This document shows, piece after piece, positions 1-64,000 of a stretch of DNA of 64,000 nucleotides. The stretch lies in NCBI GenBank assembly GCA_902825775.1, contig CADECF010000002.1, positions 124,001 to 188,000 of the forward strand, in the 5' to 3' direction. The position numbers and the translations under genes were made by a program. Every line of letters begins with the position of its first letter. Position 1 is the stretch's first letter. Source of the DNA: an uncultured Lysobacteraceae bacterium (GTDB lineage Bacteria; Pseudomonadota; Gammaproteobacteria; Xanthomonadales; Xanthomonadaceae). The notes beneath the pieces were generated by a model. It saw only the letters and a program-made list of their open reading frames with translations. It had not been told where the DNA came from and ran no database searches.

Positions 1-1200
1 CGTGCGGTGATGGAGCGCTATCCGGGTACGCGAGCGGTGTTCCTCGTCAACGGCGCGTCGCTGAAAGAAGGCGACATCTTCAAGCAGCCCGACCTGGCGC
101 GCACGCTCGAAACGCTGGCCGCGAAAGGCCGCGATGGTTTCTACCGCGGCGAAGTCGCCGAGAAACTGCTCGCCGGCGTCGCCGCCGAAGGCGGGCGCTG
201 GACCGCGCAGGAGCTGGCCGGCTACCGCGTGCGCGAACGCGAACCGATCAGTTTCCAATATCGCGGCTGGCGCGTCGTCACCTCGCCGCCGCCGTCGTCG
301 GGCGGCATCGCGCTGGCGGAAATGCTGCAGATCCTGCAGGGATGGGATCTGCGCAAACTCGATCCGGCGCACCGCATCCATCTCACGGTCGAAGCGATGC
401 GCCGCGCGTTCCGCGACCGCACTTTCTATCTCGGCGATCCGGATTTCGTGAAGATCCCGCAGCGCGTGCTGTCCAGTCTCGATTACGCCGCGGGACTGCG
501 CGCCACCATCCATCCCGACAAGGCGACGCCCAGCGATCTGCTGTCGGGCGAAGAGACGCCGCTCGAAGACGAGGAGACCACGCACTTCTCGATCATCGAC
601 GCCGACGGCAACCGCGTCGCCGCCACCCAGACCGTGAACCTGACTTACGGATCGGGCCTGATCCCGCCCGGCACCGGCGTCCTGCTGAACGACGAGATGG
701 ATGATTTCGCGCTCAAGCCCGGCACGCCGAATGCTTTCGGCGTGATGGGTTACGACGCCAACGCGCCCAAGCCGGGCAAGCGGATGCTCAGTTCGATGAC
801 GCCGACGTTCATGGAATCGCCCGACCGCGTCGCCGTGCTCGGCACGCCCGGCGGCAGCCGCATCATCACGATGGTCCTGCTGGGCGTGCTGGGTTACGAC
901 GACGGCCTGGATGCGCAGGCCGTGGCGGCGCTGCCGCGCTACCACCACCAGTGGATGCCGGACGAGATCGAGGCCGAAAGCGGCGCGATCGCACCGGCGG
1001 TCGCGACGGAACTAAAGGCCATGGGCCACGGTCTGGACTTGCCGGGCGACGAGGCTGCGGGCGGACGCGGTTCCAGCCATGTCTGGGGCAACCTCCAGAC
1101 CGTGCTCTGGGATCGCAAAACCAATACCCTGTCCACCGGCAGCGACCCGCGCAATACGGTCGGGCGGGGCGAGGTGCTGGAAGCCGTCAAAGCGAAGTAA
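1..1200 (+). CDS. ggt: Gamma-glutamyltransferase, 3' part (5' end outside window)
   Basis: Periplasmic gamma-glutamyltransferase, which cleaves and transfers the gamma-glutamyl group of glutathione. The frame is open from base 1, so the N-terminal large-subunit region is cut off by the window edge. The autoprocessing site ETTHFSIIDADGN is visible. By family knowledge its first Thr (codon 577-579) becomes the N-terminal nucleophile of the small subunit after self-cleavage. Downstream GSGLIPPGTGVLLNDEMDDF and GTPGGSRI match the substrate-binding and oxyanion regions of the small subunit. The stop at 1198-1200 is followed by an inverted repeat pair, so co-transcription with the next gene is unclear. 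Confidence 0.95.
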   Translation, partial: RAVMERYPGTRAVFLVNGASLKEGDIFKQPDLARTLETLAAKGRDGFYRGEVAEKLLAGVAAEGGRWTAQELAGYRVREREPISFQYRGWRVVTSPPPSSGGIALAEMLQILQGWDLRKLDPAHRIHLTVEAMRRAFRDRTFYLGDPDFVKIPQRVLSSLDYAAGLRATIHPDKATPSDLLSGEETPLEDEETTHFSIIDADGNRVAATQTVNLTYGSGLIPPGTGVLLNDEMDDFALKPGTPNAFGVMGYDANAPKPGKRMLSSMTPTFMESPDRVAVLGTPGGSRIITMVLLGVLGYDDGLDAQAVAALPRYHHQWMPDEIEAESGAIAPAVATELKAMGHGLDLPGDEAAGGRGSSHVWGNLQTVLWDRKTNTLSTGSDPRNTVGRGEVLEAVKAK

Positions 1201-1204
1201 CTCG

Positions 1205-1298
1205 TTTTGTAGAGCGGAGCTTGCTCCGCTGCTCTTGATTCTCGAATGGCGACGCGACGGTAAAGCAAAAAGCAGCGGAGCAAGCTCCGCTCTACAAA
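1205..1298. repeat. Inverted pair of REP-like element, family B
   Basis: TGTAGAGCGGAGCTTGCTCC begins the left copy (1205-1233), and its reverse complement lies at 1271-1298. Each copy is itself a GGAGC/GCTCC palindrome, and the two can fold together. The same element recurs near 12513, 12960, 13119, 14945, 35806 and 35947. Confidence 0.9.
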
Positions 1299-1317
1299 GA
1301 TCAAAGGCGCAGCGTGC

Positions 1318-1899
1318 ATGGCGGACAACGATAAGAAACCGATCGCGCACCTGGTACCTGCGATCCTGACCGGCGCTGCGGCGCTGATCGCATCGCTGAC
1401 AGCGGTCTACGTCAACGTGCGCGGCGACAAGGCTGCGGACAAGACGCAGGCCGTGGTCGCGGCGCAGAAGGACGATGTGGTCGCTACGGACAAACCGCTG
1501 CCGCCGTTGCCATCGGATAGATTGCAGTTGCATTTGGACCGCATCGCCGTGGAGCACGACGGTTCGATCGGCACTACCGATTGGCGCTTTGCGGTGGAAG
1601 CCGATGGCCAGCCGCTGTTCGTATTCCAACAGGACGACCTGGACGACACCGGCGGCCGCAATATCGTCAACCCGAAAGACATACAGGCCGTGCTGCGCCT
1701 GCCCGCCGGTCAGCGCGGCAAATTGACGATCAAGGGCTGGCGCGGCAGCCGGCTGCGGCTGATCGAAGGCGATGCCGACGTGACCGGCGAGGGCGCGGTC
1801 GGCGACGGCGCGCTGGCGCCGATTCCGGTCAAAGCCATGAAAGACAGCGCGGGCGCATTCGTGTTCTATTTTTCGGCGAATCGCCAGAACGCTGAATAA
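1318..1899 (+). CDS. Hypothetical membrane-anchored protein
   Basis: A 193-residue protein that I do not recognise. A short charged N-terminus is followed by one hydrophobic segment at about residues 11-32, so it is probably anchored in the inner membrane with the rest in the periplasm. An Ala/Lys-rich linker (about 35-60) leads to a compact soluble domain containing several Asp-rich stretches ([14 protein letters not shown]) that could bind metal, although no known motif is complete. The start ATG follows directly after a repeat pair, with no strong ribosome-binding site. The next gene starts 50 bases downstream on the same strand but has no obvious functional link. Confidence 0.6.
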
Positions 1900-1948
1900 C
1901 GTCCGCCATACCCCGTGGTTAACGCGGCTAGGCGCTAGAATCGGTGCC

Positions 1949-2839
1949 ATGAAGCTCTGGTCCCTGCTCGGAAATTCCCAGAAGCTGGACGGCGGCGCCA
2001 TGTTCGGCAACGCGCCGCGCGCGGTCTGGTCCAAATGGCTGCCGCCGGACGAACTCAACCGCGTCCCTCTGGCCTGCCGCGCGCTGTTGGCCAGCCCGCT
2101 CAACGGCAAGACGGTGCTGTTCGAATCGGGCATCGGCGCCTTCTTCGAACCCAAGCTGCGCGAGCGCTATGGCGTGGTCGAAGAGCGGCATGTGCTGCTC
2201 GATTCGCTGCGCGCCGCCGGCTTCGAGCACGAAGACATCGACGTGGTGGTGTTGAGCCATCTTCATTTCGATCACGCCGGCGGCCTGCTGGCGCAGTGGA
2301 GCGACGGCCGCGCGCCGGAGTTGCTGTTCCCGAACGCCACCTTCCTGGTCAGCGCCGCCTGCTGGGATCGCGCGCGCGATCCGCATCCGCGCGACCGCGC
2401 CAGTTTCATTCCGGAATTGCCGGATTTGTTGCGGGCCAGCGGACGCCTGGAAATCGTCGACAGCGACTACTCGCGCGCGCTCGGCCACAGCGTGCGCTTC
2501 CATTACAGCGACGGGCATACGCCCGGCCTGATGCTGGCCGAAATCGTGGGGCCGGAACATGTCGGCGGCGAACCGCACGGTGGCGTGGTGTTCTGCGCCG
2601 ACCTGATCCCCGGCCGGCCGTGGGTGCATGTGCCGATCACGATGGGTTACGACCGCAACCCGGAACTTCTGATCGACGAAAAGAGCGAGTTCCTGGCCGA
2701 CAAGCTTGCGCGCAACGTGCACTTGTTCTTCACCCACGACCCCGAGTGCGCGCTGGCGCAAGTCGTACGCGACGAAAAGGGCAAATACGGCACCGCGCAT
2801 GAAGTGAGCGAGCTGCATGCGCGGGCTTTGATGGCATGA
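1949..2839 (+). CDS. MBL-fold metallo-hydrolase
   Basis: Metallo-beta-lactamase-superfamily hydrolase of 296 residues. The zinc-binding signature [11 protein letters not shown] (HxHxDH) is at about residues 107-117, with further metal ligands in HYSDGHTPG (about 189-197) and FCADLIPG (about 213-220). A late His in [10 protein letters not shown] (about 265-274) fits the family's final ligand. It has no signal peptide, so it is cytoplasmic. The family includes lactonases, glyoxalase II and sulfur dioxygenases; the substrate cannot be told here. Its stop overlaps the next gene's start (ATGA at 2836-2839), indicating translational coupling to the TMEM43-like gene. Confidence 0.88.
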
Positions 2840-3525
2840 AGCGCTATCTGGGGTTGTTGCTGGGGTTCTTCGCGGGCGCGGTGTGCGCGCAGCAGGCGCC
2901 GGTGGGTTTGCCGCAACCGGAAAAATCGCCGCGCGATGCGGAGTTCGGCGTGGTCACGCGCCGCTTCGGTTTGGAACGGCGCGTGGAGATGTACCAGTGG
3001 CGCGCTGCAGGGCAGGGCTACGAGAAGGTGTGGAGCGCGACGCCGATCGCTTCGGCGGCGTTCGCGCCTGGGCACGGCAATCCGCAGGCATTGCCGTTGG
3101 CGAGCCGGCGCATCCTGGCCGAGCGGGTGACGCTCGATGGTCGGCCGCTGGATCCGCAAGTCGTCGCCCGATTGGGCGAGTGGCGAGCGTTCCGCCCGAA
3201 TTTTTCCGCTCTGCCGGGCAATCTTTCGGCCACGTTCCAGCCCGAAGGCGATGGTCTGGGTAGCGCTGAGAACCCGCTCGACCCGCAAGTCGGCGATCTG
3301 CGCGTGACCTGGCGCGAGCTGACGCTGCCGGCGTTGGACGGCAAAGTGGCCATGCGGAGCGGCGTATGGGTGTTGCAGCCGCAAGCGGCGGCGCAACCCG
3401 TGGCGCAAGCGGGCATGCCGGCTTCATCGGTGAACAAGCGCGCGCTCGGGTGGCTGGTCGGCGCGGGGATTTTCGCGTTGGCGATCCTGGCGATCGTCGC
3501 CTTGATGCGCAAGCGCCGCCGCTAG
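2836..3525 (+). CDS. TMEM43-family protein
   Basis: A 229-residue protein resembling the TMEM43 (LUMA) family. VEMYQW (about residues 51-56), followed by a W..TPI.S..F....GH.NP pattern, is the recognisable core. The N-terminus is a signal peptide or first membrane anchor ([16 protein letters not shown]). A single strong transmembrane segment lies near the C-terminus (about 201-223) and ends in a basic RKRRR tail. The bulk should face the periplasm. The gene overlaps the MBL-fold hydrolase by four bases. Bacterial members have no assigned function. The family call rests on motif recall, so it is moderately sure. Confidence 0.65.
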
Positions 3526-3534
3526 CGATTTTTC

Positions 3535-3612
3535 TGTGGGAGCGGCTTTAGCCGCGAGCTCTTCCAGTTTCGATGGCGGTCGAAAAGCTCGCGGCTAAAG
3601 CCGCTCCCACAA
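3535..3612. repeat. Inverted pair of REP-like element, family A
   Basis: TGTGGGAGCGGCTTTAGCCG begins the left copy (3535-3560) and the reverse-complement copy lies at 3586-3612. It sits between the convergent TMEM43-like gene and upp, where it could act as a bidirectional barrier. Family A is the most frequent repeat in the window. Confidence 0.92.
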
Positions 3613-3614
3613 AT

Positions 3615-4247
3615 TCAGTCGACGCGGGTGCCGAAGATCTTGTCGCCGGCATCGCCCAGGCCCGGCAGGATGTAGCCCTTCTCGTTGAGGCGTTGGTCGA
3701 TCGAGGCGGTATAGACCTCGACATCCGGATGCGCGGCTTCCAGCGCCCTGAGTCCTTCCGGCGCGGCCACCAGGAACAAGCCTTTGATGCGCGTCGCGCC
3801 GGCGGCTTTGAGCATGTCGACGGTGGCGATCAGCGTGCCGCCGGTGGCCAGCATCGGATCCAGCACCATCGCGATGCGGTCCTGCAGGTTGCCGACCAGT
3901 TTTTCGTAATAAGTAATCGCGCTCAGCGTTTCTTCGTCGCGCTGCAGGCCGACCACGCTGACTTTCGCCGCAGGTATCAGTTCCAGAACGCCCGGCAGCA
4001 TGCCCAGGCCGGCGCGCAGGATCGGCACCAGGGTGATCTTGCGGCCTTTGATCCTGCGCACGGACACCGGCCCGGCCCAGCCATGGACCTGCGAATCCTC
4101 GGTTTCCAGATCGGCGGTGGCCTCGTAAGTCAGCAGCGTGGCGACTTCCGCCGACAGCTCGCGAAAGGTCTTGGTGCTGTTATCGGCCCGTCGCATCAGG
4201 CCGAGCTTGTGCTGCACCAGCGGATGGCGGACTTCGACGATTTTCAT
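3615..4247 (-). CDS. upp: Uracil phosphoribosyltransferase
   Basis: Converts uracil and PRPP to UMP in pyrimidine salvage; cytoplasmic. At 210 residues it has the normal length. The N-terminus ([14 protein letters not shown]) and the PRPP-binding loop [11 protein letters not shown] (about residues 128-138) are diagnostic, as are RAGLGM (about 79-84) and the C-terminal uracil-binding [16 protein letters not shown]. The gene stands alone, downstream of and facing away from the aminotransferase. Confidence 0.97.
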
Positions 4248-4260
4248 GGGCGCAGGCTAG

Positions 4261-4480
4261 CGCAAATGAAGCCCCTCTCCCATCGGGGTGAAACCGCACA
4301 GCTTGCGCGCCATGGCGCGCGTGCGGTTGAGCGCCCGCGCCGCTGGCGCGGGCCGGGGCGCGGAGCGGGGGTTGGGGTGAGGGTACGGCGAAGCGACGGA
4401 GGTGGTTCGGACCTTCGCGATTCCGCCGAACCCTCATCCGCCCTTCGGGCACCTTCTCCCGAAGGGAGAAGGGAGGGCGA
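4261..4480. repeat. Repeat-filled gap between upp and the aminotransferase
   Basis: The gap contains no gene. It holds a CTCTCCCATCGGGG-type element near 4273 and a CCTCATCCGCCC element near 4432. The hairpin CCTTCTCCC-GAA-GGGAGAAGG at 4452-4472 lies just past the aminotransferase stop on its 3' side. The hairpin lacks a U-run, so it is at most a weak terminator. Confidence 0.65.
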
Positions 4481-5977
4481 TTACGCCGCTACTTGTTCCT
4501 GCTGCCGCGGCCCTTCCTGCAACGCGCGCTTCACCATCGCCACGAGCAGATCGATCTCGTCGCTCTGCACCGCGAAATGCGGCGTGAAGCGCAGCGAATT
4601 GGCGCCGCCGTGGATCACGCCCAGGCCATGCTCGCGCAGCCATTCTTCGCTGGAGCCGGTGCCGTAACCCTTGAAGCGCGGGTCGAGTTCGCACGAGAAC
4701 AGCAGGCCGGTGCCCTGCACCTTGGTGATCAGGCCGCCGAGTTCGCCTTTCAGCTTCTCGAGTTTTTCGACCGCTTCGCGGCCGCGCGTGCGGATGTTGT
4801 CGCGCAGTTCGGGGGTCAGCATTTCCAGCACGGCGCAACCGATGTCGAGCGCGCGCGGATTGGCGGTCATCGTGTTGCCGTAGACGCCGCTGCGGTACAG
4901 GCCCGCGGCATGTTCGGTGACGGCCAGCACCGACAGCGGGTACTGCGCGGCGTTGAGCGCTTTGGAATAGGTTTCCATGTCCGGCGCGTCGAGCTTCTCG
5001 AAGCCGGGGTAATCGACGATCGACAGCACGCCTTGCGCACGCAGGCCGGCCTGGATCGAATCCACCAGCAGCAGCGAACCGTGCGCGCGGGTCAGCTCGC
5101 GCGCGGCGGCGTAGAACGCCGGCGGCACGCTGCGGCCCGGGTCGCCTTCGCCCATCACCGGTTCCAGGAACATCGCTTCGACGAACCAACCATTGGCTTC
5201 GGCGTCGGCGAACACTTTCTTCAACGCATCGATGTCGTAAGGCTCGATCGCGATCACCGAATCCTCGCCGCGGAAGCTGGCCAGGAACTGCATATAGGTC
5301 TTACGGCTGCTATCCGAATACAGCGCCGGACGGTCCGTACGGCCGTGGAAGCTGCCTTTCACCACCAGGCGCTTGACCTTGGCGCCGGCGTGGCGCGCGC
5401 CCGGATCGGTCATCAGCTTGGTGTTGACGTCGGCGATGCGTGCGGCCAGGCCCACGGCTTCGGAACCGGAATTCAGGCACAGGAATTTCGCGTACGGGCA
5501 ATCGCCGCGGTCCTGGCCGATCGCCGCGCGCATCGCGCGTACGAAGCGCAACTGCGACAGGTTCGGCGTCATGATGTTGGCCATCGCCTGCGGCTTGGCC
5601 ATCGCGTCCATGATCTTCTGCGGCGTGTGGCCGAAACCGAGCATGCCGTAACCGCCGCAGTCGTAGACCACCGCGCCGTTCAAGGTCACCACCCATGAGC
5701 CGCGCGCGGCCAGCGCCACGTACGGGTTCACGGCATCGTGCGCGTAGAAATTGACGAAGCCGCCCTGCAGCGCGTCGATCTGCGCGTCTTCGTCGAGGTT
5801 CAGCAACTCCGGAAATTCGGCGCGGACGCGCGCGTACTCGGCGACGGCGGCATCGATGGCCTCGCCCAGTTCGGGGTGGGACGGGGCGAGGCGGGCGACG
5901 GTGGCGTCATCCAGGCCTTGGGTGCGGCGCTTGCCGGTATGGGCGCGCAGCGGGGCGAGGGCGTCGGTCAGGGCCAT
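4481..5977 (-). CDS. Class III PLP-dependent aminotransferase
   Basis: A 498-residue fold-type I, class III aminotransferase. The start at 5977 (MALTDALAP) is preferred: the open frame extends upstream, but that stretch is the palindrome-bearing intergenic region. Family features visible are the cofactor phosphate loop NSGSEAV, the Asp that contacts the pyridine nitrogen in LLLVDSIQAG (the usual Glu after Asp is Ser here), and a Lys in METYSKALN that is the probable Schiff-base residue. An N-terminal extension of about 80 residues precedes the normal start of the fold. The divergent Lrp/AsnC regulator suggests an amino-acid substrate and inducer (lysine or ornithine-like enzymes are possible), but the substrate is not readable from the sequence. 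Confidence 0.88.
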   Translation of the reverse strand: MALTDALAPLRAHTGKRRTQGLDDATVARLAPSHPELGEAIDAAVAEYARVRAEFPELLNLDEDAQIDALQGGFVNFYAHDAVNPYVALAARGSWVVTLNGAVVYDCGGYGMLGFGHTPQKIMDAMAKPQAMANIMTPNLSQLRFVRAMRAAIGQDRGDCPYAKFLCLNSGSEAVGLAARIADVNTKLMTDPGARHAGAKVKRLVVKGSFHGRTDRPALYSDSSRKTYMQFLASFRGEDSVIAIEPYDIDALKKVFADAEANGWFVEAMFLEPVMGEGDPGRSVPPAFYAAARELTRAHGSLLLVDSIQAGLRAQGVLSIVDYPGFEKLDAPDMETYSKALNAAQYPLSVLAVTEHAAGLYRSGVYGNTMTANPRALDIGCAVLEMLTPELRDNIRTRGREAVEKLEKLKGELGGLITKVQGTGLLFSCELDPRFKGYGTGSSEEWLREHGLGVIHGGANSLRFTPHFAVQSDEIDLLVAMVKRALQEGPRQQEQVAA

Positions 5978-6020
5978 GGGATTGTTCCTCGGAAAGGCCA
6001 AACCGGCATTATTCGCGAGG

Positions 6021-6075
6021 CCATCGTCGATTGATAGTTCCATTTCGACGAAATAAAGGTATATTTCGGCGAATT
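6021..6075. promoter_or_regulatory. Three phased palindromic operator candidates
   Basis: Three copies of the core TCGNCGA are centred at 6027, 6048 and 6069, exactly 21 bp (two helical turns) apart. The middle copy extends to ATTTCGACGAAAT (6042-6054) and the right one to ATTTCGGCGAATT (6063-6075). They lie between the divergent starts of the aminotransferase and the Lrp/AsnC regulator, which fits an Lrp-type octamer wrapping DNA. The right-hand copy would overlap a TTG at 6074, which favours ATG 6095 as the regulator start. Confidence 0.72.
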
Positions 6076-6094
6076 GACCAAGCAGTTGGGCGAA

Positions 6095-6526
6095 ATGAAG
6101 ATCACCGCCGCCGACCAGCAATTATTGACGGTGCTCCGCGAGAACGCCCGTGCTTCGACGGCGGACATCGCGCGCCGCCTGCATCTATCGCGCACCACCG
6201 TGCAGAGCCGGATCGAGCGATTGGAGCGCGACGGCGTCATCGCCGGCTACACCGTGCGCGTGGCCGAAGCGGCCGAGCGCGGCCATATCCGCGCCCACAT
6301 CATGATCACCGTGCTGCCACGGCATATGGCCTCGGTGGTCGAAGCGCTGCGCGCTATGCCCGCGGTGCGGGCTCTGCATTCGGTCAGCGGCCCCTCCGAC
6401 CTGATCGCGCTGGGCGTGGTGCCGAGCGTGGAGGATATGGACGAGCTCACCGACCGCATCGGCGCCATCGATGGGGTGGAGCGGACCACGTCCTCGATCA
6501 TCCTGTCGGCCAAGTTCGAGCGCTAG
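6095..6526 (+). CDS. Lrp/AsnC-family transcriptional regulator
   Basis: Feast/famine regulator of 143 residues from ATG 6095. A TTG seven codons upstream is also open but lies in the operator. The N-terminal winged helix-turn-helix reads DQQLLTVLRENARAS...IARRLHLSRTTVQSRI (about residues 7-45). The C-terminal ligand-binding RAM domain (about 60-140) has the beta-strand HIMITVLP and the SGPSDLIALG turn typical of effector binding at the dimer interface. It is divergent from the aminotransferase and probably controls it in response to the cognate amino acid, and itself through the phased palindromes. Confidence 0.92.
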   Translation: MKITAADQQLLTVLRENARASTADIARRLHLSRTTVQSRIERLERDGVIAGYTVRVAEAAERGHIRAHIMITVLPRHMASVVEALRAMPAVRALHSVSGPSDLIALGVVPSVEDMDELTDRIGAIDGVERTTSSIILSAKFER

Positions 6527-6537
6527 GCGCGGCGCTC

Positions 6538-6594
6538 TTGTGGGAGGGGCTTTCGCCCCGACAAAGGCCGGTCGGGGCTGAAGCCCTCCCACAA
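6538..6594. repeat. REP-like hairpin, variant of family A
   Basis: TTGTGGGAGGGGCTTTCGCC starts the left arm and GGGCTGAAGCCCTCCCACAA ends the right. The core differs from family A (GGGG/CCCC instead of GCGG/CCGC), but the GTGGGAG terminus is the same. It lies between the Lrp gene and queA and can form a single hairpin. Confidence 0.85.
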
Positions 6595-6689
6595 CAGCGC
6601 ACTGCTGACCGTCGGGCCGAATCACCTAACACAAAGACCGCAGGCGACCAGCCACTACAATTGGCATTCGCCTTTCCTATCTGCGTGCT

Positions 6690-7724
6690 TTGAAGAAGTC
6701 CGATTTCCATTACGAACTACCGCCCGAGCTCATCGCTCAGGCGCCGCTGCCCGAGCGCTCCGCCAGCCGGCTGCTGTGCGTGCCGCCGGCGCCGGCCGCG
6801 TTCTCCGACCGGCATGTGCGCGATCTGCCCGAGCTGTTGCAGGCCGGCGACCTGCTGGTGTTCAACGACACGCGGGTGATTCCGGCACGGTTGTTCGGCA
6901 CAAAGGCGACCGGCGGCCGCGTCGAGATCCTGATCGAACGCCTGCTGCCCGGCAACGAAGCGCGTGCGCAGATCGGCGCGAGCAAGACGCCCAAGCCGGA
7001 CAGCCGTATCGCGCTGGATGCCGGCGGCGAGGCGGAGGTGCTCGGAAGGGAAGGCGAGTTCTATCGGCTGCGTTTCCATGTCGACGACGCGTTGGAGTCC
7101 TGGCTGCAGCACGCCGGGCGCCTGCCGCTGCCGCCGTACATCCAGCGCGAGCCCGGCGCCGACGATGCGGAGCGATACCAGACCGTATTCGCCCGCGAAG
7201 TCGGCGCGGTCGCCGCGCCGACCGCCGGATTGCATTTCGACGATGCGCTCCTGCAGGCGCTGCGCGAGCGCGGCGTGCGCTTCGGCCACATCACCTTGCA
7301 TGTGGGTGCGGGCACTTTCCAACCGGTGCGGGTCGACGACTTGCGCGAGCACCGCATGCACAGCGAATGGCTCAACGTAGGTCCGGAACTGATCGAACAG
7401 ATCCGCCGCACGCGCGCCGCCGGCGGTCGCGTCGTCGCGGTCGGCACGACGGTGGTGCGCGCGCTCGAGTCGGCGATGCACGATGGGCAACTGCTGCCTT
7501 TCGCCGGCGAGACTCGGATCTTCATCTTCCCCGGCTGCCGCGTCCGCTCGGTGGATGCGCTGCTGACCAATTTCCACCTGCCGGAGAGCACGCTGCTGAT
7601 GCTGGTGTCGGCCTTCGCGGGCCGCGAGCGCGTGTTCGCCGCGTACGCGCATGCGGTGCGCGAGAAGTACCGGTTCTTTTCTTATGGGGATGCGATGTTG
7701 TTGTTTCCGGAGAGTTCGAAGTGA
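6690..7724 (+). CDS. queA: S-adenosylmethionine:tRNA ribosyltransferase-isomerase
   Basis: Transfers and isomerises the ribosyl group of SAM onto preQ1 in tRNA to give epoxyqueuosine, the penultimate queuosine step. At 344 residues it has the standard length. The N-terminus [32 protein letters not shown] (about residues 51-62), PTAGLHF (about 177-183), [11 protein letters not shown] and the C-terminal [16 protein letters not shown] are family signatures. The start is TTG at 6690; no in-frame ATG fits and no clear ribosome-binding site precedes it. It is followed by tgt, the usual partner, across a large hairpin. Confidence 0.97.
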
Positions 7725-7747
7725 CCGCACGCGACGCAACCCTCGCC

Positions 7748-8961
<1,214 letters not shown>

Positions 8962-8992
8962 GTCCCTCTCCCTCCGGGTACGGCCACTGGAT

Positions 8993-9034
8993 AAGGGTCC
9001 GGTGTATGCGGAACAGGCGCTGCACCGGACCCTT
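8993..9034. repeat. Perfect 12-bp hairpin in the tgt-yajC gap
   Basis: AAGGGTCCGGTG (8993-9004) and CACCGGACCCTT (9023-9034) are exact inverted arms around an 18-base loop. There is no U-run, so it is not a classical terminator. The rest of the 8962-9152 gap has no recognisable gene. A ribosome-binding site for yajC is weak. Confidence 0.7.
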
Positions 9035-9152
9035 GTCCGCTTTTCCGCCCTGCGCCGGGGCGTAAATCGGGGCCGGCGGCCTGCTTGAAAGCGCCAGCCC
9101 GCGGCTACATGGCATAATTCCCAGCTATTTTGCGAACAGTGGATAACTCCCG

Positions 9153-9506
9153 ATGAGCCTGCTCGACCTGCTGATTTCCCCCGCCCATGCGCAAGCGGCC
9201 GGCCAAGCCGCGCCGGGCGGCCTGTTCGGCGGCGGCCTTTCCGGCCTGCTGTTCCCGATCATCCTGATCGGCATCATGTACTTCCTGATGATCCGCCCGC
9301 AGATGAAGCGCGCCAAAGAACACCGCGCCATGCTCGAGAAGCTCGCCAAGGGCGACGAAGTCATCACCAACGGCGGCATCGCCGGCACGGTCAGCGACAT
9401 CGGCGACAACTTCATCACCATCGAAATCGCCGACAACGTGCGCGTGCGCGTGCAGAAAGGCGCGGTCGGCAACGTGCTGCCCAAGGGCACGCTGAAAGGT
9501 TCCTGA
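9153..9506 (+). CDS. yajC: Preprotein translocase subunit YajC
   Basis: Small inner-membrane partner of SecDF in the Sec holotranslocon. At 117 residues it has the usual length. A single transmembrane helix (LLFPIILIGIMYFLMIRPQ, about residues 31-49) is followed by the family motif RPQMKRAKEHRAMLEKLAKGDEV and a cytoplasmic domain with NGGIAGTVSDIGDNF. The position tgt-yajC-secD-secF is the conserved arrangement in gammaproteobacteria, although repeat-like sequence separates it from secD by 110 bases. Confidence 0.95.
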   Translation: MSLLDLLISPAHAQAAGQAAPGGLFGGGLSGLLFPIILIGIMYFLMIRPQMKRAKEHRAMLEKLAKGDEVITNGGIAGTVSDIGDNFITIEIADNVRVRVQKGAVGNVLPKGTLKGS

Positions 9507-9616
9507 TCCCACGCCGCAGCCCGGATCCGGCCGCGCAGCGGCGCGGTCCGGGTCTTTGAGGCCGCTTCCCCGGATTCGTTCAACGCCGCATCCGGGCTAC
9601 GTCGCTGGAAATAACG

Positions 9617-11479
9617 ATGCTCGAATACGCACGCTGGAAATACGTCGTCATCCTCTTGGTGGTACTGCTGAGCGTGCTTTACGCACTGCCCAACATCTAT
9701 CCGCAGGATCCCTCTGTGCAGGTCACCGCCAACCGCGGCGCCACCATCGACGCGGCCCTGAAGCAGCGGGTGGAAGCCTCGGTCAAGAAAGCCGGCGTCG
9801 TGCCCAAGGCGATCGAGGTCGCCGAAGGCAATCTGCTCGTGCGGCTGCCCAGCAGCGATGCGCAGACCAAAGTGTCCGATGCGCTGTCCAACGAATTGGG
9901 TACCGGCTATGTGGTGGCGCTGAATCTGGCCTCGACCACGCCGGCTTGGCTGGAAGCGATCCGCGCCAAGCCGATGCTGCTGGGCCTGGACCTGCAGGGC
10001 GGCGTGCACTTCCTGATGGAGGTCGACCGCAAGGCCGCGCTCGACAAACGCTTCGAGGCCTATCTCGAAGACGTGCGCGTGGTGCTGCGCGACAACCGCG
10101 TGCGCTACCGCTCGGTCGAACGCCGCGGCGATACGCTGTCGGTGACCTTGAGCGATGCGGCCGACGGCGCCAAGGCGCAACAGCTGATCGCGCGCGACTT
10201 GCCCACCCTGGCGATGAACCCGGCCGGCGACCGCATCGACCTGACCGTGCCGCAGGCCGAACTGGACAAGATCGCGACCGACGCCATCGAGCAGAACGTC
10301 GGCACGCTGCGCAACCGCATCAACGAGCTCGGCGTGGCCGAGCCGATCATCCAGCGCCAGGGCGCCGATCGCGTGGTCGTGCAATTGCCCGGCGTGCAGG
10401 ACACCGCGCAGGCCAAGCGCATCCTGGGCGCGACCGCCACGCTGGAATACCGCGGCGTGATCGAAGGCAACGCCTACGAGGCGCTGCAGAGCGGCAACGT
10501 GCCGCCGGAAGGCCGCATCTTCTATCGCAAGGAGATCGGCCTGGACGGCAAGCCGGTGCCTGTGATCCTCAACAAGCGCGTGATCGCCTCCGGCGACCAA
10601 TTGCAGGACGCCAGCTCGTTCTTCGATTCGCAAAGCGGCACGCCCGCCGTACGCGTGCGCCTGACCAGCCTCGGCGGCCAGCGCATGTTCGACTATTCCA
10701 GCCAGCACGTCGGCAAGCCGATGGCGGTGGTCTATACCGAACGCATTCCGGAAGTGAAGGTCGTCGACGGCAAGGAAGTGCGCAGCACGCGCATCAACGA
10801 GCAGGTGATCTCGGTCGCCACGATCCAGAGCACGCTCGGCCGCGATTTCCAGACCACGGGCCTGGAGAGCATGAAGGAAGCGGCCGACCTGTCGCTGCTG
10901 CTGCGCGCAGGCGCGCTCGCCGCGCCGATGGATTTCGCCGAACAGCGCGTGGTCGGCCCGAGCCTGGGCAAGGAGAACATCGAGCGCGGCCTGACCGCGG
11001 TGTTGTACTCGTTCGGCTTCGCGCTGGTGTTCTTCCTGTTCTACTACCGCATGTTCGGCATCATCACCTGCATCGCGTTGCTGCTGAACCTGCTGATGGT
11101 GTTCGCGGCGATGTCGGTGATAGGCGCCACGCTGACCTTGCCCGGTTTGGCCGGCATCGCGCTGACGGTGGGCATGTCGGTCGACGCCAACGTGCTGATC
11201 AACGAGCGAATACGCGAGGAACTGCGAGCGGGATTGCCGCCGCTCACCGCGATTTCGAGCGGTTATGAGCATGCCTCGGGCACCATTTTGGACGCCAACG
11301 TCACCGCCTTCCTGGCCGGTCTGGCGATGGCGGTGTTCGGCACCGGCCCGCTGCGCGGCTTCGGTATCACCCTGATGCTCGGTATCGCCACGTCCGCCTA
11401 CACGGCCGTGTCGGTGTCGCGCGGCATCGCGACCCTGATCTACGGTCGCCGCCGCAAGCTGAAATCGATCGCGATCTGA
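9617..11479 (+). CDS. secD: Protein translocase subunit SecD
   Basis: Inner-membrane RND-type subunit that uses the proton gradient to pull exported proteins through SecYEG. It has 620 residues with an N-terminal TM (about 8-27), a large periplasmic P1 region beginning with LGLDLQGGVHFLMEVD (about 117-132), and five C-terminal TMs (about 455-605). GMSVDANVLINERIREEL in the TM4 region carries the conserved Asp used in proton coupling. The secF start follows 12 bases after the stop. Confidence 0.97.
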   Translation: MLEYARWKYVVILLVVLLSVLYALPNIYPQDPSVQVTANRGATIDAALKQRVEASVKKAGVVPKAIEVAEGNLLVRLPSSDAQTKVSDALSNELGTGYVVALNLASTTPAWLEAIRAKPMLLGLDLQGGVHFLMEVDRKAALDKRFEAYLEDVRVVLRDNRVRYRSVERRGDTLSVTLSDAADGAKAQQLIARDLPTLAMNPAGDRIDLTVPQAELDKIATDAIEQNVGTLRNRINELGVAEPIIQRQGADRVVVQLPGVQDTAQAKRILGATATLEYRGVIEGNAYEALQSGNVPPEGRIFYRKEIGLDGKPVPVILNKRVIASGDQLQDASSFFDSQSGTPAVRVRLTSLGGQRMFDYSSQHVGKPMAVVYTERIPEVKVVDGKEVRSTRINEQVISVATIQSTLGRDFQTTGLESMKEAADLSLLLRAGALAAPMDFAEQRVVGPSLGKENIERGLTAVLYSFGFALVFFLFYYRMFGIITCIALLLNLLMVFAAMSVIGATLTLPGLAGIALTVGMSVDANVLINERIREELRAGLPPLTAISSGYEHASGTILDANVTAFLAGLAMAVFGTGPLRGFGITLMLGIATSAYTAVSVSRGIATLIYGRRRKLKSIAI

Positions 11480-11491
11480 CGGAGCACAGCC

Positions 11492-12448
11492 ATGAAACCT
11501 TTCAACGTGTTCCCGTACGGCAGCAACTTCAACTTCATGCGCATGCGCTGGGTGTCGCTGATCCTGGCGGCGTTGATCATGTTCGCCGCGATCGGCGCGA
11601 TGGTCACCAAGGGCTTCAACTTCGCGCTCGATTTCACCGGCGGCACGTCGGTGGAACTGCGCTTCGACAAGCCCGTCTCGGTCGACCAGGTGCGCGCCAA
11701 GCTGGCGGCGCAGGGCTACGACAGCGCGCAGGTGCAGTCGTTCGGCTCTCCCAACGAATTGCTGATCCGCCTGCAGCCCCGCGAGGGCATGGCGCAGCGC
11801 GATTCGGCCGAGACCGCGGACGAAGTCCGGAACATCGTCACCACTGCGGAGAACCCCGCGCAGCGGCTGCGCAGCGGCTATGTCGGCCCGCAGGTCGGCA
11901 AGGAGCTGGCGCTGAACGGCCTGTACGCGGTGCTGTTCGTGGTGGTGGGCTTCCTGATCTACATCTCGTTCCGCTTCGAATGGAAGTTCGCGGTGGCGGC
12001 GACGTTGACCACGATGCACGACGTGGTGGTGGTGGCCGGCTGGTTCGCGTTCAGCGGGCACGAGTTCGATCTGACCGTACTGGCCGGCGTGCTGTCGGTG
12101 ATGGGTTTCTCGATCAACGACACCATCGTGGTGTTCGACCGCGTGCGCGAAAACTTCCGCGGCATGCGCGCCTCTCCCGAGGAAGTGCTGAACAAGTCGA
12201 TCAACCAGACGCTGTCGCGCACCGTGATCACTTCGTTCGTGGCCTTCCTGACGGTGCTGGCGCTGTACATCTACGGCGGCGGTTCGCTGAAGGGCATGGC
12301 CGAATCGCAGATGATCGGCATCATCATCGGTACGCTGTCGTCTATCTTCGTGGCGTGCCCGCTGCTGACCCTGTGGTTCCTGAAGGTCACCAAGCAGGAC
12401 CTGATGCCCAAGGCCCGCGATGAAGCCGCGCTGGCGCGCAGGCCGTAA
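11492..12448 (+). CDS. secF: Protein translocase subunit SecF
   Basis: Partner of SecD, 318 residues. It has one N-terminal TM (about residues 19-36), a short periplasmic domain opening with FALDFTGGTSVELRFDKPV, and five C-terminal TMs. The TM4 signature GFSINDTIVVFDRVREN is present with its conserved Asp. It has a purine-rich ribosome-binding site (ACGGAG) and is followed 22 bases later by a strong intrinsic terminator that ends the yajC-secDF unit. Confidence 0.97.
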   Translation: MKPFNVFPYGSNFNFMRMRWVSLILAALIMFAAIGAMVTKGFNFALDFTGGTSVELRFDKPVSVDQVRAKLAAQGYDSAQVQSFGSPNELLIRLQPREGMAQRDSAETADEVRNIVTTAENPAQRLRSGYVGPQVGKELALNGLYAVLFVVVGFLIYISFRFEWKFAVAATLTTMHDVVVVAGWFAFSGHEFDLTVLAGVLSVMGFSINDTIVVFDRVRENFRGMRASPEEVLNKSINQTLSRTVITSFVAFLTVLALYIYGGGSLKGMAESQMIGIIIGTLSSIFVACPLLTLWFLKVTKQDLMPKARDEAALARRP

Positions 12449-12470
12449 GCCTGCGATCGGTAGATAACGA

Positions 12471-12500
12471 AAAAGGCCGCGCATCGCGCGGCCTTTTTTC
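12471..12500 (+). terminator. Intrinsic terminator after secF
   Basis: An 8-bp GC stem GGCCGCGC / GCGCGGCC with an ATC loop is flanked by A-run and T-run (AAAA...TTTTTT), directly after secF. It closes the yajC-secD-secF transcript. Confidence 0.93.
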
Positions 12501-12512
12501 ATTCGCCGCATC

Positions 12513-13142
12513 TTGTAGAGCGGGGCTTGCTCCGCTGCTCCTGCCCCCAAAGCCCGTCATCCCAGCGAACGCTGGGACCCATTTTGCTTGTTGCCCTTAA
12601 AGCCGTCATCTCCACGAAAGCGGGGATCTAGTGACTCTGCTTTCTGCCGTCATCCCGGCGTACGCCGGGATCCAGGCCGCCGTGCGGGATGAGTCGCGAC
12701 GCGACTCGTGACCTCGATAAACGCTTCCGGCTGCGCCGGGTCACTTTCTTTGTTGGCCCAAAGAAAGTAACCAAAGAAAAGGCCCGAAACTTAAGTGTTT
12801 CTTCGCGACTGAACAGTCCGTCGGCGGCCCGGTTTTCGTCGTGGATGACCTTCTTGCGAAGGTTCTAGATTTTGATCAACCGCAATTGCGGCGACGTGTC
12901 TTCTTTGGATTTCCGCTAAAGAGGTTTCTTGATCGATCGCGGCGGATCTAAGTCCAAGAGCAGCGGGGCATGCCCGCTCTACAAAGCAGAGCAAAGCCGC
13001 TGGATGACATGCCGCTCCTGCGGCATGCCCTTCGGGCCATCCGCTGCGCGGATGTTCGCTCCGGCATCCTGCCTCCGCAGTCCCGCCTTCGCGGGGATGA
13101 CGGCTTAGAAACAAAGGCAGCGGAGCAAGCTCCGCTCTACAA
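12513..13142. repeat. Cluster of dispersed repeats between convergent secF and suhB
   Basis: A gene-free gap of about 650 bases made largely of repeat elements. Family B copies are at 12513-12540, about 12957-12984 and 13118-13142. Family D CGTCATCCC elements are at about 12555, 12605 and 12645, with an inverted copy ending near 13105. A palindrome GTCGCGACGCGAC lies near 12691. A hairpin ACTTTCTTTG / CAAAGAAAGT is at 12743-12768, part of a longer TTTCTTTGTTGGCCCAAAGA element. Between about 12790 and 12950 there is non-repetitive AT-richer sequence with no convincing ORF. Confidence 0.8.
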
Positions 13143-13147
13143 AGCGC

Positions 13148-13981
13148 TCAGCCGAAGGTCTTGGCGTAACCCGACGACACGATCAACTTTTGCAGCGGCT
13201 CCACCACTTTGATGCCGCCGGCGATGATCTGTCCGCCGCCTACGGCGTTGACCACATCCATGCGGCCCAGATTGGCGCCGCGATAATCGCAAACGCGGCC
13301 GCCGGCTTCGCGCACCAGCAGCGCGCCCGCGGCGATGTCCCAGGGCTTCACCCCGGCTTCGAAATAAGCGTCGATGCGGCCGCAAGCCACGTAAGCCAGA
13401 TCCAACGCAGCCGAACCGGTGCGGCGCACGTCTTCGGCGTCGCGCAACAACTCGCGCACGCATTCCAGTTGCGCGCCGGCACGCACGCGCTCGCGCGGCG
13501 GGAAGCCGGTGACCACCACGCTGCCGGTGAGATCCTTGCGATCGGCGACGCGGATCTTGCGGTCGTTGAGCACGGCGCCGGCGCCGCGGCTGGCGGTGAA
13601 CAGTTCGTTGCGGATCGGATCGAAGATCACGCCGTGGGTCGGCTCGCCGTTCTCGGTCAGCGCGATCGACACGCAGTAGTGCGGGAAGCCGCGCAGATAA
13701 TTGCTGGTGCCGTCGAGCGGATCGATCACCCAGGTGAACTTGCCGCCGCCGCGCCCGGCCTTCTGCGCGCCGCCTTCCTCGCCGAGGATCCCGTACTCGG
13801 GGAACGAGCGCTTGAGTTCCTTGATGATGGCCTGTTCGGCCAAACCGTCGACTTCACTGGCGAAATCCATGCGGTCTTTTTCGACCACGTTCAGCGCGTC
13901 CAGCTTGCCCAGATGGCGCAAAAGGACGCTGCCGCCCGCACGAGCTGCCTTGACCATGATGGTGACTGCGGGTTTCTGCAT
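13148..13981 (-). CDS. suhB: Inositol-1-monophosphatase / SuhB
   Basis: Li-sensitive, Mg-dependent phosphatase family. The SuhB branch also acts as an RNA polymerase-associated factor in rRNA antitermination. It has 277 residues from ATG 13981 (MQKPAVT), with an in-frame ATG at 14005 as alternative. The metal-site motifs are GEEGG (about residues 67-71), [12 protein letters not shown] (about 82-93, DPLDGT) and [18 protein letters not shown] (about 210-227), giving the full catalytic set. It is transcribed divergently from trmJ, with 93 bases between starts. Confidence 0.93.
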
Positions 13982-14074
13982 GGCGCGGACGGCCTCCAAG
14001 GGCATGGGGTAGGGCTGGCGGGGGTAAAGAGCGGTCCGGCGCGGAGGCCGGCGGCCGCAGTTTAACATTCGCGC

Positions 14075-14818
14075 ATGGAGACTCCCGCACAACGCATCCG
14101 CATCGTCCTGGTCGGCACCCAGCACCCCGGCAATATCGGTTCCGCAGCGCGGGCTTTGAAGACCATGGGTCTGCGCCGGCTGGTGCTGGTGGCCCCGCAC
14201 CGTTATCCGCATGCCGAGGCCTCAGCGATGGCCGCCGGCGCGGATGACGTGCTCGACCAAGCCCAAGTATTCGCCACCCTGGCCGAAGCCGTAGCCGATT
14301 GCCGGCTGGTATTGGGCTGCACCGCCCGCGACCGCCGGGTGGCGCTGGAGCAGTTGCTGCCGCGGATCGCCGCAGGAAGAGCCTGCGCCGCGGCCGACAA
14401 CGCCGAAGTGGCGCTGGTGTTCGGCCGCGAGCGGACCGGGCTGACCAACGAGGAATTGCAGCTTTGCCATGCTGCGGTGCACATCCCCGCCGATCCCGTG
14501 TACAGCTCGCTGAATCTGGCGGCGGCGGTGCAGGTGCTGGCCTACGAATTGCGCCTGGCCGTCCTCGAGCGCGAAGCCGCCGGGGCCGATGCTCCCGAAG
14601 CGCGCGCCGTGGCATCGCACGCCGAACTGGAAGGCTTTTTTTCGCAGTTGGCCCAAACCCTGGACGAAATCGATTTCCACAAGGGCAGGGCGCCCGAATC
14701 GGCCATGCGCAAGCTGCGCCGCCTGTACCTGCGCGCCGACCTCGACGCCAAGGAAGTGCGCCTCCTGCGCGGAATATTGGCCGATGCGCAGCGGATGGCT
14801 TCCTTGGCCCGCCGTTGA
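14075..14818 (+). CDS. trmJ: tRNA (cytidine/uridine-2'-O-)-methyltransferase TrmJ
   Basis: SPOUT-class enzyme methylating the ribose 2'-OH of nucleotide 32 in tRNA. It has 247 residues. Motif 1 is [20 protein letters not shown] (about 13-32, with the catalytic Arg), motif 2 is [17 protein letters not shown] (about 111-127), and motif 3 is [19 protein letters not shown] (about 142-160), containing the knot residues that bind SAM. The C-terminal helical extension (about 170-247) is the TrmJ-type RNA-binding tail. It is divergent from suhB, an arrangement common in this group. Confidence 0.93.
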
Positions 14819-14831
14819 CGCGCTTCTTTAG

Positions 14832-14972
14832 TTTTGTGGGAGCGGCTTCACCGCTTCTTGTGGGAGCGGCTTCAGCCGCGAGCTTTTCCGACCCTGCGAC
14901 GGCTTAAGAGCTCGCGGCTGAAGCCGCTCCCACAAGAATAGCCAGAGCAGCGGAGCAAGCCCCGCTCTACAA
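14832..14972. repeat. Compound repeat: family A direct and inverted copies plus family B
   Basis: Two direct copies of GTGGGAGCGGCTTCA-type sequence (14832-14854, the first truncated, and 14855-14887) are followed by an inverted copy (14908-14938) and then a family B element (14945-14972). The truncated first copy suggests a duplication or partial deletion within the array. Confidence 0.88.
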
Positions 14973-15065
14973 GGCCCGGTGCGGCCTGGGCGGGCGCTGG
15001 GCTTGCTGTCCCAGCGGCAGCGATTAGGCTAGGCTGCACACGCCGTAGCACTGGGGATTCGAATC

Positions 15066-15995
15066 TTGGCTGGACTGACCGCGCGACTCGCAGCCGGGTT
15101 GTTGGGTGTGCTGGTCGCACTGTCCCCCTGGTCTTCCGCACGGGCCGTCGACGACGCGCATGTCCTCGTGCTCGGCCGCATCAGCGACGATCCCAAGACC
15201 CATTACGAGCAGCTCAAGCCGCTGCTGGATTACGTGGTGCCGCGCATGGCCGGCGTCGGCATCCGCGAAGGCCGCATCCTGATGGCGCGCGACGCGCAGC
15301 AGATGGCCAGCTACCTGCGCCGCGGCCGCGTCGACTGGGTCACCGAAACTTCCGGTACCGGCGTGGCGTTGGAGGCGCGCGCCGGCGCCAAGCTGCTGCT
15401 GATGACCGAGCGCGACGGCGTCAGCCATTACCGCACCGTTTTCTTCGCCCGCCGCGACAGCGGCATCACCTCGCTCGACCAATTGCGCGGCCATAGCGTC
15501 GCGTTCCAGAACATCAGTTCGACCAGCGCCTATTTCGTGCCCGCCTCGGAACTGCTCGACCGCGGCATGCGTCTGGAACTGCTGATGTCGCCGATGGACA
15601 AGCCGGCCACCGACACGGTGGGCTACGTGTTCGCGCGCTCCGAATTGAACATCGCCAACTGGGTGCACAAGCGCCTGGTCGACGTCGGCGTGATGAGCAA
15701 TATCGACTGGGACAACCCGCAGCGCGTGCCGCCCAGCTATCGCAGCGAATTGCAGGTGCTGCGCAGCACGCCCGAATATCCGCGCGCAGTCGAAGTGGTG
15801 CGCGGCGATCTGGATCCCAAAGTCGAAGCGCGCCTGCGCGAAGTATTGATCGAGGCCGCGCAGGATCCCGATGCGCGCGACGCTCTGCTGCGCTTCTTCA
15901 AGACCACGCGCTTCCTGCCGATCGATGCGCCGTCCGAACAGGCGCTCGCGTACCTGCGCCAGGGCGTGAAACGCGTCCGCGCGGAGGTGGAATGA
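15066..15995 (+). CDS. PhnD-like periplasmic binding protein
   Basis: A 309-residue solute-binding-like protein. A signal peptide (about residues 1-27, ending SSARA) is followed by a two-lobed PhnD-type fold: GRISDDPKTHYEQLKPLLDYV (about 38-58) and TSLDQLRGHSVAFQNISSTSAYFVPASELL resemble the phosphate/phosphonate-binding family. No transporter genes are adjacent. Its stop overlaps the start of a membrane GGDEF-EAL protein (ATGA). The likely role is therefore a ligand sensor that feeds the c-di-GMP enzyme, not uptake. The start is a TTG at 15066, and the ligand is unknown. Confidence 0.82.
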   Translation: MAGLTARLAAGLLGVLVALSPWSSARAVDDAHVLVLGRISDDPKTHYEQLKPLLDYVVPRMAGVGIREGRILMARDAQQMASYLRRGRVDWVTETSGTGVALEARAGAKLLLMTERDGVSHYRTVFFARRDSGITSLDQLRGHSVAFQNISSTSAYFVPASELLDRGMRLELLMSPMDKPATDTVGYVFARSELNIANWVHKRLVDVGVMSNIDWDNPQRVPPSYRSELQVLRSTPEYPRAVEVVRGDLDPKVEARLREVLIEAAQDPDARDALLRFFKTTRFLPIDAPSEQALAYLRQGVKRVRAEVE

Positions 15996-18127
15996 AGCGT
16001 TTCCGCATCGGCCTGCAGGGGCAGTTGCTGGCGCTGATGGGCCTGGCGCTGCTGATCTTCGCCACGCTGATGATCCTGCTGTGGCAGCGGCAGGCGACGA
16101 TGCAATCCGAAGTCACCCGCGTCAGCCGCCAGGCCATGCACGACATGGTGATCCAAGCGCTGCGCAAGCGCGGCGAAACCACGTCCACGCAGTTGGCCGA
16201 CAGCCTGACCAACCCGCTGTACTACTTCGACCTGGATGCGATCGGCACCATCACCCGCGCCGCAATGCGCCAGCCCGACGTCAATTACGTGCTGGTCTAC
16301 GATACGCAGGGCCGGATCATCCACGACGGCTCGGGCGACATCCCGACGTACGGCCAGCCGATGCGCGATCCGCTCGCCTACGAGGTCGTGCGCGCACGCG
16401 GATTGCATGCGCAGTGGACCGACGATTTGGTCGACGTCTCCAGCCCCATCCATCTGGGCGACCAGCGCATCGGCGGCGTGCGCATCGGTTTTTCGCTCGC
16501 TTCGGTGCGCGCGACCGAGGAGCGCGCCAGCGCCGGCATGCGCGACAGCCTGGCCGAATTGGGCAGCCGTTATCGCGCCCTGATCGCGGTACTCATGCTG
16601 TCGTTGCTCGCTTTGGGTGCGGGCATCGTCTGGGTGATCCAAAGCACATTGGTGGGCCCGGTGCGGCGCTTGGCCGACGCTGCGCGCGAAATCGAAGCCG
16701 GGCGTTTCGGCGGCACCGCGCCGGTCAGCCATCGCAACGACGAGGTCGGCGATCTGGTGCGCGCGTTCGGGCGCATGAGCCAGAGCGTGGCGCGCCACGA
16801 CCGCGACATCCGGCGCATGGCCTATACCGATGCGCTCACCGGCTTGTCCAACCGGCTCGCCTTCCGCGAGAGCCTGGACCAGCGTTTGCTTGAACTACGC
16901 GGCGTAGGCAAGCAGCTGGCATTGCTGTTCGCCGACATCGACGATTTCAAACGCGTCAACGACACGCTGGGCCATGAAGCCGGCGACGAAGTGCTGGTGC
17001 AGTTCTCCACGCGCATTCGCGAGGCGGTCGAACGCCTCGGCGGCGAGGAAGCGCAACTGGCGCGCTTCGGCGGCGACGAATTCGTGATCCTGCTGCAGAG
17101 TTCGGTGCAGCCCGGCGACGAAGTGCGCACCAAGGCCAGTCGTCTGGCCGAGAATTTGGTCGTGGAATTGAGCCGGCCGATCGTGATCCACGATCGCCAG
17201 GTGTTCCTCGGCACGTCGATCGGCATCACGTTGTTTCCGGAAGACGCGTCCAGCGCGACCATGCTGATGAAGAACGGCGACATTGCCATGTACCAGGCGA
17301 AAGTGGCCGGCAAGAATTGCTACCGCTTCTACAGCCGCGCGATGGACCAGGCGGTCGAGCGCCGCGTGCGCATGGAGCAGGAGTTGCGCGGCGCCTGGGA
17401 GCGCGGCGAACTCAGCGTCGCCTATCAGCCCGTCTATCGGTTGCGCGACAACCGTCTGGTCGGCGCCGAAGCGCTGCTGCGCTGGCACCACCCTGAGCAA
17501 GGCATGGTGTCGCCGGCGGTATTCATCGATGTCGCCGAGCAAAGCGGCCTGATCGAAACCATCGGCCCGCAAGTCCTGCGCGTGGCCTGCCGCGATGCGA
17601 TGCGCTGGCAGGAAGAGTTCGCCACCGACGAACCCTTGTTCGTATCGGTCAACGTGTCGCCGCGCCAGCTGCGCAGCGCGGAACTGCCGGGCCTGGTCGA
17701 GGCTTGCCTGAAGGAAACCGGCCTGTCCGCATCGCAACTGCATGTGGAACTGACCGAAACCGCAGTGATCGGCGACGAACTGCATGCGAGCACTTTGTTG
17801 TCGCGTTTGCGCAGCATCGGCGTCAAGGTCTGGCTGGACGATTTCGGCACCGGCTTCTCCGGTTTGAGCCATCTGCGCCGCGTGCCGGTCGACGGTGTCA
17901 AGATCGACCGCAGCTTCATCGCCGACGTATTGCGCGACCCCGACGACCTCGCGCTCACCACCGCCATCATCGCGATGGCGCATTCGCTCGGCATCACCGT
18001 CGTCGCCGAAGGCGTAGAGAAAGAAGGCCAATATGCCATCCTGCGCGAACGCGGCTGCGACCTGGCGCAGGGGTATTGGTTGGGGCATCCGTCCAGTGCG
18101 CAGGATTTTGCGCGGCTGTTGATTTGA
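15992..18127 (+). CDS. Membrane HAMP-GGDEF-EAL c-di-GMP enzyme
   Basis: A 711-residue inner-membrane signalling protein. TM1 (about 10-29) and TM2 (about 193-217) bracket a periplasmic sensor. A HAMP linker (about 216-270) leads to a GGDEF domain with intact RFGGDEF (about 357-363), then an EAL domain with intact EALLRW (about 493-498), DDFGTGFSGLSHLRR and VEGVEKEGQ. Both diguanylate cyclase and phosphodiesterase motifs look functional, so direction may be set by the sensor. It is translationally coupled to the PhnD-like protein, a pairing like the NspS/MbaA arrangement. Confidence 0.92.
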   Translation: MKRFRIGLQGQLLALMGLALLIFATLMILLWQRQATMQSEVTRVSRQAMHDMVIQALRKRGETTSTQLADSLTNPLYYFDLDAIGTITRAAMRQPDVNYVLVYDTQGRIIHDGSGDIPTYGQPMRDPLAYEVVRARGLHAQWTDDLVDVSSPIHLGDQRIGGVRIGFSLASVRATEERASAGMRDSLAELGSRYRALIAVLMLSLLALGAGIVWVIQSTLVGPVRRLADAAREIEAGRFGGTAPVSHRNDEVGDLVRAFGRMSQSVARHDRDIRRMAYTDALTGLSNRLAFRESLDQRLLELRGVGKQLALLFADIDDFKRVNDTLGHEAGDEVLVQFSTRIREAVERLGGEEAQLARFGGDEFVILLQSSVQPGDEVRTKASRLAENLVVELSRPIVIHDRQVFLGTSIGITLFPEDASSATMLMKNGDIAMYQAKVAGKNCYRFYSRAMDQAVERRVRMEQELRGAWERGELSVAYQPVYRLRDNRLVGAEALLRWHHPEQGMVSPAVFIDVAEQSGLIETIGPQVLRVACRDAMRWQEEFATDEPLFVSVNVSPRQLRSAELPGLVEACLKETGLSASQLHVELTETAVIGDELHASTLLSRLRSIGVKVWLDDFGTGFSGLSHLRRVPVDGVKIDRSFIADVLRDPDDLALTTAIIAMAHSLGITVVAEGVEKEGQYAILRERGCDLAQGYWLGHPSSAQDFARLLI

Positions 18128-18329
18128 ACGGGCGTTATTCGGTCGTTTCGCGAGCGAATTAGTTAGCTGCGTCAAGGAATCGAAAAATACAAGTTTACGG
18201 ACGTGGCCACTGGACGAAGCTATTTGCGTCGGGAAGGCCGATTCAACACGGGTTTCGACCGTGAAAATCATGGTTCATATGCTGTGTTGCGCGCTCTTTA
18301 TGGCCGGTGCGATTTGGTCGAAGGGAAAA

Positions 18330-18376
18330 GGGGACGGAGTAATTATTCGTTTGAAGCGAATAATTACTCCGTCCCC
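18330..18376. repeat. Isolated perfect hairpin repeat, family H, in a gene-free gap
   Basis: GGGGACGGAGTAATTATTCG (18330-18349) and its exact reverse complement (18357-18376) flank a 7-base loop. A partial copy (GGGGATGGAGTAATTATCCG) occurs near 24975. It lies in the 18128-18653 gap, which shows lower GC than the flanking genes and otherwise no gene I can support; short ORFs there have no recognisable features. Confidence 0.9.
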
Positions 18377-18653
18377 TTATTTCGTCCCCTTATTTTCGTG
18401 GCCGAGCCCCCGTCCGACACGTGGGCGCGTTATAGCAGACCAGGGCCAACTGCGGTCGCGGGCCGTCTAGGGATCGGCAAATCGTTGGTTGTCACTAGGT
18501 CCAGGCGGCTATCGAGCCAGCCTAAATATGTGACGTAATTCGCTATTTCATATGCGGAAGCAACTCGCAGTGTTTTTGTCATAGCGCGACTGATTTAATG
18601 CCCGCGGGGATTTACTCGCGGCTGTGTTCACGCCGAACAACAGGGGTCAACAG

Positions 18654-19085
18654 ATGTTTCCTATTCAGGTCGCGCGAGCGGCGCTCTTAGTGCTCGGCTG
18701 GGGCTATTTCGTTGGTGCGGTTCATGCCCAAGACGTATCGCTTCCGCGCGAGTATGACAAGGTCATCAAGTCGGCCGAGGTCGTCGGCGCGCTAGGAACT
18801 GACTTGTTCGGTGATGAGACCAGTTTCTATACCGGCACGACGGAGTTCACGGCAACAGATGTGAGCCTGCCTGGCAAAGGGCTCATTCCAGTTTCGATCG
18901 GACGCAGGTATCCGGTTGAAGATAAAGTGGGCATATACGGCGGCGTAGGCACGTCTGCACCCGTATATATTTTCGGCGACTGGCAGTTGGATATCCCACA
19001 TTTGCATGGCGTCTTCGCCCGCCAGGGAAGTCCTCAGGGCGGTTGGCTCAGCAGCAACGCTGACTTCAGTCAGCGTTGCTGCTGA
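18654..19085 (+). CDS. N-terminal segment of an interrupted RHS/YD-repeat protein
   Basis: This 143-residue reading frame starts at ATG 18654, eight bases after an AGGGG ribosome-binding site (a GTG at 18624 is also open). A Sec signal peptide (about residues 1-26, cleavage after VHA) shows export. The next part (SFYTGTTEFTATDVSLPGKG..PVSIGRRY) is the N-terminal region typical of secreted RHS-repeat proteins. The frame stops at TGA 19083-19085, inside a perfect palindrome. The same frame then continues with RHS-like sequence, so this is one gene cut by a nonsense codon, not a separate short protein. Confidence 0.82.
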   Translation: MFPIQVARAALLVLGWGYFVGAVHAQDVSLPREYDKVIKSAEVVGALGTDLFGDETSFYTGTTEFTATDVSLPGKGLIPVSIGRRYPVEDKVGIYGGVGTSAPVYIFGDWQLDIPHLHGVFARQGSPQGGWLSSNADFSQRCC

Positions 19086-19091
19086 GCCAAC
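19042..19091. repeat. Perfect 24-bp palindrome with 2-base spacer inside the RHS gene
   Basis: GTTGGCTCAGCAGCAACGCT (start of the left arm, 19042-19065), a TC spacer (19066-19067) and an exact reverse complement (19068-19091). The in-frame TGA at 19083-19085 lies in the right arm. No other copy of this sequence was seen in the window, so it does not belong to the dispersed repeat families. Confidence 0.95.
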
Positions 19092-19202
19092 GCCGATGCG
19101 GCCAAACCGCCCTTCGCCGATGGTCCGCAAGGAGGTACTTTTGCTCCGAGCGAGTATTGGCACGGCAACAGTCTTCACGTTCCAGGCGGCGGCGACCAGG
19201 AA

Positions 19203-22200
19203 ATGCTGGTGGTCGTTCCAGAGAACACCCAGAAACCAACCGATGGAAAGACCTACTACTGGGTGACCTCCGGGCAATGGTATTTCTCTTGCCTGTCCAC
19301 GACAGCCAATGGTGTTGCTGGTGAAGGCTTTTTGGCCGTAGCACCCGATGGCACACGGTACTGGTTCGACTGGATCGTGTCGTGGCCGGCGACGCAGATC
19401 ACCAAGCCGCCTTTTGCTCCGCCGGTGGAGCCTGCTCTGCAGAACCAGCCGCTCGCAGCAGAGGCTGCTGAGGGCCCTATGCCACTGGTTGCCGGCAGCG
19501 CGTTCCTGCGCCGCGACAAGGTCTCTATCTATCCCACTAAGATCCAAGACCGTTTCGGCAATACGGTTACCTATGTATACGACAACACCGTCAAAACGAG
19601 GTTGCTGTCCATCACGGCTAGCGATGGTCGTGTCATCACGTTGTCCTACGATGCCAATGGGCGAGTGCAGAGCGTGTTTGATGGAACCCGTACCTGGAAT
19701 TACACCTACGGACCGACCGGAAACGCGCTAACGGAAGTGGTGCTGCCTGATGCCTCGAAGTGGCAGTTCAACCTTGCGCCTCTGTCGGCGCTATACGCAA
19801 ACGACAGCTTGGTAGACCCGGACTGCTGGTCGGTGCCGATGAATCCGACGCAGACGGCTCAGACCGGTACGATCACACATCCGTCCGGCGCGATCGGTAC
19901 GTTCACTTACAAACCGACGCTGCACGGCCGTTCGTACGCCAACCTTTCTTGCGTCCACTCGATCGATGGCCTAGGCGGCGACTTCTTTTTCTCCATCTAT
20001 CCGTATCTCTTCAGCAGCTTGTCGCTGCAGTCCAAGAAGATCGAAGGGCCCGGCCTGCCCAGTGGTGGCTACACGTGGAACTACACGTACGGGCCTCCGA
20101 ACAACAGTGAAGCCGATTGCAGTGGTTGCGTCGATACTAAGACCGTCGTGGTCCAGGGACCGGATGACTGGGTCCGTTTCACTTTCAGCAATCGTTTCCA
20201 GCAGGGCGAGGGCAAGCTAGTCAAGACCGAGACGGGCACCAGTGCGGCCTCGATCCTACGCACGGAAACCAGCGCCTATCGCATTGATCCTGCCGGGCAG
20301 GCTTATCCTCCCCGCATCGGCCAAACGCCATTCACCCGAAGCGATCGAACATCTGAGAAACATGCGCCCAACATACAGCGCCAGATCGTGCAGCAGGGCA
20401 CCACCTTCACTTGGCAGGTCAATCAGAACAACGGCGTTTATCAATTCGATGCCTACGCGAATCCATTAAGCGTAACTCGTTCGAGTACGCCTGGCGGCTA
20501 TACCCGAACAGATGTCAGTGTTTACGACCACAACACCGCGAAGTGGGTGATCGGCCAGGTTGCCAAGTCCACTAATACCAATAGCGGACTGATTGAGAGT
20601 GAGATCGACTACGACAACAACACCGCACTGCCGCTGTGGGCGAAGGCTTTCGGCAAGCTGCGGCATACGCTGGCCTACAATCCCGACGGCACCCTGCTAA
20701 GCGTCAAGGACGGCAACAACCGCACGACGACGTACAGCGATTGGATGCGCGGCCTTCCTCAGAAGGTCACTTTCGCCGACGCCAAGTTCAAATCGGCGGA
20801 GGTCAACAATATCGGCGGCATCGATTCGGTCACCGACGAGAACGGCTATACCACCCGCTATGGCTATGATGCGATGGGCCGGTTGTCGCTGATCGATTAT
20901 CCCGATGGCGATACCGTCAACTGGGCCAACACGACCCGGAGTTTCGCCATCGCGGGCAGCGCCTACGGTCTGCCGGCCGGGCATTGGCAGCAGGTGGTCA
21001 TCACCGGCAACGCGCGCCAAGTCACCCATTTCGATGCGCTGTGGCGCCCGGTAGTGGTGGCGACCTACGACGCGGCCGACACCGCCGGCACGCTCAGCCA
21101 AACGGTAACCCGTTACGACAGCGACGGCCGGCCCACATTCGTGTCCTATCCGCAACGCAGCCAGGACGCCGCGGTCTACAACACGTGGGGCAACCCGGCG
21201 GTAGCACCCAATGCGCTGGGCACCGACAGCGCCTATGACGTCCTGGGTCGCATCACATCGGTCCAACAGGACAGCGAGTTGGGCGTGCTGACCACCAGCA
21301 CTGCTTATGCGAGCGATGCCAACGGCGCGTACATCCGCATCACCAATCCACGCACCCAGCAGACCCGTATCTGGCACCAGGCCTTCGATACGCCCAGCCA
21401 GGACGCGCCGGTCGCGATCCAGGAGCCGGGCGGCAAATACACCGACATCGTCCGCGACGTGTTCGGCAAGCCCAAGACCATCACCCGCCGCAATACCGAC
21501 AGCACTCTGACCATCGCCCGCCGCTACTATTACGACACCTACCAGCAGTTGTGCCGGACGATGGAACCGGAAACCGGTTCCACGGTGATGCAGTACGACG
21601 ATGCGGGCAACCTGGCCTGGTCGGCGGCCGGCCTGGACCTGCCCACCACCGACGCCTGCTACTTCGCCCAGGGCGACCAATCCGGCCGGCGGGTGGACCG
21701 CACCTACAACACCCGCAACCGGCTCAAGACCCTGGCCTTCCCGGACGACCGCGGCAACCAGAGCTGGACCTACACGGCCGACGGTCTGCCCGACACCATC
21801 GTCACCAACAACGGCGGGGTGGACATCGTCACCAACCGTTACACCTACAACCGGCGCCGGCTGCTGGAGGACGAGCAGCTGAGCTGGGGCAGCGTGGACT
21901 GGACCCTGGGCTACACCTACAACGGCAACGGTCACCTGTCGTCGCAAACCGCGCCGATCGGTGGCACGGTGAGCTACACCCCCAACGCCCTGGGCCAGCC
22001 GACCCAGGTCGGCGACTACGCTACCGGCGTGAGCTACTTCCCCAACGGGGCGGCCCAGCAGTTCACCTATGGCAACGGCATCGTCCACACCCTGACCCAG
22101 AACGATCGCGGCCTGCCCGAACGCAGCCGCGATGTGTACGGCGGGGTGCCGCGGCTAGACGACTCTTACGATTACGACGAGAACGGCAACGTGGCCGGGA

Positions 22201-23615
22201 TCAGCGATGCCACCACGGGCCATCGCGGCGATCGCACCATGACCTACGACGGCCTGGACCGGCTGACCGACGTGGTCTCGCCGATGTACGGCGCCACCGG
22301 AGCGCACTACACCTACGACGTGCTGGACAATCTGATCAAGGTGCAGATCGGCGGCACCGCGGCGCGCACGCACTACTACTGCTACGACGCGGCCTGGCGG
22401 CTGACCAACCTGAAGACCGGCAGTTGCGCCGGGACCAGCGTGATCGGGCTGGGCTACGACGTGCAGGGCAACCTGGCCAACAAGAACGGCACGGCCTTCG
22501 GCTTCGATTACGGCAACCGCCTGCGCAGCGTCAGCACCGCCCCGGAATCCAAGTACGTGTACGACGGCCACGGCCGGCGGGTGAACGACGAGGTGGGCGC
22601 GGACAAGAACAGCTTCTACGGCCAGAATGGGCAGTTGGCCTTCGTCAGCGACCTGCGGCTGCAGCAGTACAGCAACTACTACTACCTCAACGGCAGCCTG
22701 GTGGCGATCCGGGACAAGCCGTTCGGGCAGGATGCGGTGGTCAAATACCAGCACACCGATGCGTTGGGTTCGCCCGTCGCTGTAACCGACGCAAACAGAG
22801 TTGTCATCGAGAAAAACGAATACGAGCCGTTCGGAAAAGTGATCAATCACCCGCTGAAAGACGGCCCCGGCTACACCGGCCACGTCAGCGATGCGACCAC
22901 TAGCATGCTTTACATGCAGGAGCGCTACGATGACCCAGGTCTCGGGAGAACACTAAGTGTTGATCCAGTGACCGCTCACAGCACTGGCGATTACAGATAT
23001 TTCAATCGCTATGCGTATGCCTTCAACAATCCCTATACGTTCAAGGATCCAGATGGTCGCTGTCCTAACTGTGTGACGGGAGGCATAGGCGCTGGTATTG
23101 GCCTACTTGTCGGATTAGGAATCGAAGGCTATCGACAATACAGAACAGGTGAATTCAAGGTGCGCTCTCTTCTTGTAGAGGGAGGAAAAGGCGCTGTAGT
23201 AGGCGGATTAATTGGCCTGACTGGCGGTGCAGCTGCTGCGGGCGGCCTAACACTAAGCGGCCAGGCAGCAGCTACTGGTTCGGTGGCCCTTGGTGTCGGG
23301 ACAGGCGCTCATGCAGTAGGCGAAGTTGCGAAAGGGAATCCTGCACCAAGTGCTAGTGACTCCATAAAGGTGGGTTATGCGACGGCAGCAGGTGCTATTG
23401 CCGGGACCGCATTGAGTCCGGCTACAAAAAGTGTGACAACGACGGTCATTCCCGCTGTCTCATCACATCCGGTTACTTCACTAAGCGGGAAAACCTTCAA
23501 TACTGTCAACATTCCGGCTCAGGTAATCGAAAGGCCGGCCGCCGCTGAAGTAGCCAATAATGTTGCGGGCAGTGTTGTTGAAGATCTCGCTAAGAAGCGA
23601 GAAGAAGGGCAATAG
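19203..23615 (+). CDS. RHS/YD-repeat protein with variable C-terminal tip (main part)
   Basis: A 1470-residue continuation of the interrupted RHS gene. RHS-like coding actually resumes at 19086 in the same frame. Many YD repeats (YDANGRV, YDAMGRLSLIDYPDG, YNPDGTL) run from about residue 140 to 1180 and form the shell that encloses a toxin. The conserved end of the core, DDPGLGRTLSVDPV followed by YRYFNRYAYAFNNPYTFKDPDGR, is at about 1238-1280. The remaining ~190 residues form a Gly/Ala-rich, partly hydrophobic tip with two possible membrane-inserting segments and no nuclease motif. The 3' end is lower in GC than the middle. If the TGA is real and not bypassed, this part lacks its signal peptide. 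Confidence 0.88.
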   Translation: MLVVVPENTQKPTDGKTYYWVTSGQWYFSCLSTTANGVAGEGFLAVAPDGTRYWFDWIVSWPATQITKPPFAPPVEPALQNQPLAAEAAEGPMPLVAGSAFLRRDKVSIYPTKIQDRFGNTVTYVYDNTVKTRLLSITASDGRVITLSYDANGRVQSVFDGTRTWNYTYGPTGNALTEVVLPDASKWQFNLAPLSALYANDSLVDPDCWSVPMNPTQTAQTGTITHPSGAIGTFTYKPTLHGRSYANLSCVHSIDGLGGDFFFSIYPYLFSSLSLQSKKIEGPGLPSGGYTWNYTYGPPNNSEADCSGCVDTKTVVVQGPDDWVRFTFSNRFQQGEGKLVKTETGTSAASILRTETSAYRIDPAGQAYPPRIGQTPFTRSDRTSEKHAPNIQRQIVQQGTTFTWQVNQNNGVYQFDAYANPLSVTRSSTPGGYTRTDVSVYDHNTAKWVIGQVAKSTNTNSGLIESEIDYDNNTALPLWAKAFGKLRHTLAYNPDGTLLSVKDGNNRTTTYSDWMRGLPQKVTFADAKFKSAEVNNIGGIDSVTDENGYTTRYGYDAMGRLSLIDYPDGDTVNWANTTRSFAIAGSAYGLPAGHWQQVVITGNARQVTHFDALWRPVVVATYDAADTAGTLSQTVTRYDSDGRPTFVSYPQRSQDAAVYNTWGNPAVAPNALGTDSAYDVLGRITSVQQDSELGVLTTSTAYASDANGAYIRITNPRTQQTRIWHQAFDTPSQDAPVAIQEPGGKYTDIVRDVFGKPKTITRRNTDSTLTIARRYYYDTYQQLCRTMEPETGSTVMQYDDAGNLAWSAAGLDLPTTDACYFAQGDQSGRRVDRTYNTRNRLKTLAFPDDRGNQSWTYTADGLPDTIVTNNGGVDIVTNRYTYNRRRLLEDEQLSWGSVDWTLGYTYNGNGHLSSQTAPIGGTVSYTPNALGQPTQVGDYATGVSYFPNGAAQQFTYGNGIVHTLTQNDRGLPERSRDVYGGVPRLDDSYDYDENGNVAGISDATTGHRGDRTMTYDGLDRLTDVVSPMYGATGAHYTYDVLDNLIKVQIGGTAARTHYYCYDAAWRLTNLKTGSCAGTSVIGLGYDVQGNLANKNGTAFGFDYGNRLRSVSTAPESKYVYDGHGRRVNDEVGADKNSFYGQNGQLAFVSDLRLQQYSNYYYLNGSLVAIRDKPFGQDAVVKYQHTDALGSPVAVTDANRVVIEKNEYEPFGKVINHPLKDGPGYTGHVSDATTSMLYMQERYDDPGLGRTLSVDPVTAHSTGDYRYFNRYAYAFNNPYTFKDPDGRCPNCVTGGIGAGIGLLVGLGIEGYRQYRTGEFKVRSLLVEGGKGAVVGGLIGLTGGAAAAGGLTLSGQAAATGSVALGVGTGAHAVGEVAKGNPAPSASDSIKVGYATAAGAIAGTALSPATKSVTTTVIPAVSSHPVTSLSGKTFNTVNIPAQVIERPAAAEVANNVAGSVVEDLAKKREEGQ

Positions 23616-23641
23616 CCCGCTCTGTTCATGAGGAAAAAAGT

Positions 23642-23893
23642 GTGGATAGATCTACTGTCGTTTTTTTAGTCGACTCCGCTCTAATCGCGGCGGCGGCACT
23701 TATCGTGCTGCTTTGCATCCGCGCTATTTTCGTCTCCCTAAGACGTAGATACGTGTACATCAACGGAAAGAAAGCAACCGTCGATGATGAGCCGATAGGA
23801 TTTTGGCTTGTGATCATCAGCTGGGTCGTACTATCCGTTCTTTTTTCGTACCCCGTAGCCAAATGGGTAAATGGGCTAGGTTTATTAACTTAG
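23642..23893 (+). CDS. Small two-TM protein, candidate immunity protein
   Basis: An 83-residue protein starting at GTG 23642, preceded by a GAGGAAAAAA purine run and only 26 bases after the RHS stop. There are two hydrophobic segments (about 7-28 and 53-72) separated by a basic RRRYVYINGKK stretch. I do not recognise the family. Position and membrane topology suggest the immunity protein for the adjacent, possibly membrane-active RHS tip; this is inference. The lower GC matches the toxin tip and suggests they were acquired together. Confidence 0.6.
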   Translation: MDRSTVVFLVDSALIAAAALIVLLCIRAIFVSLRRRYVYINGKKATVDDEPIGFWLVIISWVVLSVLFSYPVAKWVNGLGLLT

Positions 23894-23916
23894 CGAAGAA
23901 AAGGGGGCGGAGGGCC

Positions 23917-24001
23917 GTAGGTTGGGGTGAAACCCCAACGTCGCCATCTCACTGCCGCTGCGTCTGAAAGGAAACGATGTTGGGGTTTCACCCCAACCTA
24001 C
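23917..24001. repeat. Inverted repeat pair, family G, within the RHS tail region
   Basis: GTAGGTTGGGGTGAAACCCC begins the left copy and GGGGTTTCACCCCAACCTAC ends the right. Single partial copies appear near 24392 and 25119. The pair separates the first candidate immunity gene from an orphan toxin tail, which begins right after 24001. Confidence 0.9.
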
Positions 24002-24121
24002 CGCGCTGGGCGCAATGACGTTAAAATTGCGGCCCAACGTATCAAGTCGGTTGTTGATCAAGTCGCTAAAGGAAAATTGAAGTCAGTGGAAGACATCGCT
24101 AAAGCTTTGAGGGCAAGATAA
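24002..24121 (+). pseudogene. Orphan C-terminal fragment of an RHS toxin tip
   Basis: An open stretch of about 38 codons ending in TAA (24119-24121) encodes AGRNDVKIAAQRIKSVVDQV followed by a Lys-rich tail. It resembles the extreme C-terminus of RHS/polymorphic-toxin tips. It has no start of its own: the frame runs upstream only into the family G repeat. Its stop overlaps the ATG of the next small gene by one base, as toxin and immunity genes commonly do. The likely origin is a displaced older tip whose 5' part was lost. Confidence 0.55.
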
Positions 24122-24369
24122 TGACTGAGCTCACTAACTCTGAAGTTGCACAGTTGATTGGGGCGTTTCTTTCCGAGGCGGAAGTTGGAAAGGTGATGAG
24201 CCACATAGGCCAAGGTGGTAGCTTGCTGATTAAGTACGATGGAAAGCGAAGCGATGAAAATTGGACGGTCGTACTGAGTGATGGTCTGATGAACGATGAT
24301 TTTTTTCGCCAAGACGGGGCTTCGGTTCTGGAGCTGCTTAAAAAGGGCGCGTCCGAAATCACTGGATAG
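24121..24369 (+). CDS. Small acidic protein, candidate immunity protein for the orphan tail
   Basis: An 82-residue, acidic, soluble protein with no TM or signal peptide. The start ATG overlaps the stop of the orphan toxin tail and is preceded by GAGGGC as ribosome-binding site. I recognise no family. Acidic small proteins in this position are usually immunity proteins for basic nuclease-type tips, so this is the probable role. AT-rich codons (e.g. GAT, AAA, TTT) contrast with the window average and point to horizontal transfer. Confidence 0.6.
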   Translation: MTELTNSEVAQLIGAFLSEAEVGKVMSHIGQGGSLLIKYDGKRSDENWTVVLSDGLMNDDFFRQDGASVLELLKKGASEITG

Positions 24370-24424
24370 AACGAGTAGTTAGAAAGAGGCGGCAGGTTGG
24401 GGTGAGCCCCCAAAATCGCTATGA

Positions 24425-24476
24425 AAAACGGGGTCAGAGACCGTTACTACGAGATAATGGTCTCTGACCCCGTTTT
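24425..24476. repeat. Isolated hairpin repeat, family I
   Basis: AAAACGGGGTCAGAGACC (24425-24442) and GGTCTCTGACCCCGTTTT (24459-24476) are exact inverted arms around 16 bases. A single copy was seen in the window, between two candidate immunity genes. Confidence 0.92.
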
Positions 24477-24542
24477 CCCGTTTCTGGTACGCTGCGTGTC
24501 GGCACGATAGCGATCGAAGCCCGTAGACTGAAGTGAATTGGC

Positions 24543-24911
24543 ATGAGACATCTAACTTCGCGAGAAAAGGGTTTGTTGGAGGCTCTATTGCGTCGTGCAA
24601 GCATCCTTCAGATCTACGAAAATGAGTTGGGGGCGTGGTGCGTGGAAGATATGGACGATGGCGGCATGGGGAGTATTCGTCTGCATCGACAAGGCGTATT
24701 GATCGAGAACACGAGCATGGATCGGAAAGTGTCAGAACTTCAGTTTCATGACGCTGATGGGGTGTTAGTCATCGCATCTCTAAACTTGAATGTTGATGAA
24801 TTCCCTTTCGAATTGGATGTGTGGAAGGTGAATTCGGAGCCTTTGCAGGTTATTCCCGAGCCATGCGAGTTCGCAGACGTTGAATACACCAATCCGCGTG
24901 AGGCGGATTAA
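24543..24911 (+). CDS. DUF6984-like small protein, candidate orphan immunity protein
   Basis: A 122-residue soluble acidic protein. It starts MRHLTSREKGLLEALLRRA and has a central MDDGGMGSIRL. The C-terminal half carries FHDADGVLVIASLNLNVDE and FELDVWKV, a pattern I associate with DUF6984-type proteins found beside polymorphic toxins; this is recall, not a search. It is the third small gene downstream of the RHS core and has no toxin directly upstream. Codon use is AT-richer than its housekeeping neighbours. Confidence 0.62.
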   Translation: MRHLTSREKGLLEALLRRASILQIYENELGAWCVEDMDDGGMGSIRLHRQGVLIENTSMDRKVSELQFHDADGVLVIASLNLNVDEFPFELDVWKVNSEPLQVIPEPCEFADVEYTNPREAD

Positions 24912-25256
24912 GCCGGGATCCAAGGGGGTGGAGACCTCGGGCGCAATAACCGAAGGGCATTGCGCCAGAAAGAAAAGGGGATGGAGTAATTATCCGTTTG
25001 AATCGGTTCCATCAGGTGGCCCGAATGATTTCGGTGGGCGCCCGCGGAGACGATAAGCGGCCGGGCGATTAAGCGTTTTCTCGACCATTGCCTGGAAGCG
25101 CGGACTGCCAAGTGCGCGCTCGGGTGGAACCCCAACATCGCCATCTCGCCGCTCCAGCGCGCACTGTTTTGGTTGGCGTCAACCACTGTAGACGCGGCTT
25201 TAAGGCCAGGCGCGTTAGCCTCCATGCGCATCGCACAATGCGACTGCGGAGGCGGC
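24912..25256. other. Gene-free gap with repeat remnants
   Basis: A 345-base region between the last RHS-associated small gene and the VOC gene. It contains a degenerate half of the family H hairpin (GGGGATGGAGTAATTATCCG near 24975) and a family G fragment (GGAACCCCAACATCGCCATC near 25124). The short open frames show no recognisable protein. It looks like the decayed right edge of the RHS module. Confidence 0.55.
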
Positions 25257-25676
25257 ATGAAACCTCGCATCACAGTCATCACGGTCGGCGTCGACGATCT
25301 GGAAAAGTCCCTTGCGTTCTACCGCGATGGCCTGGGCCTGAAGACGGTGGGGATCGTCGGCACCGAATTCGAGTACGGCGCGGCGGCTTTCTTCGAGCTG
25401 GAAGGAAATCTGCGGCTTGCGATCTGGCCGCGCAAAAGTCTCGCTCACGATGCAGGCCTGCCGCAGGGCGCGAACAGCGCCACGGAATTCTCCATCGGCC
25501 ACAACGCGGCTTCCAAAGCCGAGGTCGATGCCGTCATGGCGCAAGCCGAGGCCGCGGGCGCTGCGATCGTGAAGCCGGCGCGCGATACCTTCTTCGGCGG
25601 ATATGCCGGCATCTTCCAGGATCCGGATCATCACCTTTGGGAAGTCGTGTGGAATCCTGCGTGGCAAGCGCCCTAG
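25257..25676 (+). CDS. VOC-family (glyoxalase/bleomycin-resistance-fold) protein
   Basis: A 139-residue vicinal-oxygen-chelate protein made of two beta-alpha-beta-beta-beta units. ITVGVDDLEKSLAFYRDGLG (about residues 7-26) opens the first unit and GYAGIFQDPDHHLWEVVWNP (about 115-134) ends the second. The terminal Glu in LWEV is the usual metal ligand. The start at ATG 25257 follows a GGAGG ribosome-binding site; an open frame extends upstream but is less likely. The substrate is unknown. The NTF2-like gene converges on it with only six bases between stops. Confidence 0.88.
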   Translation: MKPRITVITVGVDDLEKSLAFYRDGLGLKTVGIVGTEFEYGAAAFFELEGNLRLAIWPRKSLAHDAGLPQGANSATEFSIGHNAASKAEVDAVMAQAEAAGAAIVKPARDTFFGGYAGIFQDPDHHLWEVVWNPAWQAP

Positions 25677-25682
25677 TGCGCG

Positions 25683-26234
25683 CTAGGGCGTATCGCCCTT
25701 GGCCAGCGCCGCAGCCTGCGCCAGGCTGATGCCATGGACGAGCGGATCCGCATGCCGATGCGCCAGCCGCCATTGCGATCCTTCGCGGCGATAGACCAAC
25801 GTGACGCGCAGCGACCAATCCTGCGCGGCCAATCCGCCGACTTCGACGTGGGCGCGCTCGATGACGGCGAGCACCACCAGATCGGCCGAGGCGTAGCTCT
25901 GCACGACTTCCTGCTCCAGCGTGCCGTTCTTGAAGAACCGGCCCATCGCTTGCATGCGTTCGCTCGTGAGTTGCGAGGCGTGCGTGGGCGGTCCGCCGAA
26001 CGGCGCCATCAGCGTGAAGTCGTCGGTGAGCGTGATCAGATCCAGATAGGCGTCGATATCGCCGCGCATCAGCGCCGCGTTCGAATCCGCGGATAGTTTG
26101 ATGAGATCGGCGACATCGTCGCCGTGGTCGGTAGGCGATGGCATCAGCATGGACATACCCGTAGCGCTGGCGATTTCGAGCGAGGCGAGGCTGGTGCCGG
26201 CCAAGGCGAGAAAAGAACGTCGTGAGGTCGACAT
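25683..26234 (-). CDS. Exported NTF2/SnoaL-like protein with Tat-type signal
   Basis: A 183-residue protein starting at ATG 26234. The N-terminus STSRRSFLALAGTSLA is a twin-arginine-like signal (SRRSFLAL), and a small Ala-rich stretch follows. The remaining domain (about 40-165) looks like an NTF2-like cone fold: DIDAYLDLITLTDDFTLMAPFG near the start, and WSLRVTLVYRREGSQWRLAHRHADPL as the closing beta hairpin. No catalytic assignment is possible. It is divergent from a LysR regulator that probably controls it. Confidence 0.75.
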   Translation of the reverse strand: MSTSRRSFLALAGTSLASLEIASATGMSMLMPSPTDHGDDVADLIKLSADSNAALMRGDIDAYLDLITLTDDFTLMAPFGGPPTHASQLTSERMQAMGRFFKNGTLEQEVVQSYASADLVVLAVIERAHVEVGGLAAQDWSLRVTLVYRREGSQWRLAHRHADPLVHGISLAQAAALAKGDTP

Positions 26235-26303
26235 GGGGGCTCCTGTCCCGGTACGAAGCGCGGGGTGGCCTCGTCGGGCCTGAAGATTGAGTCGCTTAAC
26301 GTA

Positions 26304-26348
26304 CTGAATCAAATGATATGATTTCAGCAATATGCTGAATCAAATTGA
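26304..26348. promoter_or_regulatory. Candidate LysR operator over the regulator start
   Basis: Palindrome TTCAGCA-ATA-TGCTGAA (26323-26339) spans the ATG of the LysR gene. A direct repeat CTGAATCAAAT occurs at 26304-26314 and 26335-26345. The region lies between divergent genes, as expected for an autoregulating LysR protein. Confidence 0.5.
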
Positions 26349-27267
26349 CTTATCTCGCGCCGACCTCAACCTACTGGTCCTTTTCGAGGCCGTATTGGAG
26401 GAGGGGCATGTCGGCCGGGCCGCCGAGCGGCTGCATGTGTCGTCGTCGGCGGTCAGCCACGGACTCGGCCGGCTGCGCCGGCTGCTGAACGATCCACTGT
26501 TCCTGAAAACGCCCAAAGGCGTCGTGCCGACCGCACGCGCGACCGAATTGGCCGGGCCGATTTCGGACGTGCTGGCGCGGATGCGCAACGTGTTGTCGAC
26601 CGCCGAACCGTTCGATGCCGCCACATCCACGCGCCGTTTCACCATCGGCGCGCCCGACGGCGTTTCGGTGGTCTTGCTGCAGCCCTTGCTTGCCGAACTG
26701 CGGCGCAGCGCGCCGGGCATCGACATCGGCATCCGCCAGTTGCTGCCCGCCCAGGGCGAGACTTCGCCCGAGCGGGCGTGGCGTTCGGCTTTTGCGGAAC
26801 TGGAATCGCGAGATTTGGATGTCGCGATCGTTCCGACCGACAGCATTCCGCCGCGCTTCCACCGGCAGACTCTGTATGAAGAAGATTTCGTCGTCGCGAT
26901 GCGCGCAGGGCATCCGTTCGCCGCGAAACCGACGTTGGATAAGTACTGCGCCATGCAGCATCTGGTGGTCTCGCACACCGGCGATCCGCGCGGCTTCGTG
27001 GATGCCGCGCTCGCCGAGCGGGGCCTGTCGCGGCGGATCGCGCTGACGGTGCCGAACTTCATGTTCGCGCTGGTCGTGCTTGCCGAAACCGATCTGATCG
27101 CCGCCTTGCCGAGGCGGTTCGCGGCCATGCATGCGGCGCGATTCGGCGTCGTGTTCCTCGATGCGCCGCTGCCTTTGGGCCGATTCCGGCTCAATGCGGC
27201 GGCGCCGCAGTCGGCGATGATGGATCGGGGATTGGAATGGCTGTTCGGCGCGCTCGCAAGCGCTTAG
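26332..27267 (+). CDS. LysR-family transcriptional regulator
   Basis: A 311-residue LysR-type regulator. The N-terminal winged helix-turn-helix reads DLNLLVLFEAVLEEGHVGRA and RLHVSSSAVSHGLGRLRRLL (about residues 10-50), followed by DPLFLKTPKGVVPTARA. The C-terminal periplasmic-binding-like effector domain starts near residue 95 (RRFTIGAPDGVSVVLLQPLL). The sequence most resembles the NodD/LinR-type subgroup by its N-terminal ADLNLL pattern. It is divergent from the Tat-exported NTF2-like gene, its probable target. Confidence 0.92.
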   Translation: MLNQIDLSRADLNLLVLFEAVLEEGHVGRAAERLHVSSSAVSHGLGRLRRLLNDPLFLKTPKGVVPTARATELAGPISDVLARMRNVLSTAEPFDAATSTRRFTIGAPDGVSVVLLQPLLAELRRSAPGIDIGIRQLLPAQGETSPERAWRSAFAELESRDLDVAIVPTDSIPPRFHRQTLYEEDFVVAMRAGHPFAAKPTLDKYCAMQHLVVSHTGDPRGFVDAALAERGLSRRIALTVPNFMFALVVLAETDLIAALPRRFAAMHAARFGVVFLDAPLPLGRFRLNAAAPQSAMMDRGLEWLFGALASA

Positions 27268-27507
27268 GAAAGCCTGTATTCGTCGCCGCAATGACAAGCC
27301 GATGCGCGGAATATGTCCGATCGTCGTCCGATGATGCGAATACTGTCGCTTCGGGGTAGCCGGCGACTAACTTTCGTCAGTGCATTGTGCAACCTCAACG
27401 TATATTTTTAGCGCGCATATCGCGAATGCGACGGCGACCGGCCGTCGAGGCGCTGGAGCGCGGGTTTTCGTTAGGACGGATATGCCCGCACCGCCACGGA
27501 GCCTACG

Positions 27508-29130
27508 ATGTCGCGCCATGTTCAAGGGCAGCTCGAACTGCTGTCCCAGATCGTCGAAGAAATATCGGGCGAACTGGCGTTGGAACCGTTGCTGCGGCGC
27601 ATCCTGGAACGCGCGTGCTCGTTGCTGGACGCCGACGACGGCGCGATCGGCCTTTATTCGCCGCAGCACAATGCGATCCAGACCGCGGCGACCTACGGCA
27701 GGCCGCTGCAGAACGCCTATAGTTACGTGTATCCCGGCCAGGGCCTGGTCGGACACGTGCTGAAAACGGGCGCGCCGATCTGCATCCGTTACGGCGACCT
27801 GCCCAATCCGCTGGACAACGAACACCCGGACAAGAACGTCATGGGCGTGCCGATCCACTTGCACGGCAAGCTGGTCGGCGTGTTCTGCGTGGCGGCGTGG
27901 CGGGAAGGATTTCTTGAAGACGGCAACCAGGCGCTGCTGCGCCTGATCGCGCGGCACGCGGCGATCTCCATCGACAACGCGAGCCGCTACAGCCGCGAGC
28001 AGCGTCGTAGCTTCCGGTTCGAGCTGATCGCCAACGTCGCGGCGCTCAGCGCTTCGGGCACGGATCTGGAAACGTTATTGCAGCGCGTGACCGACGCGAC
28101 CCACGAAACCTTGTCCTATCCCAGCGTCGACATCGCCCTGATCGATCCAGACGACGAGAACGCGCTGGTGATACGGTTCCGCGGCGGCCGGTCGAAGCAG
28201 AACCGGCAAGAGGCCCGCCTTCCGATCACCGCCGGCATCATGGGCGCGTGCGTGCGCACGCGGGCGACGCAACTGGTCAACGACGTGCTGCAGGATCCGC
28301 GCTACGTCGCGCCGACAGAAACCCCGACTTTCGGCGCCGAGTTGGCGATCCCCATCCAGTACGGCGACGAAGTGCTGGGCGTGTTGAACGTAGAGGGCGA
28401 AGGGCCGTTCGACGAGTTGGACAGTTCCAGCCTGGAGATCGTGGCCGAATACCTGGCGACCGCGATCATCAACGATCGCTTGCACACGCGGTCGCGTCAG
28501 GTGGCGGTGCTCGAGGAAAGGCAGCGTCTGGCCCGCGATCTGCACGACAGCATCACCCAGCTGATGGCGTCGATGAACCTGATCTGCCAATCGCTCGGCG
28601 AAGCTTGGCGCCGCGATCCTCTTGAAGGCCGCAGGTTGGTGGGAAGGCTGGGCGAGCTGTCGCAACTCGCGTTCGGCGAATTGCGCGGCATGCTCGCCGA
28701 ACTGAAGCCCGATGCTGCGCACAACGCTCGAGCCGGAGAACTGGAAGACTTGCCGAGCGAATTACGGCGCCTGCTGCGCGCGATGGTGCCCACGCCGGTA
28801 CGGCTGGAGTTCGAAGTGGTCGATTATCGGCCTCAAATCGCGCGCCACGAAGAAGCGATACTGCGGGTGTGCCAGGAAGCGGTGTCGAATGCGGTACGGC
28901 ATGCGTCGGCGCGCCGCATCGACATGTCGATCAAGCTCGGCGAAACCGAGCTGCACGTCAGCATCAGCGACGATGGCTGCGGGATGCCCAAGAATCCGAC
29001 GCCGGGGATGGGCTTGCGCAACATGCGCGGGCGTTTGCAGGAATTGGGCGGCAAGCTGCGGATTACCGGGCGAAGGCCGCAGGGGACGTCGATCATCGCG
29101 CGGTTGCCGAGAAGCGATCGGGCGGAGTGA
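27508..29130 (+). CDS. GAF-GAF sensor histidine kinase (NarL-type HisKA_3)
   Basis: A 540-residue soluble histidine kinase. The first GAF domain is at about residues 15-160 (LLDADDGAIGLYSP...PGQGLVGHVLKTGAPI) and the second at about 175-325 (ETLLQRVTDATHETLSYP...LGVLNVEGEG). The HisKA_3 dimerisation helix has ERQRLARDLHDSITQLM with the phospho-acceptor His346. The C-terminal ATPase has EAVSNAVRHA (N box), DDGCGMP and GMGLRNMRGR (G boxes). With no TM it should sense a cytoplasmic signal. No response regulator is adjacent. The RcsB-like NarL-family regulator at 47571 is a possible but unproven partner. A GGAG ribosome-binding site precedes ATG 27508. Confidence 0.9.
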   Translation: MSRHVQGQLELLSQIVEEISGELALEPLLRRILERACSLLDADDGAIGLYSPQHNAIQTAATYGRPLQNAYSYVYPGQGLVGHVLKTGAPICIRYGDLPNPLDNEHPDKNVMGVPIHLHGKLVGVFCVAAWREGFLEDGNQALLRLIARHAAISIDNASRYSREQRRSFRFELIANVAALSASGTDLETLLQRVTDATHETLSYPSVDIALIDPDDENALVIRFRGGRSKQNRQEARLPITAGIMGACVRTRATQLVNDVLQDPRYVAPTETPTFGAELAIPIQYGDEVLGVLNVEGEGPFDELDSSSLEIVAEYLATAIINDRLHTRSRQVAVLEERQRLARDLHDSITQLMASMNLICQSLGEAWRRDPLEGRRLVGRLGELSQLAFGELRGMLAELKPDAAHNARAGELEDLPSELRRLLRAMVPTPVRLEFEVVDYRPQIARHEEAILRVCQEAVSNAVRHASARRIDMSIKLGETELHVSISDDGCGMPKNPTPGMGLRNMRGRLQELGGKLRITGRRPQGTSIIARLPRSDRAE

Positions 29131-29186
29131 GTCCGCACAGCGTGATCGGACAGGTGGGATGTCGGATCGCCGATGCTTTTTTTCTT

Positions 29187-29350
29187 AAAGCCGTCATTCC
29201 CGCGAAGGCGGGAATCCAGTGACTCGCCTGAGCCCTCTCCCGCTTGCGGGAGAGGGTCGGGTTGAGGGCGCACGACATCGCAGATAGCGTCGTCGCGATC
29301 TGGCGCAGCGTTAAAGTCGCTGGATTCCCGCCTTCGCGGGAATGACGGCT
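29187..29350. repeat. Inverted pair of family D flanking a family J hairpin
   Basis: CCGTCATTCCCGCGAAGGCG begins the left copy (29187-29219) and CTTCGCGGGAATGACGGCT ends the right (29320-29350). Between them CCCTCTCCCG-CTTG-CGGGAGAGGG (29233-29256) forms its own hairpin. This fills the gap between the kinase and exoD. Confidence 0.9.
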
Positions 29351-29389
29351 AAAAGCATTACGCAGTCCACCGACCAGTGATTGCGTCCG

Positions 29390-30028
29390 TCAGAGGAAAC
29401 TATCGATCCACCGCGTCGCCATCGCGACGAGATTGCCCGACAGCACGCCGAAGAAGCCGATGGATACCGCGCCCGCAGCCCAGGCGATCAGCATGAGGAT
29501 GCCGTCGCGTTCCAACAGCGCCAACGCGAACATCAGCATCAGCCCGCCGAACAGGAAATTGGTGAAAGGGATCGGCAGCGACAGCAGCAGGCCCAGCAGC
29601 AGCACCAGCAAACCGGTGAAGACGGTCGCGGCCCGGTGATCCAGCACGCCGGTCAAACGGGGTTTGATGAGGTGCTCCAAACGGCGCAGCCACGGCGAGA
29701 TGATCTTGTCGAAACGGATCAGCGCGTGCCGGTGCGGGCCGCGATCGGCGATGAATTTCGGCAGCCACGGTTTGCGCAGGCCGATCAACAGCTGCGCGCC
29801 GATCAGCACCACCAGCGGGCCGCTGATCGCACCGCCGATCGGGATCGGGATGAAGGCCGGCAATGTGGCGATGAACAGCATCATGCCGAACGCGCGGCGA
29901 CCCAGGCCGCTGAGCAGTTCGCCGAGTTTGATCTGGTCTTCGGGATCGCCCAGGCACAGCAGATCGAGCAGGGCGCGCGTGCCGGGCTCGCGCGGCTTCT
30001 TGTGTCCGTCTTCGCCTTCAGCCGTCAT
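29390..30028 (-). CDS. ExoD-family membrane protein
   Basis: A 212-residue integral membrane protein of the ExoD (exopolysaccharide synthesis) family. LGELLSGLGRRAFGMMLFIATLPAFIPIPIG (about residues 36-66) and LGLLLSLPIPFTNF (about 146-159) are the family core, with about five hydrophobic segments. The family was named from a Rhizobium exopolysaccharide/alkali-tolerance gene; biochemical function is not established. It overlaps the end of the CorC-like gene upstream by 11 bases, so it is translated from the same message. Confidence 0.82.
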   Translation of the reverse strand: MTAEGEDGHKKPREPGTRALLDLLCLGDPEDQIKLGELLSGLGRRAFGMMLFIATLPAFIPIPIGGAISGPLVVLIGAQLLIGLRKPWLPKFIADRGPHRHALIRFDKIISPWLRRLEHLIKPRLTGVLDHRAATVFTGLLVLLLGLLLSLPIPFTNFLFGGLMLMFALALLERDGILMLIAWAAGAVSIGFFGVLSGNLVAMATRWIDSFL

Positions 30029-31346
30029 AGTCTTCGTCGTCGGGCAGTTCCGGCAGCCGCGCCAGCAGCAGTTTATCCACGCGCGGGCCGTCGAGATCGA
30101 CCACTTCGATGCGCCAGCCGCCCCAGTCGAAATGCTCGCCAGCGTGCGGGATGCGGCCGAAGCGCGCGATCGTCATGCCGGCGGCGGTGTGGTAGTCGTG
30201 CTCTTCTTCGTCCGGGAATTCGGATACGCCCATCACTTCGCGCAGTTCGTCGACCGGCAGCGCGCCGTCGACCAGCAGCGAGCCGTCGCTGCGAACCACG
30301 ATCAGCGCTTCCTCGTCGTCGGTTTCGCTGGACTGCAGCCGGCCGAGCACCGCGCCCATCACGTCCGATACCGTGACCAGGCCTTGGATATCGCCGTACT
30401 CGTCCACGACCAGGGCCAGCGATTGCTGTTCCTCGCGCAGGATTTCGAGCAGCTTCATCGCGTGCGTGGACTCGGACACGAACACCGGCGTGCGCAATTC
30501 CTGGAACAGCTCGGGCGCGGTTTCGTCCAGGCGGTCGAGCAGCGATTTCACTTCCAGAATGCCGAGCACGTCCTGATCGCTGCCGCGGTACACCGGATAA
30601 CGCGAGAACGGCGTCTCGCGCATGGTTTCCAGGTTTTCCTCGAACGGCGCCGCCGCGTCCAGCCAGGTGATGCGCATGCGCGGCGTCATCAGGCTTTCGG
30701 CGGTGCGGTCGCCCAGGCGCAGCACCCGGTTCATCATGTTGCGTTCGTGCGCGTCGATCACGCCCTGTTCGTGGCTTTCGCTCACCAGCAGGCGGATCTC
30801 TTCTTCGGTGATGGCGTTGCGCGCGTCGTCCTTGATGCCGAGCAGGCGCAGCACCAGGCGGTTGATCGCGCCGAGCGTGAATACGACAGGTTTGGCGGCG
30901 GTGGCCAATGCCGACAGCGGGATGGCGACTACGCTGGCGATGCCTTCCGAGTTGGTGAGCGCCAGACGCTTGGGGATCAGCTCGCCGAAGATCACCTGAC
31001 CGGAAGTGATGAGCGCGATCGCGGTGACGATGCCGATCGTGTGCGAATACTTGCCCGCGAACGGGAGCACGCCGCTCAACCATTGGGCGATGATCTGGCC
31101 GATCGCGTCGCCGCCGAGCACGCCGGCAAGGATGCCGATCAGCGTGATGCCGATCTGCACCGTCGACAGCAGATTGTCCGGGTGCTCGGCCAGCGCGAGC
31201 GCCTTGCGCGCGCCGCGGCTGGGGTTGGCCGAATCCTCGGCCATCTGCTTCAGGCGCAGCTTGCGCGAGGTCATCAGCGCCATCTCCGACAGGGCGAAGA
31301 AAGCGTTGAGGGCGATCAGGAAGATGACGATCAGTAGCTCGAGCAC
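30018..31346 (-). CDS. CorC/HlyC-family CNNM-type membrane protein
   Basis: A 442-residue protein. The N-terminal DUF21/CNNM domain has three to four TMs (about 3-170, with NAFFALSEMALM and GELIPKRLAL). A tandem CBS pair follows (about 205-330: MTPRMRITWLDA...FSRYPVYRG; LALVVDEYGDIQGLVTVSDV). The C-terminal CorC_HlyC transporter-associated domain is at about 350-435 (YHTAAGMTIARFGRIPHAGE). The family is linked to Mg2+/Co2+ efflux. The start is GTG at 31346. The exoD gene is translationally coupled downstream. Confidence 0.9.
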   Translation of the reverse strand: MLELLIVIFLIALNAFFALSEMALMTSRKLRLKQMAEDSANPSRGARKALALAEHPDNLLSTVQIGITLIGILAGVLGGDAIGQIIAQWLSGVLPFAGKYSHTIGIVTAIALITSGQVIFGELIPKRLALTNSEGIASVVAIPLSALATAAKPVVFTLGAINRLVLRLLGIKDDARNAITEEEIRLLVSESHEQGVIDAHERNMMNRVLRLGDRTAESLMTPRMRITWLDAAAPFEENLETMRETPFSRYPVYRGSDQDVLGILEVKSLLDRLDETAPELFQELRTPVFVSESTHAMKLLEILREEQQSLALVVDEYGDIQGLVTVSDVMGAVLGRLQSSETDDEEALIVVRSDGSLLVDGALPVDELREVMGVSEFPDEEEHDYHTAAGMTIARFGRIPHAGEHFDWGGWRIEVVDLDGPRVDKLLLARLPELPDDEDYDG

Positions 31347-31531
31347 GCGGGGGCTTCGCTCAGGGCTGGGGTGGGGGACGGGAACGAGCGCGCCGCGACA
31401 GTGTCGAAGGCGGGCGCGGGCAGGGGCGTAGGGTCGTCGTCCATAGAGGGCGCCGAGGCGCTGGGAAGGATCATAACAGGGCCTGGAAGCCCCTCAGGCG
31501 GGGGTCGCGATCGGTGACGGTAATGTCCGAA

Positions 31532-31552
31532 GCGTCACGATACCGTCATAAT
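31532..31552 (+). promoter_or_regulatory. Candidate Pho-box-like repeats and -10 upstream of DUF47-pit
   Basis: GCGTCAC (31532-31538) and CCGTCAT (31543-31549) are 7-base direct repeats spaced by four, the geometry of a PhoB box (CTGTCAT-N4-CTGTCAT). A CATAAT at 31547-31552 resembles a -10. The -10 overlaps the second repeat, which is not the usual spacing, so this is a weak call. Confidence 0.35.
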
Positions 31553-31595
31553 CGCGCCTTCGATCCGACCTCCAGCCATCGGGAAGGCCCACGCG

Positions 31596-32222
31596 ATGTT
31601 CTCCCTGCAGACGATTTTCGGCTCCGGCAAGCAGTTTTTCACCCTGCTCGAAGAGGCGGCCCAAGCCGCCCACGACAGCACCAAAGCGCTGCACGCGATG
31701 ATGAAGGCGACCGATCGCCAGCCGGCGCTGGACGCCTTCAAGCTGGCCCGCCAGCGCGAGCGCGCGGCGTCGGACAAGATCGGCCAGGCGTTGGTGGACA
31801 GTTTCATGACCCCGTTCGAACGCGAGGACATCGAAGCGCTGGGCTCGGCGCTGTACAAGATCCCCAAGCAGGTCGAGAAGTTCGCCGATCGCTATTCGCT
31901 GGCGATCCGCCACCTGGAAGGCATCGATTTCGCGCCGCGCGCGGCGATGCTGGAACAGGCCTCGAGCGTGGTGGTGGAGATGGTGCACGAGCTGCGCAAA
32001 ATGAACATCGACCGCATGACCGCGCTCAACGACCGCCTGCGCGCGATCGAGAACGAAGCCGACCGGTTGATGCTGGAACTGTACCGCGACATCTACTCCG
32101 GCAAGCTCGACAACATGCAGATGTTCCTGCTCAAGGAATTCTTCGAGATATTGGAGAAAGCGATCGACCGCTGCCGCGAGGCCGGCGTGGTCGCTTACCA
32201 GATCGTATTGAAGAACAGCTGA
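31596..32222 (+). CDS. DUF47 (PhoU-like) phosphate-transport accessory protein
   Basis: A 208-residue all-helical protein of the DUF47/Pit-accessory family, related in fold to PhoU. It begins LQTIFGSGKQFFTLLEEAAQ, and has DSFMTPFEREDIEALGSAL (about residues 68-86) and IENEADRLMLELYRDIYSG (about 149-167), the family's Glu/Asp-rich metal-binding helix motifs. It is cytoplasmic, likely bound to the membrane transporter. The pit gene follows 10 bases downstream, the standard pairing, so it probably modulates low-affinity phosphate uptake. Confidence 0.92.
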   Translation: MFSLQTIFGSGKQFFTLLEEAAQAAHDSTKALHAMMKATDRQPALDAFKLARQRERAASDKIGQALVDSFMTPFEREDIEALGSALYKIPKQVEKFADRYSLAIRHLEGIDFAPRAAMLEQASSVVVEMVHELRKMNIDRMTALNDRLRAIENEADRLMLELYRDIYSGKLDNMQMFLLKEFFEILEKAIDRCREAGVVAYQIVLKNS

Positions 32223-32232
32223 GGCCGGCGCG

Positions 32233-33354
32233 ATGCTGACCCTTGTCTTGGTGGTGATCCTGGCCGCGCTCGTCTTCGAGTTCATCAACGGCTTCCACGA
32301 CACCGCGAACTCGATCGCCACTGTGGTCGCGACGAAAGTGCTGACGCCGGGCCAGGCGGTGATGCTGGCGGCGGCCACCAATCTGGTCGGCGCGCTGACG
32401 GGCACGGCGGTGGCCAAGACCATTTCGTCGGGTCTGGTGGATACCGACGTCGTCAACGTCACTTCGCAAGTGATCCTGTGCGCGCTGGGCGGCGGCATCA
32501 TCTGGAATCTGATCACCTGGTGGAAGGGATTGCCGTCGTCGTCTTCGCACGCGCTGATCGGAGGGTTGTGCGGCGCCGCGCTGGCCGCCGCGCACAACAA
32601 CTGGGCGGCGCTGATCTGGTCCGAGCCGGTCGGCAACTGGGCCAAGAACAAGGGTCTGCTGTGGAAGGTGCTGTTGCCGATGATCAGTTCGCCGATCGCG
32701 GGCTTCCTGCTCGGCGTGCTGGTGATGCTGCTGCTGTGGGCGATCATCGCGGCGATGTCGCGCGCCGGCGGAATATTGGCGCGAATGGCGAGGCCGCGCT
32801 GGGTCAATGCGTTCTTCGGCAAGGCGCAGTTGGTGTCGGCGGCCTACATGGGTTATGCGCACGGCCATAACGATGCGCAGAAGACGATGGGCATCATCGC
32901 GTTGGCGCTGTTCGGCGCGGAGGCGAGCGGTGCTTTGAACGATCTGCCGTCGTGGCTGGCGTTCATGCACCCGGGCGCGGCCGGGCAGGACGACATCGCC
33001 ACCTGGATCGTGCTGACCTGCGCGGTGGTGATGGCGCTGGGCACCGCCGCGGGCGGCTGGAAGATCATCAAGACGCTGGGCCACAAGATGGTCAAGCTGC
33101 ATCCGATCCACGGTTTCGCCGCAGAAACCAGCTCGGCGACGATCCTGACTTTGGCCGCGCATTTCGGCATGCCGGTGTCGACCACGCACAGCATCTCGAC
33201 CGCGATCATGGGCGTGGGTTTCGCCAAGAATCCGCGCGCGCTCAAGCTGGGCGTGATCGAACGCATCGTGTGGGCGTGGATTTTGACGATACCGGCCGCG
33301 GGCGGCATCGCTTACGGATTGTTGCGGCTGCTCGAAGCCGTGGGCTGGGCGTAA
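32233..33354 (+). CDS. pitA: PiT-family inorganic phosphate transporter
   Basis: A 373-residue inner-membrane phosphate:cation symporter. The duplicated family signature is intact: FINGFHDTANSIATVVATKV near the N-terminus (about residues 16-35) and YMGYAHGHNDAQKTMGIIAL in the second half (about 210-229). It also has GLPSSSSHALIGGLCG and FGMPVSTTHSISTAIMGVG, with about ten TMs. It is co-transcribed with the DUF47 gene. The symbol is by similarity to PitA; a PitB-type role cannot be excluded. Confidence 0.93.
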   Translation: MLTLVLVVILAALVFEFINGFHDTANSIATVVATKVLTPGQAVMLAAATNLVGALTGTAVAKTISSGLVDTDVVNVTSQVILCALGGGIIWNLITWWKGLPSSSSHALIGGLCGAALAAAHNNWAALIWSEPVGNWAKNKGLLWKVLLPMISSPIAGFLLGVLVMLLLWAIIAAMSRAGGILARMARPRWVNAFFGKAQLVSAAYMGYAHGHNDAQKTMGIIALALFGAEASGALNDLPSWLAFMHPGAAGQDDIATWIVLTCAVVMALGTAAGGWKIIKTLGHKMVKLHPIHGFAAETSSATILTLAAHFGMPVSTTHSISTAIMGVGFAKNPRALKLGVIERIVWAWILTIPAAGGIAYGLLRLLEAVGWA

Positions 33355-33358
33355 CGCC

Positions 33359-33448
33359 GTAGCCCGGGTGGAGCGCAGCGATACCCGGGGCTTTTTCCAC
33401 ACTCGAACGAAGAGCCCCGGGTATCGCCTTCGGCTCCACCCGGGCTAC
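33359..33448. repeat. Inverted repeat pair, family E
   Basis: GTAGCCCGGGTGGAGCGCAG begins the left copy (33359-33392) and GGCTCCACCCGGGCTAC ends the right (33413-33448). It lies between convergent pitA and the next minus-strand gene. The right half-element CATCCGGGCTAC also appears alone near 9589. Confidence 0.9.
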
Positions 33449-33455
33449 ATGTCGG

Positions 33456-33866
33456 TTACAACAAATCGCCGCCGGCGGAGAGCGCATGCTCGATGCGATC
33501 GCCCATGCCGCCGATCTCCAGCACCAGGCGATCCACTTCGGCCGGCGTCAGCGCGTCGTAAGGGCGGTTCTCGCACAACTGCAGATAAGGCACGCCGTCC
33601 AGGTCGCCGATCGCCAGATAACCGACGCGGCTTTCCCAGTTGAACGCGAGCGCCCGGCGCGCGTCGACGCCTGTGATCGGTGCGATGGTGGTGGCCACGC
33701 GCAGATAAGTCCGCTCGTCGTCGTCGTGGATCTCAGACAGGAAGATCGATTGGTGGCGGCGGCCGCCGTCCAGCGACAACTCCACGCAGACCACATACGG
33801 TTCCTGCATGGTCAGCTTGAAACCGGAAGCGGACAGGTGGCTGCGGATCTGTTCGAAATTCTGCAT
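33456..33866 (-). CDS. YbjN/type III chaperone-like small protein
   Basis: A 136-residue soluble acidic protein. The pattern of an N-terminal helix (FEQIRSHLSASGFKL), a beta sheet with YLRVATTIAP, then NWESRVGYLAIGDLDGVPYLQL and a C-terminal helix resembles the YbjN or type III secretion-chaperone-like fold. That is a structural guess from the pattern, with no catalytic residues to confirm it. The gene is single, with 46 bases separating its start from the divergent alkyltransferase-like gene. Confidence 0.6.
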   Translation of the reverse strand: MQNFEQIRSHLSASGFKLTMQEPYVVCVELSLDGGRRHQSIFLSEIHDDDERTYLRVATTIAPITGVDARRALAFNWESRVGYLAIGDLDGVPYLQLCENRPYDALTPAEVDRLVLEIGGMGDRIEHALSAGGDLL

Positions 33867-33912
33867 CGGCGGCGGATGTCGCGGGGGAAAGATGCCGCTA
33901 TGCTAATCCGCA

Positions 33913-34251
33913 ATGGCCGAACTGTCTGCCGCCGACCGCATTTTTGCCGCGATCCGCGCGATTCCGCGGGGACAGGTGGCCGGTTATGGCGAAATCGCCC
34001 GCCGCGCAGGCCTGCCTGGCCGCGCACGCCTGGTGGCGCGCCTGTTGAGCGAAAACAGCGACCCGCGCCTGCCCTGGCATCGCGTATTGCGTTCGGACGG
34101 GCGCATCGCGATGCCGGACGGCTCCAAGGGCCATGCCGAACAGACGCGGCGGTTGCGTGCGGAGGGCGTGTGGGTGGAGAACGGGCGCGTGCGCGGTTTG
34201 AAAGCCGCGGCGACCGTCGACGAACAGATTTGGGGCATGCCGCCGGAGTGA
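33913..34251 (+). CDS. Alkyltransferase-like (ATL) protein, MGMT family
   Basis: A 112-residue member of the O6-alkylguanine-DNA alkyltransferase family with only the DNA-binding domain. IRAIPRGQVAGYGEIARRAG (about residues 14-33) is the helix-turn-helix region. At the active site PCHRV is replaced by PWHRV (Trp55 for the acceptor Cys). The protein therefore cannot accept alkyl groups. Known ATL proteins (E. coli YbaZ, yeast Atl1) instead bind alkylated guanine and flag it for nucleotide excision repair. Confidence 0.92.
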   Translation: MAELSAADRIFAAIRAIPRGQVAGYGEIARRAGLPGRARLVARLLSENSDPRLPWHRVLRSDGRIAMPDGSKGHAEQTRRLRAEGVWVENGRVRGLKAAATVDEQIWGMPPE

Positions 34252-34265
34252 ACGCGGCTTTCTTT

Positions 34266-34318
34266 TCCCTCTCCCTTTTGGGGAGAGGGACAGGCCGAAG
34301 GCCAGGGAGAGGGTCCGG
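34266..34318. repeat. Family J hairpin after the ATL gene
   Basis: TCCCTCTCCC-TTTTG-GGGAGAGGGA (34266-34290) is a clean hairpin followed by a second AGGGAGAGGG copy (about 34304-34313). Related copies are at 29233 and 54299. Confidence 0.85.
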
Positions 34319-34385
34319 CTTTCCGCGCTATATAGCAGATCGCTGCTGAGACAACTTCCACCCAAGCGAAGAGCTCGCGGCTAAA

Positions 34386-34475
34386 GCCGCTCCCACAAGA
34401 GCCGCTCCCACAAGAGCCTCTCCCACAAGAGCCTCTCCCACAAGAGCCGCTACCACAAGAGCCGCTACCACAACA
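34386..34475. repeat. Six tandem 15-bp repeats in three identical pairs
   Basis: Units of GCCGCTCCCACAAGA: copies 1 and 2 are identical, copies 3 and 4 read GCCTCTCCCACAAGA, and copies 5 and 6 read GCCGCTACCACAAGA/CA. The unit is the terminus of the family A element, preceded by a half copy (AGCTCGCGGCTAAAGCC, 34372-34388). The pairwise AABBCC pattern implies stepwise point changes and 15- or 30-bp duplications. The array lies five bases beyond the stop of the oxygenase gene. Confidence 0.93.
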
Positions 34476-34479
34476 ACGA

Positions 34480-35097
34480 TCAACGGCGGAACCACGCAGC
34501 GATACTCAGGCGTTCGCACGTAGCAGGCAGTACCTCGTGCTCGAGTTCGCTGAGAAAACATACGCTGGTGCCGCCTAGCGGCAGCGTATCGATCGGGCCA
34601 TCTTCCATGTGCAGACGCAAGGCGCCGCCATCGGCTTGGTTCCAGTCTTCGTTCAGATAGCTGACCCACGACAGCACGCGCGCATCGTCGTCGCGGAAGC
34701 GATCGCGGTGGCGCGCATAGCCGCGACCGGGCGGGTAAGCGGCGTAGTGCGCTTCGACTTCCCGCAACCCCAGATACAGGCGTCGGTTCAACACGCCGCG
34801 CAAGCCGTCAAGCGTGGCGAGGAACTCGCGCGCGGCGTCGCCGCAGCGCGGATCGTGCAGCCAGAGCGTGGCATCGCCGCGTATGTCCGGACGCAATACG
34901 CGCATCTTGTCGCGGCCGACGGAGGCGGCCTGCAGCGCGCCTTCATCGCGCAAGCGCAGCAGATCCGATCCGAGCGCCCGCCGCTGCAACGGCGCGAACA
35001 GGCCGACGACCCGGCAGGCGCCGTAGCCGGCCAGGGCTTCGGCGATGGCTTCGGCGGCCGCCCCGTGGGCGGCGTCGACCTCGGGCAGGGCGGTCAT
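34480..35097 (-). CDS. 2-oxoglutarate/Fe(II)-dependent oxygenase (SM-20/EGL-9-like)
   Basis: A 205-residue oxygenase starting at ATG 35097; the open frame further upstream overlaps the rhomboid gene on the other strand and is unlikely. The iron triad is visible as HRD (His130, Asp132) in PPGRGYARHRDRFRDDD and distal His187 in FLSELEHEVLP. Arg196 in CERLSIAAWFRR would bind 2-oxoglutarate. The arrangement matches prolyl-4-hydroxylase-like bacterial SM-20 proteins; the substrate is unknown. It is divergent from the rhomboid gene, with 36 bases between starts. Confidence 0.87.
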   Translation of the reverse strand: MTALPEVDAAHGAAAEAIAEALAGYGACRVVGLFAPLQRRALGSDLLRLRDEGALQAASVGRDKMRVLRPDIRGDATLWLHDPRCGDAAREFLATLDGLRGVLNRRLYLGLREVEAHYAAYPPGRGYARHRDRFRDDDARVLSWVSYLNEDWNQADGGALRLHMEDGPIDTLPLGGTSVCFLSELEHEVLPATCERLSIAAWFRR

Positions 35098-35133
35098 GCG
35101 GCTATGATATCCGGGCCCCCGATTGGAGTTCCC

Positions 35134-35796
35134 ATGTTCTCCCGACTCCCGCCGATCACCAAGGCGCTGTTGATCGCTAATGCGCTCATGTTCGCGTTGC
35201 AGTACATGCTGACGAACGAGACGTTCGCGGCGTTCATGCTGTGGCCGATCGGCGACACCGGCTTCGACGCGTACGCGCCCGAACAGAGCTTCCTGCCATG
35301 GCAGCTGCTGACTTACGGGTTCCTGCACGGCAGCTTCCCTCACTTGGCTTTCAACATGCTGGCGCTGCTGATGTTCGGCGCGCCGCTCGAGTACACCTGG
35401 GGCAATCGTCGTTTTCTCGCGTACTACCTGGTATGCGTCGCGGGTGCGGGCATCTGCCAGTTGCTGGTGGCATCGTGGACTGTCGCGCAGGGTGGCGGCG
35501 CATATCCGACCGTGGGCGCATCCGGTGGCGTGTTCGGATTGTTGCTGGCTTACGGCATGTTGTTCCCGAACCAACGGGTGATGCTGTTGATTCCGCCGAT
35601 TCCGATGAAAGCGCGCACGCTGGTGATCGTCTACGGCGTGATCGAACTGATGCTGGGCTTCACCGGCCTGCAGCCGGGCGTGGCGCATTTCGCGCATTTG
35701 GGCGGCATGCTGTTCGGTTGGTTGCTGATCCGCTATTGGCGCGGGCAGCCGCCGTTCGGCAAGGGCGGGCCGAGGCGGCCGCGGATCGTGCGTTGA
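35134..35796 (+). CDS. Rhomboid-family intramembrane serine protease
   Basis: A 220-residue polytopic membrane protein from ATG 35134, with a GGAG ribosome-binding site. Six TMs are visible. The catalytic Ser130 is in TVGASGGVFGLL and the partner His188 in HFAHLGGMLFGWLL. The upstream oxyanion-side motif HGSFPHLAFNMLAL (about residues 65-78) is also present. The basic C-terminus (GGPRRPRIVR) is probably cytoplasmic. The protease cleaves TM segments of membrane substrates, which are not identifiable here. Confidence 0.93.
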   Translation: MFSRLPPITKALLIANALMFALQYMLTNETFAAFMLWPIGDTGFDAYAPEQSFLPWQLLTYGFLHGSFPHLAFNMLALLMFGAPLEYTWGNRRFLAYYLVCVAGAGICQLLVASWTVAQGGGAYPTVGASGGVFGLLLAYGMLFPNQRVMLLIPPIPMKARTLVIVYGVIELMLGFTGLQPGVAHFAHLGGMLFGWLLIRYWRGQPPFGKGGPRRPRIVR

Positions 35797-35805
35797 TTCG
35801 CGATT

Positions 35806-35974
35806 TGTAGAGCGGAGCTTGCTCCGCTGCTTTGCTTGTCTCCTTCCCCTTCAAGGGGAAGGCTGGGATGGGGATGGGTTTGATGTTGAGATGAGCCTGA
35901 AGTCAAACCCATCCCCACCCAACCCTCCCCTTGAACGGGAGGGCTTAAAGCAGCGGAGCAAGCTCCGCTCTACA
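35806..35974. repeat. Nested inverted repeats: family B outside, GGGGATGGGTT element inside
   Basis: Outer arms TGTAGAGCGGAGCTTGCTCC... (35806-35833) and ...GGAGCAAGCTCCGCTCTACA (35947-35974) are exact reverse complements over 28 bases. Inside, CCTTCCCCTTCAAGGGGAAGG (35842-35862) and GATGGGGATGGGTTTGA near 35866 pair with TCAAACCCATCCCCACCCAA near 35903. It lies between two convergent genes. Confidence 0.9.
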
Positions 35975-35981
35975 GAGTGGG

Positions 35982-38012
35982 TCAGCGCCAGAGCGTGAGC
36001 TGGTCCGCCGGCGCTTTCTGCATATTGGTCGTCGGCTTGCACGTGTAGGCCTCGCCGAAAGCGGGCTGGTTCACCAGCGGGCCGTTGGCGCGCCACTTGC
36101 CCGGTGCATGCACGTCGGTGGCGGACAGCAGCTTGGCGGCGTCGGCGCTGTTCTGTTGCGCCCACAAGCCCGCCCAAGCCTTGAAGAACGATTGCTTGCC
36201 GGCTTCGGTCGATGCGGACGCATCGCTGGCGAAAGCCTGATACGCCAATTCGACGCCGGCCAGATCGGCCATGTTCTCTTCCGCCGTCTGGCGGCCGTTG
36301 ACCTTCACGCCACCCAGATCCGGATACGCATAGCTGTCGTACTGCGCGGCCAGTTTGTTGGATTTGTCCTGCCAGGCGGCATCGTCGGCCGGCGTCCACC
36401 AGCTCTTCAGCGTGCCGCTGGTATCGACCAAGCGGCCCTTGATGTCGACTGCATGGCTGAGTTCGTGCCCGACCAGCGCGCCGTAAGTGCCGTACTGCGT
36501 CGCGGCATCCTTGCTCATGTCCAACACCGGCGCCTGCAGCATCGCCGCGGTGACGATCAAGCGATTCTGCGCGATGTCGTAAGCCAGCGCCGGCTGCTGC
36601 GGCAGCACGTCCCAGCGGCGGTCGGCATTGGTCTGGCCGATGCGCTTCATCTCTTCGCGATGGCGCCAGGTGGATGCGATCAGCATATTGCCGCCGAAAC
36701 TGCCGCGGCCCATCGGCTGCACGGTGTAATCGAGGTCGCGGTTGGGCGTGCCGACTTCGATCTTCAGCTGGTCGATTTTCTTCTTGGCTTCGGCTTTGGC
36801 CTCGGCGCTCATCCACGTGCCGCGCTCTACATCGGCGGCCAACGCTTCGCGCACCTGCTTGGCGATCGCTTCGGCGCGCGAGTCGGTCGCGCTGGGCAGG
36901 TAGCGCCCGGCGTATTCGCGGCCGAGCATCGGGCCGGCGGCAGTGTTGATCGCATCGAGCACGTCTTTCCAGCGCGGTTCCGGCGCGGTTTCGCCGCGCA
37001 GCAGGCGGCCGCGGAAATCGAATTCGGCGTCGCGGAACGGTTTGGACAGATACGGCGCCATCGCATTGCCCACCTGGAAACGCAAGTAAGCCTTCCACTG
37101 CGCTGGCGGCAACGAGGCGACCAGGTTGTCCAGTTGCGTGAACAATTGCGGGTTGGCCATCGACACCGTGTCGTTGGCCACGCCCTGCACCTTGAGGAAG
37201 TCGCCCATCTGCAGGCGCTTGTACTGCTTGGCCAATGCCGATGCCGCCATCGGCGCGTAATTGGTACGCGGGTCGCGGAAAGAAGTCAGCGGCTTGGAGG
37301 CCTGGGCGATGCGCGTTTCCAGATCGATCACCGATTTCGCATCGGCTTCCAATTGCGCCGGCTGCGTGCCGGTGAGCGTCAGGATGCGTTTGACGTAATC
37401 GGTGTAGCGCGCCATCAGCGCTTTGGTGTCGGCATCGCCGCGGGTATAGAACTGCGGGTCGGGCAGGCCCAGGCCGCCCTGGCTGAAATAGCCGATGTGG
37501 CGGTCGAACTTGGCCAGATCGATATCAGGGCCGAAGTTGAACGCGACCGGGATGCCGACCTGGTGCAGCGCGGCGATCGACGGCGGAATGTCCTTGGCTT
37601 TCTTGATGGCGTCGATGCGGCCGAGCAGCGGCGCGATCGACTTGCTGCCGTCGGCTTCGACGGTGGCCTCGTCCAGGCCGCTGGCCCAGAAGTCGCCGAG
37701 CAGTTTCTGCACATTGCCCTGCGGCGCGCTCATCGCGCTGTCGAGCAGGTCGCGTTGCTGCTGCAGCGCGCGATCCCGCATTTGGCCGAGCGCGCTCACC
37801 GAGCCGCTGGCCGAAACGACGGTATTGGCCTTGAGCCAATCCGCATTGGCGAAGCTGTAGAAATCGCTGCAGGCCGTGGCCGCAGGCGCCGCTTTCTTGG
37901 GGGCCGCTTTCTTTTTCTTGGCGGCGTCGGCGTCGTGCGCGGACAGCGTGGCGGCGAGGGCGACGATCAGGGCCAGGACGAGCGGGCGGGCTTGGGGCAT
38001 TGCGGATTCCAT
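35982..38012 (-). CDS. M13-family zinc metallopeptidase, exported
   Basis: A 676-residue neprilysin/PepO-like endopeptidase. A signal peptide (about residues 5-30, ending AHDADA) is followed by a Lys-rich linker. The N-terminal M13 domain is long and helical. The catalytic zinc motif is VGHELSHAVDIKG (HELSH), the third ligand is in EENMADLAGVELAY (ENxAD), and NRLIVTAAMLQAPVLD precedes it. It ends LTLWR; the family normally ends with a near-terminal Trp. It forms a tandem with a second M13 gene directly upstream, separated by a terminator. Confidence 0.92.
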   Translation of the reverse strand: MESAMPQARPLVLALIVALAATLSAHDADAAKKKKAAPKKAAPAATACSDFYSFANADWLKANTVVSASGSVSALGQMRDRALQQQRDLLDSAMSAPQGNVQKLLGDFWASGLDEATVEADGSKSIAPLLGRIDAIKKAKDIPPSIAALHQVGIPVAFNFGPDIDLAKFDRHIGYFSQGGLGLPDPQFYTRGDADTKALMARYTDYVKRILTLTGTQPAQLEADAKSVIDLETRIAQASKPLTSFRDPRTNYAPMAASALAKQYKRLQMGDFLKVQGVANDTVSMANPQLFTQLDNLVASLPPAQWKAYLRFQVGNAMAPYLSKPFRDAEFDFRGRLLRGETAPEPRWKDVLDAINTAAGPMLGREYAGRYLPSATDSRAEAIAKQVREALAADVERGTWMSAEAKAEAKKKIDQLKIEVGTPNRDLDYTVQPMGRGSFGGNMLIASTWRHREEMKRIGQTNADRRWDVLPQQPALAYDIAQNRLIVTAAMLQAPVLDMSKDAATQYGTYGALVGHELSHAVDIKGRLVDTSGTLKSWWTPADDAAWQDKSNKLAAQYDSYAYPDLGGVKVNGRQTAEENMADLAGVELAYQAFASDASASTEAGKQSFFKAWAGLWAQQNSADAAKLLSATDVHAPGKWRANGPLVNQPAFGEAYTCKPTTNMQKAPADQLTLWR

Positions 38013-38096
38013 CGCTTGGGATCGCGCCAGTCTAGCAAGCCGGCCGGGCGGCGATTCTGAACCCGTCAGCCTGGATGCGGCAGGTTGCGCGGCGTC

Positions 38097-38130
38097 ACAA
38101 AAAACGAAGGCCCGGACGAACCGGGCCTTC
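38097..38130 (-). terminator. Intrinsic terminator after the upstream M13 gene
   Basis: On the minus strand, GAAGGCCCGG and CCGGGCCTTC form a 10-bp stem with a 5-base loop (38106-38130) followed by GTTTTTTGT. It terminates the 38156-40273 gene before the second M13 gene starts, so the two peptidases are separate transcription units. Confidence 0.9.
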
Positions 38131-38155
38131 GCGCTTCACGCCTTTCGGGCGCCGG

Positions 38156-40273
38156 TCACCAGATCACGACCTGCTTGTCGCCGTCGCGCACCATTGGCTG
38201 ACCGGGTTTGCACGAGAACGCCGCGGCGAAAGCCGGCAGGTTGGACGGCGCGCCGATCGCGCGGAACTGCGCCAGGGCATGCTCGTCGGTGGCCAGACGA
38301 TTCTTCATGTCGTCTTCCGTGTGCGAGCGGCGCCATACGGTGGCCCAGCCGTAGAAGAAGCGCTGGTCGCGGGTCATGCCGTCGATCATCGGATCGGGCG
38401 TGCCGGCGGTGGCCTTCTTCATCGCGTCGTAAGCCGTGGCCAGGCCACCGAGGTCGGCGATGTTCTCGCCCAGCGTGTGGGTGCCGTCGACCTTGAGGCC
38501 TTTACCGGGCGAGTACTGGTCGAACTGCGCGGCCAGCTTGCCGGTCAGACCGCCGAATGCGTCGAAGTCGGCCTGGGTCCACCAGCCCGGGTTCTCCAGG
38601 AACTTACCGGTCGAATCGAAGCGGCTGCCCTGGTCGTCGTAGCCGTGGGTCATCTCGTGGCCGATCACCGCACCGATGCCGCCGTAGTTGATCGGGTCGT
38701 CTGCCTTCGCATCGAAGAACGGCGGCTGCAGGATCGCGGCCGGGAAGGTCAGCTGGTTCTGCTGCGGGTTGTACGAGGCGTTGACCGTTTGCGGCTTCAT
38801 GCCCCACTCGGTGCGATCGACCGGCTTGCCGATCTTGCCCAGTCGCCACTTGTAGTTGAATTCGTTGGCGGCCAGCACGTTGCCAAGATAGCTGTCGCGG
38901 TTGGTCGACAGGCCGTTCCAGTCGCGCCATTTGTTGGGATAGCCGATGCGCGGATCGAAGGTCTTCCACTTCTCCAGCGCCTTGGTCTTGGTTTCGGAGC
39001 TCATCCACGCCAGCTTTTCGATGCGCACTTTCAGCGCGTCGCTCATGTTCTTGACCAGCGCTTCCATCCGCTGCTTGGATTCGGCCGGGAAGGCGACCTT
39101 CACGTACATCTGGCCCAGCGCTTCGCCGGTCTGGCCGTTGACGGCGGCCAGCACACGCTTCCAACGCGGCTTGATTTCCTTCTGGCCGCGCAGCGCCTTG
39201 CTGTAGAAGTTGAAGTTTTCCTGCACGAAAGCGTCGCTCAGGTAGGGCGATGCGCCGTCGACGGTGTGGAAGCGCAGATAGCTCTTCCACTGGTCCGCCG
39301 GCACGTCGACCAGCATCTTGCTGACTTCCTTGTGGAAGTCCGGCATCGCGAACGAGAACATCTTCGGCACGGCCACGCCCTGCGACTCGATGAACTTGGT
39401 CCACGGGAAATTGGGCGACAGCTTGTCGGCTTCGGCCGGCGAGATCGGGTTGTAGAACAGCTTGGCGTCGCGCGAGAGTTCTTTGTTGGACTTGGAGACT
39501 TTGGCCAGGCGGGTTTCGAACGCCATCACGTCCTGCGCCTGCTTGGCGGCATCGGCAGCGGGCGTGCCGGACAATTCGAGCACCTTGGCGATGTGCGCGA
39601 TGTAAGCATCGCGCTTGTCCTTCTTGTCGGCGTCGGTGTAGTAGGTGGTGTCCGGCAGGCCGAGGCCGGATTGCGACGCGTAGGCGATGTTCATGCCCGG
39701 CACGTCGAAATCGGCGCCGGAATCGAAGTCGAACAGGAAGCCTTCGCCGATCGCGGCGGTCTTGCGCAGGTATTCGGCGATGCTGGCGGTGTCGGTGAGC
39801 GCGTCGATCTCGGCCAGGTCGGCCTTCAGCGGCTCGATGCCTTGCGCGTTGATCTTGGCTTCGTCCATGCCGGTGGCGTAAATGTCGCCGACTATCTTCT
39901 CGACGCCGGTCGCGCCGGTGTCGGCCGCGGCCTGTTCGGCCAATTGGTGCTGCACGCCGCTGGAACGCTCGTCGAGCATTTCGAACGCGCCCCAGCTGGA
40001 GCGGTCGCCCGGGATCGGATTGGCCGCCAGCCATTTGCTGTTGACGTAGCCGTTGAAGTCCGTGCAGGCGTTCTTGCTGGCGTCGAGATTGACCGGCTCG
40101 AAACGGTTGACCGGCGGCAGCTTGCTCTCGTCCAAGGTCAGCGCCTTGGCCTCGGCGGGTTTGGCATCGGTGCCGGCTGCGGCCTGGTCGGCGGCCGGCT
40201 CGCGCTTGCACGCGGCCAGGGCCATGGCGACGGATAGGGACAGCAGCAGTATTTGAGGTTTGTTGACGGTCAC
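38156..40273 (-). CDS. pepO: M13-family zinc metallopeptidase, lipoprotein (PepO-like)
   Basis: A 705-residue endopeptidase with a lipoprotein signal (LLLSLSVAMALAACKRE; lipobox LAAC, Cys about 21), so it is membrane-anchored in the periplasm or outer membrane. The zinc motif is IGHEMTHGYDDQGSRFD (HEMTH), the third ligand is in ENIADLGGLATAYDA, and the NAYY-like substrate motif is VNASYNPQQNQL. It ends VVIW, the terminal Trp usual for the family. It is a paralogue of the next gene. The symbol is by family similarity. Confidence 0.92.
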   Translation of the reverse strand: MTVNKPQILLLSLSVAMALAACKREPAADQAAAGTDAKPAEAKALTLDESKLPPVNRFEPVNLDASKNACTDFNGYVNSKWLAANPIPGDRSSWGAFEMLDERSSGVQHQLAEQAAADTGATGVEKIVGDIYATGMDEAKINAQGIEPLKADLAEIDALTDTASIAEYLRKTAAIGEGFLFDFDSGADFDVPGMNIAYASQSGLGLPDTTYYTDADKKDKRDAYIAHIAKVLELSGTPAADAAKQAQDVMAFETRLAKVSKSNKELSRDAKLFYNPISPAEADKLSPNFPWTKFIESQGVAVPKMFSFAMPDFHKEVSKMLVDVPADQWKSYLRFHTVDGASPYLSDAFVQENFNFYSKALRGQKEIKPRWKRVLAAVNGQTGEALGQMYVKVAFPAESKQRMEALVKNMSDALKVRIEKLAWMSSETKTKALEKWKTFDPRIGYPNKWRDWNGLSTNRDSYLGNVLAANEFNYKWRLGKIGKPVDRTEWGMKPQTVNASYNPQQNQLTFPAAILQPPFFDAKADDPINYGGIGAVIGHEMTHGYDDQGSRFDSTGKFLENPGWWTQADFDAFGGLTGKLAAQFDQYSPGKGLKVDGTHTLGENIADLGGLATAYDAMKKATAGTPDPMIDGMTRDQRFFYGWATVWRRSHTEDDMKNRLATDEHALAQFRAIGAPSNLPAFAAAFSCKPGQPMVRDGDKQVVIW

Positions 40274-40465
40274 GTAAGGCTCTCCGGCCCCGATGGGCGC
40301 GTGTGATTTCGGGAGTACGGCCGAGAGGCCGGACCAGGACTAGCAACCCCGCCAGGCGGGGCATCGGGCGACTCTACGCCGCTCGGCAGGGACGAGCGGG
40401 TGTCGAAGGTCATGGCGCAAAAACGGCCGGGGAAGGGTAATCGTTTCCACGCGATCGCCGATTCC

Positions 40466-40527
40466 GCCCTTTGTGGAAGCCGCTCCCACGAAAGCCGCCC
40501 CACGAAGAGCCGCTCCCACAAAAAAGT
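40466..40527. repeat. Degenerate family A fragments
   Basis: Three imperfect direct copies of the family A end (AAGCCGCTCCCACGAAAGCC, GCCCCACGAAG, AGCCGCTCCCACAAAAAA) without an inverted partner. They lie beside the LtrA stop. They resemble the seed of the ordered array at 34386. Confidence 0.75.
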
Positions 40528-40528
40528 T

Positions 40529-41704
40529 CTACGAGCGGTGCATGGCGATGGTTTCCCACGCGGCCACCAGCATCAGGATCGCGGTCGTCGTCGCGCCCAG
40601 GGCCAGCGCCGAGAACAGGTGCGCGAACGCGAACGGCGCGAGCGCGAACAGCAGCAGTAATCCGATCAGATGCGACAAGGGCGGCCCGCGGCGATCGTTG
40701 GTGACCCATTTGAATAGCGCGTTGCCCAGCAGATAGAGCGCGGGCCCGGCCAGGATCACCGCGATGCCCGCATCCTCGGCATGGCCGGGATGCACCAGCA
40801 CGATTTCGTCGGCGACCGCGCACACGACGATGCCGCCGACGATCGGCAGATGCAAATAGGTATACGCCGAGCGCGCGACGCGGCCCGGGTCCGCACTTTG
40901 CGAAATACGCTGCAGGCCGCGTTCGGCGCCCGTGTCGAAATAGATCCACCACATCGCCACGCTGCCAAGAAAGGCGACCAGGAACGCCGACACCGTGGCC
41001 GCATTCCACGCCAGCTCGGCAAAAGTCGCGCCGGTGATCAGCAGCGACTCGCCCAGCGCGATGATGATGAACAAACCGCAGCGTTCGGCCATGTGGTGGC
41101 CGTCCACGTCCCAGTCGGCGGTGCTCGATCGGCCCAGCCCAGGCACCCAGAAGAACAGCAGCGGCGATACGAATTCGATCGACAAAGCCAGCAGCCACAA
41201 ACCGAAGCGCGTTTCGCCTTGGCTGAAGCCGCCTGCGATCCAGAGCGCGCCGGAGACCGACAGCCACACGATCACGCGCTGGAAATTGCGGTGCAGCGCC
41301 GCATGGCCGTTGCGCGTAGCCCACAGCATGAACAGCGTCCGCCCCACGTGCATGAACGCGTACGCGCCGGCGAAGGCGAGGCCGTGCGCTGCGAAGGCCT
41401 TCGGGATCGACGACGACATCAGCAACCCCGCCAGCATCAGCGCGAACAGCATCAGCCGCACCGGCACGCGTTCGGGGTCCAGCCAGTTGGTGATCCACGA
41501 GGTATAGATCCACACCCACCACATCGCCACGAACAACAGCGCGGTCTGCACAGCGCCGGCCGGCGTCGGATTCGCGAGCAGCGTGTGCGACAGCTGCGTC
41601 ACCGCGAAAACGAAGACCAGGTCGAAGAACAATTCGACCATGCCTACGCGTCCGCCCTCGTGGCCGCCGCGGGCGCGCAGCAGGGATTTGGGCGACGGAT
41701 TCAT
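40529..41704 (-). CDS. Low-temperature-requirement A (LtrA) family membrane protein
   Basis: A 391-residue polytopic membrane protein. The N-terminal signature RVGMVELFFDLVFVFAVTQLSH (about residues 18-39) is diagnostic of LtrA. HHMAERCGLFIIIALGESLL (about 199-218) is the second conserved block. About ten TMs are expected. The family was named from a Listeria cold-growth gene, and its activity is unknown. A DoxX-like gene lies 11 bases upstream on the same strand, so they probably form an operon. Confidence 0.9.
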   Translation of the reverse strand: MNPSPKSLLRARGGHEGGRVGMVELFFDLVFVFAVTQLSHTLLANPTPAGAVQTALLFVAMWWVWIYTSWITNWLDPERVPVRLMLFALMLAGLLMSSSIPKAFAAHGLAFAGAYAFMHVGRTLFMLWATRNGHAALHRNFQRVIVWLSVSGALWIAGGFSQGETRFGLWLLALSIEFVSPLLFFWVPGLGRSSTADWDVDGHHMAERCGLFIIIALGESLLITGATFAELAWNAATVSAFLVAFLGSVAMWWIYFDTGAERGLQRISQSADPGRVARSAYTYLHLPIVGGIVVCAVADEIVLVHPGHAEDAGIAVILAGPALYLLGNALFKWVTNDRRGPPLSHLIGLLLLFALAPFAFAHLFSALALGATTTAILMLVAAWETIAMHRS

Positions 41705-41714
41705 CGCGTCGGCC

Positions 41715-42074
41715 CTACAGACGCCGCTGCTTGTTGCCCGATACCAGCGCCAGCAGCACGAAGCCGCCGATGATGTTGATGTTCTTCATGAAATGCAGCA
41801 GCTGCGCGCCGCGTTCGGGGCCTTGCAGCGTCCAGAATTTGTGCGAGAGCAGAGCGTCGGCCAGCATCAGCAGCGCGGCGAGCGTCGCGGTCCAGCGCAG
41901 CCGCCAGCCGATCGCGATCAGCAGGCCGAGCACTAATTCGACGGCGCTGAACACGAGCGTGCTGTTGGGGATCGCCGCGCCGTCGGCGGCGGCCATCAGC
42001 CGATAAGCGCCCATCACCACGAAAACGCTGGCCAGCAGCAATCTGGCGAACAGGATGCCGGGATCGCGCCTCAT
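41715..42074 (-). CDS. DoxX-family membrane protein
   Basis: A 119-residue protein with four hydrophobic segments, starting at ATG 42074. FARLLLASVFVVMGAYRLMA near the N-terminus (about residues 9-28) and FSAVELVLGLLIAIGWRLRW (about 42-61) are typical of DoxX/YphA-type proteins. HKFWTLQGPERGAQLLHFMKNINIIGGFVLL matches the conserved third and fourth TM region. The role is uncertain; relatives are linked to redox or membrane-stress modules. Likely co-transcribed with LtrA. Confidence 0.85.
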   Translation of the reverse strand: MRRDPGILFARLLLASVFVVMGAYRLMAAADGAAIPNSTLVFSAVELVLGLLIAIGWRLRWTATLAALLMLADALLSHKFWTLQGPERGAQLLHFMKNINIIGGFVLLALVSGNKQRRL

Positions 42075-42534
42075 GCCGTTCCCTCCACGGTCAGGAAGCC
42101 GAAGATTGGCATAAAAGCCCGTGAGCGGCATCGACGCCGCGGGACCGCGACGCGGGCGCAAACGGGGCATCCATTCGAAATCCGCGGGGCGGACAAGCCG
42201 CATCGCGGCGCGTGCCAGGCCCCCCAAAAGCCGCTACCCAGGCCGATAGTGCCGTTTTCCCCGCAAAACTGGCCTATTCAGCTCGGTTCGCGTAGTATCC
42301 ACCCCGTTTGCAACGCGGCTGCCTGTTCCTGGTACGCCTGCCGCCGGGTCGGAAAGGGCGCAAATCCCCGACCACCGCGGCCACTTATCCCGCACGTCTT
42401 TCGTCGCGCAGACACGGTCCGGAATGTCCGGAACCGTCAAATCAGTTACTCGCAGCGCGGTTTCTAGGAAGCTTCGAGTAAACGGCCCACCGCCTATTGC
42501 GGCGTGCCGAAGCTATCCCGGAGTTCCAAATCCA
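42075..42534 (+). other. Long leader region of the RNA helicase gene with stem-loop
   Basis: A 460-base gene-free region between divergent doxX-like and rhlE genes. No ORF is convincing. A stem-loop ACGGTCCGGA-ATG-TCCGGAACCGT (42414-42437, one bulged A) lies 98 bases before the helicase ATG. A CCGGAG purine run at 42519-42524 is a possible ribosome-binding element 10 bases before the start. Confidence 0.5.
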
Positions 42535-43878
42535 ATGACGTTCGAAACCCTCGGGCTGTCGCCCGCGCTGCTGCGCGCGCTCGCCGAAAACAACTACACC
42601 ACGCCGACGCCGATCCAGGCCGAAGCCATTCCGCTGGCTCTGGCCGGCCACGATCTGCTCGGCGGCGCCCAGACCGGCACCGGCAAGACGGCCGCGTTCT
42701 CGCTGCCGTTGCTGCAGCGTTTGTCCAAGCTCACCCCGCCCAACGGCGCGCGCAAGCCGCGTGCGCTGGTGCTCACGCCTACCCGCGAGCTCGCTGTGCA
42801 GGTCGCCGACAGCCTCAAGACCTACGGCCGCCATCTGCGTCTCAACGTGACCACCATTTACGGCGGCGCCGGCATGGGCCCGCAGATGGATAACCTGCGT
42901 CGCGGCGTCGACATCCTGGTCGCCACCCCGGGCCGTTTGATCGACCACCTGGAGCGCGGCACCGCCAAGCTCGACGAAATCGAAGTGCTGGTGCTGGACG
43001 AAGCCGACCGCATGCTCGACATGGGCTTCCTACCGGCGATCAAGCGCATCCTCAACCGCGTGCCCAAGGAGCGGCAGACGCTGCTGTTCTCGGCCACGTT
43101 CGAAGATCAGATCAAGGCGCTGGCGCTGGAGTTCATGCGCAATCCGCAGCAGGTTCAGGTGACGGCGAAGAACACCATCGCCGAAACCATCGTGCATCGC
43201 GCGCATCCGGTCGACGGTTCGCGCAAGCGCGATCTGCTGATCGACATCCTCAGCAAGCGCCACACCGACCAGGTGCTGGTGTTCGGCAAGACCAAGCACG
43301 GCTGCAACCGTCTGGCCGAGCAACTGGAAACCGCCGGCCTGAAAGCCGTCGCGATCCACGGCAACAAGAGCCAGGCGCAGCGCCAGAAGGCGTTGAACCT
43401 GTTCAAGGCCGGCAAGGCACGCGTGCTGGTGGCGACCGATGTCGCCGCGCGCGGCCTGGACATTCCCAATCTGCCGCTGGTGATCAACCACGATCTGCCG
43501 ATGGTGGCCGAGGACTACATCCACCGCATCGGCCGCACCGGCCGCGCCGGCGCTCAGGGCGAAGCCTTGTCGCTGGTGTCGCCGGAAGAAGGCGGCCTGC
43601 TGCGCCAGATCCAGCGCATGCTGAAGGTCGATCTGGTGATGGACACGATCGAAGGCTTCGCGCCTAGCAAGCCGATCCGCCTGGATACGCCGATCCCCAA
43701 GAACGGCGGCGGCCAGCGTCAGGGCGGCCATCGTCCGCCGAGCAAGCCGGCGCATCGCGCGCACGGCAAGCCGGGCGATCGCGGCGCGCATGCGCATGCC
43801 GGTCCCAAGCAGCACCGCAGCGGGCAGGGCGCTTATGCGGGCGCTTATGCCGGATCGCGTCGCGGTACGCGCGCCTGA
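42535..43878 (+). CDS. rhlE: DEAD-box ATP-dependent RNA helicase, RhlE type
   Basis: A 447-residue helicase starting at ATG 42535. All motifs are present: Q motif (FETLGLSP...YTTPTPIQ), Walker A AQTGTGKT (about residues 45-52), PTRELAVQ, TPGRLID, DEAD as VLDEADRML, SATF, and C-terminal ATDVAARGLDIP and HRIGRTGRAG. The tail beyond about residue 385 is basic and Gly/His-rich, typical of RNA-binding extensions. It probably acts in ribosome assembly or mRNA decay. It is followed by an intrinsic terminator. Confidence 0.94.
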   Translation: MTFETLGLSPALLRALAENNYTTPTPIQAEAIPLALAGHDLLGGAQTGTGKTAAFSLPLLQRLSKLTPPNGARKPRALVLTPTRELAVQVADSLKTYGRHLRLNVTTIYGGAGMGPQMDNLRRGVDILVATPGRLIDHLERGTAKLDEIEVLVLDEADRMLDMGFLPAIKRILNRVPKERQTLLFSATFEDQIKALALEFMRNPQQVQVTAKNTIAETIVHRAHPVDGSRKRDLLIDILSKRHTDQVLVFGKTKHGCNRLAEQLETAGLKAVAIHGNKSQAQRQKALNLFKAGKARVLVATDVAARGLDIPNLPLVINHDLPMVAEDYIHRIGRTGRAGAQGEALSLVSPEEGGLLRQIQRMLKVDLVMDTIEGFAPSKPIRLDTPIPKNGGGQRQGGHRPPSKPAHRAHGKPGDRGAHAHAGPKQHRSGQGAYAGAYAGSRRGTRA

Positions 43879-43904
43879 ATTTTTCTTGAGCGCTGAAGCA
43901 TAGG

Positions 43905-43932
43905 AAGGGCCGGCATTGCCGGCCCTTTTTTG
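43905..43932 (+). terminator. Intrinsic terminator after rhlE
   Basis: AAGGGCCGGC-ATT-GCCGGCCCTT (43905-43927) runs into TTTT. It lies 27 bases after the rhlE stop. Confidence 0.93.
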
Positions 43933-43945
43933 TTGGGTGCGATCG

Positions 43946-43975
43946 AAAAAAACCCCTCCCGTGGCCGGGAGGGGA
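43946..43975 (-). terminator. Intrinsic terminator of the beta-propeller gene
   Basis: Read on the minus strand, CCCCTCCCG and CGGGAGGGG (43953-43974) form a 9-bp stem followed by a run of seven T. It ends the minus-strand gene at 44008, face to face with the rhlE terminator. Confidence 0.88.
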
Positions 43976-44007
43976 AAGGTCCGCAACGCTAGGGTGAAAC
44001 GCTGCGA

Positions 44008-44916
44008 TCAGTCGAGCTTGAATTTGGTGATGAAGAAATCCGGATACCAATCCGGGTCTTCGATGAAGTTGCGTATCCAGATCAGCCGGTTCTCTTCCCA
44101 CAGCATGGTCGGGTGGTAATCGTCGGCGGTGGAGTTGATGCACGGGCCGAGGTTCTGCGCCGGCCGGAAATTGCCGTGGCGCAGATCGCTGCGGTAGATG
44201 TCGCCCCAGCCGTAGCCGCCGTGGCGGCTGAGCGATGCGAACAGCAGCGTTTTGCCGTCGGGCGAGATTTCCGGGTTGTATTCCCAGTAGTCGGCCGTGT
44301 TGACGCCGCTGCCGAGTTTGACGGCGGGTCCGAAGCGGCCGTTGGGCAATCTCGGGCTGCGCCACACGTCCCATTGTTCGTTGTCGCGATTGCTGCCGTA
44401 GTACAGATTGCCGTGGCGGTCGATGCTGGGATAAAGCTCGTCGGCGCCGCTGTTCGGGCCCGCGCCGAGATGCTCGGGCTTGCCGAAGCCGCGCGCATCG
44501 CTGTAGCGCAGCTTCCACAGGTCGAAAGTTTCCAGTGGCGTACCGCCGTCCTGCAGCGGGCGCTTGGACGAGAAATAGATCGTCTTGCCGTCGGGCGAGA
44601 ACACCGTGTCGACATCGTCGTAGACGCCGGAGAAAGGCGCGACCACCGGCTCGCTCCAACCGCCGCGCCGGTATTCCGACATCAGCACGACCAACTGCTC
44701 GCCGCCGAAGACGTTGCCGACGGTCCACAGCGCGAGATTGCGATCCGGCGATAGCGTGAGCCGGGATTCCCAGTGGTTTCCGGGGCGCGAAATGACGCCT
44801 TCGCCGAAGATCTTCAGCGGCGCGCATTGATCCGCGCCGCGGCCTGCGTAGGCGGCGGGAACGGCGGCGAACAGGCAAAGCGCGAGTGCGGCGGGCAGTA
44901 CGGCGGAGCGTGTCAT
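44008..44916 (-). CDS. Exported beta-propeller (PD40/TolB-like) protein
   Basis: A 302-residue protein starting at ATG 44916. A signal peptide (about residues 1-24, ending PAAYA) places it in the periplasm. The body repeats the PD40 pattern: LTLSPDRNLALWTVG, TVFSPDGKTIYFSSKR, PSIDRHGNLYYGSNRD and PEISPDGKTLLFASLS, each a blade of a TolB-type propeller. It has no catalytic residues, so it is likely a binding or scaffold protein. The gene is alone between the helicase and the LytS-like kinase. Confidence 0.85.
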   Translation of the reverse strand: MTRSAVLPAALALCLFAAVPAAYAGRGADQCAPLKIFGEGVISRPGNHWESRLTLSPDRNLALWTVGNVFGGEQLVVLMSEYRRGGWSEPVVAPFSGVYDDVDTVFSPDGKTIYFSSKRPLQDGGTPLETFDLWKLRYSDARGFGKPEHLGAGPNSGADELYPSIDRHGNLYYGSNRDNEQWDVWRSPRLPNGRFGPAVKLGSGVNTADYWEYNPEISPDGKTLLFASLSRHGGYGWGDIYRSDLRHGNFRPAQNLGPCINSTADDYHPTMLWEENRLIWIRNFIEDPDWYPDFFITKFKLD

Positions 44917-45061
44917 GGCGTTCACCGCTTGCTGGGGAGTCGCAGCCACTTTCGTCGGCGGGCGGCGGCCGGCAAGCGCGATGTGACGAAGGCATCGCAG
45001 CCGGTGATCAATGGGCGCGTATCCGGTTGCAACGGCAGGCGCGCGCGGCTAGCGTGAGCTC

Positions 45062-46129
45062 ATGTCGCGACGTGCCTGGCTAGTGGTGTTGGCGGTAACC
45101 GTCTGGTGGACGCTGGAAGGCATCGTCACGACCGGCCAATTGCTGACGATGCAGTTCGGCGACGACGAGGTGCTGACCTTGGCGCAGGCTTCGCGCAGGG
45201 GGCTCGCATCGGCTTGGCTGTGGATCCCGTTCTCGCTGGGTTTGTTCTGGCTGGTCGAACGCTATTCCATCGAACGCGGCAGCCTGGCGCGCTCGATCTG
45301 CGCGCTGATGATGGCGGTGCTGGCGATCGTCGTGCTGCGTGCGGTGTGCGTGTATTACCTGAACCCCTGGCTGGGCTGGTATCGCACGCTGCCGCCGTTC
45401 CGCGACGTGCTGATCACCAGCGTGTTCAACAATTTCCTGCTCGGCTGGCTCAACATCGGCGTGGCCCACGCCTGGTTGTTCGGCCGGCGCGCGCTGCAAC
45501 GGCAGCGGCAGGCCGAACAGTTGCAGGCGCGGCTGACCGAGACGCGTTTGGAGGCCTTGAGCGCGCAGCTCAATCCGCACTTTCTGTTCAATGCGCTGAA
45601 TTCGATCGCCGAGATGGTGCATCGCGACGCGGCCGCCGCCGATCGCATGCTGGTCGGCCTGGGCGAACTGCTGCGCAGCAGCCTCGATCATCGGCAGCGC
45701 TCGTTGGTGCCGCTGCAGGAAGAATTGCGGCTGCTGCGCCACTACATCGAAATCGAGAAGGTCAGGCTCGGCGACCGATTGCGATTGCAATGGGACCTCG
45801 ACGAACGCCTGGCCGATGCCCTGGTCCCGCCGCTGCTGCTGCAGCCGTTGGCGGAGAATGCGATCCGCCACGCCATCGCCGAAAAGATCGCGCCCGGATG
45901 GCTGCGCATACGGGTCGGCAGCGACGGCCCGTGGCTGCTGCTGGAAGTGAGCGACGATGGCGACGGCCGCTCCCAGGCGCCGCGCCACGGCACCGGCCTG
46001 GCCAATATCCGTTCGCGCCTGGAATGCCTGTTCGGCGCCGACTATTCGCTGCAACTCGATGCGCTTCCCGAGGGCGGCACGCAGGCGCGGCTGCGCATCC
46101 CGCTGCAACGCGACCGGATGGCCGCATGA
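45062..46129 (+). CDS. LytS/YehU-type sensor histidine kinase
   Basis: A 355-residue membrane kinase. Four TM segments (about 5-25, 42-62, 76-96, 115-140) form a sensor without a large periplasmic domain. The His_kinase motif LSAQLNPHFLFNALNSIAEM carries phospho-acceptor His173. The ATPase part has ENAIRHAI and GTGLANIRSRL. It lacks the classical HisKA domain, as usual for this class. It overlaps the LytTR response regulator gene by four bases, forming a two-component system. Confidence 0.92.
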   Translation: MSRRAWLVVLAVTVWWTLEGIVTTGQLLTMQFGDDEVLTLAQASRRGLASAWLWIPFSLGLFWLVERYSIERGSLARSICALMMAVLAIVVLRAVCVYYLNPWLGWYRTLPPFRDVLITSVFNNFLLGWLNIGVAHAWLFGRRALQRQRQAEQLQARLTETRLEALSAQLNPHFLFNALNSIAEMVHRDAAAADRMLVGLGELLRSSLDHRQRSLVPLQEELRLLRHYIEIEKVRLGDRLRLQWDLDERLADALVPPLLLQPLAENAIRHAIAEKIAPGWLRIRVGSDGPWLLLEVSDDGDGRSQAPRHGTGLANIRSRLECLFGADYSLQLDALPEGGTQARLRIPLQRDRMAA

Positions 46130-46896
46130 GCCGGCCGCTGCGCGCGGTGATCGTCGACGACGAGCCGCTGGCGCGCGCGCGGCTGAGCCGCTTGCTGGAG
46201 AGCGAGCCTTCGGTGGAGGTGCTGGCCGAATTCGGCGACGGCGAATCGGCGGCGCAGGGATTGCGTACGCTCGCGCCGGACGTGGTGTTCGTGGACGTGC
46301 GCATGCCGCAACTCGACGGTTTCGCCATGCTCGATCGGTTGGCGCCGTCGCAGCGGCCGCTGGTGGTATTCGTCACCGCATATTCCGAGCATGCCGTGCA
46401 GGCCTTCGATGCGCGCGCGATCGACTACCTGGTGAAGCCGGTGGCACCGGACCGGCTGCACGATTCGGTGCAGCGCGTACGCCATCAGCTGGCCGCGCGC
46501 GCTCCGGGCGAGCGAGCGACGGCCGACGCGGCGGCCTACCCGGAACGGCTGGCCGTGCCCGACGGGTTGCGGCTGCGCATCGTGGCGGTGCGCGACGTCG
46601 AATACGTGCTCGCCCAGGGCAACTACGTCGAGTTGCGGATCGACGGCCGCAGCTTGTTGCTGCGCGAGACCATGGCCGGGATCCAGGTGCGGCTGGATCC
46701 GCGGCTGTTCGTCCGCATCCATCGTTCGCGCATCGTCAGGATCGATCTGATCGAGCAGATCGAAGCTCACGGCGCGGGCCAATATATGGTGCGGATGCGC
46801 AGCGGCATGCGGATGACCTCAGGACGCAGCTATCGCGCCCAGCTGCGCGCAGCGCTGGGGCTGGCGGCTATGGACGAAACCCTGCCTACGCCATGA
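46126..46896 (+). CDS. LytTR-family response regulator
   Basis: A 256-residue partner of the LytS-type kinase. The receiver domain (about 5-125) has DDE at 11-13, phospho-acceptor Asp57 in VVFVDVRMPQLDG, Thr in VFVTAYSEHAV and Lys in YLVKPV. The C-terminal LytTR DNA-binding domain (about 150-250) has the VEYVLAQGNYVEL and FVRIHRSRIVRIDLIEQIE strands. LytTR proteins bind two imperfect direct repeats upstream of targets. Its stop overlaps the convergent Hpt gene's stop by 11 bases. Confidence 0.93.
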   Translation: MSRPLRAVIVDDEPLARARLSRLLESEPSVEVLAEFGDGESAAQGLRTLAPDVVFVDVRMPQLDGFAMLDRLAPSQRPLVVFVTAYSEHAVQAFDARAIDYLVKPVAPDRLHDSVQRVRHQLAARAPGERATADAAAYPERLAVPDGLRLRIVAVRDVEYVLAQGNYVELRIDGRSLLLRETMAGIQVRLDPRLFVRIHRSRIVRIDLIEQIEAHGAGQYMVRMRSGMRMTSGRSYRAQLRAALGLAAMDETLPTP

Positions 46897-47341
46897 GCGG
46901 ATCGCTGTCGCGCTGCGCGGCGACGGTCCTCTCCAGCCGAGCCGCCAGCGCCATGATCCGGTCGCGGTAATGCCATAAACGGGGCAACGTCGAAGCGTTG
47001 CGTTCGGTGCGCAATTCCGCAAGCAGCGCGCGGCCCTCGTCGGCCAGCGCCGATGGCCCGAGCAGGTGGTAGCTGCCGACGATGCGATGCAACTGCTGGG
47101 TGACCTGGTCGAAATCGTAAGCGCGGAGCGCCTCGTCGAACACCGCGATATCGGCGCGGGTGACTTCGACCAGCAGCGCTACGACTTTGTCGACCTCGGC
47201 CGCACCCAGCATGTCGACCAGAACGGCGAGTTCCGGGCAATCGTCGAAAGCGGCGATGCGGATTTCTCCGGCATCCGCGTCTTCGGATGCCGGGATCGCG
47301 GGTCCCGCGAGCAGCAATTGGTGGGTCCAGCCGTTAACCAT
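46886..47341 (-). CDS. Hpt-domain phosphotransfer protein
   Basis: A 151-residue protein from ATG 47341. After about 30 residues it becomes a four-helix Hpt domain. Helix 1 is LAVLVDMLGAAEVDKVVALL, and QQLHRIVGSYHLLG holds the phosphorylatable His85, with the Gly-Ser that usually follows it three to four residues later. The final helix is LWHYRDRIMALAARLERTV. It receives phosphate from a hybrid kinase and passes it on. The divergent RcsB-like regulator is the obvious candidate acceptor. A Clp-type site lies between them. Confidence 0.8.
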   Translation of the reverse strand: MVNGWTHQLLLAGPAIPASEDADAGEIRIAAFDDCPELAVLVDMLGAAEVDKVVALLVEVTRADIAVFDEALRAYDFDQVTQQLHRIVGSYHLLGPSALADEGRALLAELRTERNASTLPRLWHYRDRIMALAARLERTVAAQRDSDPLMA

Positions 47342-47385
47342 GAATCCCCCTTTGCGAAACGATGCCGGGCCGCGGCGAGAGGGTC

Positions 47386-47401
47386 TGTGATATGCGTCAC
47401 G
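47386..47401. promoter_or_regulatory. Clp/CRP-like binding site between hpt and the RcsB-like gene
   Basis: TGTGA-TATGCG-TCACG matches the CRP/Clp consensus TGTGA-N6-TCACA at nine of ten positions. It lies 45 bases upstream of the hpt start and 170 upstream of the divergent regulator. In Xanthomonas, Clp uses this consensus. Confidence 0.6.
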
Positions 47402-47570
47402 TAAGCCGTACGCGCCATTGGGCGGCCGTCGGAACGGGCCCGGAAACGCGCCTGTGCGTCGATACAACCGTCGTCGGAGCGGCCGTAGCGCAATCCGCAC
47501 ATGCGCGGCGCATGGAGAACGTTGTAGTCTGCGCCGCGGCCGTCCGAGTCGGGACGGCGAATGGGGGCGC

Positions 47571-48215
47571 ATGGAATCCTTGCGGATTTTCGTGGCCGAC
47601 GACCACTCCGTCGTCCTGGCCGGCGTGCGCGCGATTCTTCAGCGCGCGCACCCGCCGATGAAAGTGGTGGCCACGGCCGATAGCGGCGAAAAGCTGTTCG
47701 GGCTACTCGAAAACGGGCACTGCGATGTGCTCGTGACGGACTTCGCCATGCCGCAGCATCAGGGCCGCGGCCAGGACGGCTTGCGGATGCTGCAGTCGCT
47801 GCGCCGCGACCACCCTCAGCTGCGCATCGTGGTGCTCACGGTGATCGACAATCCGTCGATCCTGCGCGCCATGCTGGAGCTGGGCGTGCAGGGACTGGTG
47901 GGCAAGATCTCCGCGATGGAGGATCTGGCGGCCGCGATCGGTGCGGTATCCGCGGGCCGCAGCTATATCAGCGCCGACCTGCTGGCGAAGCTGGATGCGG
48001 ATACGGACATGCCTCAATTGGCGGATCTATCCGCGCGCGAAGCCGAGGTGATCCGGCTGTTCGTGGACGGCCTGTCGGTCAGCGAGATCGCGCAGCGGCT
48101 GCACCGCAGCGTCAAGACCATCAGCCATCAGAAGATCGATGCGATGCGCAAGCTCGGCATCGAAAACCACAGCCAGCTCTACGCCTACGCCCGCGACCAC
48201 GGCCTGAAATCGTGA
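47571..48215 (+). CDS. RcsB-like NarL/LuxR-family response regulator
   Basis: A 214-residue response regulator. The receiver has acidic DD at 10-11, Asp57 in CDVLVTDFAMP (about 51-61) and Lys in LVGKISAM. The LuxR-type helix-turn-helix is at about 148-205: LSAREAEVIRLFVDGLSVSE followed by IAQRLHRSVKTISHQKIDAM. The KTISHQK recognition helix and long DFAMPQHQGRGQDG insertion after the phosphorylated Asp resemble RcsB. It is divergent from an Hpt protein, suggesting a phosphorelay. Confidence 0.9.
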   Translation: MESLRIFVADDHSVVLAGVRAILQRAHPPMKVVATADSGEKLFGLLENGHCDVLVTDFAMPQHQGRGQDGLRMLQSLRRDHPQLRIVVLTVIDNPSILRAMLELGVQGLVGKISAMEDLAAAIGAVSAGRSYISADLLAKLDADTDMPQLADLSAREAEVIRLFVDGLSVSEIAQRLHRSVKTISHQKIDAMRKLGIENHSQLYAYARDHGLKS

Positions 48216-48492
48216 TGCAGCTCATGTTTCGCGCGAGGCGCGGGGCAATATAAGAATCGTCTGATTCACTCCGCGGATGCGCGGCGCCAGCCTATCTTCA
48301 GCATGTTCATTGTCGCGGCCGAAGGAGTGCGGTCGGCGGCATCGGTTGAAACGTGCCGTAAGCGCCGGTCGGTATCTGTCGGCACGAAAAGAACAACATG
48401 GCAGCCGTGGTACGGATCGGCGTATTCCCCACGTCGTATCCCGTGCCAAAACCAGCGGCCGATCATGTCGCCCTGTCGTGAGGCAGTGCATT

Positions 48493-48521
48493 GAAGGGGG
48501 GCCGCAAGGCTCCCTTTTTTA
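48493..48521 (+). terminator. Intrinsic terminator, possibly of a small RNA
   Basis: AAGGGGGGCC-GCAA-GGCTCCCTT followed by TTTTTT. It faces + strand transcripts, but no + strand gene ends nearby: the RcsB-like stop is 280 bases upstream. The intervening 48216-48493 region has no convincing ORF. A TATAAG box at about 48249-48254 could start a ~240-base transcript. Confidence 0.7.
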
Positions 48522-48528
48522 TTACGGC

Positions 48529-49302
48529 TCAGCCTGCCGCCGCCTGCTCGCGCAGCTCAGCGGCGCGCGCCTGGCCCAGATAGCGATGGATCATCGCCCG
48601 CGCCAGGTACAGCAGCGGAATCAAGGCGATCGCCGCAGCCATCTTGTAGAGATAATTCAGCGTGCCCACCGCCAGGAACAACGAGGTCGGCCAATGCTGC
48701 GGGCCGATCACGAACGCGATGTAGAGGACCACGAAACTGTCGATCAGCTGCGACACGGCGGTGGAACCGGTGGCGCGCAGCCAGGCGTAACGCTCGCCTG
48801 TGGCGCGGCGGATGCGGTGGAAGACCGACACGTCGATCAACTGGCCGATGATGAAGGCGATCAACGAACCCCAGATGGTCCACAGCCCTTGCCCGAAGAC
48901 GGCGGCGAACGCGGCCTGGTAATCCGGCACGCCCTGGTCTTTCGCCACGCCTACCCACCACGCGGCAGGCGCGAGATGGATGGCGATGAACGCGAACGCG
49001 AAACCGTAGACGATCAATCCCGCCGCCAGCCAGCTGATGAAACGCACGCCGCGGCGGCCGTAATACTCGTTCACCGTATCGGTCATGATGAACACGATCG
49101 GCCACAGCAGCGTGCCGGCGGTGAAGTTCAACGAGCCGGTCTGGCCGAACAGGTTCCATTCCAGCGGCTTCAGGCCCAGCGTGTCTTCCAGCGCGAAGAT
49201 CTTGACGCCGATGAATTCGGCCAGCACCGCATTGACGCAGAAAAAAGCCGCCAGCAGCAGGAACAGCCGCGTGGCGCGGTCTTCGAGCGGACGCAGGCTC
49301 AT
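48529..49302 (-). CDS. yhhQ: Queuosine-precursor transporter (YhhQ/DUF165)
   Basis: A 257-residue inner-membrane transporter of the VUT/YhhQ family, importing preQ0/preQ1 or queuine for queuosine synthesis. Family signatures are FIMTDTVNEYYGRRGVRFIS (about residues 70-89) and GSLIAFIIGQLIDVSVFHRI (about 145-164), as well as RATGSTAVSQLIDSFVVLYI. Six TMs are expected. The start at ATG 49302 overlaps the stop of the DUF502 gene (ATGA). It complements queA and tgt at 6.7-9 kb. Confidence 0.92.
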   Translation of the reverse strand: MSLRPLEDRATRLFLLLAAFFCVNAVLAEFIGVKIFALEDTLGLKPLEWNLFGQTGSLNFTAGTLLWPIVFIMTDTVNEYYGRRGVRFISWLAAGLIVYGFAFAFIAIHLAPAAWWVGVAKDQGVPDYQAAFAAVFGQGLWTIWGSLIAFIIGQLIDVSVFHRIRRATGERYAWLRATGSTAVSQLIDSFVVLYIAFVIGPQHWPTSLFLAVGTLNYLYKMAAAIALIPLLYLARAMIHRYLGQARAAELREQAAAG

Positions 49303-49970
49303 GCTTGCGCGGACGGCGGCGAGAACGGAATCGTATCCGGCGATACGGCGCCGCCGGAGATGATGAAGCTCATCGCCTGGTCGACCGTCCAGTCGGTCGG
49401 CGTCATTTTCTCCACCGGCACGATCTCCAGATAACCGGACGTGGGATTGGGCGTGGTCGGCACGTAGACGGCGGCGAGCTCGCGGCCGGTGCCCTGTTCG
49501 CGGATCACGCGGGTGACGAAACCGATCGACTTCATTTCGGTATGCGGAAAATCGATCAGAACCACGCGCTGGGTGCCGTCGGGCTGGGTCTGCAGGATGT
49601 CGAGCAGCTTGCGCGCGCTGCCGTAGATGGTGCTGGCCAGCGGCACGCGCGAGATCACCGATTCGAGCCAGCGCAGCAGGCGCTGGCCGACCATGCGGCG
49701 CGCCAGCCAGCCCACCGCCAGGATCACGAACAGCGTGGCGAGCAGCGCGATCGCGGTCTGCACCCAGGGATCGTCGAACCAGCCGAGCATGCCGGGATTG
49801 GACAGCGCGATCTGGCGCGACAGCGGCTGCACCCAAGGCTTGCTCAGATCGCTGAGCAGGACGAACACGAACTTCACCACCACCCAGGTCAGCCAGATCG
49901 GCAGCAGGGTGAGCAGTCCGGTCAGGAACAATCGTTGCAGGCGTTTGCCCGACTTGGCGTTAGGCGGCAT
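49299..49970 (-). CDS. DUF502 family membrane protein
   Basis: A 223-residue protein. LFLTGLLTLLPIWLTWVVVKF (about residues 14-34) and TAIALLATLFVILAVGWLARRMVG (about 72-95) are the two TMs. Then VPLASTIYGSARKLLDIL and VYVPTTPNPTSGYLEIVP are DUF502 hallmarks. Function is unknown; the family is widespread and often sits beside aspS in this group. It is translationally coupled to yhhQ, which does not by itself indicate a queuosine role. Confidence 0.88.
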   Translation of the reverse strand: MPPNAKSGKRLQRLFLTGLLTLLPIWLTWVVVKFVFVLLSDLSKPWVQPLSRQIALSNPGMLGWFDDPWVQTAIALLATLFVILAVGWLARRMVGQRLLRWLESVISRVPLASTIYGSARKLLDILQTQPDGTQRVVLIDFPHTEMKSIGFVTRVIREQGTGRELAAVYVPTTPNPTSGYLEIVPVEKMTPTDWTVDQAMSFIISGGAVSPDTIPFSPPSAQA

Positions 49971-50001
49971 GCGCCAATTGTAGGCGAGCGGGAGGGTCGG
50001 G

Positions 50002-52038
50002 TCAGGGATCGCGCACGATGCGGAAACCGACGTCGTCGTAGCCGCGGCCCGGATCCAGCGGCCGAGAACCCGCGCTGCCGCGCCACGATGGTCCGTGCGC
50101 GAGCCGCTTGCGGCAGCTTTGGCTGCAGTCGGCCAACCATTCCGACACCGGTTTGGCGCCCGCGGCGGTCAGTTGCGCCGCTTCTGCCGCATTGGGTAGC
50201 CGATAGCGGCGGCCGTTGCGTGCGCTCAGCCAGCGTAGATAGGCCTCGGCATCGTTCCAGGAGACGCAGACCACGGCTTGCGCGTCGTCCTGGTCGAAGC
50301 CGGGCGCTTTCCAATCTCGCGGCGCCAGTACGCGCAGTAGCGACGCGCGTTCGCGGCACAGCGCCGGCTGGCGGCCGGTGGCGGCGGCGAAGCGCGCGTA
50401 GTCGCCGCGCGAGACCTCGTTTCTGCTCACCGCCACGATATGGCCGCCGCTGTGCATGAACATCAGGCCGGCGACGTCGGCCGGCGCGCGAATGCCGGTC
50501 TGCCCGATTTCGCGGGCGCGCTTCATCAGGACCGCGGCTGCGGCCTTGTCGTCCATCACAGCCGCCGCCAGGGTTGCGGTGCGGATCGCGGCATTGCGAT
50601 CCAGGCGCTTGGCGTCGTCGTCGATGCTCGCTTCCAGACTCTCGGCGACGGCTTCCTGCATGCGCCGCAACGCCGGCGAGTCGACGCGGCGCGTCTCGTG
50701 CGCGATCCGGTCCGCGCGTTCGATGTAGTCGCGCGCGCGATCTTCCTGCCCGTCCCGCAGCCGCTGCTGCGCTTGTGCGGCCATCGCATCGATCAAACCG
50801 TCGACCGCCGCGGGCAAACGCGCATGGTGCGGGTCCGCGCGCCACGCGGCGACTACGCTGTCGTAGGCATTGCCGCTCTTGGGCGCGATCAGGTTGCGTG
50901 CGCGGGTCTGCTGTTCGGCGGCGAGCATCCAGGTTTCCGCCGGCGATTCCGGCGGCGGGCGCAGCATGGCGCTGGTGAGGTCGGCCTGCGGCTGCGGCAC
51001 GGCTGCGGGCGCCTGCGCGGCCGGTACCGCGGCAACGGCTGCGGCGGGCGCCGCGTCGCCGCGGTTGTAATGGCGCAAACCGATGCCGAGCAGCAGCGCC
51101 GTCGCCAATCCCGCTGCGATCCACACGCCCAGCGGCCAGTGCCGCACGCGCGACACGCCGTCGCCGAAGCGCTGGGCGAGGGCGAAGCCGGCGGATTGCC
51201 GCTTGCGTTCGATGCGCTGCAGCGCGTCCAGCATCTGCTGCGCGTTGCGGTAGCGCGTGCCGGGCGATTTGGCCATGGCCTTGTCGATGAGGCGTTGCCA
51301 ATGGCGCTTGTCGCGCGGCAGGCGCGGAATCGGATCCTGCACGTGCTGCATCGCCATCGCCAGCGCATCGCCGGCGATATAGGGCAAGCGCCCGGCCAGC
51401 ATCTCGAACGCCAGCACGCCGACGCTGTACAGGTCGGCGCGATGGTCGACGTTCTCGCCGCGCGCCTGCTCCGGCGCCATGTAGGCGGTACTGCCCACCG
51501 CTAATCCGGCCATGGTCACGCGCGGGCTGAAGCCGTGGCGCAGGGCGATGCCGAAATCGGCCAGCAGCGGCCGGTCGGCTTCGTCGAACAGCACGTTCTC
51601 GGCTTTCACGTCGCGATGGATCACGCCGCGCGCATGCGCATAATCGAGCGCGGACAGCAGCGCGCGCAGCGTCGCGATCACGCGCGGTTCGTTCTGGGTG
51701 AAATCGAGCTGGCCCAAATGGCCGCGCGACAGATGGGGCATGGCGTAGTAGGGCAACCCGTCGCGGGTGCGGCCCACTTCGAAGATGCCGACGATGTGAG
51801 GATGCTCGAGCCGGGCGATGGTGCGCACTTCGTTCTCGAAGCGGCGGCGGCTGACCTCGTCGGCCAGCGCCTCGGGCAGCATCACCTTGACCGCCACCTC
51901 GCGCCCGAGCGAAGCCTGCACGGCCAGGTACACGGTGGACATGCCGCCGTGGCCGATCGCTTGCAACACCGTGTAACCGGTGATGTCCGGCAACGGCTCG
52001 GCGCTTTCCTGCGCCTGTTCAGGCTGTTCGCTGGACAT
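50002..52038 (-). CDS. Membrane Ser/Thr protein kinase with C-terminal FGE-like domain
   Basis: A 678-residue protein from ATG 52038, chosen because a GGGGGGAA ribosome-binding site precedes it. The N-terminal Hanks-type kinase has GHGGMSTVYL (about 29-38), Lys51 in VAVKV, HRDVKAEN (141-148) with catalytic Asp143, and DFG (161-163). One TM lies at about residues 305-325 (VWIAAGLATALLLGIGL). The periplasmic part has a helical region rich in Arg/Ala, then a short formylglycine-generating-enzyme-like (SUMF1) domain from about 545: VSRGDYARFAAATG, VVCVSWNDAEAYLRWLSARN, YRLPNAAEAAQL and DDVGFRIVRDP. That domain is about half the usual FGE length and probably binds instead of modifying. Partners are unknown. 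Confidence 0.9.
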   Translation of the reverse strand: MSSEQPEQAQESAEPLPDITGYTVLQAIGHGGMSTVYLAVQASLGREVAVKVMLPEALADEVSRRRFENEVRTIARLEHPHIVGIFEVGRTRDGLPYYAMPHLSRGHLGQLDFTQNEPRVIATLRALLSALDYAHARGVIHRDVKAENVLFDEADRPLLADFGIALRHGFSPRVTMAGLAVGSTAYMAPEQARGENVDHRADLYSVGVLAFEMLAGRLPYIAGDALAMAMQHVQDPIPRLPRDKRHWQRLIDKAMAKSPGTRYRNAQQMLDALQRIERKRQSAGFALAQRFGDGVSRVRHWPLGVWIAAGLATALLLGIGLRHYNRGDAAPAAAVAAVPAAQAPAAVPQPQADLTSAMLRPPPESPAETWMLAAEQQTRARNLIAPKSGNAYDSVVAAWRADPHHARLPAAVDGLIDAMAAQAQQRLRDGQEDRARDYIERADRIAHETRRVDSPALRRMQEAVAESLEASIDDDAKRLDRNAAIRTATLAAAVMDDKAAAAVLMKRAREIGQTGIRAPADVAGLMFMHSGGHIVAVSRNEVSRGDYARFAAATGRQPALCRERASLLRVLAPRDWKAPGFDQDDAQAVVCVSWNDAEAYLRWLSARNGRRYRLPNAAEAAQLTAAGAKPVSEWLADCSQSCRKRLAHGPSWRGSAGSRPLDPGRGYDDVGFRIVRDP

Positions 52039-52254
52039 GGTTCCCCCCGGATCCACCACCAGCATAGCGCCCGGATGCGGCCTTGGGCGACCGTTCGTAG
52101 CCCCCGTTGCGACCGTATGCGCCCCTGGTCCGGCGCGCTGAGTCGTTCAGGAATCGGGTCCCGCGAGCAGGACTAGCGTTGACGCAGATGGCAATTCCCA
52201 AGGAAAGGACCGGATACTTCGACGAGGGGCGGCAAGGGACTTTAAGGGGAAAGC

Positions 52255-53637
52255 ATGCGCAAGTTAATCCGATGGGCGTTGGCGATTCTGCTTGCGTTGT
52301 TGCTGATCGTAGTAGGCGCATGGTTGGTTTCGCGGATGCTCGGGCCGACTGCAGCGCAGAGAACGGCGCTGGCGATGCTCGACAAAGAAACTCCCGTTCG
52401 CGGAAGCAATGCGTTCCCGGCGCTATGGTCGTTGCCTTACGACGTGCCCGAAAACATGCAGCAAGCCATAGCGGCCGAAGACGCCAAGCGGTTTGGCGCA
52501 GCGCCGCCGTCGCCGTCCGGGGAATTCTTGTCGGAGGAGGCTTCGAAGAGCGTTGCGGCGACGCGCTATGCGGACCTCGCGCCTTCGGAAGCGGATTGGA
52601 ACAAGTTCTGCATGCCGCGAAGACTCCGTTGCTTGGAAAGCGTGCGCGCCGACCGCGCCGGCTACGCTGCATTGCTGGCGCGCAACGCGCGTTTGGTGGA
52701 GCGCTCCGTCGCCTTGCGCCAATACGGCCACTATCGGAATGGATTGCCGCTGCGCAACGATGGCCCGATGCCGCGATTCCAGTATGCGATCGCGCCGCTG
52801 ACCCGGCATGCCCTCGACTTCGCCGACGGCCGCCACGACGCCGCCTTGGCCGGCGTCTGCGAAGACGCGGCCGCATGGCGGCGGATCGGCAGCCATGGCG
52901 ATTCGTTGATCGCCCGCATGATCGGCATCGCCTACGCGACCGACGGTTACGGCCGCTTGTTCGCGGACATGCTTGCCGAATTGCCCGCCGACCATCCCTT
53001 GCCGTCCGTTTGCATTTCGGCGTTCGCTGTTCCGGCGTTGGAGGAGGGCTCGATTTGCGAGGCGATGAAGGGCGAATCGAAGTTCATCGCAGAAGGCATG
53101 CGTGCGCTGGATAGCGCGCCGTCCCCGGTCGGCGATCCGATCGGGGATTTTTTGTTTCCTGTCCTATTCGACGAAGAGATGACGCTTGCGCGCATGGCTC
53201 CTGGTCAGGCGCATGCATGCTCCGACGAGGTGCGGCGTTCGGTCCAGGCCGATACGCCGATCAAGCCCCTTCCCGCGACGCCGCTGAACCAAGGCTTCGA
53301 TTGCGTCGGCAATTACATCGGCTGCGTACTGGCTAATGTCGGAACGGAAGGCGGCCCTTTCGACCGTTATGCGTTGCGCGGGCAGGACTACGCGGCCCGT
53401 TTGCGCCTGATCGCCACGCTGCTTTGGCTGCGCGAACAAGAGGGCGACGGAAGACCGCTAGAACAGCGCCTGCGCGCACGGCCGCAGGCGCTGATGGCGC
53501 CCGGGCACTCCGTCGAAGTCGCCGATGGCGGCAAGTCGTTGCGCATCCGGCATTTCGACGGTTCGAACGATGCTTACTGGCAAGTGCCGATTGCGGCGAC
53601 GAACGTGCGCCGGCCGGATGCGGCGGCGGACGATTAA
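52255..53637 (+). CDS. Hypothetical membrane-anchored protein
   Basis: A 460-residue protein that I cannot assign to a family. It starts MRKLIRWALAILLALLLIVV, a signal anchor (about 5-25); the rest should be periplasmic and is mostly helical with scattered Cys (e.g. FCMPRRLRCLESVRAD, ICEAMKGE, FDCVGNYIGCVLANVG), possibly disulfide-bonded. The codon use matches the housekeeping genes, so recent transfer is not indicated. The preceding AAGGGGAAAGC is a good ribosome-binding site. It is convergent with the DUF4442 gene, overlapping by four bases. Confidence 0.75.
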   Translation: MRKLIRWALAILLALLLIVVGAWLVSRMLGPTAAQRTALAMLDKETPVRGSNAFPALWSLPYDVPENMQQAIAAEDAKRFGAAPPSPSGEFLSEEASKSVAATRYADLAPSEADWNKFCMPRRLRCLESVRADRAGYAALLARNARLVERSVALRQYGHYRNGLPLRNDGPMPRFQYAIAPLTRHALDFADGRHDAALAGVCEDAAAWRRIGSHGDSLIARMIGIAYATDGYGRLFADMLAELPADHPLPSVCISAFAVPALEEGSICEAMKGESKFIAEGMRALDSAPSPVGDPIGDFLFPVLFDEEMTLARMAPGQAHACSDEVRRSVQADTPIKPLPATPLNQGFDCVGNYIGCVLANVGTEGGPFDRYALRGQDYAARLRLIATLLWLREQEGDGRPLEQRLRARPQALMAPGHSVEVADGGKSLRIRHFDGSNDAYWQVPIAATNVRRPDAAADD

Positions 53638-54176
53638 GCCGGATCGTCGGCCGACCGCTCGCGCTTGCGCCTGACGTAGATCTGCTTGCGCACGCGGGCG
53701 ACGACGTCGCCCTGCGCATCGATCACATCGGCATCGAACCAGCGCAAGGCCTTGTCGCCGCCCGCGGTGGCGGCGCGCAGCTCGTCGAGCACGGCTTCGT
53801 CCAGATGGAATTCGGCGCGCACGGTGCCGCGGCCGGGCTTGACGAAATCGATTTCGGCGGCCTTGTCCCAGACCATGTACTCGCGGCCGATGCATTCCTT
53901 GACCATGATCATCCAGAACGGATCGGTCATCGCGAACAGGCTGCCGCCGAAATGGGTGCCGACGTAGTTGCGGTTCCAAGGCCGCATGCGCAGTTCGACG
54001 CGGGCGTGGCGGAAGTCGTCGTCGAATCGGACGACGCGGATGCCGGAGGCGATGAACGGCGGCCAGAAATTGAGGATGCGGCGTAGGGTGCTGGCATTCA
54101 AAGAGAGTCTCCCGATTCCGTTCGGCACCATCTCATGATCGTGCTGGAGTGATTGCTCGAGCGCCGCCGCTTTCAT
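53634..54176 (-). CDS. DUF4442 hotdog-fold thioesterase-like protein
   Basis: A 180-residue protein related to PaaI/YiiD-type thioesterases. The conserved part starts near residue 30 (LRRILNFWPPFIASGIRV). MRPWNRNYVGTHFGGSLFAM (about 64-83) is the signature, followed by MVWDKAAEIDFVKPGRGTV. An in-frame ATG at 54131 would give a 165-residue protein that fits the family's usual length better, so the start is open. The activity is unproven. Confidence 0.83.
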   Translation of the reverse strand: MKAAALEQSLQHDHEMVPNGIGRLSLNASTLRRILNFWPPFIASGIRVVRFDDDFRHARVELRMRPWNRNYVGTHFGGSLFAMTDPFWMIMVKECIGREYMVWDKAAEIDFVKPGRGTVRAEFHLDEAVLDELRAATAGGDKALRWFDADVIDAQGDVVARVRKQIYVRRKRERSADDPA

Positions 54177-54190
54177 AGAGCGGCTTATGG

Positions 54191-54349
54191 CTTTTCGTGG
54201 GAGCGGCTTCAGCCGCGAGCTTTTCGAGCCTGCAATCGGATATCAAGAACTCGCGGCTGAAGCCGCTCCCACGAAAAGCCGCCCCCACAAGCCGGCCCCT
54301 CTCCCTGGCCCTTCGGGCCTGTCCCTCTCCCGCAAGCGGGAGAGGGGAA
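54191..54349. repeat. Perfect family A inverted pair plus a family J hairpin
   Basis: CTTTTCGTGGGAGCGGCTTC begins the left arm (54191-54219), and an exact 29-base reverse complement lies at 54250-54278. CCCCTCTCCC...GGGAGAGGGG (about 54297-54350) follows, just before the CnoX-like stop. Confidence 0.92.
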
Positions 54350-54355
54350 AAGCCG

Positions 54356-55234
54356 CTAAACCAGCAACAACGAAGACATCTTGCGGCGATAGCGGCTCAC
54401 CACGTCTTCGTCTTCGATCACGCGGAACGCATCGATCAACGCTTTCTTGGGCAGGCCTTCCTGGTAAGCGCGATCGCGCCGTAGCATCTCGAGGAACTGT
54501 TCGAGACCGGCTTCCGATTGCCCGCCGACGATGCGGTGCACGCCGAGCAGATGGCGTGCGCGCAGGTCGTCGGGGTTGCTGGCCACGGCCGCTTCCAGCA
54601 CTTCCGGCGCGGGCGCGTCTTTCAGCAACGATGCGAAACCCAATCGCGCACGCGCTTTGACCGCACGGTCGTCGGTGGACAGGTTGGCGGGCAGGGCATC
54701 CAGCAGTTGTTCGGCTTCGTGCGCGCCGCCGGTCTGCAGCAGCGCCAGGGCCAGATCGAGTTTCAATTCGGCCTTGTCGGGCTCGGCTTCGATCGCTTTG
54801 CGCAGGCGCATCGTTTCGGCGTGCGGATCGATCGGCTCGGCGACCTCGGCCGGCGCTTCGGACGCATCGTTCGCGGCTGCCGGCTCGATGCCGTGATGCT
54901 TCAGGAATTCGCGCACCTGGCCTTCCGGCAATGCGCCCTGGAAGGCGTCGACCAGCTTGCCGTCTTTCACCAGGAACACCGTCGGGATCGAGCGGATCTG
55001 GAAGGCCGCGGCGATCTGCTGCTCTTGCTCGGTGTCGACCTTGGCCAGCACGAAGGCGCCGTTGAACTCGGCGGCCAGCTTCTCCAGGATCGGGCCCAGC
55101 GCCTTGCACGGCCCGCACCAGTCGGCCCAGAAATCCACCAGCACGGGGGTCTGCAGCGATTTCTGCAGGACATCGGCCTCGAAGCGCTCGGTGGTGGCGT
55201 CGAAGACATGGGGTTTGGCGACAGCGGCAGACAT
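54356..55234 (-). CDS. cnoX: Thioredoxin-TPR chaperedoxin (CnoX/YbbN)
   Basis: A 292-residue cytoplasmic protein from ATG 55234. The N-terminal thioredoxin domain (about 1-110) has the active site WADWCGPCKAL (Cys40, Cys43). The C-terminal half (about 120-290) is TPR-like, with repeats around LRKAIEAEPDKAELKLDLAL and RLGFASLLKDAPAPEVLEAA. E. coli CnoX (YbbN) protects substrates from overoxidation and hands them to GroEL; its thioredoxin site is SQHC. Here the canonical WCGPC is kept, so it may also be an active oxidoreductase. Confidence 0.9.
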   Translation of the reverse strand: MSAAVAKPHVFDATTERFEADVLQKSLQTPVLVDFWADWCGPCKALGPILEKLAAEFNGAFVLAKVDTEQEQQIAAAFQIRSIPTVFLVKDGKLVDAFQGALPEGQVREFLKHHGIEPAAANDASEAPAEVAEPIDPHAETMRLRKAIEAEPDKAELKLDLALALLQTGGAHEAEQLLDALPANLSTDDRAVKARARLGFASLLKDAPAPEVLEAAVASNPDDLRARHLLGVHRIVGGQSEAGLEQFLEMLRRDRAYQEGLPKKALIDAFRVIEDEDVVSRYRRKMSSLLLV

Positions 55235-55306
55235 GGGCGGTTCCGTAAGGCGTTCAGCCGGAGATTGTGCCAGCCGGGCCGAAATCCAACTCGATGTAAA
55301 GAACAC

Positions 55307-55346
55307 TTGACATCAGATGGCCCGTATGTAATCTGTAACTTACATA
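55307..55346 (+). promoter_or_regulatory. Promoter with overlapping inverted-repeat operator
   Basis: -35 TTGACA (55307-55312), 16-base spacer, -10 TAATCT (55329-55334). A 7-base inverted repeat TATGTAA-N8-TTACATA (55325-55346) covers the -10. The downstream XRE repressor encoded in the same operon is the likely binder, giving autorepression. Confidence 0.65.
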
Positions 55347-55364
55347 TTGTATGCCGTGGATGAC

Positions 55365-55997
55365 ATGATGTTGACCCAACGCTCGGGATTCGCCGGATTG
55401 CTCGCCATCGCCGGCCTGGCTTTGTGGCTGCTGCTGGCCGGCCCCTCGAAACTGCTCGGGATCGATACCGGCAATGCAGGCATGGCGCTGCTGATCGGCG
55501 CCGCCTGGATCTCGTTGTACGCCATCTACCGCTTGCCGCGCGGCGAGGTCGAAAAGGCCGTGTCGCCGGGCGAATGGAAGGCGTGGGTCGGCGCGGCGTT
55601 CATGGCCATCACGATCGCGTATTTCCTGGCCAAGGCGCATGTGTTCCAGGGGCCGCCGATTCCGCACAACCCGGATGCGACTGCGGTCGGGCGCAATCTG
55701 GTGATGCTGTTGATCGCCTGGGCCGTTCTGTCGGGAGTGATGGCGTCGCGTTGGAAAGGCGAAGTGGAAGAGGACGAACGCGATCGCGAGATCGCCGTGC
55801 AAGCCGGCGGCTGGGGCCGCGGCGCGCTGGTCTTCTGCATCGTCGGCATCGCGGTCATGCTGGGTTTTTCGCCGCCGGAGAAACTGGTGTGGGCCACGCA
55901 TCTGATGATCGCCAATCTGCTGATCTTCGCGCTGATGTGGGGCTGCCTGTTCGAATACGCGGCGACCGCGGCGTACTACTGGCGCGATCGCCGCTGA
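55365..55997 (+). CDS. Six-TM membrane protein of an XRE-controlled operon
   Basis: A 210-residue integral membrane protein from ATG 55365 (ATG 55368 is also possible; a TTG at 55347 lies too near the operator). Six hydrophobic segments run through it, with a central acidic cytoplasmic loop ([20 protein letters not shown]). I do not recognise a named family with certainty. The layout (multi-TM protein followed directly by a 71-residue XRE repressor) resembles widespread two-gene membrane-stress or differentiation modules of unknown role. Confidence 0.8.
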
Positions 55998-55998
55998 C

Positions 55999-56214
55999 AT
56001 GGCCGGCACGCCGATCGGCAACGACATCCGCCGCCTGCGTTTCGAGTGCGGCGAGATGACCCAGGAAGCGCTGGCGCAGGCCTGCGGCGTGACGCGCCAG
56101 ACCATCATTGCGCTGGAGGCCGGCAGATACGCGCCGTCGCTGGAGCTGGCGTTTCGCATCGCGCATGCGTTCGGCGTCGGCGTGGAAGACGTCTTCCGTT
56201 GGGAGCAGGCATGA
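55999..56214 (+). CDS. Small XRE-family transcriptional regulator
   Basis: A 71-residue single-domain helix-turn-helix protein. [29 protein letters not shown] (about residues 19-47) is the complete XRE/Cro helix-turn-helix, and VEDVFRWEQ is the typical C-terminal end of this small-regulator class. It starts one base after the stop of the membrane gene and overlaps the next gene (ATGA). It probably represses the operon through the inverted repeat at 55325-55346. Confidence 0.93.
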
Positions 56215-56810
56215 AACAGATCTCGTCGCATGCGGGCCTGTTGGCCGCGCTGTCGTCGATCGCCGCGGCGTCGATGTTCGCGTCCGGGTGGGAGGACTAT
56301 TCGCACGCCGTGCATCCGCTCGGCCTGCTCGGCGCTTACGGCACGCCGCATGCGCTGGCGTTCAACCTGTACGGATTCGTCGTACCCGGATTGCTGGCGG
56401 CATGGCTGGGCTGGCGCCTGCGCGATGCGATGCAGGAATACGGCTGGGCAGCGCGGATCGGCGCCTGGCTGGTGTTTTTCTCGGGACTGGCTTTCGCTGC
56501 GCAAGGCGTGGCGCGGCTGGATCCGCAGGATCTCGAAGCGCTCTCCGGCCGCTTGCATGCCGCGAGTTGGATGTTGTGGTGGATCGCGTTCGTTCCTGGC
56601 GCGTCGTTGCTGGCGTTCGGGGTGGGGTCGCGTCCGGGCATGCGCTTGTTCGCAGCCGTCAGCGCCGCGGCGGCGATCGCGGTGCTGGCGTTCGCAATCT
56701 TCGCGCCGACGTGGATGCCGATCGCGATCGCGCATCGCATCGCTTTCGTCTGCTGGTTCGGCTGGCTGGTTTTCGTCGGTTATGCGCTCGCAGAGAAGCC
56801 GAGGGCGTAA
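56211..56810 (+). CDS. DUF998-like multi-TM membrane protein
   Basis: A 199-residue membrane protein with about six TMs: [56 protein letters not shown], and three more. The order of segments and the [10 protein letters not shown] and [10 protein letters not shown] blocks resemble DUF998. It is translationally coupled to the XRE regulator and completes the three-gene operon. The function is unknown. Confidence 0.75.
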
Positions 56811-56836
56811 CACGTTTTTGAGGAATCGGCCTTTTT

Positions 56837-56915
56837 GTAGGAGCGGCTTCAGCCGCGAGCTCTTCCGCTGACGGCAATAAAAGATCAAGAGCTCGCGGCT
56901 GAAGCCGCTCCCACG
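56837..56915. repeat. Inverted family A pair
   Basis: GTAGGAGCGGCTTCAGCCGC begins the left copy (56837-56862), and the reverse complement GCTCGCGG...CTCCCAC lies at 56889-56915. It separates the XRE operon from the SemiSWEET gene. Confidence 0.9.
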
Positions 56916-56933
56916 AAAGCCGTCGCCGCAAAG

Positions 56934-57197
56934 CTACTGGGCCGCCCGCTTATTGCGCAACAGGACGAGCAGGATGGCCGCCGCCAACGCGAACGTGATC
57001 AGGTTGGACACGATCATCGGCCAGGAGCCGAGCGCCAGACCGTACCCGAACCAGAACGCCACGCCGACGGTGAATACTGCGTACATCGCCAGCGAAATGC
57101 CGCGAGTGTCGCCGCTGCGCATCGTTTTGATCGCCTGCGGCACGAACGAGAGCGTGGTCAGCGTGGCGGCGACATAGCCGAGCCATTCCAGGTTCAT
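56934..57197 (-). CDS. SemiSWEET/PQ-loop small transporter
   Basis: An 87-residue protein with three TMs, starting at ATG 57197 after a GGAGG ribosome-binding site. It begins LEWLGYVAATLTTLSFVPQA; the PQ motif (FVPQAIKTMRSGDTRGIS) is in TM1 and the following loop, and WFGYGL and SNLITFALA follow. SemiSWEETs dimerise to form a six-TM sugar uniporter. The substrate is not readable. The gene is isolated between repeats. Confidence 0.9.
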   Translation of the reverse strand: MNLEWLGYVAATLTTLSFVPQAIKTMRSGDTRGISLAMYAVFTVGVAFWFGYGLALGSWPMIVSNLITFALAAAILLVLLRNKRAAQ

Positions 57198-57226
57198 GCG
57201 TAATCCTCCGCTGATGCGAGCGTCTC

Positions 57227-57441
57227 TTGTGGGAACGGCGCTTGTAGGGGCAGCTCTAATGGCGGTTTCAACCATGAGCTTTTTTGTCATCCCGAGCGAA
57301 GCGAGGGATCTGCTTGCACGTAGGGGCCGAAAGCAGATCCCTCGCTGCGCTCGGGATGACAGCTAAAAGATCAAGAGCTAGCGGCTGAAGCCGCTCCTAA
57401 CAAAAAAGCCGGTCCTGCAAGAGCCGCTCCTACAAGCGCCG
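57227..57441. repeat. Long family D-like hairpin with flanking family A fragments
   Basis: GTCATCCCGAGCGAAGCGAG begins the left arm (57286-57315), and CTCGCTGCGCTCGGGATGAC ends the right (57331-57360), separated by a 15-base loop. Degenerate family A ends (AGCCGCTCCTA and similar) lie on both sides (about 57227-57260 and 57387-57441). Confidence 0.88.
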
Positions 57442-57453
57442 CTCATTCAGAAA

Positions 57454-58740
57454 TTATGGCGATGGCCGCTTGTACACCACGCCATCCTTCATCACGAAAT
57501 CCACTTTGGTCACGTTGGCGATATCGGCGACCGGATCGCCTGGCAGGGCGACGATGTCGGCGCGCATCCCGGATTCGATCGCGCCCTGGTCGCTGACGCC
57601 GAGCACTTCCGCAGCGCGGATCGTCGCCGCCTGCAGCGCATACGCAGCAGGCATGCCGGCTTCGACCATGTAGAGGAACTCGCGCGCGTTGTCGCCGTGC
57701 GGGCCGACGCCCATGTCGGTACCGAAAGCGATCTTCACTCCGCTCTTGTAGGCGCGTGCGGCGGTGTCCTGGATCTGCGCGCCGATCCGCATCGCCTTGG
57801 GCCGTACGATTTCCGGGTAGTAGCCGTCGATCTTGGCTTTCTCGGCGACGAAGCGGCCGGCATAGATCGTGGGCACGTACCAGGTGCCTTTCTGCTTCAT
57901 CAGCGACATGATCTCGTCGGTCATCATCGTGCCGTGCTCGATGCTGGTGACGCCGCCGAGCACTGCGCGTTTCATGCCTTCGGCGCCGTGCGCGTGCGCG
58001 GCGACCTTGTAGCCGTAGTCCTTGGCGGTGTCGACGATGGCCTTGACCTCATCCACCGTGAACTGCGGCGCGTCGCCGGACTTGGCATAGGACAGCACGC
58101 CGCCGGTAGCGGTGATCTTGATTACGTCGCTGCCGTCCTTGTAGCGCTGGCGCACGGCTTGGCGCGCGTCCTCGACCGAATTGATCACGCCTTCGGTCGG
58201 GCCCGGCGGGCCAAGCAGGTGCGATAGCTCGGAGTTGTAGCCGTTGGTGGGATCGGCATGGCCGCCGGTGGTGGCGATCGATTTGCCGGCGGCGAAGATG
58301 CGCGGGCCGCGCACCAGGCCCTGGTTGATCGCGTCGCGCAGGTGCGGGGCGACTTCGCCGCCCAGGTCGCGGACGCTGGTGAAGCCGGCCAGCAGCGTCT
58401 TTTCCGCGAAACCGACACTGCGGAAGGCGAAGTCGATGTCGTCCAGCCGGAACCCTTCCGAATAGCTCTGCGGGTTGGATTGCGAACCCAGATGCACATG
58501 CAGGTCGGTCCAGCCGGGCAGGCAGGTGCGGCCGGCGAGCACGATCGATTCGGTGCCCTCGGCCAGCTTCGCGCGGCCGGGCAGCACTTCGGCGACCTTG
58601 CCGTCGCGCACCAGGATGGTGTGCTCGCCCAGCATCCGGCCGCTGCGGCTGTCGAACAGGCGTTCGCAGTGCAGCGCGGTGTCGGCGGCCTGGGCGGGCA
58701 GGGCGGCGAGCGAAATCAGAATGGCGGCGATGGTTTTCAT
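57454..58740 (-). CDS. Exported amidohydrolase (imidazolonepropionase/Xaa-Pro dipeptidase-like)
   Basis: A 428-residue metal-dependent hydrolase from ATG 58740. A signal peptide (about 1-18, ending LPAQA) indicates export. The TIM-barrel metal motifs are [10 protein letters not shown] (HxH), [10 protein letters not shown] with the bridging Lys, [15 protein letters not shown] and the Asp in [13 protein letters not shown]. The C-terminal strands [13 protein letters not shown] close the small beta-sandwich. The family includes imidazolonepropionase-like and Xaa-Pro/ochratoxin amidases, and the substrate is not predictable. Confidence 0.9.
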
Positions 58741-58781
58741 ACCGACGAGCGTAGCCGGCTCACCCGGATTGCGGTACTCCA

Positions 58782-58887
58782 GCCGTAGGGTGGGCCTTGG
58801 CCCACCATCGCCATTTCTCACGCTGGCGGCGAACCTTGGCGGCGAACCTTGCGGGATGGCAATGGTGGGCCAAGGCCCACCCTACGG
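58782..58887. repeat. Inverted family F pair with an internal 13-bp tandem
   Basis: GCCGTAGGGTGGGCCTTGGC begins the left copy (58782-58814), and GGGCCAAGGCCCACCCTACG ends the right (58855-58887). Between them GGCGGCGAACCTT is repeated twice in tandem (58825-58850). It lies upstream of leuS. Confidence 0.9.
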
Positions 58888-58964
58888 CCTCGATCTTCTG
58901 CAGGATTCGGGCGCGGTTGGCGCTTTTTGTGCGCTGCGGTAGGCTTGCCGGTCCAGTCCAGCCG

Positions 58965-61727
58965 ATGTTTCCCGTGTCGAACGCGCCCGCCCCGCAAGAC
59001 GTCCCCGCCTACCAGCCCGCCGCCGTCGAATCCGCCGCCCAGCAGTTCTGGGCCCGGACCCACGCGTTCGAAGCCAAGGAAGACACGGGCAAGCCCAAGT
59101 TCTTCTGCCTGTCGATGCTGCCGTACCCGTCCGGCGCGCTGCATATGGGCCATGTGCGCAACTACACCATCGGCGACGTGATCAGCCGCTACCAGCGCAT
59201 GACCGGCAAGAACGTGCTGCAGCCGATGGGCTGGGACGCGTTCGGCCTGCCGGCCGAGAACGCCGCGATCAAGAACAAGACCGCGCCGGCCAAGTGGACC
59301 TACGCCAACATCGACCACATGCGCGATCAGCTCAAGACGATGGGCTACGCGATCGACTGGACGCGCGAGTTCGCGACCTGTTCGCCGGACTATTACGTGC
59401 ACGAGCAGCGGATGTTCGTGCGGCTGCTGAAGAAAGGTTTGGCTTACCGCAAGAACAGCGTCGTCAATTGGGATCCGGTCGACCAGACCGTGCTGGCCAA
59501 CGAGCAGGTGATCGACGGTCGCGGCTGGCGCAGCGGCGCCGTCGTTGAGAAGCGCGAAATCCCGCAGTGGTTCCTGAAGATCACAGACTATGCGCAGGAA
59601 TTGCTCGACGGCCTGGACGCGTTGCCGGGCTGGCCGGATTCGGTCAAGACCATGCAGCGCAACTGGATCGGCCGCAGCGAAGGCCTGGAATTCGCGTTCG
59701 ACGTGGAAGGCAGCGACCAGCGCCTGAGCGTTTTCACCACGCGACCGGACACGTTGATGGGCGTGACTTTCGTGTCGATCGCGGCCGAGCATCCGTTGGC
59801 CGTGCAGGCGGCGGCGAACAATCCGGATCTGGCCGCCTTCATCGCCGATCTGAAAAAAGGCGGCGTGTCCGAGGCCGAGCTCGAAACCCAGGTCAAACGC
59901 GGCATGGACACCGGCCTGCGCGCGATCCATCCGGTCAGCGGCGAAGCGTTGCCGATCTATGTCGCCAACTTCGTGCTGATGGGTTACGGCACCGGCGCGG
60001 TGATGGCGGTGCCCGGCCACGACCAGCGCGATTGGGAATTCGCGCAGACGTACCAATTGCCGATCAGGATGGTGATCGTGCCCGACGAAGTGCGCGACGC
60101 CATCGCCGAGATTTCCGCGCATGTCGCCAACCACGACGATCCGATGCGCGCCGCGCTCGGCGAAAGCGCGGCGATCGACGTGTACGGCACGGGCGCGGCG
60201 GTGCAGGTGGTCGAGGAGTTCGAGCGCCGCATCGCCGAGGAAGCGGCTTACACCGAACGCGGCTGGCTGGTGAATTCCGGCGAGTTCGACGGCATGGATT
60301 TCCAGCAGGCGCTCGATGCGCTGGCGGCGCGCTTCGAGCGCGAAGGCCGCGGCAGCAAACGCGTCAATTACCGGCTGCGCGACTGGGGCGTGTCGCGGCA
60401 GCGTTATTGGGGTTGCCCGATCCCGGTGATCTACTGCCCGAACTGCAATGCGGTGCCGGTGCCGGAAGAACAATTGCCGGTCGTGCTGCCCGAAGACGTG
60501 GCCGACGCGTTCGCCAAGGGCGCCGTGCAATCGCCGATCAAGGCCGATCCGGAATGGCGCAAAACCACCTGCCCGCAGTGCGGCGCAGCGGCGGAGCGCG
60601 AGACCGATACCTTCGATACCTTCATGGAATCGAGCTGGTACTACGCCCGCTATACATCGCCCGGTGCCGCCGATATGGTCGATGGGCGCGCCAACCACTG
60701 GCTGCCGGTGGACCAGTACATCGGCGGCATCGAGCACGCGATCCTGCATCTGATGTATTTCCGTTTCTATCACAAATTGCTGCGCGACCAGGGTCTGGTG
60801 AACAGCGACGAACCCGCGATCAACCTGCTGACCCAGGGCATGGTGATCGCCGAAACGTTCTATCGCGACGATGCGCACGGCGGCAAGGATTGGATCAATC
60901 CGGCCGACGTCGAGATCGAGCGCGACGAGCGCGGCCGCATCGTCGGCGCCAAAGCGAAATCGGACGGCCAGCCGGTGCATATCGGCGGCACCGAGAAGAT
61001 GTCCAAGTCCAAGAACAACGGCGTCGATCCGCAGTCGATGGTCGACAAGTTCGGCGCAGACACGGTGCGCCTGTTCTCGATGTTCGCCGCACCGCCGGAC
61101 CAGTCGCTGGAATGGAACGAGGCCGGCGTGGAAGGCATGTCGCGCTTCCTCCGCCGCCTGTGGACCCAGGTCGACAAGCATGCGGGCGAGGGCGCTGCGC
61201 TCGCGTTCGATGCAGCCGTGCTCACGCCGGCGCAGAAGACCCTGCGGCGGCAACTGCACGAGGCCATCCAGAAAGTCGGCGACGATTACGGCCGCCGCCA
61301 CAGCTTCAACACGGCGATTGCGGCGGTGATGGAGCTGTTGAACCACGTTTCCAAATTCGACGACGGCACCGCTAACGGCCGCGCACTGCGCCAGCAGGCG
61401 TTCGAAGCCATCGTGCTGCTGCTCAACCCGATCACGCCGCACGCCAGCCATGCGCTGTGGCAGCGGCTGGGCCATGCCGAAACGCTGCTGGAGGACCTGC
61501 CGTTCCCGCAGGCCGATGCCGCAGCGCTCGAGCGCGATGCGGTGACGCTGGCGGTGCAGGTCAACGGCAAATTGCGCGGGACGATCGAGGTCGCCGTCGA
61601 TACGCCGCGCGAGACTATCGAAGCGCTGGCGCTGGCGGAAACCAATGTGGCGCGGTTCCTGGAAAACCAGACCGTGCGCAAGGTGATCGTGGTGCCGGGC
61701 AAGATCGTCAATATCGTCGCTTCGTAA
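58965..61727 (+). CDS. leuS: Leucyl-tRNA synthetase
   Basis: A 920-residue class Ia synthetase, longer than E. coli LeuRS (860). The start ATG 58965 (MFPVSNAP) is followed by class signatures [15 protein letters not shown] (HIGH) and [14 protein letters not shown] (KMSKS). The editing (CP1) domain includes [13 protein letters not shown] and [18 protein letters not shown]. After that, a stretch of about 40 extra residues is inserted before [16 protein letters not shown] zinc-ribbon-like CPNC...CPQC pair is present in the catalytic-core insertion. The gene is followed by a repeat pair, a GST remnant, and then lptE. Confidence 0.97.
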
Positions 61728-61742
61728 TGCCATTGTGAGGGC

Positions 61743-61861
61743 GGCTTTTGCGGGAGCGGCTTTGTGGGAGCGGCTTCAGCCGCGAGCTCTTGATTTAGCA
61801 CTGCGCTGCCCGAAAAGCTCGCGGCTGAAGCCGCTCCCACAAAGTCGCTCTTGCAAAAGCC
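61743..61861. repeat. Family A inverted pair bounded by a GGCTTTTGC/GCAAAAGCC outer repeat
   Basis: Outer arms GGCTTTTGC (61743-61751) and GCAAAAGCC (61853-61861) enclose an inverted family A pair (61760-61788 and 61816-61844). The GST remnant begins at 61862, directly at the boundary. The element lies in the 61728-62066 gap between leuS and lptE, which holds no complete gene. Confidence 0.88.
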
Positions 61862-62035
61862 GCCGCGCCGACCCTCGCCGATACCGCCTGCTGCCGTTAC
61901 CTGTATTGGGCCGGCCAGGCCGCGATCGAGATCGGCCAATGGCCCGCGGTGCGCGATTGGCTGGATCGGCTCGCCGCGCTGCCCGGCTGGCGTTCGCCTG
62001 AAGCCATGTTCAGCGGCCATGAAGTGCGCTATTGA
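61862..62035 (+). pseudogene. C-terminal remnant of a glutathione S-transferase-like gene
   Basis: An open frame of 57 codons with no start of its own ends TGA 62033-62035. It encodes TLADTACCRYLYWAGQAAIE, then GQWPAVRDWLDRLAALPGWR and ...AMFSGHEVRY. This is the C-terminal helical part of a GST (TLAD..., PAV..WL.R....PG). The first ~140 residues are absent; the left edge coincides with the repeat boundary. The remnant sits just before the lptE ATG (62067). Confidence 0.78.
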
Positions 62036-62066
62036 TGCCCGCGCCGGCCTCGTCCAGACTGACGGC

Positions 62067-62579
62067 ATGATCCGGACCCCCTTCGTCGCATTCCTCGCGG
62101 TGCTGGCATTGCTGCTGACCGGCTGCGGCTTCCATTTGCGCGATGCCCTGACCTTGCCCAAAGACCTCGGCCCCGTACGCGTAGTGTCGGCCGATCCGTA
62201 CAGTCCGCTCGGCACGGCATTGGCACAGGCCCTGTCGCGCATCGGCGCTACGCCGGCTTCGCCCGACGCCACCGAAGGCGTGGCCACGCTCGAGGTGATT
62301 TCCGAACGCTGGGGCAGCACGCCGATCGCGATCGACCAATTCGGCCGCGCGCAGGAATTCTCGCTGCGCTACGCGGTAGTGTTCGGTTTGCGCAAAGCCG
62401 ACGGCACCGACGTATTGCCGCGACAGACGCTGGAATTGTCGCGCGACTACATTTCCAACCCGGTCAATCCCACCGGTGCGGAGAGCGAGCAGGACTTGCT
62501 CGCCCGCGAGTTGCGGCGCGAAATGGTCGCCAGCATCCTGCGCCGCATCGACGCGGCGGAACAGGTGCCGCAATCCTGA
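62067..62579 (+). CDS. lptE: LPS-assembly lipoprotein LptE
   Basis: A 170-residue lipoprotein that plugs and assembles LptD, the outer-membrane LPS translocon. The lipobox LLTGCGFHLRDAL gives a lipidated Cys near residue 19. The CGFHLR start is the family hallmark. The rest (LRYAVVFGL, SRDYISNPVNPTGAESEQDL and ELRREMVASILRRID) matches the LptE alpha/beta fold. It is one base before holA, the usual operon. Confidence 0.92.
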   Translation: MIRTPFVAFLAVLALLLTGCGFHLRDALTLPKDLGPVRVVSADPYSPLGTALAQALSRIGATPASPDATEGVATLEVISERWGSTPIAIDQFGRAQEFSLRYAVVFGLRKADGTDVLPRQTLELSRDYISNPVNPTGAESEQDLLARELRREMVASILRRIDAAEQVPQS

Positions 62580-62580
62580 T

Positions 62581-63615
62581 ATGGAACTGACCCCGGAACG
62601 GCTGGCTGCGCAGCTCGCAGCCGAACCGTTGCGGCCGGCTTACCTGATCGCCGGCCCCGAAGCTTTGCGCGTGCTGGAAGCCGCCGACGCGTTGCGCCAG
62701 CAGGCGCGCGCGCAGGGCTATGCCGAGCGCGAAGTGTTCGAAGCCGAAGGCAATCAGCGCGAACCCGACTGGGATGCGCTGCACGCCACATTGTCGGCAC
62801 CGAGCTTGTTCAGCGCGCGGCGCCTGATCGAACTGCGGCTGCCTACCGGCAAACCGGGCAAGCAGGGCGCCGAACTGATCTCCGGCTTCTGCGCCGATCC
62901 GGCGCCGGACGTATCGCTCGCGGTCGTCGCCGGCGACTGGAGCCGCGCCCATGCCGGCAAATGGAGCGAAGCGATCGGCCGCGTCGGCCACATCGTCGTC
63001 GCCTGGGCGGTGAAACCGCACGAATTGCCGGGCTGGATCGAGCGCCGCCTGCGCGCGCGCGGCCTGCGCGCGGACCGCGGGGCGGTGCAGAGCCTGTGCG
63101 ATCGCGTCGAAGGCAACCTGCTGGCCGCAGCGCAGGAAATCGACAAGCTGGCACTGCTCAACGACGGCCAGACTCTGGACGCCGCGCGCATGGAGGCGTT
63201 GGTGGCCGATGCCGCGCGCTACGACGTATTCCGTCTGGTCGACGCGGCGCTGGGCGGACAGCCGGCGCAGGTTTCGCGCATGCTCGCCGGCCTGCGTGCC
63301 GAGGGCGAGGCGGTGCCCGCGCTGCTCGGCATGGTGGTGATGGAACTGCAGCGCGCCGCCGCGTTGGCGCGCGCGCAGGCGCGCGGCGGCAATCTGGCCG
63401 CGGAGTTCAAAGCGCAGCGCGTCTGGGATTCGAAGCAGGCGCTGTACAAGCGCGCATTGCAGCGGCATGCCGCGCCGCGCTGGGAAAGTTTCGTGGCCGG
63501 TGCGGGCCGCGTCGACCGCATCGCCAAGGGCCGCGCCGCGGGCGATGCCTGGCAGGCGTTGGAACGATTGCTGCTGGCGGTCGCCGAACCGCGCGCGGTG
63601 GCGTTGCTGGCATGA
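62581..63615 (+). CDS. holA: DNA polymerase III subunit delta
   Basis: The clamp-loader delta subunit, 344 residues, which opens the beta clamp. AYLIAGPEALRVLEAADALR (about residues 20-39) opens domain I, and SAPSLFSARRLIELRLPTGK (about 73-92) is the clamp-binding region. LLAAAQEIDKLALL and DVFRLVDAALGG lead to the C-terminal collar domain. Conserved position between lptE and nadD supports the call. Confidence 0.95.
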   Translation: MELTPERLAAQLAAEPLRPAYLIAGPEALRVLEAADALRQQARAQGYAEREVFEAEGNQREPDWDALHATLSAPSLFSARRLIELRLPTGKPGKQGAELISGFCADPAPDVSLAVVAGDWSRAHAGKWSEAIGRVGHIVVAWAVKPHELPGWIERRLRARGLRADRGAVQSLCDRVEGNLLAAAQEIDKLALLNDGQTLDAARMEALVADAARYDVFRLVDAALGGQPAQVSRMLAGLRAEGEAVPALLGMVVMELQRAAALARAQARGGNLAAEFKAQRVWDSKQALYKRALQRHAAPRWESFVAGAGRVDRIAKGRAAGDAWQALERLLLAVAEPRAVALLA

Positions 63616-63626
63616 GCCCTTCGCTC

Positions 63627-63712
63627 TTCGTGGGAGCGGCTTCAGCCGCGAGCTCTTTCTCCAAAAAACCGGAGGTCGAAAAGCTCGCGGCTGAAGCCGC
63701 TCCCACGAAAAG
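63627..63712. repeat. Family A inverted pair between holA and nadD
   Basis: TTCGTGGGAGCGGCTTCAGC begins the left copy (63627-63654), and the inverted copy lies at 63682-63712. It occupies most of the 112 bases between two genes that are normally co-transcribed. Confidence 0.9.
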
Positions 63713-63727
63713 CGGTGCGGGCATCGA

Positions 63728-64000
63728 TTGAACACACCGGCGCCATTGCGGCTGTTGTACGGCGGCACCTTCGATCCGGTGCACAACGGCCATCTCGCCG
63801 TCGCCCGCCATGCACGCGACGCCTTGGATGCCGAGGTGCATCTGATGCCCGCGGCCGATCCGCCGCACAAAGGGCCCACCCATGCCGACGCCGAACAACG
63901 TGCGGCGATGCTGGCGTTGGCGATCGGACACGAGCCGCGCCTGCGGGTCGACCGCCGCGAATTGCTGCGCGACGGGCCGTCGTACACCATCGACACATTG
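63728..64000 (+). CDS. nadD: Nicotinate-nucleotide adenylyltransferase, 5' part (cut by window end)
   Basis: NaMN adenylyltransferase of NAD biosynthesis. The start is TTG at 63728, as no ATG is available in frame. [20 protein letters not shown] (about residues 10-29) is the nucleotidyltransferase signature with the HxGH motif, and PAADPPHKG (about 42-50) and [12 protein letters not shown] follow. The window ends after 91 codons. In related genomes the ribosome silencing factor rsfS usually follows. Confidence 0.95.

Follow-up and report, generated by a model that had tools for sequence, protein, structure and literature searches.

A premature TGA inside a perfect palindrome of a Lysobacteraceae RHS gene, probably left by a replicative template switch

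How does an RHS reading frame, open over its whole remaining length, come to be cut by a stop codon that lies inside a perfect palindrome? The question is raised by a gene in the stretch of 64,000 nucleotides analysed here (the window), which belongs to the genome assembly of an uncultured Lysobacteraceae bacterium (GCA_902825775.1, contig CADECF010000002.1). In this gene the frame 18654-23615 has one stop in 1654 codons, and this one coincides with a perfect hairpin. The answer put forward below is that the locus is probably a recent loss-of-function allele of a secreted-type RHS/YD-repeat gene, in which a quasipalindrome was made perfect by a replicative template switch that wrote the TGA; we give this reading a probability of roughly 0.57. 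The features of the locus are collected in Table 1.

Table 1. Features of the interrupted RHS gene and of its palindrome (positions in the window; a dot stands for no strand).
Feature	Position	Strand	Basis or remark
RHS gene before the interruption, from the ATG through the premature TGA (5′ piece, 143 aa)	18654..19085	+	ORF lists; tblastn
Probable Sec signal peptide, MFPIQVARAALLVLGWGYFVGAVHA	18654..18728	+	read from the sequence by eye
Left arm of the perfect palindrome	19042..19065	.	starts within the Gly codon of the family Gly-Trp
Spacer, 2 bases	19066..19067	.	
Right arm of the perfect palindrome	19068..19091	.	putative split, judged from the homologue alignment: inner stem 19068-19079, patch 19080-19085, outer stem 19086-19091
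Arg-Cys codons, kept in the family	19074..19079	+	column counts over the aligning homologues
Two-codon patch, Cys-stop (proposed template-switch product)	19080..19085	+	homologues: mostly Ser, then a sense codon (Val commonest)
Remainder of the RHS frame, 1509 codons	19086..23615	+	RHS/YD repeats, RHS core

The two pieces of the gene are recognized in different ways. The N-terminal piece, whose ATG is preceded by AGGGG in the sequence, has no match to any Pfam or NCBIfam model at an E value of 0.001, and in tblastn it shows 42-55% identity to the N-termini of paralogues and family homologues, with one weaker match at 26%. The frame downstream of the TGA has no internal stop, and its earliest ATG, GTG or TTG, at 19203, lies 39 codons past the TGA. 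The initial annotation had described the codons after the TGA as RHS-like, which is borne out by the homologue matches and by two models, Pfam RHS_repeat (2e-21, 76.3 bits, cut-off 22) and NCBIfam Rhs_assc_core (3.3e-14, 53.1 bits, cut-off 32.5); PF03527 (RHS) reaches 22.6 bits, under its cut-off of 27.9. The downstream frame thus has both marks of an RHS/YD-repeat protein, namely YD repeats and an RHS-associated core. No toxin family is found among the Pfam and NCBIfam matches to 19203-23612, and these libraries need not contain every toxin.

The frames that come next after the RHS gene match either DUF6984 or nothing above the cut-offs of Pfam and NCBIfam. The DUF6984 gene (24543-24911, 122 aa, Pfam 6.5e-26) lies downstream of the RHS gene. 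At 24008-24369, a startless short frame ending in KLKSVEDIAKALRAR is directly followed by an 82-codon frame; these frames are without a Pfam or NCBIfam match at an E value of 0.1, and the stretch resembles a leftover RHS tip together with a small partner gene. Elsewhere in the genome (3.76 Mb in 26 contigs, 98.72% complete), three further paralogues of the interrupted stretch are present on contigs C6, C11, and C12, and their matched parts are free of stops. The one that is closest in the palindrome region (L003 and L010, on C11) has a frame of 806 codons and lies less than 4 kb from a contig end; contig C11 may end within its RHS gene.

The palindrome itself, described earlier from the letters of the window, has withstood recomputation: its 24-base arms, separated by 2 bases, are exact reverse complements (24/24), the TGA at 19083-19085 is inside the right arm and in frame with both the ATG at 18654 and 19203-23615, and this single frame holds no second stop. 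From base composition, 2e-8 perfect palindromes with arms of at least 24 bases and a spacer of at most 12 are expected per 64 kb.

What stood at this place before the interruption has to be read from distant homologues, since the matches listed have at most 56% identity to the downstream piece. This piece has a match (E ≤0.001) in 179 of 395 family genomes, and none of the matches listed from the 395 has a stop inside it. A close orthologue was not found in the 395 family genomes, in four genomes of the genus (the own one included) or in two wider contig scans. A DNA search for relatives matched four of 60 genomes, the own genome among them. In the wider contig scans, the N-terminal piece gave no closer relative and the C-terminal piece gave four loci; L058 from Arenimonas oryziterrae, found with the latter, is a family member with 51% identity, and L059-L061 do not align in the palindrome region and were left out. 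Altogether 39 homologues align there, taken from the fetched best-matching loci of the 179 matching genomes and from the genus and contig scans; several of these rows are near-identical genes from related genomes, so that the counts below are not independent.

Column counts over this alignment show a conserved frame around a non-conserved patch. Arg is found in 36 of the 39 homologues and Cys in all 39; the residue after Arg-Cys is Ser in 27/39, and at the position of the window's stop the commonest single residue is Val (12/39, and 7 of the 13 rows with at least 45% identity to the C-terminal piece). For a comparison of the patch itself, three loci without the Arg (L033, L034, and L036) were excluded, and L040 was retained: stops interrupt its translation further upstream, but its patch codons are sense. 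In all of the 36 homologues with the Arg-Cys motif, both patch positions are sense codons, versus Cys-stop in the window. Their six patch bases differ from those of the window at three (5 rows), four (14 rows), five (12 rows) or six places (5 rows), and their second patch codon is one change away from any stop in 4/36, two changes in 20/36, and three in 12/36. The six bases found in the window are the ones that bridge the 12-bp inner stem and the 6-bp outer stem, giving a perfect stem of 24 bp.

These figures bear directly on the simplest explanation, according to which the stop arose by ordinary point mutations, without any templated event, and the palindrome is there by coincidence. For the four homologues with a codon a single substitution away from a stop such a path is short, but a perfect pair of 24-bp arms would then have to be present by chance, against the expectation of about 2e-8 per 64 kb, and the foreign codons would have to be exactly those that complete the stem; we consider this very unlikely.

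Another proposal, made when the palindrome was first noted, was a palindromic duplication that inactivated the gene, with alignment to RHS homologues as the way to see an insertion. The nonsense interruption of the RHS gene stands, and the idea of an inserted palindrome finds no support for the right arm. This arm encodes the family Arg-Cys and, in its outer stem, Ala-Asn as in the C11 paralogue, and it does so at the spacing of this paralogue: the sequence KRCSVANAIAAKPP of the latter and QRCC*ANADAAKPP of the window are of equal length, with no indel, and the distance from the right arm to the downstream Pro-Pro is the same in both, while other homologues differ in length. The right arm as an insert was therefore dropped as an explanation. 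Since Arg-Cys is kept and the length is unchanged relative to the C11 paralogue, the right arm appears, on the evidence of the alignment, to be largely native coding sequence, in which only the two-codon patch looks foreign. The left arm is in a stretch of variable length, so for this arm a copied insert may be considered. No palindrome is seen in any of the 39 homologues, where perfect arms extend to 9 bp at most and 24-base arms match at no more than 15/24 positions; thus, as far as these compared genes go, the palindrome seems to be specific to the gene of the window. The imperfect repeat presupposed by the template-switch reading is likewise seen in none of them.

An intrastrand template switch would account for the combination of features: an unchanged length, a cluster of adjacent changes, and a perfect palindrome. 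The patch with the stop is most readily understood as a copy of the left arm. The mechanism is established in E. coli, where a stalled polymerase takes the nascent strand as its template and thereby brings a quasipalindrome to, or closer to, perfect symmetry (PMC7202029); in S. cerevisiae, multinucleotide mutations in 39 protein-coding genes have been inferred to stem from template switches (PMC8604942). For the RHS gene, the sequence of events would be as follows. An imperfect inverted repeat would have existed by chance in the coding sequence, made up of the left arm on one side and of the inner and outer stems on the other. During copying through the right arm, the nascent 3′ end would snap back onto the 12-bp inner stem, be extended across the non-matching middle with the left arm as a template, and then re-align on the 6-bp outer stem. 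The outcome would be the two-codon patch, a palindrome that is now perfect, and a TGA in frame. We infer, from the present state of the locus and its homologues, that the repeat was formerly imperfect, that copying ran in this direction and happened once, and that a full-length product is no longer exported.

The template-switch reading asks for a native left arm, for which there is modest support from residues and length. The W-L-S-S-N encoded by the left arm resembles W-V-S-S-N of L057 and W-V-G-S-N of L032, which are the two top-scoring among five same-genus loci outside the own genome; the W-x-S-N motif is absent from the remaining three same-genus loci and from all three paralogues. Besides, the length from Trp to Arg-Cys in the window is inside the family range. 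The inner part of the left arm lies in the Gly-Trp to Arg-Cys stretch, where the homologues vary most and the length ranges widely; because of this location, the left arm may be a copy and not the template.

The order of events would then be reversed: the stop would have come first by substitutions, and a later fold-back, beginning at the 6 complementary bases of the outer stem, would have used the right arm with its mutation as a template to write the left arm into the variable loop. The placement of the inner left arm within the variable stretch speaks for such an order, a dead gene would tolerate a later palindrome, and a hairpin or reverse-complement repeat is described as capable of arising in one template-switch event (PMC8794818). 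Moreover, even an imperfect repeat is absent from all 39 homologues, and this adds slightly to the weight of the stop-first order. It needs at least two independent steps, however, with 32 of 36 homologue codons being two or more changes away from any stop, and it leaves the likeness of the left-arm residues to the two best same-genus homologues and the Trp-to-Arg-Cys length within the family range speaking against it. Overall, we regard a stop that preceded the palindrome as the less likely, though plausible, order.

Whether a quasipalindrome can be presupposed at all was judged from the background of the contig, counted on 388 kb of its 389 kb. Imperfect inverted repeats with at least 18/24 matches number 61 there, and 14 of them, the RHS one included, have no second place on these 388 kb, so a pre-existing quasipalindrome is nothing remarkable in a genome as large as this one. 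Perfect palindromes with arms of at least 13 bases and a spacer of at most 12 number 10, five of them with arms of at least 20, and among these five, three exceed the RHS palindrome in length. Long open frames also cover three of the shorter perfect palindromes, which have 13-bp arms. The arms of the other four long palindromes recur on the contig, and that of the RHS palindrome does not: with up to two mismatches allowed, the right-arm sequence occurs in the 3.76-Mb genome at the two arms and nowhere else. A mobile or REP-like element was rejected on these grounds, as the arm has no further genomic copies, unlike the repeated palindromes of the contig.

The same counts help to weigh an error of assembly or library, in which a fold-back chimera or a consensus error put both palindrome and stop into the contig. 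That the sole stop of 1654 codons coincides with a perfect hairpin is what such an error would produce. On the other hand, a crude fold-back would add sequence, but here the family codons on either side of the patch are spaced as in the C11 paralogue, and the recurring arms of the other four long palindromes give no sign of many such errors on this contig. An artefact looks unlikely.

Inverted repeats do occur on both sides of the RHS gene. Just upstream of it, a near-perfect and apparently intergenic palindrome at 18328-18378 holds GGGGACGGAGTAATTA, a 16-mer with seven genomic copies, six of which form three closely spaced inverted pairs; a diverged copy is at 24975-24999. Downstream of the RHS gene, inverted 33-bp arms with 91% complementarity lie at 23911-24007, and within this pair GTTGGGGTGAAACCCCAAC occurs twice in opposite orientation.

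A bypass of the stop, which the initial annotation had listed among the explanations, would turn the locus from a broken gene into a recoded one: the hairpin and TGA would be decoded by read-through, selenocysteine insertion or bypassing to give a full-length protein, perhaps at a regulated level. The 1509 open codons after the stop are in keeping with this, as is the very stable predicted RNA hairpin around it (-64.4 kcal/mol, z -8.30). However, a recent mutation accounts equally well for the open frame, given that 3.4% of single substitutions there create a stop, and a stable RNA fold is what the palindrome would lead one to expect and is not evidence for function. A search of the genome for tRNA-Sec gave 13 matches, a single one of which was above the cut-off (47.7 versus 47 bits), and this candidate was discarded, being read as tRNA-Ser by ARAGORN (4 of 8 fetched loci scanned). 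All six selB matches were below the cut-off of 242.25, which is passed by 2 of 14 control genomes, in an assembly that is 98.72% complete. With neither tRNA-Sec nor SelB found at these thresholds, with sense codons in the homologues, and with neither stop nor palindrome in those compared, the proposed bypass gained no support, and the chance of functional recoding appears slim. Slimmer still is the chance that the palindrome acts as a mutational on/off switch, with recurrent writing and erasing of the stop, to vary a surface or contact protein within the population.

As to the RNA itself, the fold at 19037-19120 reaches past the 24-bp stem. The left GGGCGGTTGGC can also pair with GCCAAACCGCCC further to the right, which gives the left outer arm two potential partners. 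The hairpin does not resemble an intrinsic terminator, since no T run is present 3′ of 19091, where the sequence reads GCCGATGCGGCC.

Returning to a recent loss of function by template switching, its age can be bounded roughly from the downstream frame, where 459 of the 13581 possible single substitutions (3.4%) create a stop. At this rate, and leaving indels aside, about thirty neutral substitutions would be expected to accumulate before the frame is closed; it looks as though the loss is recent or the 3′ part is still in use. The likely product of the interrupted gene is an N-terminal fragment of 143 residues. A protein initiated at 19203 would have no signal peptide and would begin inside a conserved stretch. 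Owing to the premature stop, the signal peptide and the YD core would be separated onto different products, and one of the four RHS paralogues in this genome is probably inactive.

Under the template-switch reading, the locus would be a clean natural example of a known mutational mechanism in an ordinary RHS gene and no new type of system. It suggests that one replication error may create a stop codon at a single stroke, and it warns against treating nonsense or multi-base codon changes beside perfect palindromes as independent substitutions or as signs of selection.

The closest known parallels are the E. coli lacZ reporters and the natural thyA hotspot, where, as described in PMC7202029, an imperfect repeat in a coding gene is likewise perfected via the nascent strand. 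There the event was measured in the laboratory, whereas here it would be deduced from distant homologues, with a nonsense outcome, in an assembled wild genome. The template switches described in coding genes of S. cerevisiae share with the RHS case the homogenisation of the arms and changes of neighbouring amino acids in natural genes. According to its described procedure, this study (PMC8604942) dropped orthologous sets with premature stops, so that nonsense outcomes were out of its view, and it compared strains with a reconstructed parent, while the comparison here is with distant homologues only. Among RHS/YD-repeat proteins, to which the downstream frame is joined by RHS_repeat and Rhs_assc_core, the gene of the window is distinguished by an interruption before the repeats. 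Finally, in mitochondrial genes of Nematomorpha, too, conserved coding sequence contains perfect palindromes, both arms of which are coding; as presented in PMC6649704, those genes are functional and have many such repeats, whereas the RHS gene has a single palindrome, and this one carries the stop.
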